DNA of 64,000 nucleotides. Origin: Bolinopsis microptera (taxonomy: Eukaryota > Ctenophora > Tentaculata > Lobata > Bolinopsidae). Numbering within the stretch: position 1 is the stretch's first letter; every line of letters starts with the position of its first letter. The notes beneath the pieces are model-generated. The model was not told the DNA's origin. It did no database searches and saw only the letters and a list, made by a program, of their open reading frames with translations. The DNA is taken from the NCBI RefSeq assembly GCF_026151205.1, contig NC_087076.1, positions 21,260,828 through 21,324,827 of the forward strand. The letters are read 5' to 3'. A program made the position numbers and the translations under genes. Positions 1-64,000 of the stretch are shown piece by piece.

Positions 1-960
1 ATAAATACCTTGCTGAAGAGTCTCTAGACACGGTGTCCTCCTTTTGATCCTTGAAATGACAAAGGATCTAAATCCAGAAACTGTTAGAACGTAAGTAAAG
101 AAGTTCGCTATGACATTGAGGGTAAGGACCGTGAACGCGGCGCCGTAAAAATGCGTGTAAAATGAGCTAGGCTGGTCGGGATTCTTTTCCACGTATTGTT
201 CAGCAATAGAGTAAATAGAGAGCGGGAGGACTGAAACAGTGTACATGGATGCTGAAACGATTACCATCGTGATTCCTTGCCAGCGTAAAGTTATATTAGA
301 CTTTCGTGAGCACTCCACTGCCTTTATGATGAGAATAACTGTGGCCACTACAGTTACTACACTGGGGGTCAGCAGAATATGGAACGAGCTTATCGGAGCC
401 AGAAAATTCCAGGTATCAGAGGAAAATCCGTAGTCGTGAGTAAAGATCCTGGAATCAAAGTATATGTCATCCTTGTCTACTATGAGAAAGGTAATGGGGG
501 TGTAGAAGGAGATCAGCCAGATAGCCAGACAGACTCTGTGAGCAAGCTTACTTGTCCAAGTACTCGATCTAAGGGGGTATGTCAGCATCAGCAGCTTGGT
601 AGTTGTCAAGCCACAGATTAATAACGTGCCAGCTGGGTAGCAATAGTAGGACACATAGACTCTAGTGTAGTTACAGAACCTCCCCATATCCCAACCATCC
701 CCACCTATAACCGTTGAAACACCAATGGGCAGCACTCCAATCACAGACAGTACCAGATCACATACTGCCACGTGCTGAATGAACGTTACAATGACTTTAT
801 TAAGGTTGAAAGCCCTGTATTTAATGGAAGCGTACAGGATTGTGGTGTCTCCAAGGACGGAACTGAGCACTACGAACATGTACCAGCCTGCCCAGGTGTA
901 TCTTAGGGCGTCGTTCTTTATCTCAAACAGAGAGCTATTAGAGTAGTTGTAGGAAGTCAT
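1..960 (-). CDS. Rhodopsin-like (class A) GPCR, 3' end beyond window
   Basis: An open frame runs from the ATG at 958-960 on the minus strand to the window edge (320 codons, no stop), so the C-terminus is missing. The translation has N-glycosylation sequons near the start (NYSNSS) and seven hydrophobic stretches. Helix 1 carries LGDTTILYAS in place of the GN motif, helix 2 carries VAVCDLVLS (the LAxAD motif), and the extracellular start of helix 3 has the conserved Cys in FCNYTR. At the end of helix 3 the usual DRYxxIxxPLR reads TKLLMLTYPLR, so the D-R-Y triad is gone while PLR is kept. Helix 7 has NVIANFFTYVL in place of NPxxY. It is an intronless receptor, as is common for lineage-expanded class A receptors. 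The ligand is unknown, and the altered activation motifs make coupling uncertain. Confidence 0.85.
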   Translation of the reverse strand, partial: MTSYNYSNSSLFEIKNDALRYTWAGWYMFVVLSSVLGDTTILYASIKYRAFNLNKVIVTFIQHVAVCDLVLSVIGVLPIGVSTVIGGDGWDMGRFCNYTRVYVSYYCYPAGTLLICGLTTTKLLMLTYPLRSSTWTSKLAHRVCLAIWLISFYTPITFLIVDKDDIYFDSRIFTHDYGFSSDTWNFLAPISSFHILLTPSVVTVVATVILIIKAVECSRKSNITLRWQGITMVIVSASMYTVSVLPLSIYSIAEQYVEKNPDQPSSFYTHFYGAAFTVLTLNVIANFFTYVLTVSGFRSFVISRIKRRTPCLETLQQGIY

Positions 961-2778
961 ATCTTACAACTTTATACTAAGTTATTGCCACTAAGTTATA
1001 ACATAACGCAACTAACGAAAAAGACAATGTATCATTGGGTGTAAAAAATGTTATGTTGCGTAGACTAATGTTATTATCAGATTAGATGTAATATGGTGTC
1101 TTGTAGTTGTATAATTATATTCTGTGTTTACATAATTATGGCATATTTCGCTCCTTTATTATTCATTGCTGTACACGTCTTCATAGGTTAAGTAACAACT
1201 TTTGCTTTTGGGATTCCTATAATTTCAGATAAGAAGATTCTTAACTTCTAACTCTCAAGACTCAACATGTTGTAGTCGACCTCTAAGATTTATTTTGAAA
1301 ACCTTCCACGTTAACCAAACCATTCGCAGACAAACTCACCCCGACGAACGTCACTGCCTACGACAGCGAAAACTACTCCGATAAAAATGTCGAGAAACAG
1401 AAAACCAGGACCCGACTCAAAGAGAGATGATAGAAAACAGACCAACTCCCAGACGGTGAAATAATAACAATCAGCCCAACATTGGAAACATTTCTCCCGC
1501 GTTTTATTTCGTGTTGTGTGACAATATTTCGGACCGGGCTATCGATCAAATTTCCACTTAATATCAAGCTGGCCTGGCTTTATAACATTTCGGATATTTA
1601 CTGCTTCAGTGCGGTAAAATGCGGTAAAATTGCATCAAGAGCCTTGGATGGCTGATGTAAAGTTTTTTTGGAATGATGGTTATGTTAGAGAGAAGTTTAA
1701 TCCAACAAGGCAATCAATAACATTACGAGTTTATGTACATTTGACATTGTAAATATTCTATAGAGGTGTCGAAATTGGATTTCAGTTTTTGGAGGTTGGA
1801 ACGATATTCAAGTTTGGATTAAGTTACATACACACTCAAACATGGCAAAATCCAAGAGGATAGGTTTGCACCAACTTTGCCATTCTTCGTTATATGCGGA
1901 TTTATTAAAAGTTTGATATATCCACCTTACAAACACAACATGTTTAACAAACACATAATTTATACACAGCCGTATAAAGCTTGCCTCTAGATTTCTTTCA
2001 TTTAATTTAATTCTAATGAAATGTCGATATCTTAGCGGCCTGCTTTTTGCCGACGTGGACGTTTTCCTGTGAGTGAATGTATAAGAATGAGAAAACTGGT
2101 GGCACCTCGATCTGATTTTGTAATTTTGATTATCGATCGTACTGTTACAATGATTAATGAATATTGTGCACTAAAGGCCTCGCCCACTGATCAGGTTCAT
2201 GTTTTGAAAATGTGAGATTCCTACAGTTTTGACGATGAATATAGTGATAATTTAATGAGTTCCAGTAATTTGTGATTGTAAAAGTGTTGATAACGATCAG
2301 CAGTTGTTAAAATCAAGCGTTATTAGCTGTCCTGTTCCAAAGGAGCTAGAGTGATTGAACAGCTTTTGGCAAATGGGTAATAGCTATTAACCGGCTATTA
2401 ACCGGCTAGGCTGTCCGGCTGTTAGCAGGTCAATTTTGTACCTATATATCCTGCTTAGTAAAGAATAGAACTTGTTCCTACGTGAAGCATTTAATTTTTT
2501 GTAATAATGCTAAAATTTAACAAGTTATAGAATATGTGTTATAGTGTTAACTGTTTTCTAGCTTCAATTTTTGTACTTAGCTTACTGCTTTATTGCTCAG
2601 CAAGGCTTGCCTCGTCAGAGATTATTTTTGTTAGCTATAGTTATAAAAATAAAATGAAGATAAATTTATACTAAATGTGCTGAAAAACATATTCGACGAA
2701 GAAAAAATGTATTTTATAAAACGAACATTTCGTTAGTTACACAACAAAAAAGCACTGCAGTACTGCTGTTGATATATA
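961..2778. other. Intergenic, upstream of the GPCR
   Basis: AT-rich DNA with only short open frames that lack family resemblance. This is the promoter side of the minus-strand GPCR. A short direct repeat (TGCGGTAAAAT twice near 1612-1630) and TTAACCGGCTA twice near 2388-2408 are the only local structures I see. Confidence 0.5.
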
Positions 2779-2806
2779 CAGCAGTACTGCAGCTGCAGTA
2801 CTGCTG
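2779..2806. repeat. 28-bp perfect palindrome built on CAGCAGTACTGCAG
   Basis: CAGCAGTACTGCAG is followed directly by its reverse complement with no spacer. A further half copy lies just upstream (2755-2770), so this is a local inverted cluster. No function is evident. Confidence 0.7.
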
Positions 2807-2845
2807 TTGATACCAACAACAAACGTAAAATATGGCGGAAATGTT

Positions 2846-3039
2846 ACTGTCACCAAGATGTAATCAGATCGAACGCAAAAATTAGATCGAACCGGTTTGA
2901 TCTAGGAATTAGATCGAACGCTGGCGCGAGATACATATACAAATACATTGAAAGCCGCGCCGCGCGTTCGATCTAATTCTTAGATCGAACCGGTTCGCTC
3001 TAATTTCTGCGTTCGATCTAATTACATCTTGGTGACAGT
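2846..3039. mobile_element. Foldback MITE, TIR ACTGTCACCAAGATGTAAT
   Basis: The left end starts ACTGTCACCAAGATGTAAT and the right end is its reverse complement. Both arms continue with repeated AGATCGAACGC and AGATCGAACCGGTT blocks for about 90 bp, so nearly the whole 194-bp element can fold into one hairpin. There is no coding capacity. I do not see a clear target duplication. Confidence 0.75.
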
Positions 3040-3437
3040 TATCCCTGACGGTCCAAACAATCTTATTTTTAACCAAGATCAGAATTATTTGCACAACATA
3101 TAATACAGATTCCTGATTATTCGTTGGTCGTTGATAGAGAAGTTTATAACTGACGAAAATAATCTCCGATACGGTAACTGTTATAGAAGTACAGAAACGA
3201 AGGTTTGTCTTCAGAGTCACCGAAAATAGAATCGGTATATCACTTATATGATTAGTTTTTCAATTATATTTCTTTTGTAATGCCTGATTTTACTGGTCAG
3301 AACTAGATTATAATTGCTTCCGAATTCATTTTGATAATAAACCACTTTGCACTTATAGTTAATCCTAGTGTTATCGCTTATGAATTATAGTGCTTATTGT
3401 ACAGATTTTTAGGAAGGGCATTTATTAGTTGATGTTA

Positions 3438-3548
3438 CACAGGGAGACTAAAGTGCCAAGAATCTGCTGCTCACTGCTACTAACTGCTGCAAATGGCGCG
3501 CGCGCGACAGCAGCAGTAGCAGTTTCTTTGCACTTTAGTCTCACTGTG
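3438..3548. mobile_element. Small foldback MITE with CACAGTGAGACTAAAGTG ends
   Basis: Left end CACAGGGAGACTAAAGTGCC is matched inversely at the right end, with CTGCTACTGCTG-type inner arms and a CG-rich centre (GCGCGCGCG). GTTA occurs immediately before (3434-3437) and immediately after (3549-3552) the element, consistent with a 4-bp target duplication. Length 111 bp, non-coding. Confidence 0.7.
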
Positions 3549-3907
3549 GTTATGGTTCATTATTAATATTATCCAGAATGTCCCTCCGGCCAACATACAC
3601 AAAATTGATGCTGTTCATCGAGCGACATCATTGCATAGCATAATTATAATGCGAATTAGTGATTTATAATTTATCTGTCCTATTGTTGATAAAACTAAAA
3701 GTATTCGTTTTTAAAAGCGTTTATAGATTATCTGTTTTTCTTCTCAAATTCTTAGTTTTTCTGGTGGGCTGGCTAGATCAGGCCCACGAAACCTTACTGA
3801 CAGTTGACACGGGCATAACTTTAAAATTAAAAGATATAAATACTTCAGGTTTTTAGTTCACATAGCCATGTACAACTACAATGTACGTGTCTAAACGTAC
3901 TGCGTGA

Positions 3908-3986
3908 CGCGCTTGTATTTCACTGTGCCGCCTTCGGCGGTCGTGCGCTACTGCAAGCAAAAGGGCTCTGGTACGGTAAGAGCAAG
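3908..3986 (-). repeat. Module D copy 1 (CpG-rich)
   Basis: Reverse-orientation match to the block at 4898-4992: shared TACTGCAAGC, AGGGCTCTGG and AGAGCAAG segments with a GC-rich centre. It lies directly before a module B copy. Confidence 0.6.
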
Positions 3987-4032
3987 ATTTTTATATTTTA
4001 AAATGATTGTTTTGTCATTTGTAAAAAATAAT

Positions 4033-4135
4033 TGTCATACGTTGTATGACCCGCCGCACACGAGTGCGCGGCTCCCCTGTATCGTCGAAACTCACTAGAT
4101 AGTGAAGCGACAGTGGGAGTCACCACGTGATTCAA
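4033..4135 (+). repeat. Module B copy 1
   Basis: Begins TGTCATACGTTGTATGACCC (itself holding the palindrome CATACGTTGTATG), continues through GAGTGCGCGGCTCCCC and TGTATCGT, and ends AGTCACCACGTGATTCAA. Other copies are at 6546-6643, 23869-23965, 29658-29765 and 43027-43143. Confidence 0.75.
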
Positions 4136-4173
4136 AAAAATAACGTTTCCTCCGCACGAGGAAAATTACATTA

Positions 4174-4295
4174 TTGACGAATGTTACTCGTCTAAATTTC
4201 TTCGAAGTAGCGCGCGCCGCTTTCTTCTCGAAATGCCCGACGGCAAGTGCTACGAAGTAGCGCGCACCGGACCAGACCATTAACAATGGTCAATT
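4174..4295 (+). repeat. Module A copy 1
   Basis: Begins TTGACGAATGTTACTCGTC and ends at a palindrome ACCATTGTTAATGGT-type stretch then GTCAA, so the outermost bases (TTGAC/GTCAA) are inverted. Two internal CGAAGTAGCGCGC direct repeats flank a CTTCTCGAAATG segment. Other copies are at 29330, 42757, 42901 and 43302. Confidence 0.75.
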
Positions 4296-4476
4296 ACATT
4301 AGAGAGATTGTAAATTTTGAGTTATCCCGAAAACTATAATGATCATGAAATTTTGGGCCATACCAAATAAAAGGTCGCAGCGCCTACCAAACCAAGACGC
4401 GCGAGTTGGACGTTCGTTTGAAACAAATATTTTACGAGTATTTATATCACTTGATTGACGATGTCAATCCGTCGAG

Positions 4477-4662
4477 ATCGTTGCTCTGCAAAGCAGAGCA
4501 ACGATCGTCGACAAGAATGCTAGTTCGACAAGAATGCTAGTTCGACAAGAATGCTAGTTCGACAAGAATGCTAGTTCGACAAGAATGCTAGTTCGACAAG
4601 AATGCTAGTTCGACAAGAATGCTAGTTCGACAAGAATGCTAGTTCGACAAGAATGCTAGTTC
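4477..4662. repeat. Hairpin followed by 17-bp tandem repeat x9
   Basis: An ATCGTTGCTCTGC arm, a 3-base AAA loop and the inverted arm form a strong hairpin ending at the GTCGAC near 4510. Nine head-to-tail copies of GACAAGAATGCTAGTTC occupy 4510-4662 with no visible variation, which suggests recent expansion. There is no coding content and no unique spacer, so this is not a CRISPR array. Confidence 0.9.
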
Positions 4663-4897
4663 GCGCGGCGCGTCGAAGCGGCGAAGTCCTCCAATTATAT
4701 CACCCGTTAAGGAAATTATAGATTTTGAATTATCGCGAAAAGTTTTATTATGGGCCGTATAAAAGTGCGCAGCTTTAACTTTGCGGATTTATGTTCTCTG
4801 ATTGGCTGTATTGTACTACGCAGAGGCGGCTCGTGGGAGGTGGCTGGCAGTTTTGTTGGGTGTCCAATCGACAGACTGAGGATCAAGGGGTTCAGGT

Positions 4898-4992
4898 TGC
4901 TCTATCCAGAGCCCTTGCGCTTGCAGTAGCGCGCGCCCGCCTCACGGCTTTTCTTGACTTGTGAAACAAGCGCGCCCGCAGTGGCGCGAAAG
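4898..4992 (+). repeat. Module D copy 2
   Basis: Reads TGCTCTATCCAGAGCCC, then CTTGCGCTTGCAGTAGCG, a short spacer, and CTTGTGAAACAAGCGCGCCC. The TTGTGAAACAA core is nearly palindromic. Related copies are at 3908, 43228 and 44163. Confidence 0.65.
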
Positions 4993-5672
4993 CACATGGT
5001 TAGGTGAAGGGTTCAGGGGTGGGAGACTTGGGGCCGGGCCCACGCTCCCTCCAAACTACCAATTACATTACACACAGGGCCTCATGTATTTAATGTGTCC
5101 CACTTCACAGCTAGCGGCGACTGCAAACAAAACCAAAAACTTATAATATGGGTGAAACAAGACACCACACGTATACGATCTCAGCCGCGCAGTATGATAG
5201 TGCAGTCAATAGTTCAAATTGCAAGGTGTCCTGGACGACCAAATCATATAAATTACCTATAGTGGGATGCGCTTGATGTGCTTTGTACCGTTTACAATTA
5301 ACAATGTGTTAAAACTGCGCGGCTAGGCTTTGTCGTCCAAAGGTAGGATTGGACGACCAACAACACAAAATTTCAAAAAATCATGCGTGCGCTTTCATTC
5401 CAACGTTTCAGTGAATAACTGGACGCCCTCAATAGCCGCCTCTGGTAGTGGTACAGTTATAGTTAGGATTTGATTCACGATGTCAATCCTTCGCATCTCG
5501 CCGATCTGCATACGTGGTGGCGAGAAGAATTATTTGATGCGCGGCGCGACCCAGTAGTGCATCGCGCTACAAATGACAAAGTTAGGATTACCTGGCACTT
5601 GATCTGGCACTTGTATCTGGTATTGGATCTAAAGATAGGCTGATATATAGACCCAATATTTTTATCATTTCA

Positions 5673-5774
5673 TTAACGGGTGATACTCGTAAAATATTTA
5701 TATTTGTTTCAAATATATAACAGGACCGTACCGACGAATGCAACTCGGCGCGCGTCCTGGTAGGTTATAAACCT
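5673..5774 (+). repeat. Module C copy 1
   Basis: Starts TTAACGGGTGATACTCGTAA and ends at the palindromic TAGGTTATAAACCTA after CGGCGCGCGTCCTGG. Other copies are at 6205-6312 (minus) and 29456-29556. The interval from here to 6204 otherwise holds AT-rich DNA without recognisable genes. Confidence 0.75.
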
Positions 5775-6204
5775 AGCTACAATTATTTTAACGCATCAAT
5801 TCAAATCAAGTTTATTCGGATATATATTTATTAATTGATTGTGTATTGAATTGGTGATATATAATAAAATTGTCTTTTCTCAAAAAAATGTTTCTCACAA
5901 TTTAAAAAGATGTTGTGTCATTTTACTCAATTTAAAATCTACACCATTGGGATTTTCGAAATGACATCACTGCTACTGCTTAACATTTTACAAGTTGTTA
6001 CTCAACAATCTTATTTTAACAAAAATAGCGTACATGTTGAAAATCGCAAAATTACAATTTTTTATTTCTCCATATTTCATCAAAAAATTCATTTTGGCGC
6101 ATTGGTCGGAATAAATAAAACATTTGGTAAGGTAAAGTAAAGCAAAGTAAAATTTATGACATCACTGATCACATTATCACACGTACATGTCTACAAAATA
6201 TTTG

Positions 6205-6312
6205 TAGGTTTATAACCTACCAGGACGCGCGCTGAGTTGGACTCGTCGACGCGGTCTTGAAACCAGAAACAAATATTTGATAAACAAATATTTTACGAGT
6301 ATCACCCGTTAA
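6205..6312 (-). repeat. Module C copy 2
   Basis: Reverse-orientation copy running from TAGGTTTATAACCTA to ATACTCGT-type sequence ending CACCCGTTAA. It retains the CAGGACGCGCG block and the AAATATTTTACGAGTATC block of copy 1. Confidence 0.7.
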
Positions 6313-6545
6313 CAAAATATTGAACGATCTCCTGCTGCTAGGAAAAACTCGTACCGTTCGAACCATGAACGAATACACGAGTTTGCGGTTAAAGGTTCGC
6401 ACTTACTGCTCGTCGCCATTTGTTGAATCGTTGAGACAAAGGATACACTCTAGTGGTGAAACATTAAAGGCTAAAACAGTAGCAATTGGTTAGTAATATA
6501 TAAATAACATAAATCAACAATATAACACATCGCATGTGAAAAAAT

Positions 6546-6643
6546 TGTATCACGTGGTGACCCCCACGGTCGCTTCACTATAGTGTCTTCACTACAGGGG
6601 GAGCCGCGCACTTCGTGCGCGGCGGGTCATACAACGTATGACA
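6546..6643 (-). repeat. Module B copy 2
   Basis: Reverse-orientation copy starting TGTATCACGTGGTGACCCC and ending GGGTCATACAACGTATGACA. The region from here to the SNX27 gene (about 6.65-7.72 kb) contains AT-rich sequence with no gene I can support. Confidence 0.75.
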
Positions 6644-7720
6644 ATGAAAAAATACATAACAAATATTTCCCTACCATGTGCCAACATTAATTATTTAATT
6701 ATTTATCAAATACAATATTTAAAAAATATTTATCAAAAACATAATCCTTATTCAAAACCTTGCCACACAAGGATGAAACCAAAGATAATCGTTAGGTTTT
6801 TCTTTATTACTGACATATCTGGCTCCCTCGATTCTTACTATAAAACTTCATTAGAAACATCCCGAAACAAGCAATCATTTGTAATCCTTTTAGAAATCAT
6901 ATCTTTCTGAAATCCTTGTAATTTAATTTTAAAGCCTAAAACTGTCACAGAGTTCTTGTCGTCCGGAGGGAGTTTTTTCCAATATGGAATAACTCGCTCC
7001 GGGAGAAAAGACTTCTGGATATTCTTGATTTTAGTTAAATTTCTACTGCATCTGTTGCTTTCTTCAAACAAGATTAAGACCGGATCTGCTAATTCTAAAC
7101 ATCCCCAATCATAATCAGTTAAAACTTAAACCACTTGTTACTTTAAAAGCTTCTATGAGGTCCCCACGTATTCGCCGCTCTGCCAGCGTTGTCAAATTGA
7201 GGATTTCCAGTAGGACTTTTTTCCTGTGTTTGGAAGTTGGAACAAACTGTAAAGAGAAACTGCGAACCATGATGCCTTATATCTTAATATTCTCTAATAC
7301 CATTTGCACAATCATGGACATGACATATATTCAAACTTTTGCAGTAAGTTGGATAAAAACAGGATAAAGACACAAATCAGCCCTGGGCTAAAACGTAAAA
7401 CCTGCCAGATTTTGTTCTATGAAATTAATCCCTTCAGTATTAGACAATAGTCTGCTTCCAGAGGTATATCATGATTCATTAAATAATTTGTGCACTATTA
7501 TACAATCCTTTGCTATTTCATAAAATCTAATCCTTAATCCTTCATTCTAATCTCCTCGATCGATTTAGCTGAATGATAGGAAACTTAATTGAGGGTTAAA
7601 TGAGGATTGAGGAGGGGTACCTGTTAAAAGTTCAAAGAAAATTCCTAGGATACCCCTTTAGTGCATACTGTAAACATAGTACTATTAACTATTAACTATT
7701 AATTATTATTATTCATCCAG

Positions 7721-7774
7721 AAAACTTGGGCTCTATGTCAAGTGGTTCTGTCATCAATGATGACTCTACAAAAT
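7721..7774 (+). promoter_or_regulatory. 5' leader of SNX27 with overlapping uORF
   Basis: A pyrimidine tract and CAG at 7718-7720 look like a 3' splice site. Downstream, an out-of-frame ATG at 7735 opens a 13-codon uORF that stops at 7774-7776, overlapping the SNX27 start at 7757. The SNX27 frame itself is open back to 7721, so a spliced upstream coding exon is also possible. Confidence 0.4.
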
Positions 7775-9494
7775 GAGAATGCTGACCAAGAACATGAACC
7801 CTATGCACCCCACTGTGTTATCATAGTGAAAGGAATCCAGGGTTTTGGATTTAATGTCAGAGGTCAAATTGATGAAGGTGGTCAGTTAAAATCTATTAAT
7901 GGCAGCTTGTACCCTCCTTTGCAACACATCAGCAATGTTATTCCTGGGGGCCCAGCTGACGCAGCAGGAGTTCTCATGGGTGACAGGTAATTGTGTAATT
8001 AAACTGAGTTGTCGAGAATGTCAGGACTAAGTACTTTATTTAAACTGACAAATGTCTTTTCTCAAAAAAATTGTCTTTTCTCAATTGATTCTTATCAATG
8101 TGTGACATCATTATTGGTGTTTTAGAATATTATTATCTAGGGTAAATCAAAATTTTCATCCTCATATTAATTGTTTAAATTTCAGAATTCTGGAGGTGAA
8201 TGGGATCAATGTGGAAGGGGAATCTCACTCCAAAGTTATTGAATTGATAAAATCTAACCCAGAGAAATTGAGGATGTCACTTATGAGCGTACCCCCTAAA
8301 GAGAATGAGCGTCTTGATGGAGAGTCAGTATCATATTGTAGTGAGGACGAGTTTGAACTCCATAAAGTTGATGTGACCATTCCAAGTATGTCCCAAAAGG
8401 ACGAAAATGGAAAAATTGTTGTTTACTATAATGTGTACATTGATGGCAAATTTCTATGCTCTCACAGGTACAAAAACTTTCATGATCTGCAAGTTGATCT
8501 GAAAAACAAGTTCTTTCAGTTTGACTTTCCAAAATTTCCGGGAAAATGGCCATTTCAATTGAGTCAAACACAGCTAGAAAAAAGACACAAAGAACTTGAA
8601 CAGTGGCTCATTCAAGTTTGTTCGGTGGCTCAATTGTTTAACCATTTTTATATTCAAGATTTCCTTGGGCTTGTTAACAATGACAAAAACAACGAAAAGG
8701 CAGACATTTCATCCGTTGGATCTAAAAGTGAACCAGATAATGCTGATATCAAAGTTCTCCTGCCTGATCGAAGCTCAATCTGTGTAAATATTCCTACTGA
8801 GTCTTATGTAAAGCAGCTCATAGAAGCTATCTGTGATAAGATAAACATTTCACATGAAAACTCACAGTACTTCTCTGTTTTCAAATCAAGTGATGCAGAT
8901 GTCTTTGAGGTTCCCCTTTCTTTGAGTGAAAAGCCTCTTGAATTACATGTACAAAACTATAATGAGTCAGGAACACTGAAGTTCACATTTAAAAAGTTTA
9001 TTTTCTCGAGCAAAGATGAAAACGAAATCGCTGAGGACCCAGCCTGCTTGAACATCTTATACCAACAAGCTGTAGATGATCTGATCAATAAAACGTTTGA
9101 TACAACAGGAAAGGAGATAGAGCTTAAGCGCACTCAGCATATCTCTACTCAGCGAGAGTTTTTGGAAGTGGTCCAGTCATGTCCTGGTTACAACACAGTC
9201 TCATTCCCTCACTGTGCGTGTGACAGTCGTAAAGATGGACATGTTATTTTGTCAATTTCCTTTCAAAAGATTTCAATACAAGCCTGCCTTTTGACGGGGG
9301 AGAAACAAGATCAGATCAAAAACTTCACTTGGGCTACAGTCAGTGATTACGGCTCTGATGGAGAAATTTTCCATTTTACGATCTCCAAAAGCAACTCAGA
9401 GAGGAAAATATCCTTGACGACTCCGTTTGCTGATTTTATGTCACAGAGTTTTGATCGAATCACTGCAAGCAGGGACAGTGTTACTTCAACTTAA
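7757..9494 (+). CDS. SNX27: Sorting nexin-27 (PDZ-PX-FERM-like)
   Basis: SNX27 is an endosomal adaptor that binds cargo PDZ ligands and the retromer subunit VPS26 to recycle receptors to the plasma membrane. Two exons: 7757-7986 and 8186-9494, intron 7987-8185 (AG|GTAATT to TTTCAG|A). The spliced product is about 512 aa, close to the vertebrate protein. The PDZ domain (about residues 20-112) has the ligand loop GFGFNVRG, the [13 protein letters not shown] hairpin that in mammals docks VPS26, and [15 protein letters not shown] across the splice junction. The PX domain (about 132-235) has RYKNF and the [10 protein letters not shown] loop. The FERM-like part carries [14 protein letters not shown], nearly identical to vertebrate SNX27. 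The ATG at 7757 (or 7760) is the first in-frame Met. The gene is intron-poor, with PX and FERM in one exon. Confidence 0.95.
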
Positions 9495-10416
9495 AAAATA
9501 ATTATTAGCATTGTAGGTAGCAGTAGAATATTCAATAATGAATACTCGGATTGTAAAATTACCATTTTATAGATATTTTGAACATGTGTTAAAAATGCAA
9601 TACGTAATGATTGATCAGGTTGCAAATTTGGTTGTTTAATTTCTGCAAAATTCTTTTTTTAAACGGCAAAATTAAATTGTTTTGGATTAGTTGAGTTAGT
9701 ATTTAGTGGGCAGCTAGCTATTGAGATAATTGTTTTCTAAATTGAAGATGTTAGATTTTTTCTCCTGATCTGAAATCAAGAATGAATTAGTAATAGTATG
9801 CTTACTTATTTATATTGTAAATCTAGTGAATATAGATATTATAACGGATCTTTAAGTTTTCTAGTGCAGGACACGTTGAGCTCAAATAACAGGTGATGGA
9901 CTTCACTTGCTGTAGTTTCAAATTTCAATTGTAATCTTTGGTGTGTAAAACTCATTCATTTCTGTTCAGATAGAAAATTTTTGTGAACATTTCATTTTCT
10001 ATGTATCTTACGAGATGTTAAACGACGTTATGAATCTTCAATATTGGATTTTTGTATACGAAATTCGACTCAATACATTCTTATAATTTGAAGTTTTATT
10101 CCAGAGTCTTAAAATCCAATTAACTTGGTAAATCCACATATCACGAAAAAATTCGTTTCACACTTAAATTATTTCTCACACATTGTCGTATTTAAAGTCA
10201 TTTCCCGAATTTCATACACTCCTTTAAACATCTCATCTTTCTACCTATTCAATTAGCTTATTTAAGGGTCATTTTATAAGTAAGTGTGTCAATGTGAAAA
10301 GATATCTTGCAGCCTGTTTGATTTTTTACATGCATTTACCACCGTGTTTATATATTTCCAGTTCTTGTGTCCTTCACTCCTTTCAAAGCTCTAGAAATGA
10401 ATGGTTTAGAAGATTA
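9495..10416. other. SNX27 3' UTR and intergenic
   Basis: AT-rich, with no open frame of interest. It should hold the SNX27 3' UTR and the MTHFSD-like promoter. A CAG acceptor-like site at 10359-10361 after a TATATTTC tract precedes the next gene. Confidence 0.5.
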
Positions 10417-11166
10417 ATGGAGGTGAAATCAGAGGATCCCAAAAAAGCGCTCAGAGAACGCATATGGGAGGTGATGGAGAGAGAGCAGCTTGTTCCATAC
10501 CCACTCCCCCTCACAGGCCGTATCCCCAACTTCTACAACAGTAAAAGTGCAGCCTACAAACTGTGTTCCACAGGAGAGTTCCGCTCTGCAACTACCATCA
10601 AGATACACCCCAGCCTCAATGCTGAACCACTGCGGCACCTCGCTCTAAAGTTCGGTAAAAAGGTCCTGACCCCACCGTTACCCGGGCACGATTTCCTCTA
10701 CTACCTACTTGATCCAGCGTGTATTGAACCTGCCTTCCACAAGTTTGCTGCCAGTAAGAGAGGGTTCAACAAGTTAGGTATTCGCTGTAAACTCTCGGAA
10801 ATACCTCCAGTAGATCTGGTGGTGGTAGCAAGTGTTGCCTGTACTCTGCAGGGTGCTAGAGTTGGTAAAGGTAAGGGCTACGGAGAGGTGGAGTATGGGA
10901 TACTCAGGGAAATGGGTGTGGTGGACGACAATGTGACAATTGCTACTGTTGTTCATGATGCACAGGTTGTGGAAGGTAGTTGTTTGCCCCTGGAGTCTCT
11001 GTCGTGTCATGATGTCCCCGTTGATATTATCTGTACTCCAACTAAAGTGATCAGAACTATGACTAGTGTTCCAAAGCCGGGAGGGATATTTTGGGAACTT
11101 ATTTCCGAGGTGATGATGGATGATATCGGGGCGTTAAAAGAATTGAAGTCGTTGAAACAGATCTGA
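10417..11166 (+). CDS. MTHFSD-like protein (5-FTHF cyclo-ligase-like fold), no RRM
   Basis: Single-exon protein of 249 aa from the ATG at 10417 (MEVKSEDPKKALRERIW). It matches the N-terminal domain of methenyltetrahydrofolate synthetase domain-containing protein: the RERIW start, RIPNF, VDLVVVASVA, the glycine-rich GKGKGYGEVEYG loop, VVHDAQVV, and TPTKVI. That domain has the 5-formyltetrahydrofolate cyclo-ligase fold. Vertebrate MTHFSD continues into a C-terminal RNA-recognition motif, but this frame stops at 11166 without one, leaving a one-domain version. A longer open frame upstream begins at a GTG and is probably 5' leader, since an acceptor-like CAG lies at 10359-10361. Whether it has ligase activity cannot be judged from sequence. 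Confidence 0.85.
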   Translation: MEVKSEDPKKALRERIWEVMEREQLVPYPLPLTGRIPNFYNSKSAAYKLCSTGEFRSATTIKIHPSLNAEPLRHLALKFGKKVLTPPLPGHDFLYYLLDPACIEPAFHKFAASKRGFNKLGIRCKLSEIPPVDLVVVASVACTLQGARVGKGKGYGEVEYGILREMGVVDDNVTIATVVHDAQVVEGSCLPLESLSCHDVPVDIICTPTKVIRTMTSVPKPGGIFWELISEVMMDDIGALKELKSLKQI

Positions 11167-11186
11167 GTAGGATGAAAAACTGAGCA

Positions 11187-11252
11187 GTCTTTAGTTAGTT
11201 TCGCTCAGAAACTTAGCAGTCTTTAGTTAGTTTCGCTCAGAAAGAAATAAAA
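11187..11252 (+). terminator. Poly(A) region of the MTHFSD-like gene with 32-bp duplication
   Basis: A segment starting GCAGTCTTTAGTTAGTTTCG is present twice in tandem just after the stop codon, followed by AATAAA at 11247-11252. Another AATAAA cluster lies near 11330. Confidence 0.6.
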
Positions 11253-11517
11253 TCACTTTTTGTAGCACTGTTAGTACCTTATCATCATCATCGGGCTTTT
11301 TTCTGTTAACCAGTTTTCCTTAGAAGCATAAATAAAATAAAATTGCTAACATTTTTATATGAATTCTCACTCTATTATAATATTGACATCAAATCTCTCA
11401 TACTATCTGCGGCGGTTTTGTGCACTATATTATAATACTTGTTACTATATTATAATACTTGTTACTATATTATATAATTACTTGTTACTTGTACTAAACT
11501 CCATTTATACCTGTAGG

Positions 11518-14500
11518 ATGAGCTCGAAGAGCAAGAAAGCAGACGCTGAGAAGTTCCAGCACCAACTGTTGGAGGTACTGAAGGATGATCCCAACAGAGT
11601 GTGTGCTGATTGTAGAGCTAGAGGTCCTAGATGGGCAAGTTGGAACTTAGGTTGGTTGCAAGTTAATAGCTTACATTATAATTTATATATGCGATTAATT
11701 TTGACTGAGCATTATATTTTAGTTAATCAATAATTTATACAGTACTTTGATTGGATTGATTTATTGTTATCTTCTTAAGAAATCATGAGATGCACGGTAA
11801 CTAACCAATTTAATCATAAATAAACGATATTTTTCAAATTCCATCAAAAGCTTGCGTCCACTCGTTCAGTAATTGGGGTAATTTGATAACAAGTTACAAT
11901 AATCTCCTCCCAGGTGTTTTCATTTGTATAAGATGCGCTGGTATGCATCGTAACTTAGGAGTGCACATTGCTAAGGTTAAATCCGTCAACCTCGATACAT
12001 GGACTCAAGAACAGGTAAACACTATTTCGCTAATTATGTATGAAAAGTGCAGCATATTTCTTCAAACTATTTGCACATTTCTCACATTTTTCTAACTCGA
12101 CAAGATTTCTGTAAAAGAAGGCACAGAAAATATGGCTGTAATTTTTGTCCAGCGTATGACAAGCTAGACTGTGGTAAATTGTTTGTCGACTTGTCCTTAA
12201 AATCTTAAGATTTTAACCTGCGGAAGTGTTTATATAGTGAGATGCTCTCTGAAAACTTCAAAATACATGTATTTAGCTTTATTAGATTGCAGGTCTCACT
12301 GTACTAGGTACTGAAGATTAAGGGTTATTCTGTTGGAATTTATAGGACGTGTTATGGTGTGCTCTTAGAGTGCGTCCTATTACAAAACTCAAAACTCTGT
12401 TCCTATTCCTGCACACTTTCTTATAATCTAATTTTTTTTCTATGGGGCCTCCTGCAAAACTCTTTTGTTGTTCTCCACCATCCTTGTAATCTCCACTTAT
12501 TTTGATTTGCCGTATTATGGTCTGGTTTAATATGACCCTCAATTTTCATTTAACGGATCATTTCTAATAATAACTGACGTCTGACAGTTAAATATGGAGA
12601 CTAGAAGAATGGAGACTAGAAGTATTCTTACTATGTAATTTTTACGCACAAGCCATGATAATGTACGAGCCACGAGGTAGCGTATTACAGTTCTACCGTT
12701 TTCCTGCTCAAATTACAACTTTACATAAGATTCTAAATTTACAGAGAAATCCTCCCAGGTAAGGTACATTAACCACACTAATATACAATACACCTAACGT
12801 AAGGAGATGACACTGTACTACAACAGTAATGTTAGAAGTAGGATGTACATTAATAACAGATACCGTACATTACACTACATTACAGTAACACTACACTGTA
12901 CACAGCTGTCTGTATGGTAATCAGCTGTCAGGACTCAGGATACAGTTTCAGTATTATTATTCTAGAAGCTTTCCCCGGAGGAGCAGCTCTTTAACAATAA
13001 CTTGACACTGTGCCTGGAATGTGAGGTAGAGATAGTCGGCATGTTAGGACTTTGGCACTTATCACTACAATGTGATTGTTGAATGTATGTCGAGACACAG
13101 TCCTTTTAAAAAATGATTTCAAATTTAATTCTGAATTTCTTGGCGCCAATTAGCAATACCTTGTCTAACTATTTAAAATTGCCATGAAGACGAGCGCTTT
13201 TGAATGATCGGAATCGAATTTCTGCTAAATTTACATAACTACACTGGATTTAAATGAGCCTGTAGTAAAGTAAATATATAGAGTAACCTGACATCCAGTA
13301 AACACTGACCTGGTTCTCATTGTTCTCCTCATTGTTCTCAGTCTATATTATATACAATCAGCATTAACACAAGACGTATTGGGCTGAGGGGGGGGGGGGG
13401 GCAATTGGGTTAAATGAGAATCTTATTATCACCACTTTAATTAGCACGTACATCACAATGTATGTTTAAACACCTGAGTCTAATTATCACCCAGCTATAA
13501 TCACTGTAATCCCCTGTAATTAGAATGTACTCTGTATTAAAATGTATTGTGTATTAATTGTATGTACCAATCACTTATAACCAGGATCTTCAGATCGCAT
13601 AATTATATAGCTGACAAAATAATTATATGCTTTGAGAAAATCGAATTACAGCTTTATAGTTTATATCTTTTTAGCTGCACCCGAAGACACATAAACAAAC
13701 ATAATATGTACTCCTTTATAAAAATATGTGTCCACAAAAAAGCCTTAATTTTACACAAGCAAAGACCATGCGAATATACTGAATATAGATTCCTTACTAG
13801 AGTTAACTCGTCTTAATCCCTCTATATTATTAGCTAAACTGAGTTAGTACTGAGTACAATGTATATACTTTACTAGAGACAGATACCATCAAGAACCAGT
13901 ACTTAGTCCATAATATGTCAGTATGTACGAGAACCAGTGGCTATAGACGTAACCTAGGGAGATGTCGCGCCAGTTAAAGCATACTATTATATGGGCAATT
14001 TCATGAAACATGAACAAGGAGGGGAAAAAATAAATTTCAGTTATGAAACTAGCTTTGATTGGAGTCTGAAAGAGAAGATCATAAACTGTAAGACACAAAA
14101 AACCGCTTATAAATATCTCACTTCGTTTCTGTGTTATCGCGTTTTCAAAATACCCATAAATTGTCATGTTTTACAGGCCAAAACTACTCTATAATAAAAG
14201 CTGTTTACTAAAAAGAGATTGTTGTAATATTCATTAATTCTTGATCTGTAAAGGTGCATACCACTTCACTGGAGCTGTATGCAAAATTTGGGACTCAAAA
14301 TTTAAGCAGATTCGGAGCAATGCTATTCTACTTTCTCCTGTTTTTAGTGTAAATTACTATACATAAAAAACAAAAAAGTTTTCTGCTGGCCACATTTCAT
14401 GTTATTTCTTGCTGAAATCTTGCTAAAACAAGCTAACTCTGATGTCAAGACATAATGTACTTGTTTATTTAGATCCATAGATATCAGATCATGTCAATAC

Positions 14501-17500
14501 CAGCGTCAAGTAAGTTACATGTCAAGTAATTTACGTGTCAAGTAATTTACACATATGCTTTTTATTTAGTAATAGTAGTAAAACACAACAAGTAACGATT
14601 GTCAAACAGAATAAAAGTTATTTAAAAGTGATAATAGATTGGTTCTGGTCAGAATTTCATTAAAGAAATCTATAAAAATGGTTAAAAATGGTTAAAAATT
14701 GACTTTTCGAAAATAATACTTTACTTTACAGAAAATCCAGTGGCCTGCTTGAACACAAATTTTTGAGCTGGGAAACATTCGTACATTTACGCCCACCTAC
14801 CTACTCTGTATAACTGGGCTAACTGTGGACCCAATCAGTGGATCAATCAACCAATTAAAGGGGCCGGGGGTCTTCATCAAAATTCCCTCGAAATTGACTT
14901 TTTAGTTGTTTCTGATAGAAGGGAGTGATATCTATCAGATGCTTTTGGTCCCATGGAAAAATATTATTCCTAGCCGAAATTATTGTCGGTCAAAGGTCAG
15001 CACTTATGTGTAATTGTATTGCGCAAGCGATTTTCAATCACGTGTCCTGAAAATCGAGTCTAAAAATCTATCTTCTCCTACATTTTTTGAGCAATCACCC
15101 TGAAACTTTCAGGATATGTTCTAGAGATAATTTAAAAGAGATGAGCCAGACAGAATTTTGAGATAGGCCTTTAAACATATTTTATTCGATTTTGAAAATC
15201 TTGGACCTCGTTTTTTGACGATTTTTTGAGGTCCAAGATTTTCAAAAATTGAAAATCGCTCGCACAATACAATTACACATAAGCGCTGACATTTGACCGA
15301 TCATAATTTCGTCTAGGAACAATATTTTTCCATGGGACCAAAAGTATCTGATAGATATCACTCCCCTTTATTAGAAACAACTATAAAGTCAATTTCGAGA
15401 AAATTTTGATGAAGGCCCCCACGGCCCCCTTAATTGGCTTATGATAAACTGATATATCATTATTAATCATATATTACATAGTTCATACACTTAGCAAACT
15501 AATTAAAGACAAAGGGGCAGCTTTAAACAGTTAAAATCAAAGGATTGTGTAACAGTGTAAACTACTTGACACAAAAGAGTAACTTACTTTACAAGGAACA
15601 AAGGCTTCTACAGAACACAGCTATTAACCATTTACCAAAACAAACCCTTTCCAGTACAGGCAAGACATTTGCCAGTGTGCATGAAAAATATTTAAATGTT
15701 TACTCTCACACCTGGGCACGAAATGAGATTTCAATACACGTTGGTCAGGAATGTCAATTTGTGCCCTGTAATTTACTTTACATTTTCAAACGTGCCTCAC
15801 TCAAAAGCCATAGCAGTTGGAGTAAAAATCTTAATATAGCTGTGTGTGGAGTACATAGGAGATGTTTCATGCAATTTATCATGATTCTGTTATGTTTGTG
15901 TAATGCTTGAGAGTCAGAATAAGGCCAAATTTTTGTGCAAAGTGTAATTTACTTTACGTGAAATCGCCCATATAGTAGTGTAGATTCATTGTGAGTATGA
16001 TATATCCCAGATTGGTGACAATACGATTGTAGCCACAATATAACAGTCAATCTAACCATTAGCAGATACAATACAGAGCACAAACAGCAGGTACAATCAT
16101 GACACCATTGTTACTAGGCTTTTATCACAGCTTTATAACTACGTTATATACCGGTATATATACCCCAGTTAGTGGCTTCAGAGTGGTAAACCTTTACGCG
16201 CTGGTATATTCTAGCTGCCTGCTCAGCTGTAACAGTGAGCAAACTGAGCAGAAACAGTGAGCAACCTGAGCAGAAACAGTGAGCAAACTGAGCACATAGT
16301 AGTCTTGTGCATACAGTGCTCCGGAGAAGGCTGCTTGCATTGCTCCCTTCAAGGTGCTAGCACATTACCGTACCATATAAGGGCTCGGAAATGTTATTGC
16401 CTGACTAGAGAACAGCATTGGAAGTTGGAACCCAGGATGATTACTTGTGCTCTAATGTCCTCAGGACAAAGATGCACTTAGTTTACTGGTAAACTGTGAT
16501 GAAAGGCAGCAATGAGTTCTTGCTAAATTGTAATAGTAACTAGCCACTACCAAATCAACGAACTCAGTATGAAAAGGTCACTTCTTTTCCAACCATTTTG
16601 AGTTCCTCTCTGAGTCAGTATCAAGAAGCGAGTGAGTATCTTTCTTTGATGCGTTTATTGGTTTCAAATCCCAATATAATGCAGTGTCACTTGCAACTAT
16701 GAGCTCATTTGGTCATCTTTTTTGGCATTTGTTTTTAGCAACAAACTACCAGTTCTCTGTAGATGAAACCTAGATAAATGACCACTTACTGATCATAAAG
16801 TATAGCATAGTGGACAGTCGTGTACCATTACAACAAACAACAAGATACAAGGGCAGGTCTCTCCCACAAGTTGGGATGGCCTGAGGTGCTTTAAATCTCC
16901 TTTTCGGTAACCCTAAGCCACTCTGTGCCGAGGCACTATACTAGCTGTAGGGGGTTAGTCCTACGAGCCAGAGAGTGTGTATCACCAGCCGAAGCTGTAC
17001 CAAATCACAGCTTGGTAACTGGCCGACTTGCATCCGACCGGATTTGAACCCGGGCCTTCTGCTTGGTTGGCGATCGTGTTACCACTACACCGCCGGCCAT
17101 TACAGTACGCCGTATATTCTATTATTCTAGTTGCCTACTCAGTCGTGATGTACGACCTACTATTCACTAATGTGTTTAATGTTGCAGAAATATCCGGAAA
17201 TGAGGGATGTTATAACTTGAATTATGTGTATATAAGGTACACACAGGTTTACTATGACGTAATATGACGTAGTATGACGTAATATGTCACGTGCTGGTGT
17301 TATTGGAAGCCTGCAGCATGTTGCTAACAAAATTATATAGACAATGCCATATAAGGGCATGTAAGACCATAAATTACGTATTTAATACTGTGCGGTAAAC
17401 TTAAGGATCATAAGACAATGACTGGATAGGATTATTATTGAAATCAACAACAAACATAATATAAAGGGGTATATAATATGACCAATTACTATATTACAAT

Positions 17501-20500
17501 ATACATGTATTTAGGAGTTAGAATGGTATGTTTAAATTAATACCATATTCCTACGTCATTAGACCATAACTTTACGTCATTGATTACGTCATTGATTACG
17601 TAATTTTAATGTTATTGATAGCCTGTAGAGTGTAGGGAGATGCTAATTTCTGGGTATGTATAATTAATACCATACCATATATTAGGGTATATGGCCATAT
17701 TACATTATGTATTTACCAGACAATATGTTATTCACAACATACTACAAGGTAGTTACAACGTAATCGAACTCCACCTTATCACACATATTTTCTTTAGGAA
17801 TTTACAGGATCTTCTCACGTGCCAAATATTTAAAAATACTGGGAATACTTTAAATCAGGTGTCTAAAACTTAGTATTAAAACTGTTTGACAGAAAGTTAA
17901 TTAGGTTTAAAAAGATACAGCGTCACGTTAATAGATCCTGTATTTATTGTGTAATGTATTTCTGTGGTGAATGCGAATTAATTGTTTCGATTTAACGTTG
18001 CTAGCTTCAGTGTTTGCAACATGTTTTAACTTACAGTATTTTGCTTTTTGTGAGTGATCCTACAAGACTTTACAGTCTTTGAGAGCCTAATTAGCATAAT
18101 TAATATCTAACTGGCTTAACTAGTCGGCATTCATCTCTGAGAAGTTGTTATAGTAAGTTTTTTAAATATTTTGCCTGATTAACATTCACAATTATCATTT
18201 AACATAAATTATAAGTTATTTAACATAAATTATAAGTTATTTAACATAAATTATAAGTTATGTTAAGGTTCGGAGATATCAAGAATATTATAATACTTTT
18301 GAAGCAATTTTGTGTCTATAATTATTTTATATATATTTTGAAATAAACATTGATCAGTAAGCAAAGCTGGTCACAAATCATTCACAATAAATTAAACCAG
18401 GTAGGGTGAAATTTCAAACAATACCAACCGCCAACTTCATATTTTTCACAATAATTATTAATTCTTGTTATAAAACTCTGCTTAATAATAAACAGTGCTG
18501 GCTGTTTGGGTTGACCTTATTTTGTAACATCATCCAGTAACGGCCCTAACATTGTTTAAAAGGTTCCACAAGACCCTTTGTGTGGATTATTATTGTGTAA
18601 CTAATAACTATGTGACTAAGGATAATTTGAGTCAGTTTTAGTGTACATCAGCATTCCTGCTATTTTATACTCGATAGTGTGTACAATAACTATATAGTAA
18701 CAGGAACCCGCCCAATATGGTAGGTTTTAATAGGGACCACAACATAATATAGGAACACGAGCTATGCGAGCATACTTTACGTACGTACGTGGCCTGGGCG
18801 AACCTAAAATGGTGTAATGACAAACTTGCATACCGAATAATCATTTTCTCTGTCTACCTAATTAAACATCTCCACTTCAGTTGGACAACATGTTAGCCTG
18901 GGGTAACGCCGTTGCAAATTAAACATCTCCACTTCAGTTGGACAACATGTTAGCCTGGGGTAACGCCGTTGCTAATTAAACATCTCCACTTCAGTTGGAC
19001 AACATGTTAGCCTGGGGTAACGCCGTTGCAAATTAAACATCTCCACTTCAGTTGGACAACATGTTAGCCTGGGGTAACGCCGTTGCTAATTAAACATCTC
19101 CACTTCAGTTGGACAACATGTTAGCCTGGGGTAACGCCGTTGCTAACGAGTTCTACGAGTACAAACTGCCTAGTGACTTCAGACGCCCCTCCGACGATCC
19201 GGGAGTGGAGAAGTTCATACGGAACAAGTACGACAAAAAACTGTACATCCACGAGAACTTCGACTACGCAACCAGCGTCAAGAACCACCCTGGTAGTGGG
19301 GGTGGAAGTAAGCCGGCGGCTAAGCCCGGTAAAGTGGCCGGTAAAGTGGTGCAGCCGGCGGCTATTAATGCTCCCGTTAGGAGCATTCCTGTTGTTCCGC
19401 TCAAGACCAAATCCGAGGTAAATATTATAGACTATCCTGTCTTAATTAAAATATACTCAGCAACACAAGATGTTAGATTCGTGTATGATATCGAAATGGT
19501 GGATAAAGTTTCAAGCCACTGTATTATATTATGGCAGTGTGTTTATTATGGCAGTGTATCTACTGTATATTCTATTACTTTTTACAAGAATGGCGTACAA
19601 TGTTTACCGTCGTCCAAGTCGATAAAACTATATTAATCGTTCTATTTAAAAACTATATTAATAGTTCGGCCTAAACTCAAAAGTAAGATTGTCATCATGT
19701 TATCATGTATACATTTGACGAACACTCATGATCGATATGCTGCGAGCTGTCAAGCGTACATAATAATACTAACTTACTAATACACATTAGTGCACTTTAT
19801 TTATAGGGTAGATATTATGTATTCTGTTGTGATGTAGGTGAATACCATTGAATATATTAATGCGTTTTAGCATGATATTGCGTAGTTGTATAATAGGACA
19901 AATCCTAAGTACAACAAATACGCTGCTATTGTAATCTCAATAACATATTCACGACGACTGTACAATGACTTTATCACGATTCCATAATATATCATTGACG
20001 TTTTTTCAAGACATAGATCGTAATGGTTATTATTAATATGTATAATATTTTGTGATTTCATGATTCATCCAATATTTGTATTACCATTCAGTATGATTTC
20101 AATGGTGCGAAAAAACAATGACATTAATAGTACGAAGTAGCGAATATGTATGATATCTGAATATTAATGATAGATAATATCTTAGTTACAAATAACTCAA
20201 TATATTGACTTTTCAGGCGTACGTTCCACCTAAAGTGGCAGCAAGAAAACCAGCACCTGTTGTTGCAAAGCCCCCAGCTGAAGTACCCAGCTTACTACAG
20301 GTACTTTTAGTGTTTTAAATACATAGTATTATATCGGGTTATACACAGTATCGGTACTAACTGTGTAGTGTATATGAGGGCCGTGGGGGGGGGGGGTATT
20401 TTTGTTAAATTTGTCCAGAAACAACCAGAAATAGATCCTCTCCCCCGTGTTGTCACGTTAATATATACAATAAAAGAGAAGGTATGGGTTCCATGTAATT

Positions 20501-21923
20501 AGTATCCAGTAATGATGCTATGAGGTGTACCTGTGTACTGTGTAGTGTGTACTGTGTATGTACAATGTATTGTGTGTTATATTATTATTGTTAAATCTTA
20601 GGACGTTATTCATCTAAACTGCCTTACACTTATCATTACTAAGACGTACTTAAGAGTATTAGAAACTGCCTTAATCTCTTATTAATATTAAGACTTATTG
20701 ACTTTTGCTAGACATAATATCGAGAGCTATGTTACAGAATATTGTTCACTTGTTCACCTAACAGAACAAAACCCCGCAGGTATCAATGACCTCAGCAACC
20801 CCAGCCCCAGTGTCTTCAGTAAAGTCAGATCTGGTTGATATATTCGGAGACATGGTATCAGCAGCCCCCGCACCTGCTGCTCCTGCCACCTCTGCTGCTC
20901 AGCCACCTGCTAGTAATTTACTAACGGACACTAAAGAGGAACCCAAACAGAGCTTTAAAGACTCCATAATGTCCCTGTACGCTGCTGCACCTCCCGCTAA
21001 CTTCGGACAACCCGCTCAACAGTTTGGAGCTGTACCTCAGTCTAACGGACAGTTTGGAGCTGTACCTCAGTCTAACGGACAGTTTGGGACCATGCAGAGT
21101 AACGGACAGTTTGGGGCACAGAATACCGGACAGTTCGTGATGCCCCAACAGAAAGCTCAGTTCGGAGCCCAACAACAACAACCTCCACGATTCAGACAGC
21201 AGTTTGGGCAACAACCAAACCTGATGGCAATGCCACAGCAGCAGCCACAGCAACAGCAGCAGCCACAGCAGCAGCCTCAGCAACAGTTTAATCCCTCTGC
21301 CCAAATGTTTGCTGCAAATCATCAGTTCCAGCAGCCTAACGGACAGCAATTCGCCCAGTTTAACCAACAAGGGATGCCAAATGGTATGGCACTGAATCAA
21401 GGGGTGCAAATGAAAAATGTCCAACCCATGAATATGCAAGGTATGCAGATGAACGGAATGCAGGGAATGAATAATATGCAAGGTATGAATAACATGCAGG
21501 GTATGAATAATATGCAGGGTATGAATAATATGCAGGCAATGTACATGGGACAGCAGCAGCAGGGCCAGCAGCAGGGCCAGCAGCAGGGACAGCAGCAGCA
21601 TTTTGGATATAATATGGGACAAGTCAATGCAGCTAATCAACAACAACAATTCGAGAGCGTCCAGCGTCAACTACAACAGTTAAAGGTACAGGCTCCAGCT
21701 GCTTTTTACACATTTCATTGTTTGTTCATACTTTTGGTGTAGTTTTAAATGTAGGTAGCTGAATAGGTAATGACTGGGAGGTGGTGAAGATTGTTTGTCG
21801 AAACAACTTTTAAACAATCATTATCTTACAATCATTATATCTTACACATCACTTTTCTAGGTGGGACAAGCACAGCAATCTCAGCCCCAAGCAGGATGGG
21901 CTCAAGCCTTTGGATCAAGCTGA
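11518..21923 (+). CDS. SMAP-type ArfGAP (stromal membrane-associated protein)
   Basis: ArfGAPs of this family stimulate GTP hydrolysis on Arf1/Arf6 and act in clathrin traffic. Six exons: 11518-11650, 11914-12014, 19109-19417, 20217-20300, 20765-21685, 21861-21923. All have GT-AG borders and join in frame to give about 536 aa. The zinc finger is CADC-x16-CIRC, split by intron 1. The arginine-finger region [16 protein letters not shown] and the [21 protein letters not shown] motif match SMAP1/2, followed by [20 protein letters not shown]. The C-terminal half is low complexity: a DLVDIFGDM acidic motif, Ala/Pro stretches, [10 protein letters not shown] repeats and NNMQGM repeats, like the Met/Gly/Asn/Gln-rich tail of SMAP2. 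Intron 2 is 7.1 kb and ends in a tandem array of splice acceptors. Paralogue identity (SMAP1 or SMAP2) cannot be assigned. Confidence 0.93.
12600..14850. other. SMAP intron 2, first part
   Basis: AT-rich intron DNA with scattered short open frames that show no family features. A 14-base G run lies near 13388. Nothing else is recognised. Confidence 0.5.
14851..15437. mobile_element. Long foldback element, 587 bp
   Basis: The first about 210 bp (starting CCAATTAAAGGGGCC) return as a diverged inverted copy ending GGCCCCCTTAATTGG. Shared inner blocks include GAGTGATATCTATCAGAT, TGGTCCCATGGAAAAATA and CTTATGTGTAATTGTATTG. The centre has a second, shorter inverted repeat around TTGGACCTCGTTTTTTGACG. 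Non-coding. It sits in SMAP intron 2. Confidence 0.85.
15438..16832. other. SMAP intron 2, middle part
   Basis: No gene recognised. A short direct repeat of GAGCAAACTGAGCAGAAACA occurs three times with variation at 16236-16292. Confidence 0.4.
16833..17096 (-). mobile_element. tRNA-derived SINE with 8-bp target duplication
   Basis: On the minus strand the element opens with a tRNA-like head: an A box in TGTAGTGGTAACACG and a B box GGTTCAAATCC about 40 bases later. A roughly 190-bp body follows and it ends in TTGTTGTTTGTTG. CCATTACA flanks it on both sides (16825-16832 and 17097-17104), a direct target duplication. Pol III-type internal promoter and target duplication together support a SINE rather than a tRNA gene, since the 3' acceptor half is not followed by a matched stem. 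It lies antisense inside SMAP intron 2. Confidence 0.85.
18195..18260. repeat. 21-bp tandem repeat x3
   Basis: TTTAACATAAATTATAAGTTA repeats three times head to tail in SMAP intron 2. Confidence 0.85.
18861..19145 (+). repeat. 57-bp tandem array of the SMAP exon-3 splice acceptor (5 copies)
   Basis: The unit begins ATTAAACATCTCCACTTCAG and continues into the first bases of exon 3 (TTGGACAACATGTTAGCC). Copies begin at 18861, 18918, 18975, 19032 and 19089, so the five acceptor AGs end at 18880, 18937, 18994, 19051 and 19108. Copies 1 and 3 end GCAAAT and copies 2 and 4 end GCTAAT, which points to a 114-bp dimer being duplicated. Only the last copy runs on into the open frame. Each upstream copy meets an in-frame TAA after 13 codons. 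Each copy also holds CTGGG|GTAACG, a possible donor. Confidence 0.95.
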
Positions 21924-23082
21924 CATTGTCCAGATATCTACTCTTAACAAGCCACCGAGCCTCATCCTGACCTTGACTACACTGTAGAATCGTAGGTCGC
22001 GTGATGTGAAACTTTGGATTGGGGGAATGTTGATAATTCACAACATTTTGTTATTTTACGTTTCCTTGCTCGTCTGTCAGAGGTTTTCAGGACTGGTTGA
22101 AATGTGTTGAATTATTACTAGTTCGTGTGCCTTATATATAATTGATTTATCTTGTCACGGTGTAACTTGAAGCCAATTTAAATCGTCTTGTTTCTCTTGC
22201 ATGTTAAAATATTCTGTCGTCTGTACGGAGGCAAATTAATAGCACCACCGTGGAAAGTAGCACATTATACCGAAAACAAAAATATTTTATATTCTTGATA
22301 CATATTCTGATCACGTGATATTATGAATATCTCATGATCTGCTTTAATTCCGCCCCTCCCTGTTAATTTGCCTCGATAATGGGCGATTTCTTCTGTTAGC
22401 TGCTACTCACAACCAAGGAGTTGTATTATTCAGATTTAACGCTGATTTTTTGTCGCAATTGATTGGAATTACTAATGAATTTGACCACCGATGTAATTAT
22501 TGTTTATAGATAATAGTTGAAATGCAACCTATTATGATTTGAGTTTTACTTCTTCATGATCACGATGCAGTTACGTCATTATTTTGTGTACAGCTAGCAC
22601 TGTCGTGCAAGCATAACTGAGCAAACACTTTAATCTCGAAGATGACGTGGCCCCGTTGCCCGTGTTAAATTGTGAAAATTCAGTCAGACTGTTTGTTGAA
22701 ACTGGACAATTTACATCGCCCAATAACTTTGAAGCGAAGAAATGACTTTAGTCAAATTGGTGAGATGTGGGTGCGTCATGACCTGGATTAGCCGTATACT
22801 TGACCTCTATGACCGCATATGGCATAATAAGGTTGTGCAACAGCGCTGTCGCGATCACAAGATGATCATACAAAGTGTGATTTGGCGCACGAGAAGATTT
22901 ATCACGCGCACTACGTAATTGAACACATCGTAGGGTATATATCACACACACAGGATGTGGTTTGAATGATCGTAATTTCGCACTTCAATGGAAATTAAGA
23001 GATTCAGCTGATCAATAAAACATTCTAGATGGCAAGAGAAACTAAATCAACCGGCATTCCCTTAGGAAAATCTGCTTCTCTG
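21924..23082. other. SMAP 3' UTR and intergenic
   Basis: No further coding exon is recognised. The SMAP 3' UTR should lie here. An AATAAA is seen near 23013. Confidence 0.45.
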
Positions 23083-23361
23083 CAGTGGCGTAACGAAGGG
23101 CCCCGCTGTGCAGGGGGGCGCCGTCTTAGGGGGGCGCCAAATCGTCGTTTGAATGTGGGACAATTTCGAAAACTTAACTAAAGTACTAGCAAAACTGCGC
23201 GTTTTGCTCTAGATACACACTTTTTTAGAGATTTTACCGGCGTATCCTCTAAAATCACCTAATTTGTTCAATTTTAGGGAGGGGCACCAAAAGGGGAGGG
23301 GGCGCCAACAGGGGGGCGCCTTTGCGGCAGGGGGGCGCCAACAGGCAACGTTACGCCACTG
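23083..23361. mobile_element. hAT-type MITE with 8-bp TSD
   Basis: Ends CAGTGGCGTAACG and CGTTACGCCACTG are inverted. CTTCTCTG occurs immediately on both sides (23075-23082 and 23362-23369). An 8-bp duplication plus CA-starting TIRs is the hAT superfamily signature. The interior is non-coding, with several GGGGGGCGCC blocks. A diverged inverted relative is at 24200-24795. Confidence 0.92.
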
Positions 23362-23868
23362 CTTCTCTGAGGAGTAATTTAGGCGAACAACTGTTTTTGA
23401 GTCACGCGTCCTACTATGTACTATAATATTAATAGTGACTAGTAAATCGCAAATTCTATTGTTTATTTATATTTAGGGTTTAAATCAGTAAAGGGCCATC
23501 TACTTAGGACGTCCGGCAAATAGGGAGGGGTGGTTTAGGAATTTCGGACAAATCCGGAGGGGTTGGTTTCTGAAAATCCGGAGTCCGGACGTCCCGAAAT
23601 GTTGGCAGAATTAACGAAAAAGTCCCATTTATTTCAAATATTTGAATTTTATTTCAACTCTTTGAATTTGATTAACAATGAATTTGAGTTGGTTTTATTT
23701 TTACTCTTAAAAGTAGCCGGACATCCGGGGGAGGGGGATGGTCTGAACACTAAAAATCTGAGACTTTGGCGGACGTCCTAAGTACAAAGTAAATGGCCCT
23801 TAAGGCATCAAATCTGTCCCAATGACTTCACAGGAACCTCCCTGACTATCTCAAGTACCGATTCCATT

Positions 23869-23965
23869 GTATCACGTTGCGACCCCCACGGTCGTTTCAC
23901 TATGTCCTGACGATACAGGGGGAGCCGCGCACTCCGTGCGCGGCGGGTCATACAACGTATGACAA
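23869..23965 (-). repeat. Module B copy 3
   Basis: Starts TGTATCACGTTGCGACCCC and ends GGGTCATACAACGTATGACA. An isolated copy, away from modules A, C and D. Confidence 0.75.
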
Positions 23966-24199
23966 CGATTCCACTTGTACGTTGTATGTGGTAGCACGAT
24001 GCATTACTATCACTGACTACTCACGCATATAATTAAATTAATTATAATCTTACTGGGCGGCGCTCAGCCTGTCATTCCGCCGAATCTTTATGTTTATGAA
24101 CATAATAGCCTGGGGTCCCCAGGTAATTATAATCATGCTATAGATGGCATATGTGATATGACACGATTGAGGTGCTTGAAGTTTGAGTTCGGTCTAAGA

Positions 24200-24795
24200 A
24201 GTGGCGTAACTTTGCGTAAGGGGTCATTCACATATTACGTAATCAGCCGAGGGGGGGTTTCAAATACTCACGGTTGATTAATGATTACGGGGGGGGGGGG
24301 GGTTTGGTCGTTGATTACGTAATCAAAATTTTAATTTTTGCCGATTTTCGAAATACCAATTGGACAATTTTCGTTAATTAGCAATGAATAATGTGTATTT
24401 CTTGTATCTCTACATCAAAATTTAACTCGAAAATGGGGGGGGGGTGTCTAATCTTGATTACGTAATATAGGAGGGGGTTAGGTCTTGATTACGGGGGGGG
24501 GGGGGTTCAAACCTTGATTACGTAATATAGGGGGGGGGGGTTCGGTCATGATTACGGTTGATTACGGAGGGGGGGGGAGTAAAAATTGCCAAAATATTGA
24601 TTACGTAATATGTGAACGACCCCTAACGTTGCCTGAAAAAATTGGGTGATTTTAGAGGATACGATGGTAAAATTTTTAAAAAAGTGTGTTTCTAGAGCAA
24701 AACGCGCAGTTTTGCTAGTACATCAGTTAAGTTTTTCAAAATTGTACCACATTCAAACGACGATATTGCGCCCCTTAAGATTGCCTATACTGGGG
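24200..24795. mobile_element. Second, diverged hAT MITE copy, split by another MITE
   Basis: Left end AGTGGCGTAAC resembles the 23083 element. The right part (24628-24780) is the inverse of that element's interior, sharing GAGCAAAACGCGCAGTTTTG and TTCAAACGACGAT. The left end is separated from the interior by the 406-bp MITE at 24219-24624. The right terminus is degraded and its position is approximate. Confidence 0.7.
24219..24624. mobile_element. MITE with AGGGGTCATTCACATATTAC ends (copy 1)
   Basis: Terminal inverted repeats read AGGGGTCATTCACATATTAC and its near-perfect inverse GTAATATGTGAACGACCCCT. The interior is made of repeated TTGATTACG units separated by long G runs. A shorter copy lies at 56101-56252. 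Confidence 0.85.
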
Positions 24796-24839
24796 TGACA
24801 CATTTGACACATTCTGGTAATCTAACTAATAATCCCAGA

Positions 24840-26870
24840 ATGTGTGTTTTCTGTCTGTCTGTCTGTCTGTTTGTAATTTCCGAGCGGCTTAATCAAGAAA
24901 ACGGTGAGAGTTGCGGGACTGATTTTTTCGGTTAAGTGCCGACAAAACTCTGACGAAGTTAAATGATAAAGGTTTTTTAAATCGGTCGTTGGTAAGTGGT
25001 TTAATTGATGGTTTTGTACCACAAATGTTACATAAAATGGCTTGAGCACAACAGTATAAGAGTTACGGGGCTCGCATATGTAGCTGCTTAATTAGTGTAA
25101 TTGAGTTACCCGGGTAAGATTCGCTGTCTATACTATAATCTTATTAGGGTAGGGGGCACTGTTTGGACTGCAGAGAGAGAGTTCATACTTTCATACGACA
25201 ATGTTATGCGTGTTCACAAATATGATAGGCGGGTGTGGTGTTAAGGGTTAATTTCTGTTGATTATTGTTTAAGATACTCACCTAATGCGGTTTGACTCAA
25301 CGGGTAATTACTCCTACCCTTTTTAACTGCGGCAGTGAAATCCCTGCCGAAGGCCGGGTTACACTAGTAATAAAATAATAGTATAGATACGGGAACAATA
25401 ACATATATTGTTAGATTTCGATGAAGATCATCACATCAATATCGGGAATTACTATTCAATAGAGCTATTAATAGACCAATATGCTATTGTAAATTTAAAC
25501 ATGAAACATTCTGTTTCACTTTATTTTCCTATTTCAACAATGAACTGATCTAACACTCTGTTATAACAATTGATACTCATATATGATTCACTTTAAGTTT
25601 AAACCATGTACTGTTCTCAACTTTTATATTTGAACTTTTAATCGTCTAATAATATAAAATGATAAAAATTGTACTTTCGCATTCAAGCTTTTCATCTATA
25701 ACTTAGAAGGGAAACAAATTCTTCATATTATGGAGCCAGGGTGTGAATTGGCTACACCTGGTTAAAACGCTTTCATCCCATTTCACAATAGTACTCAACA
25801 GAAGTAAAATGAGGTTTTTCAATGTTTTAGACAGAAATATTTGGATATACTGAATTATATAAATTTATAATAGTCATCATTCTAAGTCATCAACTTCTCT
25901 TCTGGGAACCCCTTCAAGGACATCGTCGAAGGGGAATACCACACCTCACATACATTGACATCCTTCGGAAGGACACGGGGCTTGACGACAGCAAGGAGAT
26001 AAAGAAACTCATGCTGGATAGACAGATTTGGAAGAAACCTATCTCTGTTCGGACGTAGTATATTAAGATATTTCTGTTTAAAACACAGAAATATATCATT
26101 TAATTTGTACCATGACTCTTTATTATCATACGAAATCGAAAATACGCTTCAAGTAGTCCTTTATCATGAAACAATTGTTGTCGAGTTTACTATTATTAAC
26201 TTATCAATCATAAGAATTTATTTGCTGAATTTATTTGCTGCCTAAAATCTTGATAATTTTTTCGATGTGCAGTATCTTCGTTGAATTCAGAAAATCAGTC
26301 ACAGATCTATTAAACTGCAATCCATTGTAGAATAGGACCGAATAAATTGACGACCGTATACCAGTTGTTTTGACTAGAGGCAAAAGGAATATGTTTGATT
26401 AAAGTTCATACACATTTCAAAACGGGTTGCTTAGATTTATAGAACATAGAAATTTTATAGTGCTAAATCTCCACTCTTTTATTTAAGGCTTGCAAAAAAC
26501 TATAGTAAAAGGGCAGCTGCGCAAACCACCCTCTTTTGTTGTTGTAACCAGGCACAAGTGAGTTTATCTTTCTACTTCTAGAAACAATAACATTAGCTGA
26601 ACAAAGCCACGTGACAAAGCCTTTCTTCCTAGTTGCAGACCACTTTGTGATAGTTCTAAGAGCAGAAATAGTGCCTCCATCGGTCAATAACTAACAGCTG
26701 AATCATAGTCACGTGATCAGGAAACCGCATATCACGTTACCAGGGAACCGCACATCACAGATAAGCTATTGGACAACAGTTGGGGTGCAGTTTATGGCAT
26801 AGATCCGCCTCTATAGATGTGTACGTTAAACTAACATTGACAGACTGTGGTATAACAGGAGTCAGGAAGT
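24840..26870. other. Intergenic
   Basis: Contains a (CTGT)n stretch at 24852-24871 and otherwise AT-rich DNA without a gene I can support. Confidence 0.5.
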
Positions 26871-26872
26871 GT

Positions 26873-26882
26873 ATATATAGCG
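26873..26882 (+). promoter_or_regulatory. Possible TATA box of the Cys-rich protein gene
   Basis: GTATATATAG lies about 640 bp before the ATG at 27523. Because a good 3' splice site (CAACTAG at 27507-27513) precedes that ATG by 10 bases, a spliced 5' UTR could link this TATA box to the gene. Inference only. Confidence 0.3.
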
Positions 26883-27522
26883 ATAAAAACATCTGGTCGT
26901 AGTTTTACTGCCGTAGTTCTTCTTGGTTAGGAATTAAACGTGGCTCATTGTTAATTGTAATTTGTCCTCGTATAGTTTTATTGTGTTTCAAATGTGAGCA
27001 TATTTAGGCAAAGCTGACTCTATAATCAATCGTTTTACCCTCAAAATGCTGACTTTTGTAATTTGTACTTGGATAACTTCAAAATGAACATTTTAGGACA
27101 TATCTGCAGCTGCATAAATATAGCTTTTGTGACCTTCCTTACAAAAATTTCCGGGTTTTTGTATTTCAAAAACATGGTTTTAGCATAGACTAGAGCTGAA
27201 GACAATTTACACATATATTTTGACGGCTCCTGCTTAATAAAAATTTCGTGTCACTTATATGATTTAAACAACTCCCTCCAGGCAATAGGCATGTTTTTAT
27301 CGAATTCCTCTTTAAAGCGAGGCGCCTTATAATCAATAATGATGTATCACTGTATTATAGTATTAGTATTAATAAAAATTGAAATTTCAATTGATTAAGC
27401 TGTAAATAATAGATAAATGGCATTTGAAATTTCGAGGATATATTTGTCTCCTTTCCGTTTTGTTTGAAACTGGACTAATTATATTATCAATAACAATTAG
27501 GAATTTCAACTAGCCAGTAGCC

Positions 27523-28002
27523 ATGTTCAACTTCAAGCTTGCTCTCGTGTGCGCAGTTTTGGTTACAGCCACTGCAGAGAAATGTAACACCGCATGCACC
27601 TTGTTCACCAAGTTTGAAGATGTGGTTGATGGAAAAACTGAAGATTTGTTAGCTGACATGCCGGAAAGTTTTAAAAAGTGCGACGAATCCTTAGCCACTG
27701 CCTGTCCTGATAGCACAGTCTGCCTCTCCTTAACCCCAACCATAAAGGCTGATACGACCGTTGGAGAATCATCTGGTAAAGTGACGATCACATCAAAAAG
27801 TGAAATGTGTGCTCCTTCGGGCGCTGAGATGACCGATGACCTCTGCAAAGTGTTCTCATCAAGCCTTGAATCTGTTCTTGAGGATGTCGCGATCAATGGT
27901 AAAAAGATCACCAACTTGGAGACCGAATGTGGAAAATTTAGCGGTGCTTCTGGATTAGGCTTCAGTGCTATTCTGGTCACAATCATGTACATCTTGTACT
28001 AA
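27523..28002 (+). CDS. Small secreted Cys-rich protein, probably GPI-anchored
   Basis: Single-exon frame of 159 aa. Residues 1-18 (MFNFKLALVCAVLVTATA) form a signal peptide. The mature part has eight cysteines: KCNTAC near the start, KKC, TAC, VC, EMC, LC and TEC. The last about 20 residues are hydrophobic and are preceded by small residues (SGASG), a typical GPI-attachment signal with no cytoplasmic tail. The domain is about 120 aa and acidic. The Cys spacing is not clearly that of Ly6/uPAR or another family I can name, so the function is unknown. The protein would sit on the outer cell surface. An acceptor-like TAG at 27511-27513 lies 10 bases before the ATG, and AATAAA follows in the 3' UTR. 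Confidence 0.8.
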   Translation: MFNFKLALVCAVLVTATAEKCNTACTLFTKFEDVVDGKTEDLLADMPESFKKCDESLATACPDSTVCLSLTPTIKADTTVGESSGKVTITSKSEMCAPSGAEMTDDLCKVFSSSLESVLEDVAINGKKITNLETECGKFSGASGLGFSAILVTIMYILY

Positions 28003-28293
28003 GCTTCAAGAACTAGGGACAGTTGAGATGGGACATTTAGGACGATATAATATTATGTATTGCTTGTTTTATATGTTGTTTATGATAACCTTTGTTCACG
28101 TTTTCAGAAACTTGGGTCATAAATTTTGAGTTGTTATTGTAATATCTTCTGCAGAATGCAGAGTGATATTTATGGTAAAGCTAATTTCTATCTTTAACTG
28201 AATTTATGTTTCATTTATCGCGTATAATTATATTTGTATGTATTATAATTACATTTTAATTTCATTATATATAAATTCTTTATTGCAAAGTTT

Positions 28294-28299
28294 AATAAA
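28294..28299 (+). terminator. Poly(A) signal AATAAA
   Basis: AATAAA about 290 bp after the stop of the Cys-rich protein gene. It is a reasonable 3' end for that transcript. Confidence 0.55.
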
Positions 28300-29329
28300 C
28301 TAAGTTTGTTCATGTTTACTTTTATCACAAACGAAAATAAATTTAAATGCAAAAGTAGGGACTACCGGTGGAAGATGAATAACTGAAAGTCCAACAGCAT
28401 CTTATTTTATTCATTGTGATGATTCCGGGAAGCATTTTCTTTACGCTCTAATCATATTAAAAATCGAGATATCGGTCATTTAAAAATGAGTAATTATAGG
28501 CCTGTCCAGTGTCCAAGTGTCCATGATTGTAGCCCAATTAAGAGCTGATCAGTTGCGATCGATAACTGACCGCAGATCCTATCACGTGACCTTGATTCGT
28601 GAATCCTCGGTCACGTGATCACATTCGTATACATTATAATTATAATACTTCAGGGCAAATTGCTTTAAAATGCAATTGAATGTCATAGATCCATGATCCA
28701 CAATCCACGATCCACAATCCACAATCAACGATCCACAATCCACGATCCACAATCCATGATCCATGATCCATGATCCACGATCCACGATCCACGATCCACG
28801 ATCCACGATCCACGATCTACGATCCACAATCCACAATCCCGAGATATCTCGAGAATTGTAAATGTAGACCAATAACATTTTCAACACTTTCCAGGCAGAT
28901 ATCTCGAGACCTGGTTGATCCACAATCCACAATCCATGATTCACGATCCACAATCCACGATCCACAATGCACGATCCATAATCCACAATCCACAATCCAC
29001 GATCCACAAATACAATCCACGATCCATAATCCACGGTTCACAATTCACGATCGATAATCAAAGATTTACAATCCACAACATACAATCCACGATCTACGAT
29101 TCACGATCTACAATCCACGATCTACAATCCTCGATCTTCAATCCTCGATCCAAAATCTACGATCTAAATTCTACAATCCACGATCCACAATCAACGATCC
29201 ACGATCCTCGATCAACAATCCACGATCCAAGATCCACAATCCACGATCTACAGTCTATGAGTATGATCGACAATCCACGATCTACAACATACAATCCACG
29301 ATCTACGAGCCACGATTACGATCCACGAT

Positions 29330-29454
29330 TTGACGGATGTTACTCGTCTAAATTTCGTCGAAGTATGAAGTAGCGTGCCGCTTTCTTCTCACTTCTCGAA
29401 ATGGCACGAGCTACGAAGTAGCGCGCGCCGGGCCAGATCATTAACAATGGTCAA
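29330..29454 (+). repeat. Module A copy 2
   Basis: TTGACGGATGTTACTCGTC to AACAATGGTCAA, with an insertion in the left GAAGTAGCG block. Abuts module C copy 3 with no spacer. Confidence 0.8.
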
Positions 29455-29455
29455 T

Positions 29456-29556
29456 TTAACGGGTGATACTCGTAAAATATCTGTTTCATATATTGGACCG
29501 TCGACCGGTCGCGACGAGTCCAACTCGGCGCGCGTCCTGGTAGGTTGTAAACCTAC
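29456..29556 (+). repeat. Module C copy 3
   Basis: TTAACGGGTGATACTCGTAA to TAGGTTGTAAACCTA. The A-C pair is inserted within the GATCCAC satellite. Confidence 0.8.
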
Positions 29557-29657
29557 AATGGTCAATCCACGATCTACAACCTAACCCTAACCTTTAATTT
29601 AGGTTCGGTAGTTGAGTATGATTGGAAGGTTCTGACAAATTTTCAGCATGATTAATG

Positions 29658-29765
29658 TTGTCATACGTTTTATGACCCGCCGCGCACGAGTGCGCGGCTC
29701 CCCCTGTATCGTAGAAACTCTACAGGGGTAGTGAAGCGACAGTGGGGGTCACCACGTGATACAAA
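29658..29765 (+). repeat. Module B copy 4
   Basis: TGTCATACGTTTTATGACCC to CACCACGTGATACAAAA. It has the longest central segment (ACTCTACAGGGGTAGTG). Confidence 0.8.
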
Positions 29766-30009
29766 ATAAATGTTCTGTGCTAAATCACTCTACTATATCG
29801 CTTTTACTAAATCGCTCGCCCAAATTTTAAGAAAATCCTTGCGAAAAGGCCCTTTGGGTATGAATTTGATCTAAATCGTTCTACTTTTTGACGCAGATCC
29901 CGAATCACCCCCCATGACGTAGGGTAAAAATGTTTCCCTGGAGAGTTATGGGCAAAAAACCGTTTTGGTCACGTGACAGGCAGACAGGCTAGTGAAACAT
30001 GAATTCGAT

Positions 30010-30105
30010 TGTTTAGGGCTCGGGTTAGGGCTAGGGTTGTGGTAAGTGTTATGGATAGCTTTGGGGTTATGGTTAGGGTTAGGGTTGGGATTAGGGTTTA
30101 TGTTG
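30010..30105 (+). repeat. Interstitial telomere-like TTAGGG tract
   Basis: Degenerate repeats of GGTTAGGG, GGGTTAGGG and GGGTTTATG type, adjoining the module B copy. TTAGGG is the usual metazoan telomere repeat. Confidence 0.7.
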
Positions 30106-30195
30106 TATGTAAAACCGTTTTGTACGGTTGTAAAACCATAAAAACCAAAGTCACGTGAAATTTTTGGGCGAGCGAATTAGTAAGAGCCCGGTTCC

Positions 30196-31586
30196 ACTTA
30201 GAATTAGACCTCTCCATGGAAACACAGTATTCCAGTATATTTATTTCTAGTTCCTGGCATCCAATAATTTAATTTCATTCCCCTTGATGGTTCCAATTAG
30301 AATTAGACCTCTCCATGGAAACACAATATTCCAGTATATTTATTTCTAGTTCCTGGCATCCAATAATTTAATTTCATTCCCCTTGATGGTTCCAATTAGA
30401 ATTAGACCTCTCCATGGAAACACAATATTCCAGTATATTTATTTCTAGTTCCTGGCATCCAATAATTTAATTTCATTCCCCTTGATGGTTCCAATTAGAA
30501 TTAGACCTCTCCATGGAAACACAATATTCCAGTATATTTATTTCTAGTTCCTGGCATCCAATAATTTAATTTCATTCCCCTTGATGGTTCCAATTAGAAT
30601 TAGACCTCTCCATGGAATCACAATATTCCAGTATATTTATTTCTAGTTCCTTACATCCAATAATTTAATTTCATTCCCCTTGATGGTTCCAATTAGAATT
30701 AGACCTCTCCATGGAATCACAATATTCCAGTATATTTATTTCTAGTTCCTGGCATCCAATAATTTAATTTCATTCCCCTTGATGGTTCCAATTAGAATTA
30801 GACCTCTCCATGGAAACACAATATTCCAGTATATTTATTTCTAGTTCCTGGCATCCAATAATTTAATTTCATTCCCCTTGATGGTTCCAATTAGAATTAG
30901 ACCTCTCCATGGAAACACAATATTCCAGTATATTTATTTCTAGTTCCTGGCATCCAATAATTTAATTTCATTCCCCTTGATGGTTCCAATTAGAATTAGA
31001 CCTCTCCATGGAATCACAATATTCCAGTATATTTATTTCTAGTTCCTTACATCCAATAATTTAATTTCATTCCCCTTGATGGTTCCAATTAGAATTAGAC
31101 CTCTCCATGGAATCACAATATTCCAGTATATTTATTTCTAGTTCCTGGCATCCAATAATTTAATTTCATTCCCCTTGATGGTTCCAATTAGAATTAGACC
31201 TCTCCATGGAATCACAATATTCCAGTATATTTATTTCTAGTTCCTTACATCCAATAATTTAATTTCATTCCCCTTGATGGTTCCAATTAGAATTAGACCT
31301 CTCCATGGAAACACAGTATTCCAGTATATTTATTTCTAGTTCCTTACATCCAATAATTTAATTTCATTCCCCTTGATGGTTCCAATTAGAATTAGACCTC
31401 TCCATGGAAACACAATATTCCAGTATATTTATTTCTAGTTCCTGGCATCCAATAATTTAATTTCATTCCCCTTGATGGTTCCAATTAGAATTAGACCTCT
31501 CCATGGAAACACAATATTCCAGTATATTTATTTCTAGTTCCTGGCATCCAATAATTTAATTTCATTCCCCTTGATGGTTCCAATTG
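30196..31586. repeat. 99-bp minisatellite x14
   Basis: Fourteen units starting GAATTAGACCTCTCCATGG at 30201 and then every 99 bases to 31488. Two main variable sites are seen: AAACACA or AATCACA, and CCTGGC or CCTTAC. Units 5, 9 and 11 carry AATCACA with CCTTAC. Units 6 and 10 carry AATCACA with CCTGGC. Unit 12 carries AAACACAGT with CCTTAC. The rest are the AAACACA/CCTGGC form. The repeated 5-6 and 9-10 pairs point to block duplication. No coding content. Confidence 0.95.
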
Positions 31587-33021
31587 ATTGGCCGACATCT
31601 GTCCGACAGCGACATCTGTCCGACTCAGAAAATAGGTTATTTGGACAATAGTTTATGTCGGATCCTACCGTACGATTTTCTTGAAACTTTCCATAAAGTA
31701 TAGTGGTTATATGACGAATAATCTGTGTAAGTTTGAGCGAGTTTCTATGTGCCAAATTTAAGATATTACCTTAAACACTAAAAATATATCCAATTCGGTG
31801 GTTTTCAGTGGTTCCAAAGCATATATCTGGAGATCCAACGATACGATTTTCTTGAAACTTTCTAGATAGTAAGATAGCTTTAAGACAAATAATTTTTGCA
31901 AGTTTGATTAAATTTCTATGTGCCAAATTTGAGATATCACTTCAAACACACGAAAATAGTGTTGTCGGACATCTGTCCGAAATCATCATCTGATTTCAAC
32001 ACATTTCCAATTAGAGACATGATCTGAACTCATGAACTGTTACTCGCTAATTTGTATACGTAACATTTCCAATTTGAGATATGATCTACCCAATGCTCCG
32101 CGTCCGCCATATAATATATGATCTGCGTTCTTAGCAGTACCCCAAAGGAAAGATCGTCGAGTATTTTCGTCCCATCCAGAGTCCCAGAGCAGCATTGTTT
32201 CGTTGTCGGTAGAGAGCATATAGTTTGCAGGAATGGGGAGCGTTTCCAGATTAGAAAGGTTTCCAGATTAGAAGGGTTTCTCGGGTTAGAAAGGTGTCTG
32301 TTTGCTGCTTTTCTGCTTCTCTGTACCATTCTGTTGAGGGGTGATAGCTGGCAGCTCTAGATTCGTAACCCAATCCACCAACTGATTCAGATATGAGTTA
32401 TTTCGTCGGTCGATCTCCACCAGAAGCTTTTCTTTTCAAGTTCTGTTTGCTGACGTGGACGGTCGTTTCAGCATGGTGGGCAGGGTGAGTGCGGTCAGGA
32501 GTAGGAGTGATCAGTTGTTTCTCCAAGGTAGAATCGTGCTCTGCAACCCTTTCGGAAATCCGAATATTTCCAGTGGGTGGTATCGTCTCTTTATTTGTCG
32601 AAGACGTATCGGAAGCCATTCAGGACAGGGTTCTCCGGGCCGAGCCTTGTTTGCGTCCAGGGATAAACTGAAGATTGGTTGCAATTGTGGATTGCGATAA
32701 CTGATCTACATACCGCTGTCTTATATGTACTCATGTCCTGTGATGTGATCGACAGCTTGTAAGTTTACGGCTAGGACGATCTGACGTTCCTGTTCTCAAA
32801 TAGTCAATCATATATCGAGGATTATATTTCAATGGATCACATCAGCATTAGAACAATGGGAGCAACGTCACGAGATTACCCGTGAGCTTGTGAAATACGA
32901 ATGTGAACTGAAATTACAATATGATCCGAAATTCGGACAGATGTCGCCAAAAACGACTCCTGTCCGACAGCCACATCTGTCCGAAATCCCTAATTCGGCT
33001 GTCGGACAGATGTCGCCCAAT
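31587..33021. mobile_element. TIR DNA element with CGACATCTGTCCGA subterminal repeats
   Basis: ATTGGCCGACATCTGTCCGA at the left end is matched inversely by the right end (CTGTCGGACAGATGTCGCCC then AAT). CGACATCTGTCCGA-type motifs recur just inside both ends and at 31970, as in subterminal transposase-binding repeats. The interior is about 1.4 kb without an intact transposase. One short frame (ALEQWEQRHEITREL near 32850) may be a coding remnant. A fragment of similar interior lies inverted near 42130-42300. Confidence 0.75.
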
Positions 33022-33089
33022 CGACATGGACACGGTTGGACACCACCTATACCATTATTTGGTAGATCAACTTAATAGATTTACATGGT

Positions 33090-33189
33090 TTTGACTTACA
33101 TCTCAAAACTTATTTAATTTAACTGTTACTATACCTGCCGGCAGGTATAGTAACAGTTAAATTAAATAAGTTTTGAGATGTAAGTCAAA
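33090..33189. repeat. Perfect 100-bp palindrome, no spacer
   Basis: Bases 33090-33139 are exactly reverse-complemented by 33140-33189. The centre is CCTGCC|GGCAGG and the outer ends are TTTGACTTACATC and its inverse. No mismatch is seen in 50 pairs. Confidence 0.97.
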
Positions 33190-34569
33190 CAGTATTTCCC
33201 AGGAACAATATTTCATCACAAATGAACAAATTGCTCCAAGATACATACAGTTGGAGCTCATATGATTTTCTTCCTGTAAGTATATCTTGTCAAATGTCAA
33301 ACAATCGATGTAACATAGTATGTTGTTACACGCTTCATAACTTATCGCAGCAATGTGTACTATCCTACATTCGTTTTCATTTGGTATATACATTCATTGA
33401 AATAACTATTGTTTTTCAGCCAAAGAGTAGTCGAAGATTGAGAGCATTCCTGCTATCAAGAAACCTGTTATCAAGAAGCCTGATATCAAAAAACCTGATA
33501 TCAAGACATGCAGCACTGTCAAATCGGTTAGTACAAGTGGAAAAACTGTTCGTGAACACGTGTCGCCCATCGGGATACTTGGATATTGCCGATTTTATGT
33601 GTGATCTCGAGTTACATATGTCGTCACTCGTCATGCTCAAATCCATCTAAATAACTTGTTTCCAGGCTTGATAATCAGCTGTTACCCGGGTGAAACTTCA
33701 GTTTATCTTCTATCAACGTTTATTGATCTCACAAATGCTTGATGTTTGAATTGCAGTGTCGTTTAACACTAACAGTACTTAAATCACCAGTATGTAAAGT
33801 CAAATCACTAGTATGAAGACATATCATAGTAGTACATTTTACTGATTTAAATCGAAATCGTCAGATCTTAACGTTCAAAATGTACGATAAAAACTTTACC
33901 AAGCCGAGTTTTACCGAGGTTTTGCAAACATGCGATGGAAAACAAACGCATTCCACTGAGTGGAATCCACTCATGTGTAAGACGGAACCAGTCAAATCCC
34001 TGTCAAAACTTCGAGCAAATCTGCACACACTGTAACCAGCCAGGGCAGGTGGTTACAGAAGGAGGCAGTGACGACTGTTGACATACATGTTAATTTCTGT
34101 TTCACCTGTCAGACTCCATATCGATACACCGTTGTCTCGGAAGGGGTGTTCACGGTTCAATAACAACGACCATACAATTGTAGACTGTCAGCTTCTGGAA
34201 ACCATCTTCACCAGACTGACATTGTTTGGACACCCCATATCCGAGACAAACGATCTTTCCGAAAGGAGTCCGACAGTCCCCACCTTACCAACAACACCCT
34301 AAGGGATCCCTTCCTACTCTATAGCTATATGGGCATGAAGGAGACACCTCTAGACTTCCTGTCCTGTAGAGAGTGTGGGAGGCATTCCCCTGTCATCCTC
34401 TTTGATGTGAAAGCAATAGATAAAGGCTCTGACGGCAAACCTGATGTCTGCCCCATACAATTTGTTGACTTGTGGAACATCGATCGTCAAGCAGAAAACC
34501 GGATCTAACGTCATCAACGGTATGCTTGACATGCTTAAATTAATCAAGAAGGGGACACTGAGATAACGG
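33190..34569. other. Degraded mobile-element DNA
   Basis: No intact frame. Short stretches such as IKKPDIKKPDIK (about 33460) and a CTHCNQPG patch (near 34025) look like protein remnants, probably of the element ending at 34980. Confidence 0.4.
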
Positions 34570-34980
34570 GTGGATAGGATAATAGAACACAACACAGATC
34601 ACTATTCGTTCACTAAAAAGTTTGTACAGATTGCTGGGAAGAGTGGTGGACTTCTCACAGTCATGTGTCCACATGGAATATGTGTAGGGTTTAAGGTCCT
34701 CTGCCTGCATGAAGGGGCATCGGATTACGTTCAGTTCCTTAGATCATGGCAGCATATTCCGTCAATATCTGTTGTGGTCTTTGCTTCCCAAGTGGCCCGC
34801 CATGCCGAGAAGCAGTTCCCTGGTATGCTGCCACCATACGGAGGAAAGCTGGCAGACTCTTCAAAACCGGAGATCCCGCAATTCATCAAATTCGGCGGCG
34901 TTATAAACTTCGATGAGCTGTTGAACCACAAAGTTCAATCTGTGAAATCCAACCCTAGAGACCATCCTGTAACCAAGTGA
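34570..34980 (+). pseudogene. Transposon-type fragment with CPHG motif (HMGXB3/KDZ-like)
   Basis: A 136-codon open frame without a plausible start. GLLTVMCPHGICVGFKVL followed by a YVQFLRSW region resembles the CPHG-containing segment of KDZ-type transposon proteins that invertebrate gene sets annotate as HMG domain-containing protein 3-like. The preceding 500 bp hold short pieces in other frames, so this reads as a decayed copy. Family assignment is from memory of the motif and is tentative. Confidence 0.45.
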
Positions 34981-35604
34981 AGCCACAAGTTACCATATTT
35001 ATGTCCATAATCAAAGATAGAGATTCGGCGGAAAGACAGTGCAGGCTGAGCGCCGCCCAGTAAGCCATAAGTACATCTTATTTGACAGATTTCATTCGAG
35101 GTGAATTTTAAAAATCCATAAGATATATTTCATCGCTTGAATATTTGTGCACAGCTGCTACGGAATAGAATAAACACATCAATTTGTGAGCAAAATCACA
35201 AGGAGCTTAATAGGTACAGATATTCATTATATAAAATGTCGGGGATGAACTTACTGCTGTCGGTTACATTCATACATCTTATGAGAAACGGCTGCACGAA
35301 TTCCAGGCCCCCCTATTATTAGGGGTCAGATCATACTTACTTACTTGATACTTGATAAGGTCTCCTCGATCATTCGAGTGGCCTGCACCAAGGAATTGCC
35401 GCTTATGTCGTATCATCTCTCTCCAGTGCTTGCGATTTCCTGCCAACTCTCGGACCTTATCAAATACAATGTCTGGATCTCCTGTAAATGTTACTGCGTC
35501 TTCCAGGACACAGGTTCGCCAATTCTTTCTTGGCCGCCCACGTGATCTTCGGCCGTGAGCAGGTGTCCAGTCAAGTAGATACTTTGGTAGCCTGGTGTCC
35601 GGCA

Positions 35605-36839
35605 TAGGCTATCCACTCCGATAATCGTAACCGATAATTATCTCCGATAATTCGTTAAAAAAAGTTATCTGTTTATCTAGATAAAACATATTTTTATCGG
35701 TATAAAAATTCACTAGATATTATCGAAAATACTGCCACAATACCGTACAATTGTAAAGAAATATTAGTGTTTTTGCCTTCCCAAGTATTCCAAGAAACAG
35801 TCCCAAACGTCTTCTAGTATAATAGAAGAGGTAGTTTACTAAGATGTGAGCTTAAGAGGTTTTAAATTTACATTTGTATACCTATGGAACTGTAGAACTG
35901 TATGAACTGTTGAAATCCAGAGAAGGTTATTGACATTGTTCTCTTGTATTGAGGTGCTGGCGTTTTACCTTATAATCATTCTGGAGATGGGAACGAGCAT
36001 GTTACTGTTAACAAGAGTCAAAAATACCGGCAGGGCACTCAATTGAATTCCGTAAGTGTTCTGGGCGTGAAACATTGTCTTCAGGAGAAGGAATCTGTTG
36101 CTCCAAGTTATCAACAGAATAAGAAAACGGTTCACTGAATCACTTTAAATGCTTTACTGTTTCGAGGAGATTTGGTATTTGGTGCACTACTGTTCTCAGG
36201 AGAAGGAAACCGTTGGTCTACTGTTTTGAAGAGAACTATTACACTACTGTTCTCAGGAGAAGGAAACCCTTGGTCTACTGTTTTGAAGAGAACTGGTAGT
36301 ACACTACTGTTCTCAGGAGAAGAACACCGGTGGTCTACTGTTTTGGAGAGAACTATTGCGTTACTGTTCTCAGGAGAAGAAAAACGGTGGTCTACTGTTT
36401 TGAAGAGAACTACTAGTGCGTTACTGTTCTCAGGAGAAGAAAACCAGTGGGGTCTACTGTTTTGAAGAGAACTACTGCGTTACTGTTCTCAGGAGAAGGA
36501 AACCGTCTGTCTACTATTTTGAAGAGAACTGGTACACTACTGTTCTTAGGAGAAGAAAACCGTTTGTCTACTGTTTTGAAGAAAACTGGTGCACTTCTGC
36601 TCCCCGGAGAAGAAAACTGATGCTCTAATATTTTCAAAAGAAAGGAAGTGGTACTTTAGAAAGATTACTGGAAAACAGTAATAAAAGTCGACAATTAGTT
36701 TTTGCGAAATTTGGAAAACATTTTGGCTTTGGCCTTCAGCATAAAAATTATCGGTTTTATCGGTTTTATCTCTAGATAAAACCTAAATCTTTATCTGTTT
36801 ATCTAGATAAAAGATTTCATACCGATAATGGATAGCCTA
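35605..36839. mobile_element. hAT-type MITE inside the LINE, 8-bp TSD
   Basis: TIRs TAGGCTATCCA and its inverse are flanked by GTCCGGCA on both sides (35597-35604 and 36840-36847), the 8-bp duplication of hAT elements. Removing the element and one duplication restores the LINE frame exactly through SRMPDTRLPKYLL. Inner ends share AGATAAAA-rich inverted sequence (GTTTATCTAGATAAAA). Confidence 0.93.
36130..36625. repeat. About 60-bp minisatellite inside the hAT MITE
   Basis: Roughly eight diverged copies of a unit containing TTACTGTTCTCAGGAGAAG and CTACTGTTTTGAAGAGAACT, length varying about 53-63 bp. It explains the open frames seen on both strands here. Confidence 0.85.
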
Positions 36840-38212
36840 GTCCGGCATTCTAGAAACATGTCCAAACCAGCGAAGACGGTTGGCACTGATGTTGGTTATA
36901 ACCGGGTTTATTCTTGCCCGCTCCAACACTTGAACATTGCTCGTCCGGTGGAACCATTTAATTCGAAGGATTCTCCACAAACAGTTTTGATGGAAAACTT
37001 CGAAGCGATGTAGTTGCTTTGAAGTAGTGTTCCAGACTTCGCTTCCATAAAGTAATATTGTTAGAACCGCTGCAACATATATCCGTATTTTGGTGTTAGT
37101 TTGGATATTGCGATTCTTCCAAATATTACCGAGCTGATTGAATGCTCCTGAGGCTTTCTGGATCCGTGCAGACAAGTCCCGGTCAATAGTCCCATCACTT
37201 GATATAATCGACCCAAGGTAAGTGAAGTTGCTGACTTGCTGGATAGCCGTGTCTCCCACTGTAATGTCCACCGTTGATGCTTCAGTATACGGCCTCTGTG
37301 ATGTATTCTTGCCGATGGCCATAACCTCTGTTTTCTTCGCATTGATTCTGAGGCCAGCCTGAGCCGCATACTTGCATAAAAGATCAGTCGTCTCCTGGAG
37401 ACCGTCCTTGGTGTTGTCCATGATAGCCAAATCATCTGCATAGTCAGTATCCAAGACGACTGTATCCTGACCAAAGCTGGTGGTAGCTCTCTGCAGCACT
37501 GCCCCGTGTGACAACACTTTGTTATTCTCAGCCCGCTGCGCAGGCAGGTTGATGCAAACATTAAAGATAGGTGGACCCTGAATATCCCCCTGCCCAGAAC
37601 CAGATGTAACGTCAAACCAATCTGAGAGCTCACCATTATGTCTGACAGAGCTGACGGTGCCGCAAAAGAATGCTTGCATTATGCGAATGTATTTACAAGG
37701 CAAGCCATAATGACTGAAAGCTTTCCAGATAAACTCCCGATTAAGTGAATTGAATGCAGCTTTAAAGTCAACAAAATCTAAGTACAGGGGGAGGTTAAAC
37801 TCAATGCTGTTGTGAATAATAGTACGGAGCGAATAAATCTGATCAATGCAAGACCTTTTTTTCCTGAACCCGCACTGATTCTCTCGGAGCAGTTCTTCAA
37901 GCCCCGCATTCATCCGTCGCAACACTATTATCTGATAGAGTTTTGATGCCGTGGAGCGTAGGGTTATGCCCCTGTTGTTCGAGCAGAATGATGTATCACC
38001 CTTTTTCGGGACAATAACAATGATACCATTAACCCAATCCTCTGGCACATTCTCCGTCTCCCAAACACGTGCAAACAGTTTCTCAAGCCTGTCTAAAAGA
38101 CCAGGAGCCCATACTTCAGCTGTTCGTTGGAAATTTCATCAATTCCAGAGCTCTTGTGATTCTTCAGACTCTTTAAAGCCTCAGAGATCTCTGTTCTGCA
38201 TGTGTGTAATCA

Positions 38213-39015
38213 GTGTAGCTTGTGTTGCAAATATCGAGCTCTCTTATCTTTTGTAAATTTGCAATAAGTTCAGTTTGCTGTTACCGCGTAGTTTACCTTT
38301 GCGTGTGTACTTGTACATTACTATACAAGTACACTATGGGGGATGACCCAACTTTGACCCGATCCCAGGAGTTGATTAAGGAGTTCAACTATGATCAACA
38401 GGAAGATGTGGAAGGCTGTGTTGCACGCTGGTCCGATCAGTTAGAAAAAGACCTGCATATAGACTACCGTGAAATCGACTACGATAGTCGTGAAAAGATC
38501 AAGACAAAGGATAAACAGACTCTGTCTGGCTGGATTGTGGATGCAGTGGACCTTGTTCGTCGGCAGAGTAGTCAGATGTATCTCTTGAAGGAGATCATCG
38601 AGTGCTTCAAGACGGAAGCACTAGCAGACAAAGAAAAGGTGATCAGACTGCAGGGCCAGCTGCTGATGCAGAAGGACGAACAACTACAGTTGCTAAAGAC
38701 GTCTGTTGAGGAGACAGTCCAAACAACGGTGGAGTCAGGGATTCAGAACTATAGTGCAGCTGTTCAACAGAACAGTGCAAGTGGTACGGTCTGCAACAGT
38801 AAAATCCTGAAGAAGGTGATGAAGAGTGTGGCTGCAGAGGAGGACAGGAGCAAGAACCTGATCGTGTTTGGGCTGAAAGAAGAGGAGGAAGAACAGCTTC
38901 CAGCGCTAGTTACCGCTTTATAGCATTTATACATTTCGGCCCATTTTATATGTTTGTTCGACTTGCTGTACATTTGTATATTTGCTATTTTGTAAAAGTT
39001 TCAAATCAAAAATCA
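38213..39015 (+). mobile_element. Internally deleted retroelement carrying only an ORF1-like frame
   Basis: Inserted antisense into the LINE between its 5' and RT segments. AATCA is present on both sides (38208-38212 and 39016-39020). From the ATG at 38336 it encodes about 195 aa: an acidic start (MGDDPTLTRSQEL), a coiled-coil-like Gln/Lys/Glu stretch, and an AEEDRSKNLIVFGLKEEEEE motif typical of LINE ORF1 proteins just before their RNA-binding domain. The frame then stops at 38921-38923 and is followed by a short AT-rich 3' region ending in CAAATCAAAAATCAAATCA. It looks like a 5' end plus 3' tail with the middle missing. Confidence 0.7.
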
Positions 39016-40258
39016 AATCACTATCACTCAGATACGGAAAACATGGTGCGACCTCTAGACTGTCTAGGTCTGAAAGGTCCACGTCTCCTATCTGCGGGTT
39101 TAGTAGTTCAGCGAAGTGCTCACCCCATCGTTTTCGTTGAGCAGCGGGGTCAGAAATCAACTTCTCGGTTTTATCTCTGACAGCAGTTGACTTCCGATTC
39201 TTCTTGCCTGACAAGGACTTGATCATCTGCCAGACCTCCCTCTGCTGACCGTGTGAAGAAGCTGTTTCCAGATCGGCTGCAACCCGTAAAGCCCAGTTCT
39301 CATCGTCCTTCTTGCAGCTCTTCTTAACACGCTTATTAGCAAGAGAATACTCAGATCTATTGAATCCATCACATGGGCATTTCTGCTTGACCTTACTCCG
39401 CTCCGAGATGAGATCCTTTGTCTCTTGTGACAAGTGCTGCTTGTCAGATCATTATATGACGTATAATTAGTGATGTGCCGTATAATTAGTGATGTGATCC
39501 ACCAGCTACGATTTACAGAACATGTGAACTCTACCCTATATCTAGCCCAGTTTTACCCCTTAGTTTTGATTTAAATTAACAAGTACACACACAATACTAA
39601 AAGAACAGATATCGTGGAGTTGGGTATGGTAATTCCTTCGCCTCTTAGCGGGTGTCTTGCCAACACTCAACCTGTTGATGTGAAAGTCGGTAATGACTTG
39701 CTGATCTTTGATAGCTCGCACATACTCTTGAACAGAGGGCTTTGGGCGATGCACTCGGGATTTAAATCCTCTGTGAAAGCCAGGCAGACTTGAGGGCTGA
39801 ATCCTTTACTTGTCCTTCTTCCGGGAGTAGATGTATCCATCAGAGTCGAGTACCTAGCTGTTGACATCCTGTCCGACCAGAGATGAATTTGGAGAAGGTA
39901 GGCATGTTGATAGAATGCGATACTATTGTCTATCATCTTCCAGTATATAATATACCTAAGAACACTTGATCGGCTCACTCCCGTTGCATGCCTTTGGCAC
40001 GTACGTCTCACATCCCTAGATACAAGAACCCCTCTTTAGCAAGAGCTCCTGTCCCTTATGTGATATAGTTATACGAGTCGAGCGGTCAAATCTTAAAGAT
40101 CATGTTTACTTCTTAATGCACAGCTATGATGTACATGTGAACTCTACCATTTCTAGGTTAGTTAAATTCTACTGATGGATCACATTACTAATTATACGTC
40201 ACTAATTAGTGACATGATCTGATCTCCCTGGGCCCCCTAGTAATGAGGGGGCCTGGAA

Positions 40259-42130
40259 GTCGGCCTCTCGACCAGTCAGTGAGTGGAATAGGGAGTGAAG
40301 CCTGTTACCATTCCTCCACTCTTTAGAGTTTAGGAAAATAGAGCCAGCAACGAAGATTGATAATCGCCTGCTAGTTCCTGTAGCAACTAAATCATCTAGT
40401 GAGTGCTTGAGGATGGTGACCGGATTTTCGTCTGTTCAAGATAAGAACATCCAACAGCAAGGAATGTGAAATATATCAATGCCATGCCGTGCCAACAGCA
40501 GACGGATAACTTCTCGTGTGGACCTCTATGCTTTGGGTTTCTCTGGGCATTTAGTGGTGGAAACGACCCCCAACAGATTCTGGTTCAACTCTACGGATAT
40601 TAGGAAGACCATACTTAAAATCGCCGAGGACGTCAATAATCGCGATACACATCTTGGGAGAGAAGCGCAAAAAATAAATCCAACGGCAGCGTCAAAATCT
40701 CTGGTAACTGTTTCCTGTCAGGCTGTCTGAATCCTTAACAACAAATTACTCTCCAAACCCTGGGCAACTTCTCTCCTAGCTCCAACTACAACCGAAATAC
40801 TGTAATATAAGCCCATCACCCTTTTCATCAGTCTCTGGAAAGCCCCTTGAAGTACCTACAGGTGTATCTATACTAGTATACTCATTCCACTAGCATGTAA
40901 CATGTTCACGTAATCATTATAATGAGCTTTCCTCACTTCTTCACTTATCACTCAACCCAGCCTCTCTTCCAGTGCTCTGGATTTGGAGGACTTAATTAAT
41001 GATACACTCAATTAATATACTTGTTAATTGATCTTTGATGTAATTTCTATTCGGTCTATTATTTTAATTTTGTTAGTGCATGGAGTGAGTCATGTATATT
41101 AAATTTCGTAATGAAGACTGCTTTCAATTCCCAATTGAATTTGTTACTCTATCCTAAATTAACAGCCTTCCCAGCAATACACGATATATTAATATAACTC
41201 AGTAAATAGTACACACTACACAGTATTATGTACTATGCAGTAGTACACAGGCACTTTCAATCATTAAGTAACCTGAAATGTTTAGCCAGTAAATTATTTT
41301 AATGTTATTTTTTACACACTGTTCCTCATGATGTGTGGTATATTAAAGCTTTATTACCGGGACTACTGTATTTCTTTTACTTGTTAATCCGACCGACTGC
41401 TTTAAACTTTTTTTAAAGTGTGTTATCTTTAAATTAATTCTGAGACCCACTCAATCAATACGATGCTGCATTCCATGTTTAAATTGTTCCTAATTACATT
41501 GTTATCTTCATCCATGATCACTAATAAGCTTAATGACATTGTTTGTAATTTAGTACTTCTTTTTCACTTGTTTACAAAAGAAATATGACTCAAAATTTTT
41601 CAGCTCCAGTACCTTGGTCGAGTGAAATCGTTTCTGCTCAGATGTCCGCTGGAGTACTTCGTCCGCTGGAGTACTTCGTCCGCTGGAGTACTTCGTAATG
41701 TTGTTCTAAGGATGAATAAAAGGTAGTACAAAATTTAAGATTGTAAATCTTTAGAATCATACTGTCTAGCGCCTAATCGTTCAAAATCTGGCGAGTAACT
41801 GAGATAATTAAAACCTGATTGAGATTTGAAAAGTTACTTACCATTGTACAGTCAAAAATTATATTTTTAATTTCAGCATAGTGATGAGAGAGGGCTATTA
41901 ATGTGTGGGATTTCTGCTGCTTTGTTACAGTCATCTGACTTTTTCATTTTTACTCGGTGACTTTCTGAGGAAAGAGTTCTGCTAAAAAAGATACAAAAGA
42001 TATGCACGCGAGAGATGTTTCCTCTGAGATTATGCTGATGCCGGATGCATCACAAGCACATATTATTCGAACTGCAAATCGGAGAATTTTTTTATAATCC
42101 TGAACTTAATTTAAAATCCTTACTTAAAAT
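40259..42130. other. Intergenic or old repeat DNA
   Basis: No gene supported. The open frame at 40479-40730 has no family features. A 17-bp unit (CCGCTGGAGTACTTCGT) is repeated about three times at 41648-41697. Confidence 0.45.
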
Positions 42131-42300
42131 CAGTTCTTGTGTTTGAAGTCATTATATCTCAAGTTTGGCACATATAAATTCTCCCAAACTCTCACACATT
42201 ATCCGTCATATAGCCTTGTAACTATCTGGAAAGTTTAAAGAAAATCTATCAGTCAGACCTTGAGAAAATCAAAAATATATTCTAAGTTATTCACTAAAAC
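42130..42300. mobile_element. Fragment related to the 31587-33021 element
   Basis: Contains the inverse of sequences at 31680-31760 and 31840-31930 (for example CTCAAGTTTGGCACATA and TCTGGAAAGTTTAAAGAAAA). Ends not defined. Confidence 0.5.
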
Positions 42301-42659
42301 ACTCTATTTTCGAACTTTTTATTTTGAACAGATTTATCGTTCTGGTACCAAAATGCTTTACCATAATAAACGTACGGCGCGAGAACATTTCCTCGTCCAA
42401 AGTCTGACAGTTAACAACATGCGTAGGATTCCCTCAAGAGGTGAAAACGTAATCGCCACCTAAGAGCCCTACTATATACAGTCGATATTCGAGATTGTTC
42501 TAAAAGAGCCCCCACAGTTGAAACCAACTTCAATCGATTTATTTTCGGACGCTGATTCCGAATGCTCCCCTGATTGAGATATTCAATAATGGCGAAAACT
42601 GTCTCGATCACGTAATATGACCATAATATCAAATATAGTGTAAGAAAGTTAGTCTAATT

Positions 42660-42756
42660 TCTCGTGAGGGTTAGGGTTTCAGCAAATGCTTTTGTTAAGG
42701 ATTGGGTTAGGCATATTTAGGGTTAGGGTTGGGATCAGATTTGAGGGTTAGGGTTT
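42660..42756 (+). repeat. Second telomere-like TTAGGG tract
   Basis: GAGGGTTAGGGTTTC, TTTAGGGTTAGGGTTGGG and GAGGGTTAGGGTTTC segments, ending directly at module A copy 3. As at 30.0 kb, the tract is next to a CpG-rich module. Confidence 0.7.
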
Positions 42757-42804
42757 CGGCGCGCGCTACTTCGAAGAAATTTAGACGAGCTTAACATCCG
42801 TCAA
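42757..42804 (-). repeat. Module A copy 3, partial
   Basis: Only the terminal GCGCGCTACTTCGAAGAAAT to CATCCGTCAA part is present. Confidence 0.7.
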
Positions 42805-42900
42805 GACTGTCGACGTCCGACGAGTCCAATTTACAATTTCCCTGGCCCTAATTTTCCTGGGGAGGAAACTTTATTTTTACAAAGCGACACTGTCACTTTA

Positions 42901-43020
42901 TTGTCCATTGTTAATGGACTAGCCCAGCGCGCGCTATTTCGTAGCACGTGCCTCGGAACATTTCGAGAGGGCGGCGCGCGCTATACTTCGAAGAAATTTA
43001 GACGAGTAACATCCGTCAAT
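42901..43020 (-). repeat. Module A copy 4
   Basis: TTGTCCATTGTTAATGGAC to AGTAACATCCGTCAAT, full length in reverse orientation; module B copy 5 follows six bases later. Confidence 0.8.
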
Positions 43021-43026
43021 CTTATT

Positions 43027-43143
43027 TGTCATACGTTGTATGACCCGCTGCGCACGAGTTCGCGGCTCCCCCTGTATCGTAGAAACTTTACTAACTCTAA
43101 ACTATAGTGAAACAACCGTGGGGGGTCACGACGTGATACAAAA
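43027..43143 (+). repeat. Module B copy 5
   Basis: TGTCATACGTTGTATGACCC to GTCACGACGTGATACAAAA, with a diverged centre. Confidence 0.8.
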
Positions 43144-43227
43144 TCATTTTACTAAAAACTAATAGTATTTATTTCTTTTACTTTCAAAGTTAGGCCCGTG
43201 CCAGTGAGGTTTCATAAGTAAAACGTT

Positions 43228-43300
43228 ACTCTATCCAGCATCCAGAGCCCATGCGCTTGCAATTGCACTGGCGCGCTCCCGCCTCCTTACCTGTGAAACA
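43228..43300 (+). repeat. Module D copy 3, partial
   Basis: ACTCTATCCAGCATCCAGAG to CTTACCTGTGAAACAA, joined directly to module A copy 5. Confidence 0.6.
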
Positions 43301-43301
43301 A

Positions 43302-43394
43302 TTGACGGATGTTACTCGCTGCTTTCTCCTCGAAATGGCCCGATGGCAAGTGCTACGAAGTAGCGCGCGCCGGGCCAAACTATTAACAATGGTT
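43302..43394 (+). repeat. Module A copy 5, internal deletion
   Basis: TTGACGGATGTTACTCG is joined to CTGCTTTCTCCTCGAAATGG. The segment with the first GAAGTAGCG repeat is missing. A short module D-like GCACGCTTGTTTCAC palindromic stretch follows at 43405-43430. Confidence 0.75.
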
Positions 43395-44162
43395 TAATGA
43401 AACAAGCGCGCCTGCACGCTTGTTTCACACCTTAGTTTTGTTAGATAAAAAAGAGTTGGATTTATATCATTATGTTGTATGTGCGAAGTTTTTTAACAAG
43501 CAACATTTTTCGAGGATCGGGAATTTTACGCTGCGCACTCGTCCTGAGCATCAAATTAAATCAACATCTTAAATAAAAATTGAAAAAGCGACTTTATCAG
43601 TTGTCATCGTGCCATGCAGGTAAAGTGTATTAGATTTTATTAATTAATAAAATTGAATTTAATAAATTATTAATGTTGATGCAAAAATATATTTATTTAA
43701 ATTATTTTTCTATTGAGTGCAATAACAAATAATATTTTGTAGACACTTGTGATGTTGTTATGTCATAATCTTAACTTACTTACTTACTTACGCTTAACTA
43801 TTCGTTTCTTCATTCTTTTTGTCAGGTTGATTTCTATTTTTCACTATCCCTGTACACTCTAAATGGCATATAGATGATATCGGGGCTACAAAATTCTGTG
43901 CAAACTCATAATATATCTTATATTACACTGACTAGTATTAACTGATATCTTCTCAGTTCAGACATGAGAGAGAAGACAATTTTTCATTGGCTTAGCACTT
44001 CAGCGACGTTTGGCTAATTTTTATGTTGCGCCATAAACTGTAATCGATGATACTATATCTACTTAACTCATCTACTACTTATCATACTTAACTATATTAT
44101 GTGTATATTGTTTATTAAATCTAGTACATTATCTTTAGTATATAATTCACCTAACCATGTAC

Positions 44163-44260
44163 TTTCGCGCCACTGCGGGCGCGCATGTTTCACAAGTAAA
44201 GAAACCGCTGGATCGGCGGGCGCACGCTACTACAAGCGCAAGGGCTCTGGATAGAGCAAG
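44163..44260 (-). repeat. Module D copy 4
   Basis: TTCGCGCCACTGCGGGCGCG to AGGGCTCTGGATAGAGCAAG, the best-preserved full copy in reverse orientation. Confidence 0.7.
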
Positions 44261-44271
44261 TATATAACAAT

Positions 44272-44691
44272 GTGTGTGTGATGAATGTATCATATCCTTC
44301 ACATTCTACACCCGTAACACAGGTATTCTACACCTTATCACTCACTCACCAATTTGCCGACCCATGCGTGCATAATTTGTATAAGTACCACTGTCTACTT
44401 GAAATGTTTAAAATAATCAAACTTCACACTCCAATACCGATGTACAATTTATTTCAAAAGTCACCCCGACGTGATAACTACTTTATTATCCCCGCTGCAA
44501 CCAATTTGTTTGTATATAAAACCTCGAATATGTGGAATAAATTCCTTAAACCTTCTAGTAAGATTGACTTCTCGTCCCCAATTGCACTTGTTAAAGGTCG
44601 CATTAAAACTATGCTACTCAATGCTCAAAAAGCTGGAAACACTGATGAATGGTCAGAACTCAACTTTGATGGAAATGACATGTGCCTATAA
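44272..44691 (+). pseudogene. Probable LINE reverse-transcriptase C-terminal remnant
   Basis: The frame begins at a GTG and has no clear start. NLFQKSPRRDNYFIIPAATN followed by KTSNMWNKF resembles the C-terminus of CR1/Jockey-type RT proteins (a short peptide ending RxxxxFxxP, then S...WN). Nothing upstream continues it, so it reads as a 5'-truncated scrap. Confidence 0.45.
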
Positions 44692-47145
44692 TAAGAACAC
44701 ACAAACAAGTCCATATAGATTTCATACTACACACACAAAATAACACACACAATACACCACATTCAAACATAGAAACTATATATTCACGCATATAACACAG
44801 AACACTGATCAGCTCATCCGCTTTACACTGGTGTCTGGACTTGTCTGGAGTGTTCGTCTGGAACGTGGGACGGACTCACAAATATATTGTGTAAACGTAG
44901 CGCGCGAAACTTAAACATTGTATAACTTTATCATTTCATTACCCAGCGTGATTTACCGCGCCAGAATAATGAAATGGCGCCGCGCTATATCCGTAAACTT
45001 GCAGTCATTTATATCTTATATTTTATATTTTGTATCTCTTACTACGTAACGCGAAAATAAGTTGTATCACACTCCGGGTTTTGGACCCCAATGTTAACCT
45101 TGCAGCAACTGTGTCAGCCCAATATACTCTAGAAGTATGATCACACCTATTTTAATGAACAAGAGACCCATAATTAATATAATCAGATACTCGTCAACAG
45201 CAGCAGTTTCCGTCCGTGTGATGTGTTGTCCTTCTCCTTTCTGTGTCCCCGTCGTTTTGTTTTGTGAAATGTATTGTAGTAGTGTTTTAATATTTAAATC
45301 GAACGAAACTCAATAGTTAATAATAACAAACACAAATACTATTTTAAATAATTGATTAATATCGATTTATACCAACAACCAAACATTAATTATTCTTTAA
45401 TAACCTTTTATATATGTGTTAAACGATCCATGGCATATCTAAAATTCGATAATGAACTTCATATTATTAGTGCCGCGTGCTGATAAATATCTGGGAATCA
45501 ATCCACCCAATCGTGGCGATAACATACTTTTGTGCTTGGCCGGTTTTAGGTTTGAGTTTGTGCTCCAAAAGTGGTAAATCGGGTGCTAGTAAAGCTCTTG
45601 CAGGCAACTGGCTCCTTTTGCCAACTGCTTTTGGTTTAAGCGCTGACTCACATTTGGAACTGGCACGGGTATAATTGTAATATCCTACGAATAGAAGTCA
45701 GCATGTCATATTATTTCGCAAAAACTCGTTTAAATATCTTGACAATATTTACAATTTAAAGTTTATGGTTTTAGGTTTAGGCGCGGCGCACCGCTTATAT
45801 GTTATAGCTCAATCATCTTATATTTTCAGCGCTGTGTTGCTACACGCTGTATAACATGTGGACCCAGCGCGGTGCCGCGCCTTAGCAGCAAAAGAGTTAT
45901 TTATTTCAAAATTTATTTTTGTATCTAGCAAAAATGATGTAATGTTTTTAATATGACGTAGAATTAAACATTAAAGCTATTTCCGTACAGCCTAAGTATG
46001 CTCGTTAGAAAAACTATCAACAATGAACATGCTAGCTTTCTTTATTTTTGTAAGTCGCGTTGGCTGACATCTTGGGTTGTACTGGATGTAACAAGTTTAT
46101 TATCGGATGTCTACTTATATTTATTATGATATTATTATTCATTGTAATGGCAATAAAATTTAAATTTTGTTTTACTTAAATTTTGTTTTACTTAATATCT
46201 ATTGAAGTGGCGAAGATTTTCTAGACGAAAAACACATCGATATTATTGCTGCAGCAGATACAAATACCAACATTATTATATTCCCAACCGTTTGAACCAT
46301 TAAATTAACTAATCTAGGTAAACTATAGGTAAAAATATAATATTAATCATAAGCTAAAATGTACCAATCTTTGTATTCTAAATGGGGAAAAGAAGAAACA
46401 TTGTCAGTCAGTCGAGAAAATTGTCAGTCAGGCTATATGGCAGCTTTGCAGATGTTGTGACAATGCTAGTAATGGTCCCAGGCTTGCGACTGGAATTGCG
46501 GTGTTAAATCGATTTAACGGTATACCAATGATCCACCTTCAATCCTTAACTTAACTTTTACTGTTTTAAACTGATATGATGACATTAACTTAACTCATTT
46601 TGTTACATACTTCTTCTTAGTGTGGTGACTTGGGGTCCATAAATATAACAATACAAGCTGATAAACCAAAAAGAACAACTGGGGTAGGTAGGTAGCCCTG
46701 GTGGGTGCGTAAACTCTACTGTCTGCTCTCTCCAAGATCAGCCTGCTTCTCCATTTTACTGTGAAGCCTAATTTCTAGTTTTTATAAATACAATGCAAGT
46801 GCATGTTTGCAAGTACCTGTAGTATATTCCTTGGTAATAGAATAACTTTAAAAGTTTTTCAAATTGTTGCTATAATTGATTTAAATAAAAATTTGTTGTT
46901 TTCTTGAAAAGTCCTCTTTTTGTAATGCATTTGAGACAGGATACAGAAATTTCCTCCATACCCTGCTGTAAAAGCTGTGTTAAGTACTGCAGAGTTACGT
47001 CACTGTCTCTTAGATCAGTGAAATTTTCCAGAATGGATCAGATTGATATACACCATGCACATTGCACCTAGAACTGGTGTGTCAAAGGTATAACATTGTA
47101 TTTCAGCATAGTTATTTTAAATGCATACCTTTTGTAGGCCAGAGA
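44692..47145. other. Intergenic upstream of NUBP2
   Basis: AT-rich, no gene recognised. GAAACATTGTCAGTCAG-type short repeats occur near 46400. Confidence 0.5.
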
Positions 47146-48724
47146 ATGAATGATAATAACGAAACAACTGAGGTGTTTTCTGGTACATCCAGTGTAAAAC
47201 GGATCATTGGTGTGTTTTCAGGTAAATTCACTGGCTTAACTTCAGGATTGAACTCTTCCAATAATATAACCTAGATGTAGCATCCGATAAGGAACATTAC
47301 TCATACATGTTACATTGAAACGTTGAACAGTTTCCTTCACCTGAAAAGAGCAGTTTACGAGTTGTATTCACGAAGTCATTATAAATTTTGTTATGGGCCA
47401 ACAGCATTCCAAAAATATTTTTAAATATCACAATCATGTTGTTAACAATTTGTGCAATTTAACATTCCAGGTAAAGGTGGAGTTGGGAAGAGCACAACTG
47501 TTGCGGTAATAGCTTTCAATCTCGCTCAAAGAGGATTCTCTGTTGGAGTCCTTGATGCTGACCTGTGTGGACCAAGTCTCTCTAAGATGATTGGACTGAA
47601 GGTTGGTCATATATTATTGCTATCAACTTATACATTATACAACAATCAGTATAAATATATTATATATTGTACAATGTATTGTTAATTATAATGGGTATAA
47701 TGACCATTCTTTCATAACCGTACATCTCAGTTATAATAATCTCATTCTGAACTATTCAGGGAAACATCCACTCCTGTGATCAAGGTTGGGTTCCTTTAAC
47801 TCAATCAGTTGGGGCTGGGAGAATATCGGCAGTATCCTTGTCTTATCTGGTTGAAAACCAGGATCAGGCGGTGATTTGGCGCGGTCCCAAGAAAACTGCT
47901 ATGATAAAGCAGTTTTTAGAGGATGTTTGCTGGGGATCACTTGACTACCTGATTATTGACACACCGCCAGGTAATGTGAGGCAACATCCAGCTAACTACA
48001 GGAAATACAGTACACAACTCTTCTTTAGTTCTAACTTGTTTCACATTTAATTGTCCAATTTTATAAGAATTCCTGTATCTCTCAGGACACTGATTTGACG
48101 TGTTTTATCAGGTACATCAGATGAGCACATGGCTGTAATGGAATGTGTCCCTAACTGTTCCGTCATCCTCACTACCTCACCTCAGGTAACTAACATTGAC
48201 ATCTGCATTATAAACCGGACAGAACCGTTGTGAGATTATATAACCACTATAAAAAGCTTTCTTTAAATAACTTGTGGTTTTGAAGGACTCTGAAGTTTAT
48301 TATTAACTTGCATCCGATCCTAATCACCCGAAGTCTGTGGGTTTAAAACAGTTGAAGTTTGCAATAATAACACTACCCTACCCAGGCATTAGCCGCAGCA
48401 GATGTGTTGAGACAAGTGAGCTTCTGCAAGACGACCGGAGCTAATATACTAGGTATTATTGAAACACTGAGTGGGTTTGTGTGCCCGAACTGTTCAGACT
48501 GCAGTCTGTTATTTAACCAGGGTGGAGGTCAGAGACTGGCTGAACACTGCAAGTTAAAGTTCCTTGGCTCAGTGCCAATAGACCCTAACTTGTCAATATA
48601 TTTGGATAGTGGGACTTTGTTGGAGAATAAGGACACTTGTGTTTCTTATCAGAGTTATAGTGAGATCGTTGATAAGGTATTAGATACTTTGGAAGCTAAT
48701 TCAAGTATTAGGAATGCTGGATGA
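47146..48724 (+). CDS. NUBP2: Cytosolic Fe-S cluster assembly factor NUBP2 (Cfd1)
   Basis: NUBP2 is a P-loop NTPase scaffold that, with NUBP1, builds [4Fe-4S] clusters in the cytosol. Five exons: 47146-47221, 47471-47601, 47760-47970, 48112-48185, 48386-48724, all GT-AG and in frame, giving about 276 aa (human about 271). The deviant Walker A motif GKGGVGKST is split by intron 1. [39 protein letters not shown] (split by intron 3) and [11 protein letters not shown] follow. CPNC is the C-terminal cluster-binding CxxC. The N-terminal four-Cys ferredoxin-like motif of NUBP1 is absent, which separates the two paralogues. The ATG at 47146 lies 9 bases after an acceptor-like TTTTGTAG. All key motifs are intact. 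Confidence 0.96.
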
Positions 48725-49657
48725 GAGTTATATATTACAGGATTATAATTTTCCATTTGAGATTATTCAATTCTATACAAGAAACTGTATTTGATAACCG
48801 GATATTATAGTCGGTAAGAACAGGAAACTAAAAGTGTGCTCATTTAATTTGTGAGTTTTATTTCCTGTCCCCTCGTGTAATAAGATAGTTTATAGAATTC
48901 CTGGACCAACAAGTTATCGTACCATAACTTACATACTTTAATGAGGTTTAGCAAAAAGTGTCAGGTACATTTTAAAGTGGATCGGATTATCCGTACGGGT
49001 TTATCTTGTCGTGTAATTAGGAGTTGCTGTTCCATGATATGGGTTATGAGGTTAGTGTCTATTATTGTGTTATGGAACAAGATAATGATACAGCGCGAGC
49101 GGTGTGATTTAGTTTCAGTTTATTTATTTATTTCCAGCCCCTTGAAATTTATTGCTAAATATCTCAATATAATCTTTGTTGCAATTATGTTTCATAATTC
49201 GAACACCATTTCGGTCCTTGCTGCCTCAGCCTTTCTATGAGCTGCAAATGTAAAAGTTTGTGGTTTGCACCACGCTCAAAATTCATGAGTAGTTAGTCAA
49301 AATTGTATATTTCTACCTCTACTGTGACAGACTCGAGTGTGACGAGTTACGCACCGTACCGTCACAATGGTTCAACTGTTACATTCAGGGGGTACAACCG
49401 TTACATTCACCGACTATAGATACTCAGTATTCAGGTATTCAGTATTCACAATTATTATATATACCGATTTAGTAGCAATAGTTACTGAACTTTACACGGC
49501 TTCATGCTCACTATTAGGCCTCTCTAAAAACACACAACATTTCGCTTTGACATTTATCACCGGCTCTGACACATCTCCTAAAGTTGTTTATTTCACAATT
49601 CTAAAGTTTAGAAACAGATATTTTATTTATAACTTTACCCTAAATTATTCTAGCAAG
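48725..49657. other. NUBP2 3' UTR and intergenic
   Basis: No gene recognised; short open frames only. The sequence ATACTCAGTATTCAGGTATT near 49430 is a short local repeat. Confidence 0.45.
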
Positions 49658-52600
49658 ATGGGTGATCGTCCTTTTATTGTCGGATTTTCCTTCGGAATTC
49701 TCCCTGTTATCCTCGCTTACTTCAAGGTTCGATGAATTATGTATTTTTATTTTTAGGGTACGGGTATTTGCCTCACAGAATGGCCAAAAAAAAGGAAGGT
49801 CTCTCAAAGTCACAAAACACACTTTATTCCAGTTTTTATCTCATAAGAAGCTAAGTTGACACTCATATTTTTCTTCCCGGGGGTTCATTTAATCTCATAA
49901 CCATTTTTTCTTTGAGAAAAATTGGCCGGAAAATCTTCCTCCAAAAAAACATGCCTCACAGAATGGCCAAATCTGAATTTCTATAATTTTTTTGATGGAG
50001 ATACTTTTTAAATTTCTATCACCACACGTTCTTAGAAAACCTATTAAGGAATGGGGTAATAACCTAAAACTCACGAAAAAACTGAGCTGTGAAAAATTAT
50101 TTCACAAAAAAGAAAAAATGCCTGACAAAATGGCAAAAAAAAAAGAAAACGAGAAAATTTTATTTTTCTAAAACCTTTGGCTCTTGTTTCAGGCATGCTG
50201 CTGGTATTAATATGCCTTGTTAACACCCCCATATAGGTGAAATTTCTTAGAACTGAATAAAAAGGGCATAATTTCCTACACCAAAAATGGCCATTTTGTG
50301 TGGCGTTGTTCATATTCCCTGATTTCATGATTTATAACCTTCATTCGGCTGTAAAAACACTCCATCTGGGGTGTTATTGTATGATAAATAGCTTGTGAAT
50401 ACTTTAGACTTATGGTTTCATTGAATAAAAGGAGTTTTAAATTTTGGCCATTTTGTGAGGCGTTTAGCCATTTTAACATTTTGTTTCTTCCTAAATTGAA
50501 CAATGTTCGTTTTTTTTGATGAATACTATTCTTTAAACATCTTCTGTCATACTGGTGCCAGAAGTTCTCACCAAAATGCAAACTTAGTTCAAAAATTTGA
50601 AAACAAATTTTGTGAGGCATATTTTGGCCATTTTGTGAGGCGTGTAGCCATTTTAGCATTTTGTTTCTTCCTAAATTGAACAATGTTCGTTTTTTTTGAT
50701 GAATACTATTCTTTAAACATCTTCTGTCATACTGGTGCCAGAAGTTCTCACCAAAATGTAAACTTAGTTCGAAAATTTGAAAACAAATTTTTCAGTGCTC
50801 AAAATTTCTACATAAACAGTCATATTTATGCCAGAAAATGTGGTCCTAGTTAATGATTTCACCACAGGAAGTGTTGTCAGAAGACTTTTGTTTCATATGG
50901 GGGGGGGGGGGGGGGGGGGGGGGGGTGTCACCTCCGTCTATGTCCGCTTGTCTCATAGAATCCAAAAAGGACAGGACATAGACGGACATAGGCGGACATA
51001 GGCGGACATAGGCGGACATAGACGGACATAGGCGGACATAGGCGGACATAGGCGGACATTAATGGACACCTAAATTGCTAAATAAAATGTTCAATTTTTG
51101 CTGTTATAGGGGGATCATGTTTTTGTCCGTTCGGTACCTCTATATTTTCAAAACGGACAAAAAATAGAGCGGACAAAAACGGACAAAAATGGACAAAAAC
51201 GGACAAAAATGGAAATAACATTTAGATGCTTCCTCCTCCTACTCTTCCTCCTCCTCCCCCTGGGTCTTCCTGATCTTCCTCAGTCCTCTTCCTCCACCCC
51301 TCCTCAGTCCTCCTCCTACTCCTCCTCCTCGTCCTCAGTCCTCCTCATCAGTCCTCAACAGTCCTCCCCCTCCCCAGTCCTCCTCCTCCTCCCCAGTCCT
51401 CCTCCTGGGTCCTCCTCCTGGGTCCTCCTCCTCCTCTTCATCCTCCTCCTCTTCCTCCTCAGTCCTCCTCCTCCCCAGTCCTCTCCCAGTCCCCCTCCTT
51501 CTCCTCCTCCTATTCAGTTCTCCTCCTCCTCCTCCTCAGTTCTCCTCAGTCCTCCTCCTGAGTCCTCCTCCTCCTCAGTCATCCTCCTCAGTTCTCCTCC
51601 TCCTCCTCCTAGGTCCTCCTTCTGGGTCCTCCTCCTCCTAGGTCCTCCTTCTGGGTCCTCCTCCTCCTCCTCCTCCTCCTCCCTCTCAGTCATCCTCCTC
51701 AGTCATCCTCCTCAGTCATCCTCCTCAGCCATCCTCCTCAGCCATCCTTCTCAGCCATCCTCCTCAGTACTCTTCAGTACTCTTCAGTACTGTTCAGTTC
51801 TCAAAATGTTTGTCCGCTAATGTCCACAAATGTCCGCTAATGTCCACCAATGTCCATCCAAGTCCGCCAATGTCCGTCCGGGTCCGCCAATGTCCGTCCG
51901 AGTCCGCCAATGTCCGTCCGAGTCCGCCAATGTCCGTCCGTGTCCGCTAATGTCCCAAAAAACACGTCCGTTGTCTCATAGAATCCAAAAAGGACAGGAC
52001 ATAGGCGGACATAGACGGACATGACACCCCCCCCCCCCATATGGTATCCACAAAACCTACCAGTCTTTTATAAAAAATTAGTTACAAAAACATTTACAAA
52101 TTTGGCCATTCTGTGAGGCTAGCCATTCTGTGAGGCATTTACCCGGGATATTACTTTCACCTGTTCCAATTTCACAGCATCAAAAACTCCTGATTAATCT
52201 AGCCATTAAGGCTAAGTTTTGGAACTTAGTTTTGGAACATTCTCGAATGTTCAACAAGTATTTAAAATAATTATTCTCTATTATTTCCTCAGAAACATGA
52301 ACAATATTTCAGGGGTGGCTATGGTTTCCTGCTGAACTGACATGGGAGAATCAAGGTTTTCTGATACTGTGTGCTATTGTCACTTTTAGTAACTACCTGA
52401 ACGAGTATCTCCAGTGGTACCCTCTCCAGTACAGGTAGATAGGACCTCTAAATAAGACCTCTAAATAGGACCTCTAAATAGGACCTCTAAATAGGACCTC
52501 TAAATAGGACCTCTAAATAGGACCTCTAAATAGGACCTCTAAATAGGACCTCTAAATAGGACCTCTAAATATGACCTCTAAATAGGACCTCTAAATATGA

Positions 52601-55257
52601 CCTCTAAATAGGATCTCTAAATAGGACCTCTTAATAGGACCTCTAAATATGACCTCTAAATAGGATCTCTAAATAGGACCTCTTAATAGGACCTCTAAAT
52701 AGGACCTCTAAATAGAACCTCTAAATAGGACCTCTAAATAGGACCTCTAAATAGGACCTCTAAATAGGACCTCTAAATAGGACCTCTAAATAGGACCTCT
52801 AAATAGGACCTCTAAATAGGACCTCTAAATATGACCTCTAAATAGGACCTCTAAATATGACCTCTAAATAGGATCTCTAAATAGGACCTCTTAATAGGAC
52901 CTCTAAATAGGACCTCTAAATAGAACCTCTAAATAGGACCTCTAAATAGGACCTCTAAATAGGACCTCTAAATAGGACCTCTAAATAGGACCTCTAAATA
53001 GGACCTCTAAATAGGACCTCTAAATAGAACCTCTAAATAAATCCTCTAAGACTATTTATACGTGTTTTTAGGATCTTGTTTAAGTGATCATAATAATAAT
53101 CTCCATTATTATATATATTATAACAGGCAGGACCTATGAATAAATAGGTGTAGAGAATGGGTGTAGATCTATTTGTATCGCTATTGAAATATATATTAAG
53201 TTTAGAATTTTAATTAATTTACTGTATCGTGTACATGTCATAGTTAGTTCTGGTATATCAGTGCTTCAACAGTATCAGTGCTTTCTTTCAATTCAATAAT
53301 AAATGTTCCAACATTTATAACAACCACAGTGCACAGTAACCACATTAACCACAGTAACCACAGTAACTACAGTAACCACAGTAACTACAGTAACCACAGT
53401 AACCACAGTAACCACAGCACATTAACCACATTAATCACATTAACCACAGTAACTACAGTAACCACAGTAACCACAGTAACCACAGCACATTAACCACATT
53501 AATCACATTAACCACAGTAACTACAGTAACCACAGTAACCACAGTAACCACAGCACATTAACCACATTAATCACATTAACCACAGTAACTACAGTAACCA
53601 CAGTAACCACAGTAATTACAGTAACCATAGTAACCACAGTAACCACACTAACCATAGTAACCACAGTAACCACACTAACCATAGTAACCACAGCACATTA
53701 ACCACATTAATCACATTAACCACAGTAACCACAGTAACCACAGTAACCACAGTAACAATAATGTTTCAGTAAGTTCGCTCCAGAAGGGGGGTGTCCCGCT
53801 AGAGTTGGGTGGTTCATCATGTACTCCACTCCCGCTTTAGCTTACGTTATTGTCTGGAACTACCTGGGTGCTCCCACCAGGTCAGATTTACAGTGTTTTG
53901 GGAAATTTGACAGGATTAGTTTTTAAGGAATATCGATAAAGCGTTATTTGTTCAGAGTAAGAAGTTTTCCAAATAACCAAGCTGTCCCCCCAGTTCGTAC
54001 GATCTGCTGATGTTGGGTTTATACTGTACTCACTTCACTAAACGGTGTCTGGAGGTGCTATTTGTACACAAGTACAGTAAGGACTGCCTATTTCTAACTG
54101 TTATCGAGGTACGCTTCTCATCGCCTGTTTCTCACTTGTTTATCACTTGTTTCTCACTTGTTTCTCACTTGTTTCTCACTTGTTTCTCACTTGTTTCTCA
54201 CTTGTTTCTCACTTGTTTCTCACTTTTTCTCACTTTTTCTAACTTGTTTCTCAGTTGCGTTATAAACATTTCGTCCAGTCCCAGCATAAAATATTGAATT
54301 AACTGAACATTATCATGCTCCTGTTATTTAATACCTTACACTTAGTTTTTAGACGATACACACTGTGTTTAACCCTGCCTTTAACACTGCCAGACTGTGT
54401 AATAATACAGTACACACTACACGTGTTTGTTTCAGATAGCCTCTTTCTACTCGCTTGGAGCTGTGGTTACCGCATACTCTCTCCACAGACTCTCTGGACC
54501 TGACAGAAACTCTTTCCTTGACGATGAGGTTTGCTATAGTGGACACACTTCGAAAATATTTCAAGCCTATTAATATCGGATATAATTAAAAAAGAAGAAA
54601 ATAAAAGGAAGATTGGATCTGATAGGTTGAGCAGATTGAAGCCTAAACCAGGTTTTGCAATGTACTTGTATCTAACTAAACCCACTCCCCTGCAGCTACG
54701 AGTGAAAGTAGGACTCTGTATCTGGGTAACAGGGCAGCTGATTAACCTGGTCCACCACTACATTCTCTCTACTCTCCGGTCCCCTGGGTCCTACAAGTAC
54801 ATTGTCCCTACTGGGGGGCTGTTCGGACTCATTGTCTGTCCTCAGTACTGCGGGTCAGTTAGAGTGTGTTTACCGAGTTGTTAATTGTTTCTAATTTAAG
54901 ACTTTGGACAAATAAAATGATCAATCTTTCTACATGAATTTGAAGCCTCTTTTAGAAGCAACTGCTCAGTGTATTTTGAAATCTTACTTTTGAGCTAACA
55001 GATTATATATTAATAGCAAAACAGTCATGCTCTTTTCTTTTAATGATTTTATTTTTGTAAATAAGTATCCTCCCAGAGAGCTGACATCGTGGTTGGGATT
55101 CGGTCTGATAGGATACAGTTTCGGAGCGTTTGTCAACTACGTTCCCATGGTAGCGTACCTCTGTGCACGTGCACATCACACTTATAGGTGGTACGGTACC
55201 AAGTTTGATGACTATCCTGGTAAAGGTACCATGAAGCTGTGGCCTTGGGTTTACTAA
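49658..55257 (+). CDS. Steroid 5-alpha-reductase family membrane enzyme (SRD5A-like)
   Basis: NADPH-dependent reductases of this family act on 3-oxo-delta4 steroids or related lipids in the ER membrane. Seven exons: 49658-49726, 52313-52434, 53770-53880, 53994-54108, 54436-54528, 54696-54853, 55077-55257. All borders are GT-AG and phases agree, giving about 282 aa with several hydrophobic helices. Exon 4 gives LGLYCTHFTKRCLEVLFVHK, matching the HYxxRCLIYP region of SRD5A1. Exon 6 gives TGQLINLVHHYILSTLR, then SYKYIVPTGGLF. The exon 6/7 junction gives CPQYCGELTSWLGF and exon 7 ends with RAHHTYRWYGTKFDDYP, the family's C-terminal HH..WY..KF.DYP signature. The start lies 4 bases after TTATTCTAG. 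Substrate cannot be decided; SRD5A1/2-like is more likely than TECR. Introns are swollen by repeats. Confidence 0.9.
50894..52043. mobile_element. Nested G-run element with GGACATAGGC repeats
   Basis: CATATG plus a long G run then TGTCA at the left is inverted at the right (TGACA, C run, CATATG). Next to each end lies the same-orientation block TGTCTCATAGAATCCAAAAA followed by GGACATAGGC units. In the right half the CCAATGTCCGTCCGAGTCCG units point the other way. It occupies the middle of the 49761-52145 element. Confidence 0.7.
51225..51800. repeat. CTCCTC / CAGTCCTCCTCC pyrimidine tract
   Basis: About 575 bases almost purely pyrimidine on this strand, with CAG interruptions and TGGGTCCTCC variants. 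The 203-codon Ser/Leu/Pro open frame across it is an artefact of the trinucleotide repeat. Such a purine/pyrimidine tract inside an intron may form triplex DNA. Confidence 0.9.
52441..53046. repeat. 13-bp minisatellite (GGACCTCTAAATA) from the intron 2 donor
   Basis: About 46 units begin within a few bases of the exon 2 donor. Variants (ATGACC, GGATCT, CTTAATA, AGAACC) recur in the same order in two blocks (52560-52740 and 52830-53040), showing segmental duplication inside the array. Confidence 0.95.
53325..53760. repeat. 9-bp minisatellite (AACCACAGT) up to the exon 3 acceptor
   Basis: AACCACAGT units with a higher-order insert (GCACATTAACCACATTAATC) that recurs four or five times, ending 9 bases before the TTTCAG acceptor of exon 3. 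Purine-rich sequence replaces most of the expected pyrimidine tract. Confidence 0.93.
54121..54253. repeat. 11-bp minisatellite (TTTCTCACTTG) after the exon 4 donor
   Basis: About ten units starting roughly 15 bases into intron 4. Confidence 0.9.
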
Positions 55258-55267
55258 GAACTGGAGA

Positions 55268-55602
55268 GAAGCTGTGGAGACATGGCTGTGGAGGCATGGC
55301 TGTGGAGGCATGGCTGTAGAGACATGGCTGTGGAGACATGGCTGTGGAGACATGGCTGTGGAGACATGGTCCATGGATGTGGAGACATGGCTGTGGAGAC
55401 ATGGCTGTGGAGACATGGCTGTGGAGACATGGCTGTGGAGACATGGCTGTGGAGACATGGCTGTGGGGACATGACTGTGGAGACATGGCTGTGGAGACAT
55501 GGCTGTGGGGACATGACTGTGGAGACATGGCTATGGAGGCATGGCTGTGGAGACATGGCTGTGGAGACATGGCTGTGGAGACATGGCTGTGGAGGCATGG
55601 AG
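55268..55602. repeat. 14-bp minisatellite (TGGAGACATGGCTG) in the SRD5A-like 3' UTR
   Basis: About 23 units start 10 bases after the stop codon. The 14-bp period has no stop in several frames on both strands, so the overlapping 60-160 codon frames here are spurious. Confidence 0.93.
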
Positions 55603-56100
55603 ACACATAGTACATTTGAATTAATAGTTGAATCTTATTTTCCTTCAGCTTAAATCTTTATATTTTGGGTGTTAACTGTTTACTGTTACCAGTATAAAAA
55701 CGGTATTGGATGATCAAACCATATATTATTTTTACCTCAGTATAGCTGAGTAGAACTTTGCATGCTAGTGTAAAATATGGGCGGCCTAATGTCTTGCAGG
55801 GCTAGTTACAGGTTATGAGCTGCTTTTCAACCGATTACAAGCTTACAATGGCGTCACAATGGCGTCACAATGGCGTCACCTGACCTGCTGTCTCCAGACT
55901 TGGCCAAAAGCCAGGTTTCTCTCACTTACTATCCTGACCCTGATTAGTTGAGAGACTTTAGTTAAGATGAGTTGATTTGATAGGAGCTGCATTTGTTAAT
56001 CATGTTAATACTTATGTTTATAAACTTTAGAGTTAACGTTAATGTTAACAATCGTGCTGTACAGTAGTTTGTGAGAATTCAAAATAGAGTTGGTGTTATT
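55603..56100. other. Intergenic with ACAATGGCGTC triplet repeat
   Basis: ACAATGGCGTC repeats three times at 55846-55878. The sequence before the MITE at 56101 (AATCGTGCTGTA through GAATTCAAAATAGAGTT) is partly repeated after it (56266-56312). Confidence 0.6.
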
Positions 56101-56252
56101 AGGGGTCGTTCACATATTACATAATCAGCCGAGGGGGGAGGGGTTTCCAAATGCTTACGGTTGATTACGGGGGGGGGGGGGGGGGGGGGGGGGGAGTTTG
56201 GTCGTTGATTACGTTGCTAAAATATTGATTACGTAATATGTGAACGACCCCT
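56101..56252. mobile_element. MITE with AGGGGTCGTTCACATATTAC ends (copy 2)
   Basis: Shorter relative (152 bp) of the element at 24219-24624: same ends, same TTGATTACG units and a 24-base G run. Direct repeats of about 45 bp flank it at a distance. Confidence 0.88.
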
Positions 56253-56834
56253 AATGTTAACACTTAAAAAATCGTGCTGTAGTTAAATGCGAGAATTCAA
56301 AATAGAGTTAATGTTAAATAAGTTAAGTAGTTGGGTTTGCTTACTTTAGTAGAGCTTGGCTTAATCTTAGTTGAAATGCGACTTTGTTATTATTGTGTAA
56401 ATATTTCACAGTGCTGCAATGCTGTACAAAACTATTTAATATTAAGCCCGGTAAAACTGGTAATTGATACCTTAATTTAATTGTTTTTTTCCCTGTAATG
56501 TTCAGATTATGCTTACTTAATCCGAATTTAGAATTGATTAATTATAATATGGTTTTTTGCTTTTGATATAATTACAATTTGATTTAAGTTCTTTCTCTTC
56601 ACTGTTTCAAGTCGAATAGATGACATAAAAAATAAATCTATCCGTCTAAAATACCCGAATTTTAATACCGTTACGTCAAAAATTTATTTTGTGGTCTTGG
56701 CTAATCTCTCATACTAAAGTGTACTGAACACAGTCATCATATGAGAAATGTTCATTTTGTTCATTTTGTTCATTTAACATTTTATTCAAACTTTCTTGCT
56801 TTAAAGTTCGACAGTGCAAGTAATATCCCAATTC

Positions 56835-59012
56835 ATGGATAGTATTAAAAGTATCATTACAAGCATCACACAGATTCCTCATAGAAACAGCTTAATGTCT
56901 GGAGATGAGGTCGAGGAGAAAACATACCTAAAATCACGTGTATTTGGATCTCACACCATAACCCTCGGTGCAGTCGTCAAATCTTCTGACCACATATTTG
57001 TTCCTCGGTCACGTGACATTACAGCATGGTCGGTTACAGGAGAATCAGAAGGTGATAACACCATTAACACAGTTACAGGAGAATCAGAAGGTGATAACAC
57101 CATTAAAACACCCCACAGAAGTATTATAACCTTCATCTGCGAGTCCCCTCCCACAAAAAATGGTTCCATGTTCCGTGCTAGTTGTGACTGGAGTGGACTG
57201 GTTGCCCTGTACGACTCTCATTGGAATTTCAAATATTCCTTCCAAGCTCCAAACCCTCCAACAGCTACTGTTAAATTCCTGACTCCCACTAAGTTAGCTG
57301 TACTGACTCGAGGGCATGATGACTTTAAGCCGGGGTGTGTTATTATTTACCAGCTAGGGGAACGTGGTGTTGTGTGGAAATCTGAGGAGTTGTACGATAA
57401 TATCTGGCAGATAGCTTGTCACCAGGGTGATCTGTTTGTTTGGAAGTGGGTAGAGCCTGTCTTCACCTTGATCAGGTACAATGAGGAGCTGGATGTTGTG
57501 AATCAGTTTGAGGTGATGTCGGAGAAGAGTGCTGCAATCGGACATGCTATCAGTGATAAGCATATAGTTTTAGCGCTTTCGTCACGAGATTTGATCCTTC
57601 TTGATTCAGAAACAATGGCACAGAAAGATTCGAGTAAACTTAGAGCTGTTTCTAAATCCCCTATTTGGGCTATGGTGTTTGTGTCTGAAGATGAAGTTCT
57701 GCTTCAACAAAGTAGGGATAATTTCATCGTGCTGAATTTAATAACTGGAGCCACTGTTAAATCATTTAAAGGACCATCAGGTTTTGTGTGTTTCATGGAA
57801 CTAGTTGATCTATCACTTTGGATAGGCACTGTAGACGGAGTCTTTCGAGTAAAGTTTTCCTCAAAAGATATTGTCCAAGAATCAGATCTTAACTCAGGGC
57901 TGTTAGAACTGACAACTGAGATGAGCTCCTTTCTGTTCCACGAAATAGTGTGTTGTGGAGTTTGTGTTGACGACAACTACATTGTGAGCGGTGACCTGGG
58001 TGGGAACGTTTTGGTCTGGGACTCTAGTCTCCCAGGTGACAACCCTAGTCTCCATGACAACCCTAGTCTCCATGACAACCCTGGTCTCCATGACAACCCT
58101 GGTCACCATGACAACCCTGTGTTCAGGACTAAGATAGAGGACAGTGTCAGATGTTTGAACTCTGTTAGAACTGGAGAGAATGTGAGCGTGTTTATTGGTA
58201 CTCTGTCTGGGTGTCTGCTTCAGTGGGACATGAGGAGTGAACCTAAAGTTGTTACTTACAAAGAAGACACTATAACCTGCATCAGAACAACTCGTGATAG
58301 GTTATGTTTTGGAATGGTTACTGGAGACATTGAGCTTTACGAAATTAGCAGTGCCAGTGTCCTGACCAAACTATTTAATTTGAGAGTTCACAACCCTGTT
58401 CACTCAGAAACTGACCCCAGATTCGGATCCTTGAACCTGAAAGCAGAGATCTGGTCCCTGGAGTTCAGTCCTTGTTCCACTAAAATAGCAACCTGCTCAG
58501 AAGACCAAACAGTGAAGATAACCTCCCTGGAAACTAAACAAACACTCTCAACCTTTAAAGACCACACCCTAGCTGTCACGTGTCTCTCCTGGGTCCTCCA
58601 CTCAGGTCTCTCTCTGCTACTCAGCTGTTCTGATGACAACACTGTGGTCATCAGGGAGACTCTCACTAAGGTGAAACTCAGACAACTTGTTCTACCCTCG
58701 GGGATGGTAGGGTTCTGTACCCTCACCTACATTGGAGTCCTGACACCATCGTTATCAGAGGATTACCTGAAACGAATAGGCTCATTACTGGGACTAATGT
58801 CAGTGAAATATTTGAAGAACTCAGTAGCAAGATAACGGTGGCATGTGGATCTGAGAACGGGTACCTGATACTGAGAGATGTGGTGAGTGGTGGAGTGATA
58901 TTTAATGAGAGGGTCCACCAGGGTTCTATAGAGGGGACTAGTGTGTGAGGGGGGCAGGGTGGTTACTTGCTCTTCTGACTGCTGTGTTCAGGTGCATGAT
59001 GTCTTACTCTAG
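56835..59012 (+). CDS. WD40-repeat protein with two compensating frameshifts
   Basis: The open frame from the first in-frame ATG (56835) stays WD40-like to about 58700: repeated GH/HD-x-W/V-D units such as SGDLGGNVLVWD, IGTLSGCLLQWD, EIWSLEFSPCSTKIATCSEDQTVKI and LLLSCSDDNTVVIRE. After the G run at 58700-58703 the WD40 sequence moves to another frame (HWSPDTIVIRG, ITVACGSENGYLILRD). After the G run at 58933-58936 it returns to the first frame (RVVTCSSDCCVQVHDV, stop 59010-59012). Counting both, the protein would be about 725 aa, enough for two beta-propellers. Two in-frame minisatellites are present (about residues 67-92 and 400-428). Orthology was not recognised. It is either intact with assembly errors or a young pseudogene. 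Confidence 0.8.
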
Positions 59013-59776
59013 CTTTTATTTTAATTTTTTTCCCTGCTCTTGCCAAAGGCAAAAAGATCATAGGGAATAAGTAACCGGTTTTGGATATATGAGGTGGCCC
59101 GACGGTCCTACGTTGACGACAAAAGTCTGCTCCTTTGCAATATAGACCACTCCCCTATATTTATGTGTATTGGAAGCGTCTGTTATGCTGCGCGCGACGC
59201 TAGCCATGTGTAAATTAATTACAGTGACGTTCCTCCTTCGCAAAGTTATTTTCCGCAATTTTCTGGATTATTTATTGTTGATGCGCGCGGCGCTACATTG
59301 GTCAAATAAATCGTCAATTTTTACCATGCGCGAATCCCACTCATTTATTAAAACATAGTATATAAATATGTTGCACTTTTTTCCAGTCACACTTTTCACT
59401 CGAAAGAATTAATGGTACAAAATACAAGTACATCGTAGGGAAAATTGATCGTGCGTGGTTTAACCGCGGCGAAATTCTTGTTAGTTGACGTTTTATGACT
59501 GTTGTTTTTGTGGTTTTTTGATAATTGATGTTTGTTGATATATAGTACCTATGCTACCTCTTATAAAAATGTATTTGTCCTAATGACGATGCTTTAATTG
59601 ATATTGGAGGGGGGGGGGCCTATTGGAGTGATCCTATGCAACGGTTTGTCTGCATCTCAAGATTATGATTGTTGATCATTCTTACATAATATTATGATTC
59701 CAATTAAGCACCGGGGTAGTATAAATAATCAATTTAACAACCATCATTCCAATTCTAGCAAGTTTACAAAATACAA
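59013..59776. other. Intergenic between WD40 and BTB genes
   Basis: AT-rich. AATAAA at 59304 may end the WD40 transcript. A GGGGGGGGG run lies near 59610. The last 80 bp share blocks (ATGATTCCAATTAAG, TTCTAGCAAG) with the upstream region of the second BTB gene. Confidence 0.5.
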
Positions 59777-62132
59777 ATGGCTCCTAAAGTTTGTGTGCCA
59801 GCAGATTTTGGAAGACACCACATTGGGGCACCAAGTCACGGTAACCTCACCTTCAACCTGAGAGAAGGAGTTCAGATCAAAGCAAACTCCATTATACTCT
59901 CCCTGAACAGCCCAATTATTGATGACTTAACCACAGACCTTCACCAGACATCACTTGAAGCTGATGACTTTAGCAGGGAGGCAGTGGACTGTTTCATTGA
60001 GGCTTCCTACACGGGGGAAGTGGAGGCTTTAAATGTTGGTAATTTCAGGGACGTGAACAAGATGGGACATGTTTTTAAAGTTGACTGGCTTGTCGCCAGA
60101 TGTGAGGATTACTTTGTGAAGTACTTGGATAAACTTGACGATGCAAGCACCTATCCTGATATACTATTTGCTGCTGAAGAGGCTGAATATCTGATGTATG
60201 CTTTGAAGAAACGAGTTCTTCTCAACTTGGTGGTCAGAAAGATTAGACATGTTTTTTCTTCAGCTGTGCGAGACAATTTCATCACCAAGTACCTGTCTGA
60301 TTTTGGGATCTGCTCAAAGATCAAGATAGATGTTTCTATCGCCATCGTCAAAGAGGACTTGATTCATATATTGATAGACATTTTGATGACACATCTGGAC
60401 AATCAAGGACATAAGAGCCTTGATGACAACAGTAGATATCTTTTAAAAAACATTGATTTGACAGTTTGCTTCGGAAATGATCCTGAAGTTCATGCAAAAC
60501 TGTTTACAACACTGGAAAGTATTGAAAATGTTGAAAAAGAGGACTATCGATTGTTTGTAGCTTTAAGTAAGCAATTAACAAGTCAACCACAAAACCAAAG
60601 TCCAGTGATTGAGCTTGACCTTCTTTCTTCTTCAAATGATTTTCAGTCAAATACTGAATTTTATACAGTGTTCTGTAAACTTGCCTCAAATCCAAAAGTT
60701 GACAATTTATACCAATTTTTTGATGGATTGTGGTTAAGATTATATCAAGAGGGCAATTATGTAGTCCCCGAAGACCTGTCAGCGAAAATTATAGCTGTCA
60801 AAGCAGAGCGTGGGTGGGACCAACTCAATAAAGAATATGTCGAAAATATTATGAGGGATGAACATCTGCAGCTGTTAATTGATCCGGTGGCACTTAGCAG
60901 TGAAATAGTTTTCGAAGTTGATCAAACCGGATGTATTGCATTTGGTGATTTTATCACTGCTGAAGATTTTGTGGCGAAATATTTCTGCCAAAACTCATCA
61001 TTTGAATTTGAGTTATCTGATACTGATTATGCAAATATCAAATTTGTTTTTTCTACGACCGCCATGCTCGAAGAGAAACCTGAGACATTCAGTATGAAGT
61101 TGGAATTGCTTGATCCAAAACTGAGTACATCTTACCGAATGCCCCGATTGCACATTGCTTTGGAGACCACAGACACAGATTACCTTAATTCCCAAAAATT
61201 TGGGCAACAAAAAATTTGAGCGGGCCTCTCGCCCAAATTTTTTGCAGACCAAATTTATTGCATAAATCTTTTCCGTCTGCTAAATTTTTTGCTAACCAAA
61301 CTTTTGGCATTTGGCCTGTGGCCCTGAAATCTATAGAAAGATGGCTTTTTCTTCATATCCAAGTGAAATTATATTTGAAATTTTAGTTTTCTAATCTGTC
61401 ATTCATGGCTTGACCAAGTAAAAAGGCTTATATTTTAAATGAATAGAAATAACTGGAATAGCTAACAGGTACTAATAAAACAAATGGCTAGAGGTAAGGA
61501 TAGCTAGAGATTTAAACAAGATCTGCAAATGGATTATCATCCACCGTAAAGTCTGATCTACAAGCATCAGTTATACCCGACTTCTCAAAGCCTTTCCTTA
61601 TGTCATCTGGCCTCACTTTTAAATAAATTTTCACATTGTCTGATGAAACTCCTGCATTGAGCTGACACACTATGTTTTTCTCGTACCAATCTTCGTACTT
61701 ATTGCGCATCAATTTCTTAGCCAGCCCATTGATAGATATGTCCAGGGGCTGCGCTGTAGATGATTTTAGTGGAAAATCGTTCATTTTTCGAAGAATTTGT
61801 GCCCAAATTTTCGGTCGCCCAAATGAGTTCAAATTTTCTGCCCAAATTTTTCGGGCTCAAATAAATTGTGCTCAATATAATGGCACACAAATTTTTGGGA
61901 ACTAAGGTATTATAAAAGGATAATTCCTATTTCGTGGTGTGGTTACCCAACTTATGATGATCCCAAGACTTGGAGTTGGGGAATTATAGACTTTTACGAG
62001 CACCAGGAAGACAAGTCAGATGAGATTGAAAGTAAAGACGAAAGTAAAGACGAAAGTGTTGCGTACGTTTACAATATTCAAAATGACATGACATGTCGCC
62101 TGGTAGCATATCATGTAGACTGTAAATTATAA
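59777..62132 (+). pseudogene. BTB-domain protein 1, coding sequence split by a pogo-like element
   Basis: The frame opens at ATG 59777 (MAPKVCVPADFG). A BTB/POZ fold occupies about residues 20-115 (VQIKANSIILSLNSP, then AVDCFIEASYTGEVEAL and VFKVDWLVARCEDYF), followed by a helical BACK-like region and a beta-rich C-terminal part. Coding sequence runs to 61182, is cut by a 725-bp transposon, and resumes in frame at 61910 (YKRIIPISWCGYP) to the stop at 62130-62132. Without the insertion the product would be about 542 aa, ending in an acidic SKDESKDES segment. As it stands translation ends at 61219 with 12 transposon-coded residues. BTB-BACK proteins often bridge Cullin-3 to substrates, but no such role is shown here. 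A truncated protein remains possible. Confidence 0.85.
61183..61907. mobile_element. Tc1/pogo-type element in BTB gene 1, TA target
   Basis: TIRs CCTTAATTCCCAAAAATTTG and inverse AAATTTTTGGGAACTAAGG are flanked by TA (61181-61182 and 61908-61909), the Tc1/mariner target. On the minus strand (61832-61512) a 106-codon frame holds TAQPLDISINGLAKKLM then YEDWY, the C-terminal signature of pogo/Tigger-like DDE transposases (usually LQPLDV...N..FK). Most of the transposase is missing, so the copy is non-autonomous. CAAATTT-type motifs recur inside both ends. Confidence 0.9.
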
Positions 62133-62189
62133 TTATATAAACTTACAAAGAACATTAATAATTAATTATATTAATTATAAAGAAATTGA

Positions 62190-62488
62190 CACGTTGGACA
62201 TAATGCCAGAGACACGGTTTCCCAATTTTTTACTGGATTGGAAACCAAACTATGGAAAGAGACTGAGAGGACGACCCCGCAAAGGCTGGATGGCCTGTGT
62301 ACTCGAGGATGCGGCTGACTTTACAGGTGTCGATTAAATCAGCATAGACGCAGTAAAACAGTTAGCTCTAAAACGAGTGGAATGGAGGAACATGCTACAC
62401 CGTAGAAGAGATGTGTGTGGTGCAGGCCACTCCAACGACTAGGAGGAGACCTCTTCATGTAGCATGTAGCACATGTATGTAATGTATG
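62190..62488 (+). mobile_element. 5'-truncated LINE 3' end with 14-bp TSD
   Basis: Encodes MPETRFPNFLLDWKP, RLRGRPRKGWMACVLEDA and GAGHSND followed by TAG, matching the C-terminus of the LINE at 35335-39442. One internal stop (VD then TAA) lies near 62335. TATAAAGAAATTGA flanks it on both sides (62176-62189, 62489-62502), and the 3' end is ATGTATGT-like. It is a textbook target-primed insertion of 299 bp. Confidence 0.93.
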
Positions 62489-62502
62489 TATAAAGAAATT
62501 GA

Positions 62503-62943
62503 TGTTTTATATTATAATATATAATATCATTTATTGTGCACAGCCGTTCTATAGTTAGATAGTTGGTGAAAAGCGCTGTCATAATTTAGGTATATCATAA
62601 ATGATTCGAATTTCGTGATGCATGGGTAGAAAAAACCTTAACCTGGTAACCTTGTTGCCTGCACAAGAGAAATGTGATCTATATAATATGGTCACTTAAA
62701 GTTAAAATTTCATGACTGGTTTTTGTGTTTTGTTTTATAGTTTTTGATGACTGATATTATTATATATACATTTTGTTCTTGTGACTTGATGTTTTATTCC
62801 TCCATTCGAAGATTTAGCTCACAATAACTGGAATGCTTGTGGAGACACTCAATAATGTGAGAAGTGATGATTTATATGATTCCAATTAAGTACTTTAGTT
62901 CATGATTATCATCACTAACATTTTACTTCTAGCAAGATTACAA
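62503..62943. other. Intergenic between the BTB paralogues
   Basis: AT-rich; promoter side of BTB gene 2. An acceptor-like TACTTCTAG ends at 62932, 11 bases before the ATG, as in BTB gene 1. Confidence 0.5.
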
Positions 62944-64000
62944 ATGGCTCCCAAAGTTTGTGTTCCAGCAGATTTTGGAAGACACCACATTGGGGCACCA
63001 AGTCACGGTAACCTCTCCTTCAACCTCAGAGAAGGAGTTCAGATCAAAGCAAACTCCATTATATTGTCCCTGAACAGCCAAATTATTGATAACCTGACCA
63101 CAGACCTTCACCTGACATCACTTGAAGCTGATGACTTTAGCAGGGAGGCAGTGGACTGTTTCATTGAGGCTTCCTACACGGGAGAAGTGGAGGCATTGAA
63201 TGTTGGTAATTTCAGGGAAGTCAATAAGATGGGCTATGTCTTCAAGGTTGACTGGCTTGTTGCCAAATGTGAGCAGTACTTTTTGTCGTACCTGGAGAGA
63301 CTGAATAGTGATAGTAGTTACTCTGATGTATTGTTTGCTGTCGAGGAGGCTGTGTATGTCCTGTCTACTCTGAAGACGAAGGATCTCCTTCACATGGTGG
63401 CAAGGAAGATCAACCTTGTTTTTTCCACTGAAATGAGGAGTAGTTTCATTACTGAGTACTTGGTTGATCTAGGAATCTGCTCAAAGGCCAAGATTAATAC
63501 ATGTATCACTATCGTGAAACAGGACTTGATCCATGTATTAATAAAAATTCTTTTGGAACATCTGGAAAAGCTAGGACGCAAGAACCTCGATGAAAACAGT
63601 AGACATCTCTTAAGAAATGTTGATTTAACTGTTTGCTTGGGAAAACATCCAGACATACATGCTCAACTGTTTACAACACTAGAAAACATTGAACATGTTG
63701 AAAAGGAAGACTATCAATTATTTGTATCGCTACATAGACAAACAACCAGTCAATCTCACGACCAAAATTCGTCTGTAGAACTTGATCTTTTTCCATTTCC
63801 AAAAGATTTCCTTTCTTACACCGACTTTGAATTTGTGCTGTATAAACTTGCTTCAAATCCAAGAGTTGACAGTTTGTATACATTGTTTGATGGACTATGG
63901 TGTAGATTATTCCAAGAAGATTTTTTTGGGGGTAGTTGTAAAGTCCCTGACGACATAGCAGAGAAAATTGTTGCTATCAAAGATGAACACTGCTGGGGCA
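62944..64000 (+). CDS. BTB-domain protein 2, 3' end beyond window
   Basis: Open from ATG 62944 to the window end (352 codons, no stop). It is a tandem paralogue of BTB gene 1: the first 113 residues differ at only eight positions (for example T/S at 25 and P/Q at 46), while the following helical region is visibly more divergent, about six residues in ten identical by eye. Landmarks: VQIKANSIILSLNS, AVDCFIEASYTGEVEALNVG, GICSKAKI and NVDLTVCLG. Relative to copy 1 it has short insertions after residue 330 (FFGGSCK). Same 5' context (TTCTAGCAAGATTACAAA before ATG). The frame is intact as far as visible. Confidence 0.9.
   Translation, partial: MAPKVCVPADFGRHHIGAPSHGNLSFNLREGVQIKANSIILSLNSQIIDNLTTDLHLTSLEADDFSREAVDCFIEASYTGEVEALNVGNFREVNKMGYVFKVDWLVAKCEQYFLSYLERLNSDSSYSDVLFAVEEAVYVLSTLKTKDLLHMVARKINLVFSTEMRSSFITEYLVDLGICSKAKINTCITIVKQDLIHVLIKILLEHLEKLGRKNLDENSRHLLRNVDLTVCLGKHPDIHAQLFTTLENIEHVEKEDYQLFVSLHRQTTSQSHDQNSSVELDLFPFPKDFLSYTDFEFVLYKLASNPRVDSLYTLFDGLWCRLFQEDFFGGSCKVPDDIAEKIVAIKDEHCWG

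Follow-up and report, generated by a model that had tools for sequence, protein, structure and literature searches.

A tandem 57-bp repeat places five copies of a splice acceptor at a coding junction of a SMAP-type ArfGAP gene in Bolinopsis microptera

The SMAP locus

The window, a 64,000-nucleotide stretch of Bolinopsis microptera DNA, contains the predicted exons of a SMAP-type ArfGAP gene (Table 1). The coding exons join into one 1596-nt frame with a single final stop. The predicted protein contains an ArfGap domain (PF01412, E 3e-41) that is nearest to those of SMAP1/SMAP2, and its closest solved structures, 2iqj and 2crr, are both SMAP-type ArfGAPs; these matches bear out the gene identity proposed in an earlier note on this DNA. 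The alignment to 2iqj and 2crr runs without an insertion at the repeat described below, so a productive mRNA should carry the start of exon 3 once, from the fifth copy of the repeat. The ArfGap family has 11 matches in the genome, and three of these are exons of this gene. Exon 3 matches the genome once, and with exon 3 as the query no backup second SMAP gene was found in the genome. Hence, because of that single match, splicing to nothing but the upstream acceptors would leave the locus without full SMAP. With a length of 309 nt, and with exon 2 closing in phase 0, exon 3 could be skipped without loss of the frame.

Several other features lie in the gene. Exon 5 has two candidate in-frame acceptors, 20765 and 20780, which are 15 nt apart and give a protein with or without NKTPQ. 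The Q/M-rich part of the same exon (21019-21598) contains several coding tandem repeats with periods of 30, 27, 18 and 12 bp, all divisible by three. One base ahead of the SMAP start ATG is a good acceptor-like sequence (11477-11517, TACTAAAC...CTGTAG), a candidate for the end of a 5′ UTR intron or for a spliced-leader acceptor; trans-splicing occurs in ctenophores. Intron 2 contains an inverted repeat (14866-15038/15248-15420) with 173-nt arms that are 91% complementary and 209 nt apart, perhaps a foldback element. On the minus strand of the same intron, a tRNA-like B-box was seen by eye at 16960-17100 and may mark a SINE; ARAGORN called no tRNA there or elsewhere in the window. Outside the gene, an ORF on the minus strand at 36837-38135 resembles, by eye, a LINE reverse transcriptase.

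Five tandem copies of an acceptor

A tandem array straddles the junction between intron 2 and exon 3. Tandem Repeats Finder (TRF) places it at 18858-19146 on the forward strand, with a period of 57 bp, 5.1 copies, 98% matches and a score of 564. When the array is cut at 57 bp, no two units differ by more than one base. Each unit consists of the last 23 bases of the intron, up to CAG, and the first 34 bases of exon 3, and the sequence downstream of the fifth unit (CTAACGAG...) is genuine exon 3. The five tandem copies described in the earlier note, at this junction and with this period, are thus confirmed by TRF and by the unit starts. Five 57-bp units at such identity cannot arise by chance, judging from their sequence. 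Head-to-tail units within the range of ~10-100 bp, at high identity, make the array a minisatellite, or VNTR, and a 320-base query across it has one match in the 264.65-Mb assembly. Because the units are nearly identical, the array is taken to be young or homogenised. A single base varies among them: units read CTAAT or CAAAT, in the order T-A-T-A-T.

Table 1. Predicted SMAP exons, intron 2, and parts of the 57-bp array
Feature	Coordinates	Strand	Details
SMAP exon 1, coding part (predicted)	11518..11650	+	
SMAP exon 2 (predicted)	11914..12014	+	Phase 0 at its end; 234 coding nt up to this point
SMAP intron 2	12015..19108	+	7094 nt with splicing to the fifth acceptor
57-bp array	18858..19146	+	5.1 copies; TRF, unit comparison
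Copy 1	18858..18914	+	CTAAT branch-like motif; acceptor AG 18879-18880; exon-like start 18881; TAA 18920-18922 (in copy 2)
Internal donor-like GTAACG of copy 1	18903..18908	+	Weak; recurs every 57 bp
Copy 2	18915..18971	+	CAAAT replaces CTAAT; exon-like start 18938; TAA 18977-18979
Copy 3	18972..19028	+	CTAAT; exon-like start 18995; TAA 19034-19036
Copy 4	19029..19085	+	CAAAT; exon-like start 19052; TAA 19091-19093
Copy 5	19086..19142	+	CTAAT; exon 3 start 19109; sole copy opening into the SMAP frame
SMAP exon 3 (predicted)	19109..19417	+	309 nt; phase 0-0
SMAP exon 4 (predicted)	20217..20300	+	
SMAP exon 5 (predicted)	20780..21685	+	Two possible in-frame acceptors, 20780 and 20765
SMAP exon 6, coding part to TGA (predicted)	21861..21923	+	

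Could the number of copies be an error of assembly, the true number being lower or higher? Miscounting of tandem copies does occur, and polishing may make the copies more alike. However, at 289 bp the array is far shorter than long reads, its alternating base gives it internal structure, and the study behind the probable source assembly used long reads from PacBio libraries (PMC10232365). An artefact is very unlikely.

Frames and stops

All five exon starts proposed in the earlier note are present, each directly after CAG. As that note claimed, the fifth acceptor alone opens into SMAP, and the other four read 13 codons and then TAA. The stops reached from acceptors 1-4 lie 495, 438, 381 and 324 nt upstream of the predicted end of exon 3. 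Their positions match the usual geometry for nonsense-mediated decay (NMD), which is predicted here from the sequence. A stop brought in by an alternative site, 324-495 nt upstream of a later junction, also gives the array the architecture of a poison exon (AS-NMD). Since 57 is divisible by three (3 x 19), the repeat would read as 19-residue units were it not for the single TAA per unit that closes the frame; as a bold and unlikely conjecture, the array could evolve into a coding repeat inside the ArfGAP domain.

One reading of these stops is that the array acts as a splicing sink. The upstream acceptors would take a sizeable share of splicing, stops and NMD would follow, and the number of copies would set the output of SMAP. 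The four acceptors that reach TAA well before the end of exon 3 fit this hypothetical reading. The near-identity of the units, which points to a young or homogenised array, counts against it, as does the RNA fold of the region, which is not special: the fold of 18841-19200 has a z-score of −0.19, and 43 of 100 shuffles fold at least as well. No structured RNA was matched in Rfam at the gathering threshold in 10000-23000. On balance we consider a sink unlikely, and tuning of SMAP output by copy number possible.

Comparison introns and the internal donor

The splice signals of the array were compared with those of 41 introns that were inferred in this genome from genes for CCT and myosin. Scores were computed with generic weights for metazoans, and the 41 introns had been picked with these weights too, which biases that sample to high scores. 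The intron script took 74 of 108 gene matches (35 + 73) as input, with some matches within the fetched stretches also omitted. It passed over, uncounted, any adjacent matches separated by under 20 bp or by more than 12 positions of the profile, and it disallowed introns shorter than 40 nt; one further pair yielded no intron. For six of the 41 introns one of the two scores is under 2 bits, and these may be wrong; the other 35 lie above. In this biased sample, 13 of the 41 acceptors score lower than the array acceptor, at 4.2. At one of the myosin loci (L018), two stretches that encode the same part of the myosin head, with similar translations (G000:C3:9154012-9154203 and 9154255-9154485; profile positions 105-167 and 102-167), lie ~50 bp apart, and by their sequence look like duplicated alternative exons.

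Each copy also contains the candidate donor CTGGG/GTAACG, as the earlier note had pointed out. If it were used, each pair of units would yield a 22-nt micro-exon and a tiny new intron, a form of intron gain for which a tandem duplication in a potato RdRp gene offers a precedent: both duplications cross an intron/exon boundary and carry a cryptic exonic donor. The sequence argues against such use. The donor is weak, with a score of 4.4 that is undercut by only 7 of the 41 inferred donors, and a C at +5, as in GTAACG, occurs in 3 of 41. The distance from this donor to the next acceptor is 35 nt, as against 98 nt for the shortest of the 41 inferred introns (script floor 40). Chains of one, two or three 22-nt micro-exons all reach a stop. 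With one micro-exon from each of the four GT sites of copy 1, a single form stays open, and its donor scores −7.4. A donor and acceptor usable for a new in-frame intron are thus not found in the sequence. The micro-exon suggested earlier is unlikely, and intron gain of the potato type extremely so.

A difference in the branch-like motif

The five acceptors had been described as an identical 3′ splice site. This holds for the AG and for the ~20 nt that precede it; in the branch motif, however, copies 2 and 4 depart from the others. Over the last 46 nt ahead of the exon there is a single branch-like YTNAY motif, and the variable base sits in it. In copies 1, 3 and 5, the A of CTAAT is 19 nt from the exon. 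In the CAAAT units no YTNAY is left within the last 46 nt, and the sole NTAAY is GTAAC at 31. Thus, because copies 2 and 4 are without a branch-like motif, the five sites are not equal. This bears on the sink as well, since two of the four upstream copies are without the motif.

How much weight can this difference carry? Eleven patterns were tried in the region from −45 to −13 at the 41 inferred acceptors, against 300 shuffles. Among these 11, YTRAY was enriched (24 of 41 acceptors against a shuffled mean of 14.7, reached in 2 of 300 shuffles), as was TAAY (27 of 41 against 18.8, reached in 1 of 300). Enrichment was not clear for YTNAY (29 of 41, mean 25.0, 38 of 300 shuffles), CTAAY (6 of 41, mean 4.4, 75 of 300) or CTAAT (3 of 41, mean 2.8, 152 of 300), and CAAAY was at the shuffled level (4 of 41, mean 4.5). 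Because YTRAY and TAAY are enriched but YTNAY, CTAAY and CTAAT are not clearly so, the branch-site argument for unequal copies is a moderate one.

Origin of the array and its repeat context

The intronic CCTAATTAAAC and the exonic GCTAACGAG have CTAA in common. A tandem duplication between the intronic CTAATTAAAC and the exonic CTAACGAG, joined at this common CTAA, would have produced the first repeat; because the breakpoints share CTAA, a microhomology-driven duplication would explain the origin. A T-to-A change in one junction may then have been followed by duplication of a 114-bp dimer. The order T-A-T-A-T fits growth by such a dimer, as put forward in the earlier note, with one mutation. 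The alternation of A and T would thus reflect one mutation and a dimer step, or else repeated mutation or conversion.

Tandem arrays are common in the sequence sampled. Arrays with a period of at least 30 make up 6.0% of the window (~3822 bases, 289 of them in this array). Large arrays of any period in the window include those at 30190-31585 (99 bp x 14), 52439-53039 (13 bp x 46) and 36182-36642 (57 bp x 8). Arrays with a period of at least 30 cover 2.9% of 102,152 bases at 21 other loci, a set that omits three loci (L001, L005 and L011) overlapping the window and in which a single array at a CCT locus (L014) accounts for 1828 of the 2957 array bases. At 30 kinase loci they cover 1.0% of 112,971 bases. 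When arrays of every period are counted, 10 of the 41 inferred introns overlap one, and 1 of the 41 acceptors lies just past an array. At L014, a perfect 20-bp x 2.5 array (L014:2307-2355) occupies the branch/pyrimidine region of a CCT intron whose following exon is inferred from 2359, and a 30-bp x 61 array (L014:3049-4876) occupies most of a 2.4-kb CCT intron. Since arrays are common, and one of them adjoins a CCT acceptor, an array across an acceptor somewhere in the genome is no great surprise. The notable point is the position of this array on a conserved coding junction.

Comparison with known splice-site repeats

Two systems described in the literature are close to the SMAP array. The first is ABCA7, in which a 25-bp VNTR in intron 18 repeats a splice donor in about 12 to 427 copies (PMC5954066). 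The canonical donor there is the one that borders the exon; retention of one unit is reported at about 2%, independent of array length. Skipping of exon 19 is given as 12-45% depending on tissue and rises with array length, while expression falls (PMC5954066). In both arrays the splice site of a coding exon is part of the repeated unit, which gives a row of equivalent sites, and a switch to the neighbouring copy would retain one unit. Indeed, the acceptor sequence of a coding exon is present in all five SMAP units. They differ in that the ABCA7 repeat has a 25-bp unit with a donor and effects measured on RNA, whereas the SMAP unit has an acceptor, a branch motif and a coding start, in five copies read from the DNA. 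By analogy, the SMAP array would be an acceptor variant of a splice-site VNTR, of which ABCA7 is the donor-repeating example. A search of open-licence PMC literature found no multi-copy acceptor array among the matches listed, a weak negative. The correlation of ABCA7 array length with exon skipping and lower expression speaks for a splicing sink at SMAP. However, one-unit retention, the event most like the use of another copy, is reported there as unchanged with array length.

Second, a tandem duplication across an intron/exon boundary in potato RdRp is reported to have created a new intron with a cryptic GTAAG donor and RNA-seq support, the acceptor of the upstream copy still being in use (PMC4974935). 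Both duplicated boundaries include a putative branch site, a pyrimidine tract, an acceptor, an exon start and a cryptic exonic donor. The potato case is a single duplication, whereas the SMAP array has four extra copies, a poorer donor and no plausible in-frame new intron that we could find. In Drosophila, introns are described that arose through tandem duplication or that NMD sheltered (PMC2891723; PMC2809761). As at SMAP, duplication adds splice signals, and stops in mis-spliced products expose these to NMD; the Drosophila introns are new introns within exons, whereas in SMAP an existing intron has been lengthened by copies of its own end.

A probably near-silent array

With a probability of roughly 0.6, we read the array as a young minisatellite, made by duplication, in which unit 5 is mostly spliced, some splicing leaks to early-stop messages and the net effect on SMAP is small. 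Once a branch point has been chosen, the second step of splicing uses the first AG that lies downstream of it (PMC1431707). By this rule, the choice of acceptor here is a choice of branch site. The earlier question of how the spliceosome would pick the fifth site is a good one, though not as a choice among five equals. Unit 5 would mostly be used since it is nearest to the donor of exon 3 and is followed by real exon sequence, both of which would favour it under exon definition, and units 1-4 would remain within intron 2. Leaky use would fall on units 1 and 3, where the branch motif is intact, and less on 2 and 4. We infer that the resulting early-stop messages would be removed by NMD, perhaps alongside some in-frame skipping of exon 3, and that SMAP output would change little. 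The preference for unit 5 is suggested by sequence features and analogy, and three points may be set against it. First, proximity to the 5′ splice site could favour copy 1; Reed and Maniatis reportedly addressed such proximity in duplicated-site experiments in 1986. Second, potato RdRp, by analogy, keeps the acceptor of an upstream copy in use. Third, a splice-site array need not be harmless, because exon 19 skipping in ABCA7 is frequent and rises with array length.

If the first acceptor were preferred, the assembled haplotype could be a damaging allele that is poor in SMAP, with another allele or a leaky copy 5 sustaining the animal. In tests of duplicated sites, 5′-proximal acceptors often win, and the branch motif of copy 1 is intact. 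Haplotigs were removed from the probable source assembly, according to the Bolinopsis microptera study, such that a shorter allele could exist unseen (PMC10232365). Against this, with the four upstream copies set aside, the predicted SMAP frame runs open as far as its TGA, and no other match to its exon 3 was found in the genome. We regard a damaging allele as improbable. Quite unlikely, too, is a tunable acceptor array, in which the unit count, together with the lost branch motif of alternate units, would set the share of messages lost to NMD or lacking exon 3 in frame. If it were true, unequal exchange in a minisatellite would change the output of a regulator of membrane traffic.

What does such an array offer? 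To our knowledge, most studies of how identical acceptors compete have used built constructs. Here, a natural test of such competition is present within one gene, with units that are equal in the pyrimidine tract, in the AG and in the exon bases that follow. Alternate units differ by one base of the branch motif, and each choice shifts the mRNA by 57 nt, making the outcome readable. Junction use could tell exon definition, 5′ proximity and branch strength apart in this lineage. We see the array as a good natural test and not as a proven regulator.
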